From IMG/VR virus record IMGVR_UViG_3300045911_000331, positions 1-30,718 of that record: DNA of 30,718 nucleotides, one strand, 5' to 3'. Both the position numbers and the translations under genes were made by a program. The stretch comes from a virus. Of the stretch, positions 1-30,718 are shown piece after piece. Under the pieces are notes generated by a model that worked only from the letters and a program-made list of their open reading frames with translations, was not told the origin of the DNA and made no database searches. Numbering within the stretch: position 1 is the stretch's first letter; every line of letters begins with the position of its first letter.

Positions 1-1
1 A

Positions 2-157
2 GAATTCATTCCTCAGCGTGCCTGCCAGTGCAGCCGCTGCGGGAACCGCATTTACGGCCATAGCATCGTCGCCAAGGCCAATGGCCGCGTGATCTGCTCC
101 TTCTGTTCTGACTCAGCCGTCTGGAACGCGGCTCGGCAGCGATGGGAGTGGAAATGA
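2..157 (+). CDS. Partial zinc-ribbon protein (C-terminal 51 residues)
   Basis: The frame is open from the window edge to a TGA at 155-157, so the start lies outside. The visible part holds two Cys-x-x-Cys pairs (CQCSRC near residues 8-13 and CSFC near 32-35) separated by about 18 residues, the spacing of a small zinc ribbon. It ends in a basic, Trp-rich tail (ARQRWEWK). The stop overlaps the next start as ATGA, so the two genes are probably co-transcribed as part of an early rightward operon. I do not recognise a specific family. Zinc binding is inferred from the cysteines, and a nucleic-acid role would be a guess. Confidence 0.6.
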   Translation, partial: EFIPQRACQCSRCGNRIYGHSIVAKANGRVICSFCSDSAVWNAARQRWEWK

Positions 158-183
158 GCAAAACCGTGGAAATGAGCAAAACC
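148..183 (+). repeat. 18-bp perfect tandem duplication at a gene start
   Basis: The unit GTGGAAATGAGCAAAACC occurs twice back to back (148-165 and 166-183). Each copy contains an in-frame ATG, so the following gene has two equivalent start codons, at 154 and 172. Confidence 0.9.
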
Positions 184-489
184 ACCTCGGAGCTAGACGA
201 GGACCTGGTGAAGTATGTCCGCACCAATCGCGAACCATTGGCGATCAGCGAGGCTGCCGAGGATCTGGCTTGCCTGGGCCGATTCGGGGCCGCATGGCCT
301 CGCAAGAGCAAGACCTACTGGGCAGGCGAGCTCCGCCGCCTGGTTCGTGAGGGGAAGCTGGCGATGCATGACGGAGGCCGCGTGTATCCGCCCGAGCCAG
401 CAGAGGCACCGCGACTACCTGCACTAGCCCCCGAGGCTCTTGGGCTGGCCTACGCATGCGACGAGGATCAGAGCGAGGATGTTTTGTGA
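154..489 (+). CDS. Small winged-helix-like early protein
   Basis: This is a 111-residue soluble protein. I chose the ATG at 154 because it overlaps the previous stop as ATGA and has GGGAG (144-148) at good distance; ATGs at 142 and 172 are also in frame. The middle (about residues 25-75) alternates helix-like stretches ISEAAEDLA and ELRRLVREGKL with a short hairpin-like end GGRVY, which resembles a winged helix-turn-helix. The C-terminal 35 residues are Pro/Ala/Glu-rich and probably disordered. It ends with TGA overlapping the next ATG. A role in early phage regulation or replication is inference from the fold impression and position only. Confidence 0.6.
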   Translation: MSKTVEMSKTTSELDEDLVKYVRTNREPLAISEAAEDLACLGRFGAAWPRKSKTYWAGELRRLVREGKLAMHDGGRVYPPEPAEAPRLPALAPEALGLAYACDEDQSEDVL

Positions 490-665
490 TGAAAGCCAAT
501 CCCTACAGATCCGAGAGTCAAGACGTGGATGATTACGACGCATGGTGGGACGGATACGCACGAGGATTGCGCGACGGCGTTTGGTCTCGTTACCTGACGG
601 CGGGGCTCTGGGTGCTCAATATTCTGCTGCTGGTGTATCTCATCGTGACGAGGTTACCGGCATGA
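489..665 (+). CDS. Small single-pass membrane protein
   Basis: This 58-residue protein starts at the ATG overlapping the preceding TGA (TGATG, 487-491). The first half is acidic and aromatic (DDYDAWWDGYARGLRDG). The second half is one hydrophobic segment, about residues 36-55 (AGLWVLNILLLVYLIVT), followed by a short tail. The topology fits an inner-membrane protein with the acidic part on one face. The overlap with its neighbour indicates translational coupling in the early operon. No family is recognised and the function is unknown. Confidence 0.6.
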   Translation: MKANPYRSESQDVDDYDAWWDGYARGLRDGVWSRYLTAGLWVLNILLLVYLIVTRLPA

Positions 666-670
666 AAAAA

Positions 671-692
671 AAACGGCCCGACCAAGGTCGGG
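671..692. terminator. Hairpin after early operon (possible terminator)
   Basis: CCCGAC (677-682) pairs with GTCGGG (687-692) around a CAAG loop, directly after an A-run at 665-673. On the minus strand this is a hairpin followed by a T-run, the classic factor-independent form. On the plus strand the following T-rich stretch is weaker (TTTTAT near 708). It sits 12 bp after the stop of the small membrane protein, so it could end the early transcript. Confidence 0.4.
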
Positions 693-917
693 ATTCAATC
701 CCAATCCTTTTATCGCTACGGAGGACTGCTGCGAGATAACTGATTCCATCCCCATACCAACGGAGTAGGGGCACAACACGCTGCGCGAAAAGAAAGCGGT
801 CAGACGTGAACGCTATCGGCTTGCCAGTGTGTTGTGAAGGTTGTGGCCAGGGAGGGCCTTTTGAATTGCGAACCTTTATCACGCGAGTCGCTCGAGGTAC
901 GCCCCGCGAGACGGCAA

Positions 918-946
918 GTGTTCGGGTCTTCATGAGACCCGAACAC
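918..946. promoter_or_regulatory. 12-bp perfect inverted repeat upstream of the replication gene
   Basis: GTGTTCGGGTCT (918-929) and AGACCCGAACAC (935-946) are perfect reverse complements around the loop TCATG. No T-run follows on either strand, so a simple terminator is unlikely. It lies 50 bp upstream of the replication initiator ATG, a natural place for an operator or an RNA attenuator. The function is inference. Confidence 0.55.
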
Positions 947-996
947 CCTAGAAAAACATTGGGTATTTCGACACAAAAAACGCTTAAATCGGCAAC

Positions 997-1974
997 ATGG
1001 AAGCAACCAAAACCATCCAGCAGGAGCTTGACTTCACGAACATCGGGTACCGCAAATGGGCCGTCGAGCACTCGGCAGCCCTGCGAAGCCTCGCGGTCGT
1101 CGAGGGAGTCGGCAATCGAGCCAAGACGATTCGGCTGAACGTCTGCGAGGTGCAATGCTTGCTGTATCGGTTGGCTCGCTACGATGACTGCTACGAGTCG
1201 GTCGATGCGATGGCTGCCGCGTGCGGTCTGTCGAGTCGCAAGGTGGAACGCATCCTACGCGGACTGCAAGAAAACGGCCTCATGGAGATCGACAAGGTAT
1301 CACGTGGGCCAGGGTTCCCCTCGAATCGCTACATCGTGTTTTGGAGCGAATTGGTGACCGTCAAGCCCAAGACCATTGCGACGGTAAAGGCCACTCGCGC
1401 ATGTCCGCCACAACAGAGCCCAGCGGCTGCCGCATGTCCGCCACAACAGAGCCCAGCGGCTGCCGCATGTCCGCCACAACAGAGCCCAGCGGCTGCCGCA
1501 TGTCCGCCACCATGTCCGCCACCATGTCCGCCACCATGTCCGCCACCATGTCCGCCACTATGTCCGCCACTATGTCCGCCACCGGTGGCGGACAATAAAA
1601 AGAATAAAGAGAAAGAAACAACAACAACAACTTGGAAGTGTGTTGTTTCCTTTTTGAACCAAGTGGGAGTTAGCCAAGCATCGCGAGCTTGTGAGCGAGC
1701 TTCCCAACGAGGATTGAAAGCCGGGGATGTACTGTCCCATTTGCAGAAGCTTGCCAACGCTGGTTGTACCCACCCGGGCATCTTTTACAATCAGGCGATC
1801 TATCCGACCCAGGCCAAAGCGGATGTACCGAAGCCGAGGCCAAAGCGCACTAATCCAGAGGTGCTCTGGAAGCGGGCGTTTGATTGTTTGAGGAACCGCT
1901 TAGGTCGCATTCCGACCGAGGCCGAGGTTCAAGCCCTATTGCGTGGTACGCAGCTTCAGGCGTCACACGTCTGA
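997..1974 (+). CDS. Replication initiator, winged-helix (lambda O-like organisation)
   Basis: The protein has 325 residues. Residues 1-130 are helical with a winged helix-turn-helix: YESVDAMAAACGLSSRKVERIL then LQENGLMEI and a wing ending SNRYIVFW, as in phage and plasmid replication initiators. Residues about 135-198 are low-complexity CPPQQSPAAAA and CPPP repeats, encoded by the iteron array described separately. Then comes a Lys/Thr-rich linker and a C-terminal helical domain (about 215-325) of unknown contacts. In lambda O, the N-terminal domain binds iterons lying within the O gene and the C-terminal domain recruits the helicase loader; the same layout is seen here. No helicase or loader is in the window, so the host helicase is probably recruited, which is inference. 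The ATG at 997 begins the conserved domain. The stop falls inside the first 132-bp repeat. Confidence 0.75.
   Translation: MEATKTIQQELDFTNIGYRKWAVEHSAALRSLAVVEGVGNRAKTIRLNVCEVQCLLYRLARYDDCYESVDAMAAACGLSSRKVERILRGLQENGLMEIDKVSRGPGFPSNRYIVFWSELVTVKPKTIATVKATRACPPQQSPAAAACPPQQSPAAAACPPQQSPAAAACPPPCPPPCPPPCPPPCPPLCPPLCPPPVADNKKNKEKETTTTTWKCVVSFLNQVGVSQASRACERASQRGLKAGDVLSHLQKLANAGCTHPGIFYNQAIYPTQAKADVPKPRPKRTNPEVLWKRAFDCLRNRLGRIPTEAEVQALLRGTQLQASHV
1401..1583 (+). repeat. Ten iterons inside the replication gene
   Basis: The core ATGTCCGCCAC starts at 1401, 1434, 1467, 1500, 1512, 1524, 1536, 1548, 1560 and 1572. The first three copies are 33-bp units (33 = 3 helical turns). The last seven are 12-bp units with only the final base varying (ATGTCCGCCACC or ...ACT). 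All are in phase with the codons. The array is the central part of a likely replication origin. Confidence 0.9.
1573..1594. promoter_or_regulatory. 22-bp perfect palindrome closing the iteron array
   Basis: The half-site TGTCCGCCACC (1573-1583) is followed directly by its exact reverse complement (1584-1594), so the last iteron meets an inverted iteron head-on. A palindrome at the border between iterons and an AT-rich stretch is typical of origins, where it can be bound by initiator dimers. The sequence is certain; the role is inference. Confidence 0.85.
1595..1645. other. AT-rich stretch, candidate DNA-unwinding element
   Basis: Directly after the palindrome the sequence becomes A-rich on the plus strand (ATAAAAAGAATAAAGAGAAA, then ACAACAACAA), in strong contrast with the GC-rich iterons. 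In lambda ori an AT-rich segment follows the iterons and is where the duplex melts. It encodes a Lys/Thr linker in the initiator protein. Confidence 0.6.
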
Positions 1975-2367
1975 CACGAGGTAGTAACATTGGGATAACG
2001 CGTCCCGGCCTATGACCGCATGGGCCGGAAACATGACCGATTCCAAGGTTCGCGGTTACGGCTAACGTCACGAGTAGGGAACCGGACGCTAACGCGTTCC
2101 GGCTGACACGGGGTAGTAACATTGGGACAACGCGTCCCGGCCTATGACCGCATGGGCCGGAAACATGACCGATTCCAAGGTTCGCGGTTACCGCTAACGT
2201 CAAGAGTAGGGAACCGGACGCTAACGCGTTCCGGCTGACACGGGGTAGTAACATTGGGATAACGCGTCCCGGCCTATGACCGCATGGGCCGGAAACATGG
2301 CCGATTCCAAGGTTCGCGGTTACCGCTAACGTCAAGAGTAGGCAACCGGACGCTAACGCGTTCCGGC
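1972..2367. repeat. Three 132-bp direct repeats
   Basis: Near-identical units span 1972-2103, 2104-2235 and 2236-2367. Each contains a 10-bp stem hairpin (CCGGCCTATG / CATGGGCCGG around ACCG, at 2005-2028, 2137-2160 and 2269-2292) and ends with one type-A hairpin (arms CCGGACGC and GCGtTCCGG around TAAC, at 2082, 2214 and 2346). The copies differ by only a few bases. The 3' end of the replication gene lies in the first unit. The unit length equals four times the 33-bp step seen in the other arrays. Confidence 0.9.
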
Positions 2368-2490
2368 TGATGAGCCGTAGTGCGCTAGCACACGGTTGTT
2401 GTGGTAACCGGACGCTAGCGCGTTCCGGCTGATGAGCCGCAGTGCGCTAGCACGCGGTTGTTGTGGTAACCGGACGCTAACGCGCTGAGG
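2346..2490. repeat. Type-A/type-B hairpin array
   Basis: Type A hairpins start at 2346, 2408 and 2470 (the last is truncated on its right arm) and type B hairpins (arms CCGCaGTGC and GCACGCGG around GCTA) at 2375 and 2437. A to B is 29 bp and B to A is 33 bp throughout. The rest up to 2574 holds only the upstream region of the next small gene. Confidence 0.9.
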
Positions 2491-2574
2491 GCGTCGATAA
2501 GAAAATCTACCATCCCATGTGACGCGGACGCCGCTCCGTTGCCTGGGTTTGTTAAGCGGCAATAGGAATTAAGC

Positions 2575-2784
2575 ATGTCAGAGCAACGCGAGCGAAAGAT
2601 TAACGCGCTGAAATTGGCTATTCATGCGTGCATCAAAAGGCTGCGAGATATACGCGAGGATGATATTTTGACGGAAGAACAGAAGAAGCGACAGATTGAT
2701 GCCCACGAATCGTATCTACGCACACTGTTTGCTATGCGCGAGGAAGCCTTGTTTGGTAACCGGACGCTAACGCGTTCCGGCTGA
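2575..2784 (+). CDS. Small helical charged protein ending in a repeat
   Basis: This is a 69-residue, highly charged and mainly helical protein (KINALKLAIHACIKRLRDI, then LTEEQKKRQIDAHESYLRTL). AGGA lies about 8 bases upstream of the ATG. The last ten residues (GNRTLTRSG plus stop) are encoded by a type-A hairpin repeat that starts at 2760, so the repeat supplies the TGA stop; the native C-terminus may have been replaced. It sits alone between repeat arrays and has no recognised family. Confidence 0.5.
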   Translation: MSEQRERKINALKLAIHACIKRLRDIREDDILTEEQKKRQIDAHESYLRTLFAMREEALFGNRTLTRSG

Positions 2785-2871
2785 TGAGACGTAGTGCGCT
2801 AGCACCCGGTTGTTGTGGTAACCGGACGCTAGCGCGTTCCGGCTGATGAGCCGTAGTGCGCTAGCACACGG
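2760..2871. repeat. Type-A/type-B hairpin array
   Basis: Type A hairpins start at 2760 and 2822, type B at 2789 and 2851, in strict 29/33/29-bp steps. The first B copy has lost perfect arms (ACGT... / ...CCGG). The array overlaps the 3' end of the small gene before it. Confidence 0.9.
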
Positions 2872-2950
2872 TTTTTAACTACCTAGCTGGCGTGAAAGTC
2901 AGAATCCGAGAGCGTGTTATTCATAAGGCATTCTCCCATGCTTGCAACAC

Positions 2951-3009
2951 AAAAAAAGGGGCTGTTGTCCGTGTACGTCACGCCCGAAATCGCACACAGC
3001 CAACAGCCC
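2951..3009 (-). terminator. Second leftward terminator-like hairpin
   Basis: GGGCTGTTG (2959-2967) pairs with CAACAGCCC (3001-3009), with a further GTGT/ACAC pairing inside, and on the minus strand the stem is followed by a run of seven T (2951-2957). The loop is long, so it may be a backup terminator for leftward transcription. Confidence 0.45.
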
Positions 3010-3157
3010 ACAGCTACCATTAGATCACGAATAGATTCGTTGACAAGGCAGCCAAAAGAAGACGCAGTTACGCGAAGCCACTAAATTATGGGACAAGCTG
3101 AATGAGTTCTTAGGGGAGAAACCATGACGAGAATTGTTGCAGCGATGCCTACCGAAC

Positions 3158-3187
3158 AAAAAAAGGCCGCTCAGGATTGAACGGCCT
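3158..3187 (-). terminator. Factor-independent terminator of the toxin-antitoxin operon
   Basis: On the minus strand AGGCCG (from 3187 down) pairs with CGGCCT (ending at 3164) around a 12-base loop, followed by an uninterrupted T-run (3164-3158). It lies 30 bp beyond the stop of the antitoxin gene. Confidence 0.75.
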
Positions 3188-3217
3188 ACATATCGACTAC
3201 GATTCACATTTAGAATG

Positions 3218-3589
3218 TCAGCTGCGTTGTTTGGTGCGAACCATCATATTGGAAAACTTGCTCTTCCAGTGATCGGGATTTGCAATCATATCACCTAGCA
3301 AAACAGCAGCCGGTCCGGGAACTTCGCTTTTACCTTGCTCCCATTTCTCCAAGGTTCTTTTAGACACTCCGATGAGCTTAGCAAAAACTGCCTGGCTCAC
3401 GTGAAAGTCGTGTCGTATATTTTTAACTTCCTCAGGTTTAACCTTTCTTGGTTCCAAGGAAAGTTTAACTCTTCGTATGGTTATCTTTGGGCTTAAATCC
3501 TCAATTCGATCAACAGAATCAAGTCGCTCTGCAGCAGCCTTAACCCTACCAATCAGTTTGTTTTCAAAATCCGTGAACTCTTTATTCAT
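3218..3589 (-). CDS. HigA-like antitoxin, XRE helix-turn-helix
   Basis: The protein has 123 residues. Residues about 60-105 form a clear XRE/lambda-repressor helix-turn-helix (HDFHVSQAVFAKLIGVSKRTLEKWEQGKS), with the recognition helix in SKRTLEKWEQG. The N-terminal half is helical and charged and probably wraps the toxin. Its start overlaps the toxin stop by 8 bp, so the two are translationally coupled. The order toxin then antitoxin is that of HigBA families. The likely role is neutralising the toxin and repressing the shared promoter at 4062-4082. The base composition is more AT-rich than the surrounding virion genes, suggesting separate acquisition. Confidence 0.8.
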   Translation of the reverse strand: MNKEFTDFENKLIGRVKAAAERLDSVDRIEDLSPKITIRRVKLSLEPRKVKPEEVKNIRHDFHVSQAVFAKLIGVSKRTLEKWEQGKSEVPGPAAVLLGDMIANPDHWKSKFSNMMVRTKQRS

Positions 3590-4025
3590 CAGGCCTTCTC
3601 CACGCTTTGTACTGTGCCAGCAGTTTTTCTCTTACCGAGGAGCAGTGCGTTGTTAACTGCTTCTTGGCATCCTCCGATAAATCGTTCGAATCTGTCTTCG
3701 AATAGGCCATTACGACGAGCACGATGAAGATTTCCGGAACGTATAGGTACAAAACCCTAGCTCCGCCTCGCTTTCCTCGACCTCGCGTTCGCCACCTGAT
3801 CTTTCGAAGCCCGCCCGTCCCCGGGATGACATCTCCCGACTCAGGGTTCGCAGTTAGTGCAAACTCGAACATTGGTAAATCTTTGTCTTCGTTCAGTCCA
3901 AGTTCCGTCCAATCGTCTATAAACCCGTCTTCGTAGATAAAATCAAGCATATCTTGAGGTTGAACCAAATGCTCAGGATAGATGATTTTGGCTTCGCTAA
4001 CGGGAATCGAGCGTCTTTTGCTCAT
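3582..4025 (-). CDS. HigB/RelE-superfamily toxin
   Basis: This 147-residue protein has the features of RelE/HigB-2-type ribosome-dependent mRNA interferases: MFEFALTANPESGDVIPGTGG, then LRKIRWRTRGRGKRGGARVLYLY, then a hydrophobic strand IFIVLVVMAYSKTD and a final helix rich in Lys/Arg. The basic GKRGGARV segment is the usual RNA-binding surface. Its N-terminal 40 residues are longer than in the smallest family members. AGGAG lies just upstream of the ATG. It is first in a two-gene leftward operon with the antitoxin and behaves as a moron: separate promoter, separate terminator, placed beyond the end of the virion operon. Confidence 0.8.
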   Translation of the reverse strand: MSKRRSIPVSEAKIIYPEHLVQPQDMLDFIYEDGFIDDWTELGLNEDKDLPMFEFALTANPESGDVIPGTGGLRKIRWRTRGRGKRGGARVLYLYVPEIFIVLVVMAYSKTDSNDLSEDAKKQLTTHCSSVREKLLAQYKAWRRPDE

Positions 4026-4061
4026 TTAGGTCTCCTTATTTTCGTCCGGAACTCTAGATAA

Positions 4062-4082
4062 ACTATACTCTATAAGGGTATA
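4062..4082 (-). promoter_or_regulatory. Toxin-antitoxin promoter with inverted-repeat operator
   Basis: TATAC (4064-4068) and GTATA (4078-4082) form an inverted repeat with 9 bp between. On the minus strand a TATAGT box overlaps its left arm, 36 bp or so before the toxin start. An autoregulatory operator covering the -10 box is usual for such pairs. The -35 box is not clear. The rest of 4026-4172 holds nothing else I can name. Confidence 0.45.
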
Positions 4083-4172
4083 AAGTCCAGGTTGGTTGGC
4101 AAATTTTTCGGCATTCGATAACGCTAGCGAAGAGACGCTTGATAACGAGAAAAGGGCTATCGTCAGTTTGAG

Positions 4173-5225
4173 TCACGCCCGAGATCTCACGTTTACCGAC
4201 AGCCTTTTTATCTCTTCGAGCTTTCGCTCTAGCGGGATGCCGCTAAAGTGCTCGACCCAGGCAGTCGATCGATGCTTGGCGAACGACGGGTACCAGTGCT
4301 GCCAATTCCAACGTGGATCCAAAAGGTGGATCTTCAGACCGCTCGATTCGGCTTGATATTGTATCCACCATTGCTCAGCGCAGTGACTCGATCCTAAAGG
4401 ATGAAGCGGCGGCTGCCAAATGTCATGACCAGGCCCGCGAGTCAGCACGAAACCACTGTTAAGCATAACCTCAGCGTGACGCGGCTCGATCCCTTGCAGC
4501 TTCATGCAATGGACGTAGTCTCCCTGGACCCAGTCCCCTGATAGGGGTGGCATGTGGGCAAAGGGCATGTCGTCGGTCATCGCAATCGAAACCTCCGGCG
4601 GCAAATCAAAGATCGAGGGACAATCGGGACGGATCAAAAGATCCGCGTCGACGAAAAGCACCTCGTGATAGTGCTTGGCATAGTCCCAGATGCGAAACTT
4701 GTCACGCTTCCAATCCAGATGCAACTGATTCGTGATCAACAGAAAATCGGCACCACAGCGGTTGGCGTACTGGCGAGCAGGTCCTGCCGTGTAGCGAGCT
4801 AAAGCGCGAAACGGACCAGCAGCCAACATGATGACCAGCTTATTGCCGGGGTAGATGGATTGGAAATAACGATCCGGATGCCACATCGCCAACGCCTCCG
4901 AGTGACCGACCTCGGGATAGTAGCGAAAAGGATTCGATTCCTGATGCAACTTGCGATTGACCACGTTGTGCAGCTGGATTCCCCAGGCAAAGAAACGCTC
5001 TCCGCTGGAAACATCAGGATTATCATCGAGGACAAGTGGCTCGCACTGGCAGGTAGGCTTTTCGTTCCACCATCGCCAAAAAAAATCTTCGGCATGGCTT
5101 GGCTCAAAGTCATCCATGGGGTAACTGTGCAAAGCGTTCCAATAGCTCAACTTGGACGGAGCTTTTTGGGTAGTCGTTTCGACCACCGATGTATCCCAAA
5201 CCAATCCAATACCAGTACCAAACAT
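4173..5225 (-). CDS. GT8-like glycosyltransferase with N-terminal Erv/ALR-like segment
   Basis: This 350-residue protein is the last gene of the leftward virion run. Residues about 125-330 look like a GT-A glycosyltransferase: FVDADLLIRP carries a DxD metal/sugar-nucleotide motif (Asp193, Asp195), MLNSGFVLTR is the usual NSG strand (Asn256), and HFSG (about 327-330) matches the C-terminal metal-binding His motif of GT8 enzymes. Residues about 40-95 are different: CQCEP, then FFAWGIQLHNVVNRKL, which matches the W...HN.VN..L signature of Erv/ALR sulfhydryl oxidases, although a canonical CxxC is not obvious. Phage glycosyltransferases commonly modify virion proteins, host surface sugars or DNA; the position after tail genes favours tail or surface modification (inference). 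It starts 9 bp after the stop of the preceding gene. Confidence 0.7.
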   Translation of the reverse strand: MFGTGIGLVWDTSVVETTTQKAPSKLSYWNALHSYPMDDFEPSHAEDFFWRWWNEKPTCQCEPLVLDDNPDVSSGERFFAWGIQLHNVVNRKLHQESNPFRYYPEVGHSEALAMWHPDRYFQSIYPGNKLVIMLAAGPFRALARYTAGPARQYANRCGADFLLITNQLHLDWKRDKFRIWDYAKHYHEVLFVDADLLIRPDCPSIFDLPPEVSIAMTDDMPFAHMPPLSGDWVQGDYVHCMKLQGIEPRHAEVMLNSGFVLTRGPGHDIWQPPLHPLGSSHCAEQWWIQYQAESSGLKIHLLDPRWNWQHWYPSFAKHRSTAWVEHFSGIPLERKLEEIKRLSVNVRSRA

Positions 5226-5234
5226 AGAGGCTTT

Positions 5235-7553
5235 CTACGTGCGAGGGATAACTTGGAAGGTCGCAGGTGCATCGTCCCAAATCGCAATGCCGTTGCCCGT
5301 CATCCCGACAGGCCATTGCTGAGGCGGCCCGATCGGATGCTCGTCGAACATCGTCGACTCCACGACAGCCTGGTTAAACGGGAATTCTTGCGTGACATTG
5401 GTACTGGTCCACGTATTCCCGAACGGTGATGTGGAGTACTCGAAGGCCCACGGATCGGCAGCCTCATGGATAAGCTGCTGATTCTGCATCCGCCAATAGC
5501 GAGTGTCGATACGCCAGCGTAGCGTGCCACGCCAGCTCCACCCCGATGAGCAAAAGAACAATCGCAGCGTCCCCTCGATAGCGACTTGATAGGCGATGTT
5601 GAAAACGGCTCCACTGCCGGGATCGATATGCCCCTGATGCAAAACACCTGCCAGGTAGGTCGCCGGGTGATCGATCCCCGCATACGGGCGAATCATTGGT
5701 TCATGGTTGACCCCGGCACTGATCTGGTAACTGCATCCGCCGACCAAGCCGCAATCCATAACCCATTGCCAGCCGAGATCCGGAGCCAATCGGCTGTTGG
5801 CGATCCGCGATCGCAAACGCCTCGTCAAATTGCTAATCGGGAACGAGGTAAAGGTGGGAAACGAATCGGGCTCGGTAGCATCGCAGTCTAGGGTCACCGA
5901 CCAGGAGCCACGTTTGAGCACAATGGATTGGATCTCTAGTGGCACCATGCCCGAAGCGCTCGGACGTAGAATGGCGGGATAGTTCAGCGTCTCGGGCCAG
6001 GTCACAGGCTGTTCGAATTCCACGCGGGTTTGATGGACCAGGTTGACTTCCTCGGTCGGCAATGCAGGAATCGCTACGAGCGGATTCGGGATGAACTTAC
6101 CAAACGTGCGAGATCGGACGCGATTGTTGAACGTACTCGGTTCGTTGCAATCGATGCTGATTAGGGAGACAAGCAACCATCCGCCGTTCTGGGTCACGGT
6201 GATATCAGGATAGCCGTTCCAAAAATCTCCCCAGCAGCAGTTCCCGACTCCAATCAAGTGCGACGGCAGGGTGCAACCCTCCGCCTCGCGAGTTTCCTCC
6301 TTGGTAAAGTACTCGTAGACCGAGAATCGCATCGTTGACTGAAACGCCTCCAGGCGATAGATGCGGCCCCAGATTTTGTACTCGTGGAACGTGCTGATGT
6401 TTCTTTCGGTACAGTTATCGGGTTCGGTCGTCGTCCAGGTCTCGGTGAAGATCGGATAACAGAGGGGCTTTTCGTTCATCGTCACGGTTACGACCGCAGC
6501 TTCCAATTCCGGATGCGTGTCGCTGAGAGCACGGATTTGCGCTTGCACTCCGGCGGCGATATCCTCCTCTGTGCGGCATGGCCCCCCGGGGGCAAAGTTC
6601 AATTGGAACTCCGTGCAGCGATAACGCCAGGTCATGTCAGCCACGATATGCCGTTCATCGGACCAGCGAAAGGTTTGCACCTCGTTGTACTGTCCCGAGA
6701 TTTCTACCTCGAGAAAAAGCCGGGCTGATATCGGATCGCATTGGATGAGTTCGAAGATGGCGTACGGTTCGAGAGGCTCTTCTGGATCTTCTGGCTCTTC
6801 TGGCTCCTCTGGCTCTTCCGGTTCCTCTAGTTCTTCTGGCTCTTCTGGCTCGACGGGATCCTCCGGATCGCCTGGACTAGGGACGGGCAACGAGATCGTG
6901 AATTCGAAATCCCTTACCGGTTGTGCATGACGCAATACACATTCTGGACCTCCGTAGCCATCGACCAGTACATAGCGAGAGGCAACATTCGTGCAGCCCT
7001 CATGCCATTCTTGCCACGGAGCATCCGAGACCGGCTTGCAATCGTCAATGGTTTTATCGATCCATTCCGTAACCACGGGACTACCGTAGCCGGTTACGTA
7101 CCCGTCTGAGTCCCGAAAGATCGTTCGTACGGATCGCGTCCGTTTTAATGAGATCGATGCAATCTTACGCGGGCATGGCTGCGGAATGCATCGCTGGGCA
7201 CCGGAGGTGATCAGCCAATGCCCTGAAAGTTCTTCCTTTTCCACGATGACTTCGTTGTCGGGTCCGATCCATTCGATTTCCGGATTGGCGATGCGAATCG
7301 ATTGGTAGGTTTGTGCATTGGCATCGTCTGCTGGAGGTACAGGAACAGCCAACCCCATGCCCAATCCCTCTTGGTTTCGTTCTGCCACGCGGGTAATCGT
7401 GCGAGCCCGCATCGCTCGAACATGAGACCTCGGCACGTCGGTCGTCTGACGTTTGATCTCCCCCAATAAATTCATCAATTGTGAGGCGTCGTTGCCCTCG
7501 AAATGTACGATTTCCATGCGGTTATACGGTTTCTTGACGGCTAAACCGTCCAC
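5235..7553 (-). CDS. Large virion-associated tail protein with Pro/Glu linker
   Basis: The protein has 772 residues. The start is a GTG at 7553, overlapping the previous stop; an in-frame ATG at 7517 is the alternative. Residues about 225-265 form an acidic linker of repeated PEEPEE-type units separating an N-terminal domain from a long, beta-rich C-terminal half with many Trp, Thr and Asn. There is no membrane segment or signal peptide. In HK97-like phages the genes after the tape measure encode baseplate or tip and side-fibre proteins, and size and position fit such a virion protein. It could instead be a receptor-binding or decoration protein; I recognise no catalytic motif. Confidence 0.6.
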   Translation of the reverse strand: MDGLAVKKPYNRMEIVHFEGNDASQLMNLLGEIKRQTTDVPRSHVRAMRARTITRVAERNQEGLGMGLAVPVPPADDANAQTYQSIRIANPEIEWIGPDNEVIVEKEELSGHWLITSGAQRCIPQPCPRKIASISLKRTRSVRTIFRDSDGYVTGYGSPVVTEWIDKTIDDCKPVSDAPWQEWHEGCTNVASRYVLVDGYGGPECVLRHAQPVRDFEFTISLPVPSPGDPEDPVEPEEPEELEEPEEPEEPEEPEDPEEPLEPYAIFELIQCDPISARLFLEVEISGQYNEVQTFRWSDERHIVADMTWRYRCTEFQLNFAPGGPCRTEEDIAAGVQAQIRALSDTHPELEAAVVTVTMNEKPLCYPIFTETWTTTEPDNCTERNISTFHEYKIWGRIYRLEAFQSTMRFSVYEYFTKEETREAEGCTLPSHLIGVGNCCWGDFWNGYPDITVTQNGGWLLVSLISIDCNEPSTFNNRVRSRTFGKFIPNPLVAIPALPTEEVNLVHQTRVEFEQPVTWPETLNYPAILRPSASGMVPLEIQSIVLKRGSWSVTLDCDATEPDSFPTFTSFPISNLTRRLRSRIANSRLAPDLGWQWVMDCGLVGGCSYQISAGVNHEPMIRPYAGIDHPATYLAGVLHQGHIDPGSGAVFNIAYQVAIEGTLRLFFCSSGWSWRGTLRWRIDTRYWRMQNQQLIHEAADPWAFEYSTSPFGNTWTSTNVTQEFPFNQAVVESTMFDEHPIGPPQQWPVGMTGNGIAIWDDAPATFQVIPRT
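6768..6875. repeat. Nine-bp microrepeats coding an acidic linker
   Basis: On the plus strand TCTGGCTCT-like 9-bp units recur about ten times with point differences, encoding Pro-Glu-Glu triplets on the minus strand. They form a flexible charged spacer in the 772-residue virion protein. Confidence 0.75.
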
Positions 7554-7894
7554 TGGTTACGAAGCTCTTCCCGTCGTGCGATCACGAACGTTGCGTCGGG
7601 CAAAAATTGGTTTCTCCAATTGCGAACGGGAATGGTGAAAGGGCTATCATTCCAAACCAAGCGATCGAGCCAGGGCTCGGGTCCAGGGATGATGGTCGTG
7701 ATTAGTATGCGAGCTGTTCCCACGCCGGGACCGCCACACGTGGCAGCTGGCACGAATCCGATGATGCGCACCAGACAACACAGCATCTGCCGGACCGGAG
7801 CGGGTTTTCCGGCTCCCGTAGGGTCGGGATTGAGAAGGTCGATGAGCTGCTGTGCGTCGTGAGGTTGGAAACTGACCGGGTCATTCATCGTCAT
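7541..7894 (-). CDS. Small protein of the distal tail cluster
   Basis: The protein has 117 residues and no recognised family. The start codon directly follows the preceding stop (TGAATGACGATGAATG); two ATGs three codons apart are available within a 10-bp tandem duplication. The centre is Gly/Pro/Cys-rich (CGGPGVGTARILITT) and the C-terminal part is Arg/Trp-rich. It overlaps the start of the 772-residue virion gene by 13 bp, so it belongs to the same translation unit. A minor tail or assembly role is inferred only from position. Confidence 0.55.
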   Translation of the reverse strand: MTMNDPVSFQPHDAQQLIDLLNPDPTGAGKPAPVRQMLCCLVRIIGFVPAATCGGPGVGTARILITTIIPGPEPWLDRLVWNDSPFTIPVRNWRNQFLPDATFVIARREELRNQWTV

Positions 7895-8293
7895 TCATCG
7901 CTTCGCTCGAGGCTCGGGTTTTAGGCTAGCCTCGCATTCGTTGCACGCGGCGAGGATCGAATCGATATGCAGAACGGCCAGCTTGCGATTGCCTGCCGTG
8001 ATCGAATTACGGCAACGCTGCTGTAGCTTGATGGCTTCCGAAAGCCATGGACATCGATCGACCACGAACGACTCCACTTGCTTGATCGATTTCTTTTGGG
8101 CTTGTCGGGTAAAACCCGATTCTCGATGCCAAAACAGATGCCACTCGGCTAGAAGCAGCCGCACATGAGCGATCGCGAGACGGTTCTGTAAGTGATAACG
8201 CAGCGTGTTGGCTTGCGAAAGGTTAGTTTCCGTCTCGGGATTCGCGGGAATAGCCGGATTAGAGCTAGAGGGTGTTGAAGTCCTTTTCCGCAT
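7895..8293 (-). CDS. Small helical protein of the distal tail cluster
   Basis: This 132-residue protein has a Ser/Pro/Asn-rich N-terminus (about 28 residues) followed by mostly helix (LRYHLQNRLAIAHVRLLLAE, LSEAIKLQQRCRN, LAVLHIDSILAACNEC) and a basic tail. It overlaps the upstream tail gene by 29 bp and abuts the downstream one. There is no signal or membrane segment. I do not recognise it; position suggests a minor tail or tail-assembly component. Confidence 0.5.
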   Translation of the reverse strand: MRKRTSTPSSSNPAIPANPETETNLSQANTLRYHLQNRLAIAHVRLLLAEWHLFWHRESGFTRQAQKKSIKQVESFVVDRCPWLSEAIKLQQRCRNSITAGNRKLAVLHIDSILAACNECEASLKPEPRAKR

Positions 8294-9101
8294 AGGTCCC
8301 GTGATGTTCTTTGTAGCAAGGGTTGGTATTGGACCCAGACCCGCCAGTATCTGTCAGGAACCATGAGGTCGGGTTGCCCTCGGAATCGCGAAAGGGAATC
8401 CGGTTCCCACCACTGAGATAGTAGGAACCGTATTGCAATCGACTTTCAATCCAGGTCAGTGGGTTGTATCGAAATTCGTAGGTCAGCTCCGCCACGTCGA
8501 AATTATTGACTTGCGCAGGGCTGGCGGCAATGCTCAGTAACCAGGTGTGCTTCGGTTTTCCACGATAAGAGACCGAGTTAATGCTGTTATTCCACTCCAG
8601 GAGATACTCATCGAGTGCGGGCTGGACGATGGGAAAATACTTGCGATACCGAGTCACCAGAATATTGAGGTTCTCATAGACCGGGGTGCTGTACATTTCC
8701 CCATTGGTCATCACGATCGCGTTGCCGTCCTTGTCCTCCTTCAAAACCCGTTGAAGCTTTTCCGTGCTGGACCCGAGCCAGCGAATCGACCAGTCGACCG
8801 GGTTAGGTGTCGTCTCTTGATCGGGCGAGTTGAAAGGGGGCCGCTGGGTGAATTCGAGATCCACCTCGACCAGTCGCCTGGAGATCTGACGCGGTGTGCG
8901 ACGTGACAGCCATAGGTTTGGAAAACCGAGGAATCCACTCCCGACAGGTGGGCATAGGGCCAGCGCATCGGAGACCGTATCCCCTGCGACAGGATCGAGT
9001 GCAATGATCAGCGTGAAGGCGCGTTCCTCCTCGAGGCGGAATTCCCCGTCGACGGTTTGGGTCCGGGTCGGGAACGCTTTACTGCCTGTAATCGTGGCCA
9101 T
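8265..9101 (-). CDS. Tail protein following the tape measure (distal-tail position)
   Basis: This 278-residue protein lies directly after the tape measure gene, with TAATG-type coupling at 9101. The sequence is beta-rich (FRLEEERAFTLIIAL, LVEVDLEFTQRP, VAELTYEFRYNP) with no transmembrane segment. In lambda- and HK97-like phages the gene in this slot encodes a distal tail or tip-assembly protein, which is the best inference. The C-terminal 40 residues are Gly/Ser/Thr/Asn-rich. Specific homology could not be recognised by eye. Confidence 0.6.
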   Translation of the reverse strand: MATITGSKAFPTRTQTVDGEFRLEEERAFTLIIALDPVAGDTVSDALALCPPVGSGFLGFPNLWLSRRTPRQISRRLVEVDLEFTQRPPFNSPDQETTPNPVDWSIRWLGSSTEKLQRVLKEDKDGNAIVMTNGEMYSTPVYENLNILVTRYRKYFPIVQPALDEYLLEWNNSINSVSYRGKPKHTWLLSIAASPAQVNNFDVAELTYEFRYNPLTWIESRLQYGSYYLSGGNRIPFRDSEGNPTSWFLTDTGGSGSNTNPCYKEHHGTYAEKDFNTL

Positions 9102-11149
9102 TATCGATAGGTCCTCGGCTGTTTGATTTTTTCGATGTGCTTGCGAGCTAAAACGAGCTCCGATCGCATGAGCTCGATTGCCAGTGTCTGCTTGCGAATC
9201 TCCAGCATTTGCGCGTCAATCTTGTCATTCTCGGCGGATTTGAACGCGTTGTACTCCTCGACCGATCCCTTGGTGATGGTCTGCGATTGCGCTCGTTGCA
9301 CGTCCTGCCTGGCTTCTTTCTCGAGCATGTCGCCACGCCAGCGAGCGTGATCCTCCTGGGAGATGAGACCTTTTTGGCGAAGATCATCGAGCTTGGCAAT
9401 CTCTTTTTGGAGGGCGTAATGCTTGACGTACTTTGAGTACAACGCATCGACCGCAGCCGCGTCGCGCTCGCGAGCTTGTTGAGCCTGTCGTTCGGCCTCG
9501 GCCTCGAGGCGTTCGCGTTCCTTAATCTGCTTGGCTCGTTCGTCTGCGAGGGATTTTTCTAAAGCCAGGCGTTCTGCGGCAGCGGCTTTCTCGGCTTCGC
9601 GTTGGCGTTCGATCGCGGCGAGCTGCGATTCCTCGTTCGTCTTGGCTTCCTCCTTGGCCCGAGCAGATTCTTCCGCTTGTTGCCGAGCTGCTTCGAGCGC
9701 GGCGACGTTTCGCGCACCGGTCCCAAAATCGAGAGCACTTTGGATACCTTCCCCAACTCCCGACCAGTTCAGGGTGACGATGTTGCGAAGGGTCGTCTGG
9801 AGGAGTTGGCTCATTTCCCATGCGTCGTAAAGGACGCCTGCGAAGTAGGCCGCAGCGTCCACCACCGGACGAATGTAGTCTTTCATGGCCGAGAACTCAC
9901 CAGAGCCCGCCATAATCGTTTCGGCAATCACTTGAAAGACCGGAGCTAGCTCGGCAGATAACTGGGTGTACAGCCCCTGGGCGATCAGTTGCATGCGAGC
10001 CCATTGGTCGTTGGCGATTTGGATCCCCTCAGTCTGTGCCGCCGTCAGGCTATTACCCGTCTGCTCAAGCCAGGCCTGCATGTCCCTGAGAGATTCTTTT
10101 CCGGCTCGGAGCGATAGAACCAGGCTGGCACCTTGTCTCCCGAACAAATCGTAAGCCACGGCCAATTGATCGGTCGGATCCTTTAGCCCCTGCGTAGCGT
10201 CCATAATCTGCTCCAGGGCGGCCAGTGGCCCAGCCTTGAGCAATTCGCCAGCCTGGAGACCGAGAGCGCTGAGCGTGTCGTATACGGCTCCTGATTGGTC
10301 CACGGCGGCGGCATTGATCCCCAGCATCATTTTTTGCAGCGCGTTGTCCACGCTCGCCGCATCGAGCCCAGAGGATTCCGCTAGGGCGAGTCGTATGGTA
10401 TTGAGCTCGTTAAAGCTCATCCCCAGTTTGTCGGCCACCTTGACGGCTTCGTCGATGTGCTGGGTCATCTGCCTGACCTGATTCGACACATGGATGACCC
10501 CTGCTCCTGCGGCCACGACGGCCCCCAGCCCTGCGGCTAAGCCCATAGCTGCCACACCGCCCCCCGACAGGGCGAACGTCGACACGGCATCGCTCACGCC
10601 TGGCATGGAGCTGGTGAGGTTGGTGGCGGCGTTTCTCAGAGCGGCTCCGGGCCCAGAGCGTCCGAAGAGATTTTCGCGGCGGGAACGCTCGACGGCTCGA
10701 TTGTAGTGCTCCTGGGAAATTGCGTTCTGATCGAGCAACTGCCGCAGCTCGCGCAGATGAGCGATATGGCGTTCCTCGCCGGTCATCACGGAGCGAGTGA
10801 TCGCTTCGCCTCGGGACATCATCCGCGCCTTTTCCGCCTCGGCTGCGGCGGCGCGTTTTTTGGCCTCTGCCAATTCGCGTTCCGCCTGGGCCGCTCGTTC
10901 GATGCCAGCCGGAGAGCGAGCGTGGACGTTCGCGACCGCTTTTTCGTACTGCTCCGCTGTGATGGCACCCGCCTCGAAGATCGATTTCAGTCGATCGAGT
11001 TGTTCCTGCAGGACCTGGGCCGGGTCTTTGGTTTCCTGCAGGACGCGGCGAACGTCGCGCATTTGCTGCCGCGTGAGGGTCGCACTCGCATTGAGTTGCG
11101 AGGCATCCATGGCGATCTGATAATTGAGCGAGCCAATGGGGATGGACAT
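9101..11149 (-). CDS. Tail tape measure protein
   Basis: At 682 residues this is one of the longest proteins in the tail run, as expected of a tape measure. The N-terminal 120 residues are coiled-coil with Ala/Glu/Lys/Arg (ERELAEAKKRAAAAEAEKAR). Residues about 195-225 are a hydrophobic Gly/Ala segment (GLAAGLGAVVAAGAGVIHV), typical of tape measures that insert into the host membrane. The middle resembles the phage tape-measure core (VADKLGMSFNELNTIRLALAESSG, LFGRQG), and residues about 490-650 are again coiled-coil. It starts 9 bp after the chaperone GT stop, the lambda order. By the common rule of about 0.15 nm per residue the tail would be roughly 100 nm (inference). Confidence 0.9.
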   Translation of the reverse strand: MSIPIGSLNYQIAMDASQLNASATLTRQQMRDVRRVLQETKDPAQVLQEQLDRLKSIFEAGAITAEQYEKAVANVHARSPAGIERAAQAERELAEAKKRAAAAEAEKARMMSRGEAITRSVMTGEERHIAHLRELRQLLDQNAISQEHYNRAVERSRRENLFGRSGPGAALRNAATNLTSSMPGVSDAVSTFALSGGGVAAMGLAAGLGAVVAAGAGVIHVSNQVRQMTQHIDEAVKVADKLGMSFNELNTIRLALAESSGLDAASVDNALQKMMLGINAAAVDQSGAVYDTLSALGLQAGELLKAGPLAALEQIMDATQGLKDPTDQLAVAYDLFGRQGASLVLSLRAGKESLRDMQAWLEQTGNSLTAAQTEGIQIANDQWARMQLIAQGLYTQLSAELAPVFQVIAETIMAGSGEFSAMKDYIRPVVDAAAYFAGVLYDAWEMSQLLQTTLRNIVTLNWSGVGEGIQSALDFGTGARNVAALEAARQQAEESARAKEEAKTNEESQLAAIERQREAEKAAAAERLALEKSLADERAKQIKERERLEAEAERQAQQARERDAAAVDALYSKYVKHYALQKEIAKLDDLRQKGLISQEDHARWRGDMLEKEARQDVQRAQSQTITKGSVEEYNAFKSAENDKIDAQMLEIRKQTLAIELMRSELVLARKHIEKIKQPRTYR

Positions 11150-11158
11150 GATGCGCCT

Positions 11159-11467
11159 TTACCTGCGGTTGCGTGGATCGAAAGCGGCAGCGGTCGCTTG
11201 AGCAGCCAGTTTGTGATCCTCGATCGATAGTCGCGTGCGAGGCCTCGGATCAGACCACTCCCCTGGCATGTGGTACGCGAACTCGGTTTGCGACTTTAAC
11301 GAATCAGCAGCTTCGGGCGACCGCGAGAACGCCAACTCTCTCCGCAGTAGCGAGATTTGATGCGAAACGCCAGCCGTTCTGTGCCACTCGCGACCGAAGG
11401 GCTCCACGCGACAATACGCGATCCAGCGTGTTAGAACATCGGGATGGACCGAATCCATCCAGGCCAT
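11159..11467 (-). CDS. Tail assembly chaperone T-part (read as G-T fusion)
   Basis: The visible ORF has 102 residues and contains VLTRWIAYCRVEPFGREW, the signature of lambda gpT/DUF4035-type tail chaperones (W.AY..LEPFG). The same frame is open upstream as far as the A8 slippery run at 11533, encoding VRYAFRVALALGIDDP before the first Met, which also fits the family. It is therefore most likely translated as a -1 frameshift extension of the G protein (about 120 + 124 residues) rather than from its own ATG. The ATG at 11467 has no good ribosome site. The product would bind the tape measure during tail assembly. Confidence 0.8.
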   Translation of the reverse strand: MAWMDSVHPDVLTRWIAYCRVEPFGREWHRTAGVSHQISLLRRELAFSRSPEAADSLKSQTEFAYHMPGEWSDPRPRTRLSIEDHKLAAQATAAAFDPRNRR

Positions 11468-11493
11468 CGGGTCATCGATTCCCAGTGCGAGAG

Positions 11494-11892
11494 CTACGCG
11501 GAAGGCGTATCGGACTCTGGCACTGGATCGGATTTTTTTTCCGCCGACTTGACACTCTCTGTCGTCGGCCTAGGAAACAGACGACGGTATTCGTCGTGCA
11601 GGAACATGGCTTCTTGCGCGTCCATCGTGGCCAGTTCGTTCGGATGTTCGAACAGGAGCTCGCCGTTGGCATCACACAGGGTCATTGCCAGCAATCGTCT
11701 CCGCTGCGATTGGAAATTTTTTTCCGACAGCTTGCCTGTGGTCGGATCGTAGAGAGCCGCTTCGTAAATCGCGTATTGGCTTTCTTGGATCCTGCGCAGG
11801 TAGACCGTGGTTCCGTCGGCCAGTGCGGTCTGTTGGACGGATGGCCCGGACCCGTGTTGCAATCGCTCTTTAAGACTCTCTTTAAGACTCAT
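11494..11892 (-). CDS. Tail assembly chaperone G
   Basis: This 132-residue protein sits just before T and the tape measure, the place of lambda gpG. It has an N-terminal beta part (GTTVYLRRIQESQYAIYEAAL) and a helical C-terminal part ending in a disordered acidic/basic tail (TESVKSAEKKSDPVPESD). The tail contains the slippery codons GAA AAA AAA (residues 118-120). The sequence after the slip point in frame 0 is short and unstructured, as in lambda. No strong ribosome site precedes the ATG; the array of repeats begins about 30 bp upstream. Confidence 0.8.
   Translation of the reverse strand: MSLKESLKERLQHGSGPSVQQTALADGTTVYLRRIQESQYAIYEAALYDPTTGKLSEKNFQSQRRRLLAMTLCDANGELLFEHPNELATMDAQEAMFLHDEYRRLFPRPTTESVKSAEKKSDPVPESDTPSA
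11531..11541 (-). promoter_or_regulatory. Programmed -1 frameshift slippery site (G/GT)
   Basis: On the minus strand the codons are GAA AAA AAA TCC, giving A_AAA_AAA, a valid X_XXY_YYZ heptamer in the zero frame. After a -1 slip, reading continues as ATC CGA TCC and remains open into the T frame, which is 66 bp upstream of and in phase with the T ATG. Frame 0 stops 13 codons later at 11494. Confidence 0.85.
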
Positions 11893-11923
11893 AGCTTGTG
11901 GGGTTTGTTGGATGTTGTGGTAA

Positions 11924-12167
11924 CCGGACGCTAGCGCGTTCCGGCTGATTCGGCAACCGGACGCTAACGCGTTCCGGCTAATGAGCCGCAGTGCGCTAGC
12001 ACGCGGTTGGTATTGGAACCGGACGCTAGCGCGTTCCGGCTAATTCGGCAACCGGACGCTAGCGCGTTCCGGCTGATACGGTAACCGGACGCTAACGCGT
12101 TCCGGCTAATGAGCCGCAGTGCGCTAGCACGCGGTTGGTATTGGAACCGGACGCTAACGCGTTCCGG
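11924..12167. repeat. Type-A/type-B hairpin array between tail tube and chaperone genes
   Basis: Type A starts at 11924, 11957, 12019, 12052, 12085 and 12147; type B at 11986 and 12114. Steps are A-A 33, A-B 29 and B-A 33 bp without exception. Some A copies have GCTAGC in place of GCTAAC in the centre. The array fills nearly the whole gap between the two genes. Confidence 0.92.
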
Positions 12168-12179
12168 CTGATTCGGGCA

Positions 12180-12515
12180 TTACGATTCCTCGTCGTCTTG
12201 CCAGTCCTCGTCATCAGTGAGTGAAGATTCGAGTTCTTCCATCTGTGCCGTCGAGGGGCGCTGAGCGACTTGATCCCCCACGTTGGCCAGGAGCGCTTTG
12301 ACCTGCGTTTGGATTTGGGCGACCAGGTCGCCGGGCAAGTCTGGCACGATGATATTGATCGGGGCACCAGGCTGAGTCCCCACGTAGCCCAGGAGGGCTT
12401 TCGGGTTGTCGTCCAATTGGCCCCAGATTTGGTATTGCGGCAACTCGGTTTTGACCGGTCCCATAATCGTGGGCTGATCGACCACGTGCCTGGTTAAAGT
12501 GATTGCTAGACCCAT
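12180..12515 (-). CDS. Small acidic-tailed protein after the tail tube gene
   Basis: I chose the ATG at 12515 (111 residues) because CGAGG lies just upstream; the ORF is open to an ATG at 12554. The N-terminal part is beta-like (MGLAITLTRHVV, ELPQYQIWGQL), followed by GAPINIIVPDLPGDLVAQIQT and a helix, then a very acidic tail (SLTDDEDWQDDEES). It lies between the tail tube gene and the chaperone pair. No family is recognised; a tail-tube partner or assembly factor is a guess from position. Confidence 0.55.
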   Translation of the reverse strand: MGLAITLTRHVVDQPTIMGPVKTELPQYQIWGQLDDNPKALLGYVGTQPGAPINIIVPDLPGDLVAQIQTQVKALLANVGDQVAQRPSTAQMEELESSLTDDEDWQDDEES

Positions 12516-12599
12516 GGAAAACCTCGAAAGAATGAAATGTGCGGTGTTTGCCAACCCTCAAAGGGAAACCCCCAAAGGGAACCCCTTAGTGGGAATCGC

Positions 12600-13037
12600 T
12601 TACGGGGGAGATGCGGTCGCAGGGGTGAAGACAGGCAGCGTCGCCTTGGCATCCCAGCGAATTTTGATTTTGGAGACTTGGAGCGTCGCGGTCGCCATTT
12701 GGGGAATCGAACGCTCGGTGATGAAGCCAGAGCCGACGTAGGTCGCGGCAGTCGCGTCGCCGGGCCCGAGCGGGAACGTCTGAGTGATCAGCGTTGGCTG
12801 ATTGAGTGGCGGCAAAGCGGATCGTCGGTCAAAGATCACTTCGAGTTCGGTTTCGCCAGGATCGATCGTATCGCCGGGGATGTGGCTCTCATGGGTGGCC
12901 GACAGGGGAGTATCCTTGACGGGGGACGATGCGTGTTTGGTTTCGCCAATCATACGCACGTCACCAGCGAACGCATGGGACGCGAACGTGATCGTGGCCC
13001 CTTGGCCGGTATCATTTTGACGGGTATAGCCAGTCAT
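12600..13037 (-). CDS. Major tail tube protein
   Basis: This 145-residue protein has the composition and pattern of siphophage tail tube proteins: a beta-rich N-terminus, an acidic central strand pair (DTIDPGETELEVIFDR) and the C-terminal signature ATYVGSGFITERSIPQ then ATATLQVSKIKIRWD. It stands two genes before the tape measure, with a separate small gene and the G/T pair between, as in lambda-like order. AGGA lies 9 bases upstream of the start. It is preceded by a GC-rich hairpin region that may set its own expression level. Confidence 0.75.
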   Translation of the reverse strand: MTGYTRQNDTGQGATITFASHAFAGDVRMIGETKHASSPVKDTPLSATHESHIPGDTIDPGETELEVIFDRRSALPPLNQPTLITQTFPLGPGDATAATYVGSGFITERSIPQMATATLQVSKIKIRWDAKATLPVFTPATASPP

Positions 13038-13059
13038 TTAGGAACATCCTGTGTAAAGG

Positions 13060-13118
13060 AAAAACACGGGGCGGGCGTGGCCCCCGCGATTCCGAGCCAG
13101 TAGCAAGAGCGGAATCGC
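13060..13118 (-). terminator. Hairpins between fibre cluster and tail tube gene
   Basis: GCGATTCCG (13086-13094) pairs with CGGAATCGC (13110-13118), and a second GC-rich stem GGGC/GCCC (13073-13083) is followed on the minus strand, after 8 bases, by five T (13064-13060). This could be a partial terminator or RNA-processing site separating fibre from tube expression. Confidence 0.35.
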
Positions 13119-13154
13119 AAAGCAAGGGGCAAATGCGGTAGGCTAGATTACGAT

Positions 13155-13592
13155 CTACTCCTCGATTAGCTCAGGATCAGGGTCAGGCTCTGGTTCTTCT
13201 TCCTCGGGTTCTTCTTCTGGCTCATCAACTGGATCTGGTGGAACGATGACTCGTAGCGAGTAGGTCACCGGATCGATGGTGTATTCGTAACGCGGATACC
13301 AATCTTCCGGCTGTAGGACTCCTGGAGCTAGTCCTTCAATCAAATCGACTAGGGCCTTGGCTGAGGCGAAAAAGAAAGCGGATTGCCCAGGGGACACGGC
13401 ATCCATCTGTTCTAGAATCTGATTGATTTCTTGGGGGGATCTCGGCTGAAACTTGGCTTTGAACCAGAAGCGTTGAAACTGCTCACTTCGGAACTTCATC
13501 AGGTTATTGAGTTGGTTGTTACTCGCCTGCAATAACTCGGCGGCGAGCAACAAACTCTCTGATGGTTGTGGTAAGGTTGGTGGTGTAAACAT
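13155..13592 (-). CDS. Small fibre-cluster protein with acidic tail
   Basis: The protein has 145 residues. The N-terminal two thirds are helical (LLLAAELLQASNNQLNNLM, FRSEQFQRFWFKAKF, INQILEQMDAV), then comes DWYPRYEYTIDPVTYSLRVIV, and the last 30 residues are Pro/Glu/Asp repeats. Its start overlaps the stop of the repeat fibre (TAATG). No family is recognised. In phages, small helical proteins directly after fibre genes are often fibre-assembly chaperones, which is a possible but unproven role here. Confidence 0.5.
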   Translation of the reverse strand: MFTPPTLPQPSESLLLAAELLQASNNQLNNLMKFRSEQFQRFWFKAKFQPRSPQEINQILEQMDAVSPGQSAFFFASAKALVDLIEGLAPGVLQPEDWYPRYEYTIDPVTYSLRVIVPPDPVDEPEEEPEEEEPEPDPDPELIEE

Positions 13593-14398
13593 TAGTATGC
13601 GAATCCTCTCATTTTTGGTTGTGATGATGGGCCACCTGTTGATAGCTCCATCACAGTAACTCCGTTGGGGATAACGGCGGACGGGTGCAATGGGCCGTTG
13701 ATCGTGTAAATTGTCGTGATGGTGTCATTGGTTTGATCGATTGTTGTGCGGAAGTCGGGGCCGTCAACAAGCTTAAAATCGCCGCGAGATATGTTGATAG
13801 CTCGACCAACGGCATTAAATGCGCGTAAGCATGTGCCGTTGTTTGTGTTGATTCCGTAAGCAGTACCAACATTACCACCATTTGCTGTTGTTACTGTGCT
13901 GTTGTTGGTGTTGACTCCGTGAGCATTATTAACACCACCACCACTTGCTGTTGTTACTGTGCCGTTGTTGGTGTTGACCCCGTGAGCAGAGTGAGCATTG
14001 CTGCCGTTTGCTGTTGTTACTGTGCTGTTGTTGGTGTTGACTCCGTGAGCACCATTAACACTGCCACCACTTGCTGTTGTTACAGTCCCGGCGTTGATGT
14101 TGACTCCGTGAGCACTACTAACACTACCTCCGGTAGCACTCCCCACTGTACATCCTGCCGGTAAAGTCCCGTCAACCAGAGCAGCAGTTCCAGCAATAAA
14201 CGACCAAGTAGATAAGTCGTATGCACCGGAAATCGTACATCGTCCTGCTGTGCCTGGACTATCAACAACAATGTCAACTAATGTGGGTTGCTCGTCTACC
14301 GTCAAACGAAACCCAGCACAACGGATGGTGTCACCATCGGCTAAACTGTTTTTGATCGCTGAGTAGTTGCTGTTAGCGGTGAGACTAAAAATTGCCAT
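13592..14398 (-). CDS. Fibre protein with 21-residue beta-helix-like repeats
   Basis: This 268-residue protein has residues 96-190 built of four full 21-residue repeats plus a partial fifth, each of the form AHGVNTNNxTVTTAxGGxVNx. The regular Val/Asn/Thr ladder looks like a right-handed parallel beta-helix or solenoid, common in phage fibres and tailspikes. The N-terminal domain contains SNYSAIKNSLADGDTIRCAG, similar to the start of pectate-lyase-like solenoids, and the C-terminal part (VDGPDFRTTIDQTNDTITTIY) may close the fold. TAATG coupling joins it to the fibre gene before it. A receptor-binding role is inferred. Confidence 0.65.
   Translation of the reverse strand: MAIFSLTANSNYSAIKNSLADGDTIRCAGFRLTVDEQPTLVDIVVDSPGTAGRCTISGAYDLSTWSFIAGTAALVDGTLPAGCTVGSATGGSVSSAHGVNINAGTVTTASGGSVNGAHGVNTNNSTVTTANGSNAHSAHGVNTNNGTVTTASGGGVNNAHGVNTNNSTVTTANGGNVGTAYGINTNNGTCLRAFNAVGRAINISRGDFKLVDGPDFRTTIDQTNDTITTIYTINGPLHPSAVIPNGVTVMELSTGGPSSQPKMRGFAY
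13829..14113. repeat. 63-bp tandem repeats in fibre gene
   Basis: Four full and one partial 63-bp units, in phase with the reading frame, encode the 21-residue protein repeats. Unit-to-unit divergence is low, alternating between AS-GG and AN-G types, which points to recent duplication. Confidence 0.85.
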
Positions 14399-15777
14399 TA
14401 CGTTCTCGCCACTGTCAAGATGAGAGTTGCGTTAGTGATCGCAGCCACGGACTCGATTTCAACGCGAAGGTAATCCCCAGCGTTGAGACTCGTCACCCAT
14501 CCGGTAAGAGTGGTCGAACTCGCTGTCTGCGATGCGGTTAAGGTGGGCTTGGCCGACGCTGTGATACTATCCCCGTTGGTCGGAGGGAAGTTGGCGAACG
14601 TGTCCTTCCATATATCGATGACTATCGAACCTGATTCGTTAGCTGCAATTTCCCATCCGGTGATCGTGCAATTGTAGGGTACGCGCAATTGACCGATCAG
14701 CACACCCACTGGCAGAACTGATCCGTCACCGTCTAGGTCGAGTTGGATTATCCCAGTGTTGAGCCCAATGGCCGTCCTACTTTGGCTTGCTGTCTTGGTT
14801 TCCAAAAGTCCAGAGTCACCTGTACCAATAAGCAAATCTGCTGTAGAGCCGATGGCTCCGATGTTCGATATGTTTCCGTGCGTGTGGGATTCTTGTGCCA
14901 CCCCGATTGCAGCACGAAACGCTGCTGGTTGAGTTACATAGTAACCTGTTGGATGCACCGTAATCGAATAGATTTCTGGTGCGCCATTAGAACGTGCGTC
15001 TAATATGACTCCCTCTTCTGGATTTGCATGGATTGCAACCCTTCCAAACTCATCGCCTGCCGGTCCACTGTGAGATTGAAATGAAAACTGGGCATAATTT
15101 TCATCCGTGGCAGGCGCAGTCACTGCGAAGTGGTTTGTTCCACCTGTAATCGTCGTGTTAAACGACTTCACAGCATCCGTAACAGTCGACCACCAGCTCG
15201 TGATGGCTTGCCGAACTCGCTGGGCTGTCCATGCTCTGCGGGTTGTTGCTGTTCCTGCTTCTGCTTCGGCTTGATCGATTGTCGATGCTGTCCATTCCCG
15301 CGAGTTGGATAAACGCGAATCACTACCTTCGCAAAAGGTATTGGGCGCTGTACCGAACGAACCAGTAGTAATCACACCACCTGCGGCGGTAATCAACGGG
15401 AGATTAGGCGAAGAACCGATTTCCCCAGCGTTCGATATGTTTCCGTGCGTGTGCGGTAGCGGTGGCCGTGCGTCGCTTAACCTGGCGTCCGTGGTTAGCA
15501 CGCGAGCACTCAGAGCAGAATCGACGGCAGAAAACTCGCTGCCCACCAAGGCTACGAAAGCATCAAATGTGGATTGCTCGACGACTTCGAGCCAGTCACG
15601 GACCTGGACGGCGTCGACCGCAGCCGCTGGAGCGGGATCGTTGCCGAAATTACCAAGCATCCGGGACGCCGGTATAGGAGTTGTGAGCGAGGACGGTCCA
15701 GGTGGGCCAGGGAGACCTTGCCTGGCTCGGTCGGTACGAATCCTATACACGCGGGGGGGAAACACTCGCAGATTCAT
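14398..15777 (-). CDS. Tail fibre protein
   Basis: This 459-residue protein has a collagen-like GLPGPPGP stretch at residues 21-28 and two near-identical HTHGNISN motifs (residues 109-116 and 298-305). The latter are known from phage fibres, where HxH pairs coordinate iron along the trimer axis. Between them is a helix with TIDQAEAEAGTATTRRAWTA, also frequent in fibres. The C-terminal 110 residues are beta-rich (IGQLRVPYNCTITGWEIA, then IVIDIWKD), like a carbohydrate- or receptor-binding sandwich. It is coupled by TAATG to both neighbours. The fibre genes precede the tail tube gene here, which is not the usual lambda order. Confidence 0.8.
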   Translation of the reverse strand: MNLRVFPPRVYRIRTDRARQGLPGPPGPSSLTTPIPASRMLGNFGNDPAPAAAVDAVQVRDWLEVVEQSTFDAFVALVGSEFSAVDSALSARVLTTDARLSDARPPLPHTHGNISNAGEIGSSPNLPLITAAGGVITTGSFGTAPNTFCEGSDSRLSNSREWTASTIDQAEAEAGTATTRRAWTAQRVRQAITSWWSTVTDAVKSFNTTITGGTNHFAVTAPATDENYAQFSFQSHSGPAGDEFGRVAIHANPEEGVILDARSNGAPEIYSITVHPTGYYVTQPAAFRAAIGVAQESHTHGNISNIGAIGSTADLLIGTGDSGLLETKTASQSRTAIGLNTGIIQLDLDGDGSVLPVGVLIGQLRVPYNCTITGWEIAANESGSIVIDIWKDTFANFPPTNGDSITASAKPTLTASQTASSTTLTGWVTSLNAGDYLRVEIESVAAITNATLILTVART

Positions 15778-16196
15778 TAGGGCACCTCGGCAGTTGGTCT
15801 GATGTCGCGATGGATCGTGATGATCCCTTTGCGCAGCCGATGCTTGTCCCCCAGCGTATCAATCCCATCAAAGTCATAGCGATACTGCGATGCTTCGTCA
15901 TTGCTTGAATCGCCAACGTCTAAATGGCGTGTGTCCTCAGGTTCCAAAGTGACTAACACCACAGTGTTGGGGGGATAGTCCACGCCGTCGATGCTGATCG
16001 CCTCGTCGAGCAACTCCCAAGTGAACGAAAACGCGACAGGGTCCGTGGGAGCTTGCGCGGCAATCGGCTTGGCGTGCATCTGCCAAGTCCATCCGGAGAG
16101 ATCGACGAGCTGGCCGTCGGCATCTTCGAGGGCGATGTGCTCTCGGTAGCTGGTCCCCTGCTCGAGATCGAAATCGTAGGATGGTGCTTCGGCCAT
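15777..16196 (-). CDS. Beta-sandwich tail/fibre-associated protein
   Basis: This 139-residue protein begins DFDLEQGTSYREHIALEDADG then LVDLSGWTWQMHAK. The pattern 'I/L-EQGt-s...-l-D-dG-pvDLsGwt' is common in small phage proteins lying beside fibre genes in tailed phages. The remaining strands (VVLVTLEPEDTRHL, YRYDFDGI) fit an Ig-like or similar sandwich. The start is supported by a strong AAGGAGT ribosome site. It heads the fibre cluster and is coupled to the fibre gene by TAATG. It may be a fibre-attachment or baseplate component (inference). Confidence 0.6.
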   Translation of the reverse strand: MAEAPSYDFDLEQGTSYREHIALEDADGQLVDLSGWTWQMHAKPIAAQAPTDPVAFSFTWELLDEAISIDGVDYPPNTVVLVTLEPEDTRHLDVGDSSNDEASQYRYDFDGIDTLGDKHRLRKGIITIHRDIRPTAEVP

Positions 16197-16220
16197 TTTG
16201 ACTCCTTAGGCGTGTGGCAA

Positions 16221-16336
16221 CCGGACGCTAGCGCGTTCCGGCTAATGAGCCGCAGTGCGTTAGCACGCGGTTGGTATTGGAACCGGACGCTAGCGCGTTC
16301 CGGCTGATTCGGCAACCGGACGCTAACGCGTTCCGG
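16221..16336. repeat. Type-A/type-B hairpin array at connector/fibre border
   Basis: Type A starts at 16221, 16283 and 16316, type B at 16250. Steps are 29, 33 and 33 bp. The array occupies the gap between the fibre cluster and the head-closure gene and ends 17 bp before the latter's stop codon. Confidence 0.92.
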
Positions 16337-16353
16337 CTGATTTTTGCAACTCC

Positions 16354-16698
16354 TTATGATTCGGATTTGCAGACGAATTGAACCACGCGACGCTTGGCAT
16401 CAAACCCAATGGAAACGATGTGTAACGTCGCTTGAGTCCTACCACGGGAATCGAGCCACAGTAGCCGCATCGTTTCCAAAAGTCCATCGCGACTGGAGCG
16501 ACGAATCGAAACGGTGTACTGCCGCGTCGCGGTCACCTGGGCCTGGACGTTGGATTCGCCACCCGAGGTTTGGACGATCTGGGCGGCGAGCTGCGAACCG
16601 AACCGGACCCAGGTCTTGATGGCTTGGTTGGTCGCAGGGTCTCGCCCGTCCACTGGCCGCTCAATTTGGATTCGCTCTCGCAATTGGCCTGCTCTCAT
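16354..16698 (-). CDS. Head closure / head-tail joining protein
   Basis: The 114-residue protein matches the phage head-tail joining family (SPP1 gp16-like): MRAGQLRERIQIERPV at the start, TWVRFGSQLAAQIVQTSGGE in the middle, then QYTVSIRRSSRD and LHIVSIGFDAKRRVVQFVC at the end. Such proteins close the portal after packaging and offer the tail interface. Length is normal for the family. The start overlaps the stop of the connector gene (ATGA). Confidence 0.85.
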   Translation of the reverse strand: MRAGQLRERIQIERPVDGRDPATNQAIKTWVRFGSQLAAQIVQTSGGESNVQAQVTATRQYTVSIRRSSRDGLLETMRLLWLDSRGRTQATLHIVSIGFDAKRRVVQFVCKSES

Positions 16699-17291
16699 CC
16701 GACGTACCTATAGAGCCTGAGAGACTCGATGAAATCGTTGTAGGATCGCTCGATCTCTTTCGAGATCGAACCGACGAGAACCGTTTCGCGGTTTTCATAC
16801 CAGTGACCTAGCAGCATAAGGCATGCCTGCTTGGCCAGCTCAACCCCTTGCGTTGTGCTCTCGCCACTGAGTCCGCACACAAACGTGACGCTGTAGCAAT
16901 CAATGTAACCAGGGGTCGGCTCAGGCCAGCTCTGGCCTGGCTGGATCACGAGCTGAGCTGGTCGCACCCCCTTATCCACTTGGTAGCCGGTAAACGTGGC
17001 CAACTCTCCCGAGGGGTCTCGGTACTGGACGGCTTGGACGGAGAGGAGGGGATGGAATTCGATCGGGAGGGAAATCGTGCCCTGCTTGACCGGACTGGAT
17101 CGCCAACGGACGCGGACGCGACGTTCCCCGAGCGCCCAGCCAGAATCACGCTCGACACTTTCCCTGGCAGCACGAATCAGGCGGGCTAGAAACTTGTCGT
17201 CGTCCCCTGGTTGCACGACGACTTGTTCGCGTGCTTCCTTGAGCGTCACGAAGGGTTCCACCTCGGTCAGGAATTCAATAGAGGGCTTCAT
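16695..17291 (-). CDS. Head-tail connector, gp6-like adaptor
   Basis: This 198-residue protein has FVTLKEAREQVVVQPGDDDKFLARLIRAARE near the N-terminus, then VERDSGWALGERRVRVRW, and a C-terminal helix with AKQACLMLLGHWYENRE. This is the standard layout of HK97 gp6-like adaptor proteins, which form a ring beneath the portal. Its start overlaps the preceding small gene (ATGA) and its end overlaps head closure, so the connector genes form a tight unit. Confidence 0.85.
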   Translation of the reverse strand: MKPSIEFLTEVEPFVTLKEAREQVVVQPGDDDKFLARLIRAARESVERDSGWALGERRVRVRWRSSPVKQGTISLPIEFHPLLSVQAVQYRDPSGELATFTGYQVDKGVRPAQLVIQPGQSWPEPTPGYIDCYSVTFVCGLSGESTTQGVELAKQACLMLLGHWYENRETVLVGSISKEIERSYNDFIESLRLYRYVG

Positions 17292-17488
17292 GGCGGCTGA
17301 TCCTTAGCAAAATGGTCGTCGAGCGACATGCTGGTGAGGTGATAGCCTTTGCACCGAGGGCACTGGTAAACCCGCTGGGGTTGTCTTGGCTTTTTCTGAT
17401 GGGGATTGGCTGTTATCCTGCGCAGAGCTGCGGTCGCCTGAGCCTGATCCCGAAAGCGTTTCTTCTCGCATCGTTTCTTTTGGCTCAT
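17288..17488 (-). CDS. Small basic protein with zinc-knuckle-like CPRCKGYHLT
   Basis: The 66-residue protein is very basic in its N-terminal half (KKRCEKKRFRDQAQATAALRRI) and carries CPRCKGYHLTS at residues 43-53. This pattern (C-P-x-C-x-G-x-H-L-T) is frequent in small phage and mobile-element proteins and probably binds zinc with a further ligand. It overlaps genes on both sides by 4 bp. It is unusual to find it between the tail terminator and connector genes. Function is unknown. Confidence 0.65.
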   Translation of the reverse strand: MSQKKRCEKKRFRDQAQATAALRRITANPHQKKPRQPQRVYQCPRCKGYHLTSMSLDDHFAKDQPP

Positions 17489-17916
17489 TCATTGGTCACC
17501 CCGGATAGTGTCAGGATCAAGTCCAGGGATAAGACGTAGTCGCCCTGTTCGCTGCCGTCAACCGGAGGACTGTAGAGATCCCGAATGCCACCATACTGGC
17601 AATCGCAAAGAAAGTAGGTTCCGAACCCGGGAATCTCGACCGGACCGCGACGCGTTCTGATATGCCGCCTGATCGCCCGAACGACTCGGGCACAGTCCGA
17701 TAGCACCAGGCCCGCGACATCGATCTGTATGCGATCGAAATCCATCCCAGCGTCCCCCGCTAGGGTGTGAGTACCCGATCCCGAAATCTGATGGAGCACG
17801 ACAAAGCAGCGACGATCGCCTGGCTCACGCTGATCGCGACGTTTCGGGGTGACGAGAAAGTTATGCTCCTCGGAGATTTCCAGGAGCATTTGTGTGACGA
17901 CCAGAGTCGAGAGCAT
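17485..17916 (-). CDS. Tail terminator / tail completion protein (DUF3168-like)
   Basis: This 143-residue protein sits in the connector cluster where lambda gpU or DUF3168-type tail terminators are found. It begins with a helix (STLVVTQMLLEISEE), followed by strands RCFVVLHQISG and DFDRIQIDVAG, then ARVVRAIRRHIRT and a final strand DYVLSLDLILTLSG, the arrangement expected for that fold. The family assignment is from pattern and position; a neck protein is the alternative. Confidence 0.6.
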   Translation of the reverse strand: MLSTLVVTQMLLEISEEHNFLVTPKRRDQREPGDRRCFVVLHQISGSGTHTLAGDAGMDFDRIQIDVAGLVLSDCARVVRAIRRHIRTRRGPVEIPGFGTYFLCDCQYGGIRDLYSPPVDGSEQGDYVLSLDLILTLSGVTNE

Positions 17917-17924
17917 GATGGAAG

Positions 17925-18278
17925 CTACTTGAGCTGAACGGCCAGCACCTTGGTGGGTTCGGTTTTGTCCTCGATCTTTTTGGCTGCCTCAGCTCCGCAG
18001 GCTTCGATGTACGCATCTTTCCATCGAGGGTATTTGGGACCATCCTTGAGCGTGACGAGGAACTTACCTTTGATAAGGCTGTTCTTCATCTTGGTGGTCA
18101 TCCAGTCGATGATATCTTTCCTGATCGCTTTGCAGATGTTCTCGGCGGAGGTGAGCTCCGACTGAGCGATTTTTCGCAATCGTTCCGCTTCGTGGTATCG
18201 TTGCAGAACATCTTCGTCAAGTTTGAATCCGGGAGTCATGGGCGTAGTGATTGGTTTGGGTTGGGTTTCGTGCTTCAA
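17925..18278 (-). CDS. Helical protein of the connector cluster, unknown
   Basis: The ORF is open to a TTG at 18278 (117 residues); an ATG at 18239 (104 residues) is the alternative, and neither has a visible ribosome site. The gene begins almost at the edge of a hairpin-repeat array. The protein is mainly helical (VLQRYHEAERLRKIAQSEL, ENICKAIRKDIIDWMTTKM) with a central hairpin KGKFLVTLKDGPKYPRW and a Lys-rich end (GAEAAKKIEDKTEPTKVLAV). The tail end resembles small phage proteins sometimes found near recombination genes, but I cannot assign a family. Confidence 0.5.
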   Translation of the reverse strand: MKHETQPKPITTPMTPGFKLDEDVLQRYHEAERLRKIAQSELTSAENICKAIRKDIIDWMTTKMKNSLIKGKFLVTLKDGPKYPRWKDAYIEACGAEAAKKIEDKTEPTKVLAVQLK

Positions 18279-18282
18279 TTAG

Positions 18283-18402
18283 CCGGAACGCGTTAGCGTC
18301 CGGTTCCCGTATTAGCCGGAACGCGCTAGCGTCCGGTTACCGTATTAGCCGGAACGCGTTAGCGTCCGGTTACAATATTAACCGCGTGCTAGCGCACTGC
18401 GG
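18283..18402. repeat. Inverted type-A/type-B hairpin array at capsid/connector border
   Basis: Here the repeats are on the opposite strand relative to all other arrays: type A at 18283-18303, 18316-18336 and 18349-18369, and type B at 18382-18402, all 33 bp apart. Read in their own direction this is B-A-A-A, which obeys the same spacing rule as elsewhere. Confidence 0.92.
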
Positions 18403-18406
18403 CTGA

Positions 18407-18646
18407 TTAACGCCTACGCGATCGATGAGGGGCATATCGCGACGGACCGAGCTTCGGGGGATCAATAACCGTCGGTTCTGTTTCCATAACCGTCGGTTCC
18501 GTTTCAACAGGGGGCGGTTGCTTTGGCTCTTCGACGAGGACCGCTTTCCCGCTAGCCACTAGCAGCTTGGCGGTGGATTCCGAGGGGGACCAGGTGTCAC
18601 CGATTTTGCGTGACTTCCAGTCCTGGAGCATTGTGACAGTGGGCAT
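18407..18646 (-). CDS. Small capsid-cluster protein
   Basis: The protein has 79 residues: an N-terminal beta-like part (TVTMLQDWKSRKIGDTWSPS) followed by a short helix AKLLVASGKAVLVEE and a disordered Pro/Thr/Glu tail with two ETEPTV repeats. GAGGA lies just upstream of the ATG. The TAA stop is 5 bp from a hairpin array. Its core resembles that of the next gene (18656-18886), so the two may be paralogues. Small proteins of this sort after the capsid gene can be decoration proteins or connector accessories; unproven. Confidence 0.55.
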   Translation of the reverse strand: MPTVTMLQDWKSRKIGDTWSPSESTAKLLVASGKAVLVEEPKQPPPVETEPTVMETEPTVIDPPKLGPSRYAPHRSRRR

Positions 18647-18655
18647 GATGTTCCT

Positions 18656-18886
18656 CTATCGCTGCTTTGGTTTGGCGGTCTGCTTTGGTTGGGCTGTCTG
18701 CGTCGGTTTCGCCGAGGGTTTGCGGACCGTCTTGGCGGCATCCTCCTCTTGGAGGAGGACCTCGGGCGGAGACTTGGACGGCTCCGCGATTCGGCGGCGT
18801 AGGTAGATCGCGGCTGCACCGTCCGGTACGTCGTAGGTGCGACCCGCTACATATCCACGCCAGGATTGCTTAAACGTCAGATGCAT
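18656..18886 (-). CDS. Small capsid-cluster protein with Lys/Pro tail
   Basis: The protein has 76 residues: MHLTFKQSWRGYVAGRTYDVPDGAAAIYLRRRIAEP is a compact beta-helix unit of a type common in small phage head genes (a rim 'G..Y.vpd..A..Li..GiAe'). A disordered Lys/Pro/Gln/Thr tail with PKQTAKPKQ repeats follows. It is coupled to the capsid gene by TAATG. It probably has a structural head accessory role, inferred from position and pattern. Confidence 0.6.
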   Translation of the reverse strand: MHLTFKQSWRGYVAGRTYDVPDGAAAIYLRRRIAEPSKSPPEVLLQEEDAAKTVRKPSAKPTQTAQPKQTAKPKQR

Positions 18887-20439
18887 TATGCGGCAGCGCT
18901 CCGGATTCCGATAAAGGCTCCGCCGTTGTTCGCATCCCCCACGTCATGAGGCATGATCGCACCACGCATGAGGAGCCGGATACCGATTTCGTCTGTGGTG
19001 AAGAAAGCTTCCGTGGAGATCGCGATTTGAATGTCGCGACGAACACCGACTAACAGGGATTGAAACAGATCCCCGAAGCCACCGAGCCAAGTGTTGACCG
19101 GAATGGCGGCTTGATTCTTGGGAAAGATCGAGCAGAATCGCACCGGGTAGCCCAAGAAAAACAATCGCCTGCGACCTGTCCCGTCGGTAAGCTCCATCGC
19201 ATCGTTGCCGCCGATCGCTTCCTTGATAGGGGCCATGGCGAGCGTGTAGAACTTTTTGTTGACGTACCACGCACAGCGGGATTCGTCGGCATACTCCTCG
19301 ACCCTGCCAACGATCGTATCGAACATCGGCTTCGTGAAAGCAGCATAGGACAGCACGCCGTTGGGCGGGATGTATCGCGATCCGTTGGCGAGAGCAGGCA
19401 GGATGCCAGTAAAGCCACCGGAGGCGGCATTGCCTGTGCCCAGAAATCCGGTCTTATCGAGTTGCTTGGCCGCTGCGCGGGCTAGCCGAACGGTGATGTT
19501 GTCTGCCATGTCAACGATGGCATCCTCGGAGATTTCCGAGCTCATGCGAGTCAACGCACCGAGCTTGTTCGCCACGAGCTTGTACGAGGCATAATCAAAA
19601 TCTAGTTCGGGCACTGGTTGCCGTTCGGCATCAGCGCCGTTGGTTGCTCCCATCCATTGGGCTTCGGGATCGCCGACCTCTTTGGTTACGTCGAGCGTAT
19701 CGGTCGTCATGCGTCGCACGTCGGCATCCTGAAGGATCACGCCATAACTGTAGGCGTAAGTCATAATCGTGCTGGCCAGTTCGCTCGGGACCAGGAATCC
19801 CCCCTTGGTGTCGACGCCACCGGTCTGGGCACCGCGAACAATCTTGATGCCATGTTGGGCACACCACTGGCGTGACGGTTCGTGATCGAAAAGCGCCGCG
19901 AGGTAAAAGCGACCCGCCGTGTAGGCTTGTGCCTCGGCATGAGGACCCGAGAACGCTTGCAGTGGTCGGCCTATACGATACTGAGACGGGACGATGATCG
20001 CCGAGGGAGCTACGTCGAGATTTGGCGACTCGGTACCTGGTTGCAAGCCTGCGGAGGTGCCAGGATGGGATCCTGCGGCGGCTCTGGCTCTTTCGGCGGC
20101 GAGAGCGGCTTGGTTTTCTTCGATCCGCTTGGTCCGTTCCAGAGCTGCCTGCAAGCGAACCATTTTGCCCTGTTTGTAATTGGCCGTGCCAGGTTCACCG
20201 GAACCCATAATGGCATCGATCTCGGCCTGTTCTTCATCGGTGATGTCCCGATTGTTTTGTTCGCAATCGAGGCGAATGGCCTCGATGCGTTCTCGGAGGG
20301 AGTTGATTTCCTCAGTGATTTGCTGCGAGTTTCGAAACTCCGCGTAGACGGGTTGTCGAGGTTCCAACGCCCCGAGCGCGAAACAAGCGAGGCCTGCGAA
20401 TCGAGAAGCGAATCGTAGTGAAGATTGAGTGAGCCGCAC
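18886..20439 (-). CDS. HK97-fold major capsid protein
   Basis: The protein has 517 residues. The start is GTG at 20439 with AGGAGA 9 bases upstream. Residues about 40-135 are coiled-coil (ITEEINSLRERIEAI, MVRLQAALERTKRIEENQAAL), as in the delta domain that is cut off by the prohead protease. From about 150 on it has the HK97 capsid signature: GGVDTKGGFLVPSELAS, VRRMTTDTLDVTKEVG, LVANKLGALTRMSSEISEDA, LDKTGFLGTGNAASGGFTGIL, and AISTEAFFTTDEIGIRLLMRG at the end. Oddly, residues 1-33 look like a signal or membrane segment (FAGLACFALGALEP). Its usual partners, portal and protease, are on the opposite strand 5-7 kb away. Confidence 0.92.
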   Translation of the reverse strand: MRLTQSSLRFASRFAGLACFALGALEPRQPVYAEFRNSQQITEEINSLRERIEAIRLDCEQNNRDITDEEQAEIDAIMGSGEPGTANYKQGKMVRLQAALERTKRIEENQAALAAERARAAAGSHPGTSAGLQPGTESPNLDVAPSAIIVPSQYRIGRPLQAFSGPHAEAQAYTAGRFYLAALFDHEPSRQWCAQHGIKIVRGAQTGGVDTKGGFLVPSELASTIMTYAYSYGVILQDADVRRMTTDTLDVTKEVGDPEAQWMGATNGADAERQPVPELDFDYASYKLVANKLGALTRMSSEISEDAIVDMADNITVRLARAAAKQLDKTGFLGTGNAASGGFTGILPALANGSRYIPPNGVLSYAAFTKPMFDTIVGRVEEYADESRCAWYVNKKFYTLAMAPIKEAIGGNDAMELTDGTGRRRLFFLGYPVRFCSIFPKNQAAIPVNTWLGGFGDLFQSLLVGVRRDIQIAISTEAFFTTDEIGIRLLMRGAIMPHDVGDANNGGAFIGIRSAAA

Positions 20440-20687
20440 GGGTTGTTCTCCTGGAACACGACAATGGGGAAACGGAATTTGAGTCTTTGCGAGTATCGCA
20501 GACCGAAACGCAAATCAAGAGCTGATCGTTAGAAAACACGAACCTCCTATTGCATCGAAATTCCTGTGTGCTACTGCTAGAAGAGCCTGAGCGAAAGAAT
20601 CGCGACCCTTTCCGTGCGGGTAGCGGCAGGATGCCGCCAGGCTTTATCGAACATAGGGATGCACTCAATCACGCTCTGAGGGCAAGG
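20440..20687. promoter_or_regulatory. Divergent intergenic region between late arms
   Basis: The gene run to the left (capsid to tail) and the gene run to the right (peptidase to gp10) both begin here, so promoters for both should lie in these 248 bp. I see the capsid ribosome site (AGGAGA near 20450), and GCGGCA/TGCCGC forms a short hairpin at 20629-20643. I cannot identify clear -35/-10 boxes. An ORF extends upstream from the next gene to 20550 but has no start signal. Confidence 0.5.
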
Positions 20688-21269
20688 ATGCAACGGGTTT
20701 TATTGATAGGGCTATTGCTGCTGGCGACTGGTTGCACGGACTCGCAATGGCGGTTCATCCCTGTACCTCCCGAAACACCCATCGCGAATGTCCCGCCGAA
20801 ACTGAGGCAGACGAACTGGGTCGATCGAAAGGGCTCGGGCTCGTGCGTGATCGCCTCGAGCTGCTCACTGCTACGATGGCACAATCAAGATGCGATTGCC
20901 GATTACTTTCGCAAAAACTATGCCGGAGGTCAAACGGCCAAATCCATCACGGATATTTGGACACGGCACAAGATCCCGTTCGAACAGGAAACCAACGGTC
21001 GGCCTGAGTTCCTGGATTGGTGCAGCACAACCAGACGCCCAGCGATTATCTGGTTCTTTGATTCGCACTGCGTCACCTTTTGTGGGTACGGAGTGCACAA
21101 CAATCGCCAGGTGGCTTGGCTGCTCGACAACAATCGCGTGGAACGATTCATCCCGGTCGAACGCAATGCGTTTCTACGGGCCTGGCGTGGTTATGGCGGG
21201 TTCGCCATGGCAACCACACTGGATCCATGTCCGCCACTTCCTAGACAGGGTTATGAGGTGATCCGATGA
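20688..21269 (+). CDS. Lipoprotein papain-like (C39-like) peptidase
   Basis: I chose the ATG at 20688 (193 residues) because it begins a lipoprotein signal: QRVLLIGLLLLATGC, with the lipobox ending at Cys16. The mature part has the order of papain-like/C39 enzymes: KGSGSCVIASSCSLLRWH with probable nucleophile Cys53, DSHCVTFCGYG with His127, and WLLDNNR with Asp147 or Asn148. Such enzymes cut peptide bonds, including peptidoglycan cross-links. It heads the rightward late arm and overlaps the next gene as ATGA. No other endolysin is in the window, so it may be a lysis endopeptidase, but a lipid anchor would be unusual; an envelope moron is the alternative. Confidence 0.7.
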   Translation: MQRVLLIGLLLLATGCTDSQWRFIPVPPETPIANVPPKLRQTNWVDRKGSGSCVIASSCSLLRWHNQDAIADYFRKNYAGGQTAKSITDIWTRHKIPFEQETNGRPEFLDWCSTTRRPAIIWFFDSHCVTFCGYGVHNNRQVAWLLDNNRVERFIPVERNAFLRAWRGYGGFAMATTLDPCPPLPRQGYEVIR

Positions 21270-21988
21270 CCAGACAAGCAGTCGTGGTTTCGTTTTCTCT
21301 CGGTACGATGTTCCTGCTATTGGCCTGTGCGATGATGGTCGCCGGTGCGATGATCGCTCAGTCGCAACGGGAACCAGGTCCCATCGTGATGCCCCCTCGT
21401 ATCGGTCCCGCGAATTCTGTCCTGAAGGAAGCGATCGACGAGTGGAAGTACGGGCCAGTGGATCGAGCGAAGCAAGCGGAGGTAAAAGATGGCTTGCTGG
21501 ACCGCCTTCGTGCGAGACGGCAATCGCGTCTGTGTCCCCCCATGCAAGCCTCACCCATGCAAACTTCACCTGTGCAAACCTATGCAAGCATTACCAATCT
21601 CTCCACCATGCGAAACGGTCCGACGGAGGTCCGCATTGTCTGCCCCCCTCGGGTTGTTAGTGGCGAGAACGCTCCCGCAGTTTCGCTCCCAGAGTATCCC
21701 GCCGTTTCGCTGGATGCCTTGTTGTATCTCAATCCGAGCGATTGCCCATCATGCGATCGAGGTGCGGAGCTGAAGACGGGTGTATTCGTATGTTCGCATT
21801 GCGGGAAAGCTTGTGTGGGGGACGAGTGGCATACCGATTGGCAACCGGACGGAACTCCCCTTACGTTCTTATGCAAAGAGTGCTACGGCAAATTGACACC
21901 TAGCCAGCGTCAATCTGTGTTGAACCGTTACCTAAAGCAACAAGCATCCCATCCCTTGAGGGGCCTAGCCCCGGAGGTTTCTCGATAA
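21266..21988 (+). CDS. Membrane-anchored zinc-ribbon protein
   Basis: This 240-residue protein has an N-terminal membrane anchor (about residues 7-30, VVSFSLGTMFLLLACAMMVAGAMIA), then a Pro-rich middle with a three-fold 5-residue repeat (MQASP, MQTSP, VQTYA, at about 21537-21585). The C-terminal 80 residues carry CPSC, CSHCGKAC and CKEC, forming one or two zinc ribbons. GAGGTGAT precedes the start, which overlaps the peptidase stop. Topology suggests the zinc domain lies outside the cytoplasm or in the cytosol depending on anchor direction, which I cannot decide. No family recognised. Confidence 0.6.
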   Translation: MTRQAVVVSFSLGTMFLLLACAMMVAGAMIAQSQREPGPIVMPPRIGPANSVLKEAIDEWKYGPVDRAKQAEVKDGLLDRLRARRQSRLCPPMQASPMQTSPVQTYASITNLSTMRNGPTEVRIVCPPRVVSGENAPAVSLPEYPAVSLDALLYLNPSDCPSCDRGAELKTGVFVCSHCGKACVGDEWHTDWQPDGTPLTFLCKECYGKLTPSQRQSVLNRYLKQQASHPLRGLAPEVSR

Positions 21989-22671
21989 TGCCCGGCATCC
22001 TTCGTCCTTCGCTCGCCATGCTCTGCTGTGTGCTCTGTTGTGTGCTCTGGTCTGTGCTCTGTTGTGTGCTCTGTTCTGTGCCATGCCTAGCACAGTCGCA
22101 AAGCAGCCTCGGGCAACTGCACTTGGTCTATATCGGCCACTCGTCCGACCCGCAGTTCCAGTGGTTCCACACCAACCCCGAACTCGCCCAGCTCAAGAAA
22201 TCCGTGACATGGTCCCATTTGAAACCCACCGATACGATCTTTATGGAGCGATACCGACCAGTGCTGGGTGATGATCTGCCGATGGTGATCTTGGAGCGTG
22301 CCGACGGCGGGACGATCTACGCGGCCTCTGGAAAGACGCTGCCAAAATACGGGAGCGATCTGTTCGCGAAATTGCGGGAAAGTTTTCATCTGGCCAAAGC
22401 GGCGGCGGCTCCTGTCCGAGCGGAAGAGCTGCTGTATGAATCGCAGCCGTGCGTCGGTCCGTTTTGCCCAACGCCTGATGCGTCTGGGTTTCCGATTCCG
22501 GACCAATCGCGATGGCTGCCCCTACGCAAGGATCCCTTCGAGAAGGAGGGAATCGTCAGTAGTGTGACGAACCTGGTCTGGCTGATCTTAGCTTTTGGGG
22601 CTTTTGGATTTTGTTGTTTCGTTCTCTTTCTTGCCGTTTGGCTTGTCTCGATCTTCATGAGGTCTCCGTAA
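21988..22671 (+). CDS. Secreted or membrane protein with Cys-rich signal and thioredoxin-like core
   Basis: This 227-residue protein has a signal peptide unlike others, made of four-residue repeats (LCCV LCCV LWSV LCCV LCSV, residues 12-31), then AQS-type cleavage. The mature part (LGQLHLVYIGHSSDPQFQWF, then LPMVILERADGGTIYAASG, then LFAKLRESF) has strand-helix order like a thioredoxin fold, but without a CxxC at the active position. A C-terminal hydrophobic segment (about residues 195-222) anchors it. CVGPFC sits between. It overlaps both neighbours by 1 bp (TAATG). Confidence 0.55.
   Translation: MPGILRPSLAMLCCVLCCVLWSVLCCVLCSVPCLAQSQSSLGQLHLVYIGHSSDPQFQWFHTNPELAQLKKSVTWSHLKPTDTIFMERYRPVLGDDLPMVILERADGGTIYAASGKTLPKYGSDLFAKLRESFHLAKAAAAPVRAEELLYESQPCVGPFCPTPDASGFPIPDQSRWLPLRKDPFEKEGIVSSVTNLVWLILAFGAFGFCCFVLFLAVWLVSIFMRSP
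22021..22080 (+). repeat. Five 12-bp tandem repeats coding a signal peptide
   Basis: CTCTGCTGTGTG and four near copies (CTCTGTTGTGTG, CTCTGGTCTGTG, CTCTGTTGTGTG, CTCTGTTCTGTG) run head to tail at 22021-22080. Each encodes Leu-Cys/Trp-Cys/Ser-Val in frame. Confidence 0.9.
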
Positions 22672-22979
22672 TGAGCGCTCCCAGCATGTTAATCCTTTAC
22701 GCGGGACTGATGTTGTTCCTGGCATTTGCGTTCATCGCATCGGTCGCCAGTGCCGTGCTAATGTTCCGCAAGCTCGGTCGACGATCGCCGCAGAATGCGA
22801 GCCGCAACTCCGATTCTGCGCACGAAAAAGCCGATGCTTCGCACTTGTTCGAGGGAATCGATTTCTCCGGTGGTGTGAGTGACGAAGAGCTCGAGCTGAT
22901 TCGCCAGCGTGCTGCCGAGGCGGCTGCGAAACAATTCCAAGCGGTGGCGACGAAAAAAATCCGAGCTTTGCTCCAATAG
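22671..22979 (+). CDS. Small membrane protein, possible holin-like
   Basis: This 102-residue protein starts at the ATG overlapping the preceding stop (TAATG). A long hydrophobic segment spans residues 6-31 (LILYAGLMLFLAFAFIASVASAVLM), followed by a charged, largely helical cytoplasmic part (SDEELELIRQRAAEAAAKQFQAVA). One membrane span and a charged tail would fit a class III holin or a spanin-like regulator as well as an unrelated envelope protein. It ends the four-gene envelope cassette before the packaging genes. Confidence 0.55.
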   Translation: MSAPSMLILYAGLMLFLAFAFIASVASAVLMFRKLGRRSPQNASRNSDSAHEKADASHLFEGIDFSGGVSDEELELIRQRAAEAAAKQFQAVATKKIRALLQ

Positions 22980-23015
22980 ACATTCAGGATTTGCGAAAGC
23001 AACGCCTGCTGAAAA

Positions 23016-23339
23016 ATGCCGCAACGTGCCCGACGACAACCGAAACATGCCACTGCACCGTCTCGCTCAAATGCTAGGCAGCGTGGTTATGATGCAGATT
23101 GGGAGGCACTGCGAAGAGAGCATCTAAGACACGAGCCAACTTGTCGAAAGCATCGCGAACAAAATCGAATCGTCCCGGCGACCGATGTGGACCATATCAT
23201 TCCGTTTCAATCGATCGAAGATCCACTCAGACTTGACCCTAACAATTTGCAATCACTATGTCACGCTTGTCACAGCCAAAAGACTCAGCAGGATCGGCGA
23301 CTCCATCGAACTCGCAACCACCGACCGCCCCGGAGGTGA
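23016..23339 (+). CDS. HNH endonuclease (packaging-associated)
   Basis: This 107-residue protein has the phage HNH motif: DVDHIIPF (Asp59, His60), PNNLQSLCHACHSQKT with Asn77 and the Cys82/Cys85 pair, plus an upstream CRKH that supplies further zinc ligands. HNH nucleases directly upstream of the terminase are required for packaging-end formation in many HK97-like cos phages, which suggests that strategy here. The last 17 residues are basic and low-complexity, overlapping the start of a second frame (23258). No ribosome site is visible. Confidence 0.85.
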   Translation: MPQRARRQPKHATAPSRSNARQRGYDADWEALRREHLRHEPTCRKHREQNRIVPATDVDHIIPFQSIEDPLRLDPNNLQSLCHACHSQKTQQDRRLHRTRNHRPPRR

Positions 23340-23473
23340 CCAATGTCCAAGAAAAAGCCAGCCGTTCGGCGGCCAAAATCCAAATCGACATCGCGTCAGC
23401 CATCGCCGAGCAAACGGCGAAAGCCTTCGACGAGCAAGCCGACTTCCTCGAACAGATCGGTAGAACCGCCTGA
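23258..23473 (+). CDS. Out-of-frame helical ORF overlapping HNH and TerS (with in-frame TGA)
   Basis: An ATG at 23258 opens a 71-residue frame different from both neighbours, ending in a TGA at 23471-23473. Its second half is a good amphipathic helix (AAKIQIDIASAIAEQTAKA then FDEQADFLEQIG). After the TGA the same frame continues for 50 codons as equally helical Ala/Gln/Val/Leu-rich sequence (AAERIVSGVTSALEPVIRSL, LVEQQLPAVVAQQADSL) to a TAG at 23624-23626. This looks like a real coding frame broken by one stop codon, while the overlapping TerS N-terminus is Ser/Pro/Lys low-complexity. Which frame is used here is uncertain; both could be. Confidence 0.4.
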   Translation: MSRLSQPKDSAGSATPSNSQPPTAPEVTNVQEKASRSAAKIQIDIASAIAEQTAKAFDEQADFLEQIGRTA

Positions 23474-23897
23474 CAGCAGGCCGCCGAGCGAATCGTCTCC
23501 GGTGTCACCTCCGCCCTCGAACCCGTTATTAGAAGCCTCGTCGAACAACAGTTGCCCGCGGTGGTTGCACAGCAAGCCGACAGCTTGCGAGAAGTGGCAC
23601 GAGCTCTGCGGGCTTCTGCAAGCTAGGAACCAACTCGATCTATGCGACTTTGATCTGCTGTCGCTGTACTGCGAAGCGTGGCAACAAATCGTCGATGCCG
23701 ATGCTCTGCTGAACAGTGAGGGGGAAGTTCTGTATGGGGAAAAGGGAGGTGCTTACATGCACCCAGCCGCCCATAAGCGAAACATCGCTATGGATCGGGT
23801 GACACGGATCGCGAAGGAGTTGGGGATCGGTTTCCGAGCAAGAAAAGGAACCGCGACGGCCTCGAGCAGCGAAGAGAGCGAACTGGATAGTTTTTGA
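23343..23897 (+). CDS. Terminase small subunit (P27-like)
   Basis: This 184-residue protein has a C-terminal 115 residues matching P27-type small terminases: CPRWLHSKPTACEKWHEL, LDLCDFDLLSLYCEAWQQI, then a linker (GEVLYGEKGGAYMHPA) and the helix MDRVTRIAKELGIGFRAR. The first 70 residues are Ser/Pro/Lys-rich and overlap the alternative frame described separately. GGAG lies just before the ATG, and the stop is adjacent to the large subunit start. Function: recognises the packaging site and feeds DNA to the large subunit. Confidence 0.8.
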   Translation: MSKKKPAVRRPKSKSTSRQPSPSKRRKPSTSKPTSSNRSVEPPDSRPPSESSPVSPPPSNPLLEASSNNSCPRWLHSKPTACEKWHELCGLLQARNQLDLCDFDLLSLYCEAWQQIVDADALLNSEGEVLYGEKGGAYMHPAAHKRNIAMDRVTRIAKELGIGFRARKGTATASSSEESELDSF

Positions 23898-25682
23898 ATG
23901 ATTTCGTTAGCACGAGCGAAAAGAGAAGGTTGGCTTGACCAAATCCGCACCCCCTCCGATGAACAAGCGGTCGCGGAGGGTTGCTACTTTGACCGGGCGG
24001 CGGCTGATCGAGTCGTTCGCTTTTTTCCTGAGTTTCTCGTTCATTGCAAGGGGAAATTCGCTGGCAAACCGTTCGAATTGCTCGATTGGCAAATCCGAGA
24101 TGTGATCTATCCCATCTTTGGCTGGAAGCGTCCCAACGGATACCGCCGGTTTACTAGGGTGTACATTGAGATTCCGAAAAAGAATGGCAAGAGTACGCTG
24201 GCCGCTGGTATCGGTCTCTACATGCTCTGCGCCGATCGAGAATTCGGGGCAAACATCTACTCCGCCGCTTCGGATCGGCAGCAAGCTGCGATCGTACACG
24301 GGGAAGCCATCAACATGGTTGACACCTCGAGCAAGCTGAGAAAAACACTGAAGATCAACCGAAGCAATTGGCAGATATCGTATCGTAAGAAGCTCGCTAA
24401 GTACGTCGCTCTTTCCTCCGCTCCTGAAGGAAAAGAGGGGTTCGACGGTCACTGTGCCATCTGTGATGAGCTGCACGTCTGGAACGGACGGGCTCTTTGG
24501 GATGCGCTGAGATACATGGGCCGGGCTAGAACTCAGCCGATCATCTTTGTGATCACAACCGCTGGAAACGACCTCGAGAGCGTATGCTACGAGCAGCATG
24601 AGTATGCGTTGCGGGTTCTCAATGGCGAAATCATTGACACGCGATTCTACCCATTGGTTTACCATCTCGAGGAAAAAGAAATCGAGGGTGATAAAATCTA
24701 CGATCGGAAGCTTTGGGCCAAGTGCAATCCGTCCCTCGGCGTCACGATTGACGAAGACGAGTTCGGACGCGACCTCCACGAAGCCTTGCAGAGCCCACGA
24801 ACACGAGCGGCATTCCTCAGGTACTCGTTCAATATTTGGTGCCAGGATGTCACGACCTGGTTGCCTCAAGACTTCTGGATCAAGTCGAGCATGAAACGGG
24901 ATTCCCCCCGACTAGCGACGGTCTACGGAGGTCTCGATCTGGCGAAGATCTCAGATATGTCGGCTCTCTGTTTGACCGAGCCGCTCGAGCGAGAGCCGAT
25001 ACCGAACGGTTTCACTCAAGTCAAAGTGGTTAGCGACTTCAGCAACCAAGGGAATCTCTACAAGGAAAACGCCATCGAGATTTTTCCTCAATCGATTGCG
25101 AAATCCTTGGTGTCTGCGGGTGTCGTGGAACCCTACATTTCCCCTAGACCATTCCACCAACGCTTTTGGTTCTGGATACCAGAAGAGAAGGTCAAGGATC
25201 TGGAAAAGATGCTGCCGAATCTCTCGTTCAGGAGATGGGCCGAAAAAGGTTTCCTACGTATCACGCCAGGAAACGTGACGGATTACGGTTCGATCCTGGC
25301 GACGATTCGCGAACTCAACAACTTTTATCGTATAGAAAAGTTGGCGTTCGATCCGTGGAATGCCGAGCACCTAACGCAGCAATTGGAGGAGGATGGCATA
25401 GAACGGGTCGAGTTCACGCAAACCATGGCCAATTACGCCCACCCCACGGCGGAATTCGAACGCCTGTTGCGGGCTGGCCTGTTGACCCATGAACCGAATC
25501 CGGTCATCGACTGGCAAAGCAAGAACGTCAAAGTGAAGACGGATGCGAGCGGAAACTTTCGACCGGTAAAGCCGGCGCATGAGGATTACAAGAAAATCGA
25601 CGGCATCGTGGCTGCTATCATGTCGCTCAACGAGGCGATGCTGGCCCCCGAAGCTCCGACCGGTTCTAGCTTGATTTTCTAG
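23898..25682 (+). CDS. Terminase large subunit
   Basis: This 594-residue protein is the packaging motor. The ATPase domain has the Walker A motif IPKKNGKST (residues 92-100, Lys98), Walker B CAICDELHVW (Asp190, Glu191), and the coupling motif FVITTAGN near 217-224. The C-terminal nuclease domain begins near YGGLDLAKISDMSAL (Asp347) and contains LAFDPWNAEHL and, near the end, DGIVAAIMSLNEAM, the usual RNase H-like acidic positions. Length and order fit the Terminase_1/HK97 family. It directly follows the small subunit and is followed by portal, the standard order. Confidence 0.93.
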   Translation: MISLARAKREGWLDQIRTPSDEQAVAEGCYFDRAAADRVVRFFPEFLVHCKGKFAGKPFELLDWQIRDVIYPIFGWKRPNGYRRFTRVYIEIPKKNGKSTLAAGIGLYMLCADREFGANIYSAASDRQQAAIVHGEAINMVDTSSKLRKTLKINRSNWQISYRKKLAKYVALSSAPEGKEGFDGHCAICDELHVWNGRALWDALRYMGRARTQPIIFVITTAGNDLESVCYEQHEYALRVLNGEIIDTRFYPLVYHLEEKEIEGDKIYDRKLWAKCNPSLGVTIDEDEFGRDLHEALQSPRTRAAFLRYSFNIWCQDVTTWLPQDFWIKSSMKRDSPRLATVYGGLDLAKISDMSALCLTEPLEREPIPNGFTQVKVVSDFSNQGNLYKENAIEIFPQSIAKSLVSAGVVEPYISPRPFHQRFWFWIPEEKVKDLEKMLPNLSFRRWAEKGFLRITPGNVTDYGSILATIRELNNFYRIEKLAFDPWNAEHLTQQLEEDGIERVEFTQTMANYAHPTAEFERLLRAGLLTHEPNPVIDWQSKNVKVKTDASGNFRPVKPAHEDYKKIDGIVAAIMSLNEAMLAPEAPTGSSLIF

Positions 25683-25705
25683 GAAAGGCTGGATACTTAG
25701 CGGGA

Positions 25706-26959
25706 ATGTTCCCCTTTCTTCGTTCGGCAATTCGTAGATCCCTAGGCTGGGCCTTTCAGACTTCAGGCGTAAATGAACCTGCGGGTTGGCTCGTGGAGTT
25801 CCTGCGTGGCAATGAGCCTGAAGGCGGACCTATGAAGCCAGAGGAGGCTCTCAAGCTGCCAGAGGTCTGGTATTCGGTGACCAAGGTGGCGGGGCATTGT
25901 GCCGTTCTGCCGATGCATCAGTGGGAGCAGGACGAATCGGATCCTCGCATCCGACATAAACTAAAGGATCACCCGGCATGGCGTTGCGTCCACACAAGAC
26001 CTAACCCGCTCATGTGCGCCGCCGTCTTTTGGGAAACGCTCATGGTCCACGCTCTGTTGCGAGGTAACGGTCGTGCGCTCATCGAGCGCAATCCACGCGG
26101 CCAATGTCAGAGACTGCATTTGCTACCGACTGCCATGAAAACCATTACGGTCAACGGCGAGAAATGGCATACGTGCGAAGTGGCAAAACCGGACGGTACC
26201 CGCGATATGAAGGTGTTTCATGATCGCGATGTGCTGCACGTGGTGGGTCTGTCGTTCGATGGCGTGATCGGTATCGATCTCATGGAGTTTGCGAGCGACT
26301 CCCTGCGCACGGGACGAGCTGCTCTCAAGGCAACTCGCCATGCGTTCGAGAACTATGACATGCCGGGCATGGTGGTCACCGCGCCAAAGGGGATGTTCAA
26401 GACAGAGGACGAAGCCGCCGATTGGTTGAGCCGATTCCGTGAAGCTCATAAGGGAGCGAAGAATCGTGGAAAGTCGGCGATGATCAAGGATGGTATGACC
26501 CTCACGCCGCTGGTGCAGAACCTGAAGGACTTCGAAGCAAGCGAGATCCGCAAGCTCACGCGACAAGATGCTGCGCTGTGGTTTCTGATCGAGCAGATCG
26601 TGGGCGATGACACGAGCGTTTCCTACAATTCTCTCGAGCAAAAGAACCTGGCGTACCTAGCAAATTGTCTTTTGCGATGGCTCACGCGGATCGAACAAGA
26701 AAGCGATGAGAAGCTATTTTCTGAGACCGAGAAAAAGACGGGACGCTTCTATAACAAGTTCAACGTGGCTGCTCTTCTCCGCTCCGACTCGAAGTCCCAA
26801 GCGGAAACGATCGCAAGGCTTATCTCAGCTCGCGTGTACAACCCTAACGAAGGACGCGAACTACTAGATCGCAACCCATACGATGGGGGCGAAGAGTATG
26901 CCAATCCCGCTATCACACCAGGCCGCTCTACGCTCGAGGTAAAAGAAGATGGCTCATAA
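25706..26959 (+). CDS. Portal protein (HK97 family)
   Basis: The 417-residue protein matches HK97-type portals: VWYSVTKVAGHCAVLPMHQWE near the N-terminus, VFWETLMVHALLRGNGRALIERN, VLHVVGLSFDGVIGIDLMEFA and ESLEQKNLAYLANCLLRWLTRIEQE near the C-terminal wing. The dodecameric ring at one capsid vertex passes DNA and attaches the connector. It follows the terminase by 23 bp and overlaps the protease by 11 bp. Confidence 0.92.
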   Translation: MFPFLRSAIRRSLGWAFQTSGVNEPAGWLVEFLRGNEPEGGPMKPEEALKLPEVWYSVTKVAGHCAVLPMHQWEQDESDPRIRHKLKDHPAWRCVHTRPNPLMCAAVFWETLMVHALLRGNGRALIERNPRGQCQRLHLLPTAMKTITVNGEKWHTCEVAKPDGTRDMKVFHDRDVLHVVGLSFDGVIGIDLMEFASDSLRTGRAALKATRHAFENYDMPGMVVTAPKGMFKTEDEAADWLSRFREAHKGAKNRGKSAMIKDGMTLTPLVQNLKDFEASEIRKLTRQDAALWFLIEQIVGDDTSVSYNSLEQKNLAYLANCLLRWLTRIEQESDEKLFSETEKKTGRFYNKFNVAALLRSDSKSQAETIARLISARVYNPNEGRELLDRNPYDGGEEYANPAITPGRSTLEVKEDGS

Positions 26960-27656
26960 CATCCGCTCCGAATCAGAACCAGCAACGATCTACATCTACG
27001 ATTCGATCGCCAAAAACAATTACTGGGAGGACTCAGTCAGTGCGAAAGCAATCATCGAAGCCTTGGATTCGATCGATGCTCGTGAGATTACCGTTCGGAT
27101 CAATTCGCCTGGAGGCGATGTATTCGAAGGCGATGCGATTTACAACGCGTTGCGCCGGCGTTCGACTCGTTCGAAGATTCATGTTGCAATCGATGGTTTG
27201 GCCGCATCCGCCGCCGCGTATGTCGCCATGGCTGGCGATGAAATCGAGATCGCAGCCAATGCGTTCCTCATGATCCATGAGAGCTGGTCTTATGCAGTCG
27301 GCAACAAACGCGATTTTGACAAGTCTCGAGAGATGCTGGCCAAGATCGACGTTTCAATAGCTCAGATGATGGCTACTCGGTCTGGTCAGAGTAGCGAAGA
27401 TGTTACAAAATGGATGGAGGCGGAGACCTGGTTTTCCGCAAGCGAAGCTGTCGAAAAGAAGTTCGCCGACAAGATCGGTACCGAACTCAATTCACCGGTA
27501 AGCGATGCAGTGGCCAGAGCTGCCGGACAATGGGCAAAGATCCCGACGGCGTTCCAGCAATCGCTCGCGGCCTATTCGAAGCGGATTCGGGAGCAGGATG
27601 CACAATCGACAACCCCTAGACTGGATGCGTTGAAGCGACGAATCGGACATGCCTAA
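26949..27656 (+). CDS. ClpP-like prohead protease
   Basis: This 235-residue protein has the ClpP fold: ITVRINSPGGDVFEGDAIYNAL (oxyanion glycines), IDGLAASAAAYVAMAGDEI with nucleophile Ser87, LMIHESW with His110, and EKKFADKI with the likely third residue Asp174. In tailed phages this protein cuts the capsid delta domain and scaffold after assembly. It is between portal and gp10, as in HK97-like phages with ClpP-type proteases, but its substrate, the capsid, is encoded on the other strand. Confidence 0.9.
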   Translation: MAHNIRSESEPATIYIYDSIAKNNYWEDSVSAKAIIEALDSIDAREITVRINSPGGDVFEGDAIYNALRRRSTRSKIHVAIDGLAASAAAYVAMAGDEIEIAANAFLMIHESWSYAVGNKRDFDKSREMLAKIDVSIAQMMATRSGQSSEDVTKWMEAETWFSASEAVEKKFADKIGTELNSPVSDAVARAAGQWAKIPTAFQQSLAAYSKRIREQDAQSTTPRLDALKRRIGHA

Positions 27657-28116
27657 GAACAAGGTCGAAGTTTCTATAAGCCATGAAGAATTTGGGCTTG
27701 AGGCACTGCAATCACTCGCTGGCGCGAATCGTCTGTTGGGTCTGAAGCGAGCGTTGCAAAAAGCAGGTGTGATACCTCAGCGTAGAGCGAAAGAGCTTTG
27801 CCCGAAACCAGGTTATCCTGGCGACGATCCAACGAAAAAGCCGTTGGTCGATACGATCGGCGTGAAGGTGTGGGTGGGCGATTACACCATCGTTTGCTAC
27901 GTCGGCCCTCAATATCCCGCCGGTGCGCACGGCCACCTTATTGAATTTGGCCACCGATTAGTGAGAAACGGGCAAGTCTTGGGTTGGGTAAATCCAAAAC
28001 CTTTCATGCGACCAGCCGCAGACGAAACCAAATCCGAGCAAGAGGCAGCGATAAAATCGGAGTTGCAAGCAGCCGCCAGACGTGCGGAGAGAAGAGCAGC
28101 AAAAGGAAAAACATGA
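27649..28116 (+). CDS. HK97 gp10-like neck/tail-completion protein
   Basis: The 155-residue protein has the gp10-family core: a helix (LQSLAGANRLLGLKRALQKA), a strand pair (VGDYTIVCYVGPQYPAGAHGHLIEFGH), then PKPFMRPAADETKSE and a final charged helix (RAERRAAKGKT). GHLIEFG and P-F-RPA are the family marks. The start overlaps the protease stop by 8 bp. It is the last gene of the rightward late arm. Members of this family complete or attach the tail; here it is separated from the other connector genes on the opposite strand. Confidence 0.75.
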   Translation: MPKNKVEVSISHEEFGLEALQSLAGANRLLGLKRALQKAGVIPQRRAKELCPKPGYPGDDPTKKPLVDTIGVKVWVGDYTIVCYVGPQYPAGAHGHLIEFGHRLVRNGQVLGWVNPKPFMRPAADETKSEQEAAIKSELQAAARRAERRAAKGKT

Positions 28117-28193
28117 GAGCGGGCTGTGTTGATGGTTGCTCAGGCAATTCGCCGGAGGCCTCCCGCTCCCATGTGTTTCGTCATGTGTTTCGT

Positions 28194-28568
28194 TTAGTGC
28201 GACACTGCTTGATGCAGTTGCACCGCAAGCTTAGTGAGGATCAACTGGTTTAGGCTGACTCCTTCGATTGTAGCCTCTTCGGCCAACGCTGTGTGAAGAC
28301 TCTTGGGCAATCGTAACATCAACTGCCCGCTCTTCTCGACTGCCGGCGCATCAGCCGCCGGAGTCTTTTCAATGATCTTGCGGATCTTTTTCATGATCGG
28401 CGATGCATCGACAGCTTCCCGATCCGCCTTTCTTGGGAACAGTTGGCCGTATCTCGCACCGATACCGAACACGGCGTTCCATAATTCGTTTTGCTTCGCA
28501 CCGGTGGCGGCTATCGCCTCGGTGTGCGCTAGCAACTCTTTCAGTTTTTCATCGTATTGCTTGGACAT
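28194..28568 (-). CDS. Ribbon-helix-helix regulator, HicB-like C-terminus
   Basis: This 124-residue protein has an N-terminal 75 residues of helical, charged sequence (DEKLKELLAHTEAIAATGAKQNELW). Residues about 82-120 form a ribbon-helix-helix: QLMLRLPKSLHTALAEEATIEGVSLNQLILTKLA, matching the HicB/Arc DNA-binding pattern. A strong AAGGAGG lies 7 bases upstream of the ATG. A 12-bp stem terminator (28588-28622) separates it from the preceding leftward gene. A repressor or antitoxin-like regulator is the best inference; no HicA partner is present. Confidence 0.65.
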   Translation of the reverse strand: MSKQYDEKLKELLAHTEAIAATGAKQNELWNAVFGIGARYGQLFPRKADREAVDASPIMKKIRKIIEKTPAADAPAVEKSGQLMLRLPKSLHTALAEEATIEGVSLNQLILTKLAVQLHQAVSH

Positions 28569-28587
28569 ATCAAACCTCCTTTAGAGG

Positions 28588-28622
28588 AAAAACCCTGGTG
28601 GCCGGACCATCCGGCCACCAGG
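28588..28622 (-). terminator. Terminator/attenuator between the two leftward regulatory genes
   Basis: CCTGGTGGCCGG (28594-28605) and its exact complement (28611-28622) form a 12-bp stem with the loop ACCAT; on the minus strand it is followed by G and five T (28592-28588), just before the ribosome site of the RHH gene. Confidence 0.75.
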
Positions 28623-28628
28623 TGGTTG

Positions 28629-28946
28629 TCATTCGGTCGGAAGTATTTCGACCGTTCCGTCTGCCACTTCGAAGTACATCGCTTTTTGCTCGAGCATCTT
28701 GCCGATCATTGCGACGATTTCGCGAGCTGTCACTAACTGAGACTCCTCGCAAGCGACCGAAACCAAGTAACTTGGTTCGTCATAAACTTGGCCGTCGGAA
28801 TCTATCCAGATTCCCCGACCGGGTCCGTCGATCGATGCCCCTCCGAACTCCTTCGCGATCAGGTACCAAACCTGATTTAGAGTTTCGTTCGGTATGGTGG
28901 AGCCATCATTAAAGTGAGTCGGAACTCTTGTTACCCATTTCTTCAT
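28629..28946 (-). CDS. Small protein upstream of the RHH regulator, unknown
   Basis: This 105-residue protein starts at an ATG with AAAGGAGGTGACCC directly upstream, among the strongest ribosome sites in the window. It has a compact alternating structure: VPTHFNDGSTIPNETLNQVWYLIAKEFGGASID, then DEPSYLVSVACEES and a helix LVTAREIVAMIGKMLEQ, then AMYFEVADGTVEIL. The pattern reminds me of DUF3574-like proteins (VP..F.DG..I....w), but the match is weak. It is transcribed leftward, ending in the strong terminator. Function unknown. Confidence 0.5.
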   Translation of the reverse strand: MKKWVTRVPTHFNDGSTIPNETLNQVWYLIAKEFGGASIDGPGRGIWIDSDGQVYDEPSYLVSVACEESQLVTAREIVAMIGKMLEQKAMYFEVADGTVEILPTE

Positions 28947-29140
28947 GGGTCACCTCCTTTTCGAATTGTCAAAGAACAACCATCAACACATAATAATGAT
29001 ACCGCCTATAGTACCACCGGCAAGAGCCAAGCGGCAAAAAATTGACTTTTTTCGATACCCCACCCACCCCCAAAAACGGAAATATTTCGCGGAAGGTTTC
29101 TTGATGGTCCAGGACGACCCATCTGGGTAGATTTTCACCG

Positions 29141-29173
29141 CCCCCCCTCCTTGGAGGGGGCCGGGGGGAGGGA
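29141..29173. repeat. C-rich/G-rich palindromic element
   Basis: CCCCCCCTCCTTGGAGGGGG (29141-29160) folds back on itself, followed by CCGGGGGGAGGG. Such compact C/G inverted elements occur as short interspersed repeats in many high-GC genomes. Only one copy is in the window, so repeat status is a guess. Confidence 0.35.
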
Positions 29174-29241
29174 TGACGAGCCTTCGGAGCTGCGCCGTGA
29201 GGAACGAACGAAGCTGCGACGAAGGCGGGAAAGAGTAGCGA

Positions 29242-29323
29242 AAAGGCAAGACTCTATAACAACTAATTGCACCCACCCACGACAGGCAAACAGGCAATTC
29301 AGTTGTTAAAGTGTCTTGCCTTT
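29242..29323 (-). terminator. Large inverted repeat downstream of the integrase
   Basis: AAAGGCAAGAC (29242-29252) with GTCTTGCCTTT (29313-29323), TAACAACT with AGTTGTTA, and AATTGC with GCAATT together pair 25 bp in three blocks around a 23-base loop. On the minus strand the stem ends in TTTTCG, so it can act as the integrase terminator, but its size also allows a protein-binding role at the attachment region. Confidence 0.55.
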
Positions 29324-29330
29324 AAGTCCT

Positions 29331-30197
29331 TTATTCCGCGATCGGCGGAAGGGTAACTCTCATGGCCGGCATTAGCAGAGGGTCTAGATAACTCTCGCGC
29401 GTTGTGCGGCTGTCTCTATGGCCAGCCAGTTTTGTTCCGAGTCCAGGAGACTGAGACTCTGCATAGGTAACGGCAGCTCGCCGCAGAAAGCGAAACGTAC
29501 CTGTCAGTCCAGCAGCCTTGAATCGCTTTTGCACGTCTCGATAGAACTCCCGCCTGTCACTTCGTAATGGCCATACCAAACGCCTTTTTGGTTGCTGGAC
29601 GAAAGATTCATTGATCAAATCCATAGTGCATGGATTTAATGTGCAAACATGCTCGTGATGCGTCTTTGATGCGATCATGACTAAGGTACCACACCCGGAA
29701 TTGTTATCAGTGAGGATCCAATCACGCTCGATAGATAATAGGTCGCCAAGCCGCAAACCAGTGTCCCAAGCAGCTGCGAAAAGTGAAGCCCAATAAGCAC
29801 CTGCGGACACTCGCCAGGCCCATTCTCTTGTGTCCTCCTTAGTCACCCTGACCAGACGTTTCACATCATCGATCGACCAGGCTCTTGGCGAGCGTTTGAC
29901 AAGTCGAATCTTTCTGCATGGCTCAAAGACCGGGCAAAGCCCAGAGTCGTAGGCAGCTTTCCACAACGTCACGAAGGCGCGTCGCCTGGTGTGCTGTGTA
30001 GTGGTGGTAATCGATCGCGACTTTAGCCAATCGACAAATTGATTAGCAACCGATCGATTGATTTTCGCGACATCATCGCACCCCGTAGCTTCAGTGAACT
30101 GTTTGGCTGCTGGCAGATAGTAACATTTCTGAGAGTTTTCCTTGATTCCATACTGATGGTTTTCAAAGTAATGGTGAGCAAACTCGACCAAGTTCAT
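29331..30197 (-). CDS. Tyrosine recombinase (phage integrase)
   Basis: This 288-residue protein has an N-terminal SAM-like domain (residues about 1-85) and a catalytic domain from about 110. Catalytic positions: Arg149 (AAWDTGLRLGDLL), Lys178 (MIASKTHHE), Arg239 in FRFLRRAA, His260 (LAGHRDS), and nucleophile Tyr270 (TTRESYLD). The first residue of the usual HxxR is Arg236 instead of His, a replacement tolerated in some families. The gene lies directly beside a tRNA-Leu fragment, the expected attachment site. It catalyses integration and excision. It is read leftward, away from the attachment site, with about 160 bp between. Confidence 0.9.
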   Translation of the reverse strand: MNLVEFAHHYFENHQYGIKENSQKCYYLPAAKQFTEATGCDDVAKINRSVANQFVDWLKSRSITTTTQHTRRRAFVTLWKAAYDSGLCPVFEPCRKIRLVKRSPRAWSIDDVKRLVRVTKEDTREWAWRVSAGAYWASLFAAAWDTGLRLGDLLSIERDWILTDNNSGCGTLVMIASKTHHEHVCTLNPCTMDLINESFVQQPKRRLVWPLRSDRREFYRDVQKRFKAAGLTGTFRFLRRAAVTYAESQSPGLGTKLAGHRDSRTTRESYLDPLLMPAMRVTLPPIAE

Positions 30198-30356
30198 AGT
30201 GAATGGGCCTTTCTAGCAGATCAGCAAAAATCCTCCATGATGGAAATTCCTGCGTCCATGCTAATTAGGCCAATAGGCCAATCCACTACGAGCCTGCGCC
30301 ACACCATAAGTGAAAACGGTGAAAGGGTGCGATAATCCGCACAATCGTACCCACCT

Positions 30357-30410
30357 GCTTGAGGTGCTAGTGGGAGCAATCCCTTGGAGGTTCAAGTCCT
30401 CTCGGCCGCA
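30357..30410 (+). other. Attachment site: 3' half of a tRNA-Leu(GAG)
   Basis: TTGAGGT (30359-30365) is a Leu GAG anticodon loop, followed by GCTAG (3' anticodon stem), the variable arm TGGGAGCAATCCCT, the T-arm GGAGG TTCAAGT CCTCT, and the acceptor strand CGGCCGC plus A. The matching 5' part (GCGGCCG, D-arm) is absent and the 5' anticodon stem does not pair (CCTGC with GCTAG). This is the tRNA part displaced by integration, so crossover lies in or near the anticodon loop. CCA is not encoded. Confidence 0.8.
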
Positions 30411-30490
30411 CTGGAAATTTCTACCCTAGTCTGAAAGAACTAGGTTGCAAGGGAATGGACGCTTAAATCCGCCTTTTTAGGGAATATGCC

Positions 30491-30634
30491 GTGTCTGATC
30501 AGAAGAAGACTCCTCCCACGCCTCGCAAGGATACAGGGACCGTTAAACGAGGCGACGACAATACGCCCCGTAAATCAACCAGCCAGCCACCTAGCCAAAA
30601 GACCACCAATCAAAAACCAAACGGCGGCAAGTAG
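30491..30634 (+). CDS. Small basic disordered protein (host side)
   Basis: A GTG at 30491, 8 bases after AGGGA, opens a 47-residue frame rich in Lys, Pro, Thr, Gln and Asn (SDQKKTPPTPRKDTGTVKRG, ending NQKPNGGK). Composition is uniform and fully hydrophilic, suggesting an intrinsically disordered protein. It lies beyond the attachment site and so is probably chromosomal. No family; moderate doubt because the frame is short. Confidence 0.4.
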   Translation: MSDQKKTPPTPRKDTGTVKRGDDNTPRKSTSQPPSQKTTNQKPNGGK

Positions 30635-30656
30635 TCGTTTGTGCATGAGGGACGTT

Positions 30657-30718
30657 ATGACGCTTGTCTCTACTGTCGCGATAGCGTACTGCCTCGCCAG
30701 CCAGTACCTCCAATCGTT
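30657..30718 (+). CDS. Start of a small membrane-type protein (cut by window edge)
   Basis: GAGGGA lies 5 bases before an ATG at 30657, and the frame (MTLVSTVAIAYCLASQYLQS) stays open and hydrophobic to the end of the window. It may be the beginning of a host membrane protein; the remainder is outside. Confidence 0.3.
   Translation, partial: MTLVSTVAIAYCLASQYLQS

Follow-up and report, generated by a model that had tools for sequence, protein, structure and literature searches.

The window analyzed here, 30,718 bases in length, is the whole IMG/VR record IMGVR_UViG_3300045911_000331, which is of the linear class and probably incomplete. Because terminase, portal, major head, tape-measure, and integrase genes were found in it, we consider the window to be a temperate tailed phage or prophage. 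One of its genes encodes a 325-aa protein that belongs with the O-like and replication initiation families: it matched PHROG_270 "replication initiation" (E 1.2e-8) and PHROG_391 "replication initiation O-like" (E 2.4e-6), as well as several further initiator families. DnaD-like PHROGs were absent among these matches, unlike among those of two initiator genes described below (L048 and L078). Pfam HTH_36 matched at aa 54-95 with an E-value of 1e-4, which is below the cut-off. A single relative of this initiator was found among 2.9 million viral contigs (L007:5992-6837, 48% amino acid identity), and it falls into the same families. Among 50,697 named phages, a tblastn search with the initiator found no match, and none of the 30 stretches obtained by searching genome contigs with protein patterns was a relative.

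The AlphaFold2 model of the initiator was built on a two-sequence alignment and reached a mean pLDDT of 60, and was therefore used for the outline only. In this outline (Table 1), the predicted disorder coincides exactly with the repeat-coding part of the gene. When the model was compared with the PDB by Foldseek, only generic MarR-like winged helices appeared, none with E <0.03; the weak matches in BFVD included a replication protein O and a RepA-like initiator. None of these matches was given weight, because the model is of low confidence overall. The sub-threshold HTH_36 match, the PHROG initiator families, and the modest model together agree with the first-pass annotation, in which the gene had been described as a winged-helix initiator gene.

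Several features surround this gene. The perfect inverted repeat GTGTTCGGGTCT-TCATG-AGACCCGAACAC is located at 918-946, some 50 bp 5' of the start of the initiator gene, and has identical arms and a different loop in L007; it may serve this gene as an operator or form an RNA hairpin. Tandem repeats of 132 bp and 62 bp, with CGGACGCTAACGCGTTCCGGCT as their basis, occupy several intergenic places (1971-2873, 11922-12176, and 18278-18384), including the one directly after the initiator gene. We presume that these repeats are of the kind seen in Rhodopirellula-type planctomycetes, and our guess of a Planctomycetota host rests on this presumed likeness. On the minus strand, at 3218-4025, a gene for an Xre-type HTH protein overlaps a RelE-like toxin gene; the two are a probable toxin-antitoxin pair.

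Table 1. Coordinates of the initiator gene and of the features within it
Feature	Position	Strand	Evidence
Initiator gene, O-like, 325 aa	997-1974	+	PHROG_270 and PHROG_391 matches; homologue L007
N-terminal winged helix (aa 33-116), putative iteron-binding domain	1093-1344	+	HTH_36; AlphaFold2 helices and wing strands, pLDDT mostly 70-85
Predicted disordered linker (aa 117-210), holds iterons and most of A-rich tract	1345-1626	+	AlphaFold2 pLDDT <50 over most of its length
C-terminal helical domain (aa 213-317), putative helicase or loader contact	1633-1947	+	AlphaFold2 helices, pLDDT about 76-83
Iteron 1, 33-bp step to iteron 2	1401-1411	+	Exact word search
Iteron 2, 33-bp step to iteron 3	1434-1444	+	Exact word search
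Iteron 3, 33-bp step to iteron 4	1467-1477	+	Exact word search
Iterons 4-10, 12-bp spacing (starts 1500, 1512, 1524, 1536, 1548, 1560, 1572)	1500-1582	+	Core shared with L007
Iteron 11, inverted copy	1586-1594	-	Also in L007, same reading frame (GTG GCG GAC AAT)
Perfect 22-bp palindrome TGTCCGCCACCGGTGGCGGACA, iterons 10 and 11 head-on	1573-1594		0 expected by chance
A-rich purine-strand tract, putative DNA unwinding element	1594-1639		Nearest-neighbor stability, GC3
Inverted repeat AAAGAAACAACA / TGTTGTTTCCTT, far edge of A-rich tract	1612-1652		Weak fold, z -0.9

Ten direct copies of ATGTCCGCCAC lie at 1401-1582, separated by three 33-bp steps and then six 12-bp steps. The array is located mid-gene, between the coding parts of the winged helix and the C-terminal domain, so that the direct iterons lie downstream of the part encoding the DNA-binding domain. 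Exact TGTCCGCCA was found on the plus strand at 1402, 1435, 1468, 1501, 1513, 1525, 1537, 1549, 1561, and 1573, with one further exact copy outside the array in the 30.7-kb window, at 21228. Tandem Repeats Finder reported a period of 33 at 1398-1510 (100% matches) and a period of 12 at 1499-1583 (97%). One 9-mer was present in 11 copies within 200 bp, whereas none of 20 dinucleotide shuffles reached more than 2 copies of any 9-mer in such a span; the second-ranking real cluster in the window had 6 copies. A blastn search with the array region against phages and plasmids gave matches to the A-rich tract only, by composition. The first-pass annotation had reported ten copies (three at 33-bp and seven at 12-bp spacing) and a perfect palindrome formed by a head-on iteron pair. 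The palindrome, the ten direct copies, and the three 33-bp steps were all recovered, while the seven at 12 bp are sites, with six intervals between them.

The same annotation had proposed that the sites are stacked along one face of the helix. At 10.5 bp per turn, however, 12 bp correspond to 1.14 turns and to a rotation of ~51 degrees per step, and the 33-bp spacing (12 + 21 bp) gives the same 51 degrees. The iterons therefore form a ramp around the helix and do not share one face. The change of period from 33 to 12 bp, which had been singled out as unusual, probably reflects a recent duplication of the 33-bp block and not a working change of period, because its copies show 100% identity and L007 has none of them.

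The immediate switch to A-rich DNA after the palindrome was borne out by the stability calculation: the tract ranks second in instability among the 45-bp places of the window (z 3.5) and first among those of the gene. An AT-rich, unwinding-prone tract thus lies directly beside the iterons, as was also found for lambda O, the positive control. In L007, the 45-bp segment of lowest stability in the gene (6460-6505) likewise starts where the array ends. Third codon positions with G or C numbered 5 of 19 in the tract of the window, where 12.7 were expected from the codon usage of the phage (p 2e-4), and 4 of 20 in that of L007, where about 13 were expected (p 4e-5). As this third-position GC content is far below the codon-usage expectation, the A-rich tract is not merely a by-product of the encoded amino acids. 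Cumulative GC skew, a check that the first-pass annotation had suggested, showed no turn at the site, which counts against an origin there, and was left out of the origin evidence. The inverted repeat beyond the tract was considered as a structural feature common to both genes; it is strong in L007 (fold z -3.3) and not significant in the window, and was for that reason retained only as a possible part.

L007 carries, at the same place in its gene, five 12-bp units of the 9-bp core GTCCGCCAC and the inverted copy, with the palindrome half-sites 1 bp closer together than in the window (gap 3 vs 4). One copy of the word lies far from the array in the L007 record, at 44933. When the two arrays were aligned as DNA, 44 of the 45 core bases were kept, compared to 0 of the 12 bases in the separating spacers, a contrast that overstates the significance because array units do not evolve independently and that we therefore treat as one qualitative fact. 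The residues encoded by the array are CPPP in the window and PSAT in L007, with the word beginning at a different codon position; coding identity in the flanks is 69% for the winged-helix part and 60% for the C-terminal part. The first-pass annotation had named, as an observation that would speak against an origin, homologues that keep the CPPP repeats with unrelated codons. The opposite was found, since L007 keeps the word and loses CPPP. The comparison shows that the iteron word is kept at the DNA level whatever residues it encodes. As L007 is the one true homologue found, this conservation is a matter of two sequences and the parallels described next.

Two DNA-pattern scans of viral contigs, both blind to gene identity, brought in seven further initiator genes. 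In these genes, the word directly follows the wHTH part; five are O-like (L033, L037, L038, L041, and L064) and two DnaD-like (L048 and L078). The word is read in each of the three frames and in either direction, at times in the same gene. The least stable 45 bp either overlap the array or begin no more than about 25 bp from its end in six of these genes; L041, the remaining one, is truncated by the locus boundary. Of the 17 loci with the test pattern, 5 lay in initiator genes, compared to 0 of the 14 loci with a composition-matched control pattern (Fisher one-sided p 0.036), and because the loci had been picked by DNA pattern, the cross-family claim rests on this control and on modest numbers. 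The five loci carry at least 5 copies each, whereas the control loci never have more than 2. Four of the O-like genes (L033, L037, L038, and L064) form one family, so the families are not fully independent, and the winged helix of the window aligns weakly with this family (E 1.9e-4, probability 48%). Most O-like members have in common a recognition helix rich in arginine, R-[KST]-x-E-R-[AI], which may read the shared word.

The word also occurs outside genes of this kind. Seven copies of GTCCGCCA/TGGCGGAC lie at 2536-2678 of L056, just 3' of a 676-aa RepA-helicase-like ORF, and at four loci (L008, L009, L015, and L016) the word is present in unrelated genes. Searching genome contigs by DNA pattern gave seven loci, none of them in a recognizable initiator gene, and a phrog_391 survey in another phylum gave no new TGGCGGACA arrays. 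Two O-like genes of bacterial genomes brought up by this survey contain in-gene iterons of other sequence, namely GGCAAAGACTG in seven copies (L115 1770-1907) and GTCTGGCGACC in five copies at about 22 bp (L120 1789-1903). Arrays of the GTCCGC type were also seen outside recognizable initiator genes, at L011 5540-5790, where the array adjoins an HTH-containing ORF, and at L012 5850-5940; these two arrays are possible further origins. A text search for TGGCGGACA in open papers, which is a weak test of novelty, returned no phage-origin paper among the 15 best-ranked of 659 matches. We put forward only tentatively, leaning slightly against it, that TGGCGGACA (GTCCGCCA) is an iteron word common to divergent phage wHTH initiators, i.e., O-like, DnaD-like, and perhaps the RepA-helicase type of L056. 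Insertion of TGGCGGACA in whichever frame the linker allows could then have kept the iteron fixed across lineages whose initiators can barely be aligned. Its recurrence across initiator families is the unusual part of the finding.

Judged by these sequence features, the array and the A-rich tract very probably constitute an iteron origin within the initiator gene. The repeats could instead be a coding minisatellite, in which slippage expanded a low-complexity Cys/Pro-rich linker and the DNA itself has no function. Slippage does not make inversions, however, and the inverted copy is present in both the window and L007. The phage is admittedly rich in tandem repeats (22 Tandem Repeats Finder rows, 9-bp and 12-bp coding ones included), the periods 12 and 33 are both multiples of 3, and the 33-bp units are identical, so that a coding minisatellite may account for part of the array. 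Nevertheless, it is the DNA word and not the residues that L007 retains, the synonymous codons of the A-rich tract are biased in both genes, and other initiator families contain the word in other frames. Taken as the whole explanation, we regard slippage as very unlikely.

The chance is similarly slight that the repeats are an operator or handcuffing site, bound by the initiator or a repressor for control of transcription or copy number, with replication starting elsewhere. Plasmid iteron arrays can have control roles, and a separate conserved inverted repeat is located just 5' of the gene. The middle of a gene is nevertheless an odd position for an operator, the unwinding-prone tract directly beside the array is under synonymous constraint, and the layout is that of lambda ori, a proven origin. 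Binding of the repeats by another protein (host factor or nuclease) that marks a recombination or packaging site is extremely improbable, as arrays of the word recur in initiator genes or, in L056, next to a RepA-helicase-like gene and not near terminase or integrase genes, stray copies such as those at 21228 and 44933 notwithstanding.

We consider it highly likely that this is the origin of a temperate phage, located in its initiator gene, at which the winged helix would bind the iterons, the A-rich tract would open, and the C-terminal domain would recruit the helicase. The N-terminal winged helix would bind the GTCCGCCAC iterons as direct half-sites that end in one head-on dyad, and the assembled initiator complex would strain and open the A-rich tract. 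For the C-terminal domain, we infer only that it contacts the helicase or a loader; it may bring the host replicative helicase directly or via a loader unseen in the contig. We assume a host helicase here, since neither the window nor the L007 contig yielded a helicase or a DnaC-type loader. At the same time, the iteron DNA encodes the predicted disordered linker, whose amino acid sequence would hardly matter, so that the word could be retained in whichever frame it falls.

This interpretation narrows the probable origin of an otherwise uncharacterized group of environmental phages to within about 250 bp. It also offers a simple test for in-gene origins, i.e., a DNA word that is kept while the frame changes, beside the least stable tract of the gene. 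If the word shared by distant initiators is confirmed, the evolution of initiator-iteron recognition would become testable by domain and site swaps on plasmids.

Lambda O/ori provides the closest parallel in layout. In lambda, as in the window, the origin lies in the middle of the initiator gene, with iterons followed by an AT-rich tract. The iterons of lambda O occupy gene positions 349-433, and the least stable 45 bp start at 444, 11 bp after iteron 4; by the same measurement, the array of the window gene spans 407-598, and the least stable 45 bp start at 598, i.e., the geometry is the same. The order of winged-helix part, iterons, A-rich tract, and C-terminal part, in a gene that matches initiator families, thus supports the lambda-like origin proposed in the first-pass annotation. 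The iterons themselves differ: lambda has four of 18 bp, and those of the window are direct half-sites of 9-11 bp, spaced by 12 and 33 bp and closed by a single dyad at the end. The earlier statement that the two are unrelated in sequence holds for a direct comparison: when the wHTH pair was aligned to lambda O by hhalign, the result was E 0.074 at a probability of 0.8% over 13 unrelated columns, although the O-like PHROG profiles match weakly. No helicase-loader (P) gene lies directly downstream, the next ORF of annotated size after 1974 being one of 69 aa at 2575; what follows the initiator gene directly are presumably host-type repeats and not a P-like loader gene. Models for DnaB_C and IstB/DnaC had no match in the window or the L007 contig, both of which may be fragments. 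Stx phages have 6 iterons instead of 4, which adds 13 aa in frame (PMC7466680). Lambdoid and Stx phages thus tolerate extra iterons as in-frame additions, as does the window.

Winged-helix initiators of plasmids and satellites are comparable at the N-terminus. In the RepA_N initiators of pSK41, pTZ2162, and PLE RepA, a winged-helix N-terminal domain binds repeated iterons (PMC7145576, which cites the RepA_N/DnaD structures 4PTA, 4PT7, and 2v79). The window protein likewise has an N-terminal winged helix, and 4pt7 was among the weak Foldseek matches of its model; the scans made gave no match to the RepA_N family. RepA_N iterons have been described as sub-repeats in inverted orientation that converge on a poly-A tract, whereas those of the window are single half-sites with one GC-rich dyad.

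The DnaD-like phages (Staphylococcus phage SAP33, Cellulophaga phi18:3, and the loci L048 and L078) resemble the window in that short iterons, each about one helical turn long, immediately follow the part coding for the wHTH. Their 11-bp spacing cycles through all reading frames, whereas the 12- and 33-bp spacings of the window keep one frame, and the PHROG matches of the window protein are O-like and not DnaD-like. L048 and L078 use the same word as the window, TGGCGGACAA; the named DnaD-like phages use other iteron words. As in-gene iterons occur both in the DnaD-like phages (11 bp) and in the two O-like prophage genes from another phylum (21-25 bp), in-gene iteron origins are already known, and the window very probably contains a member with a word of its own.
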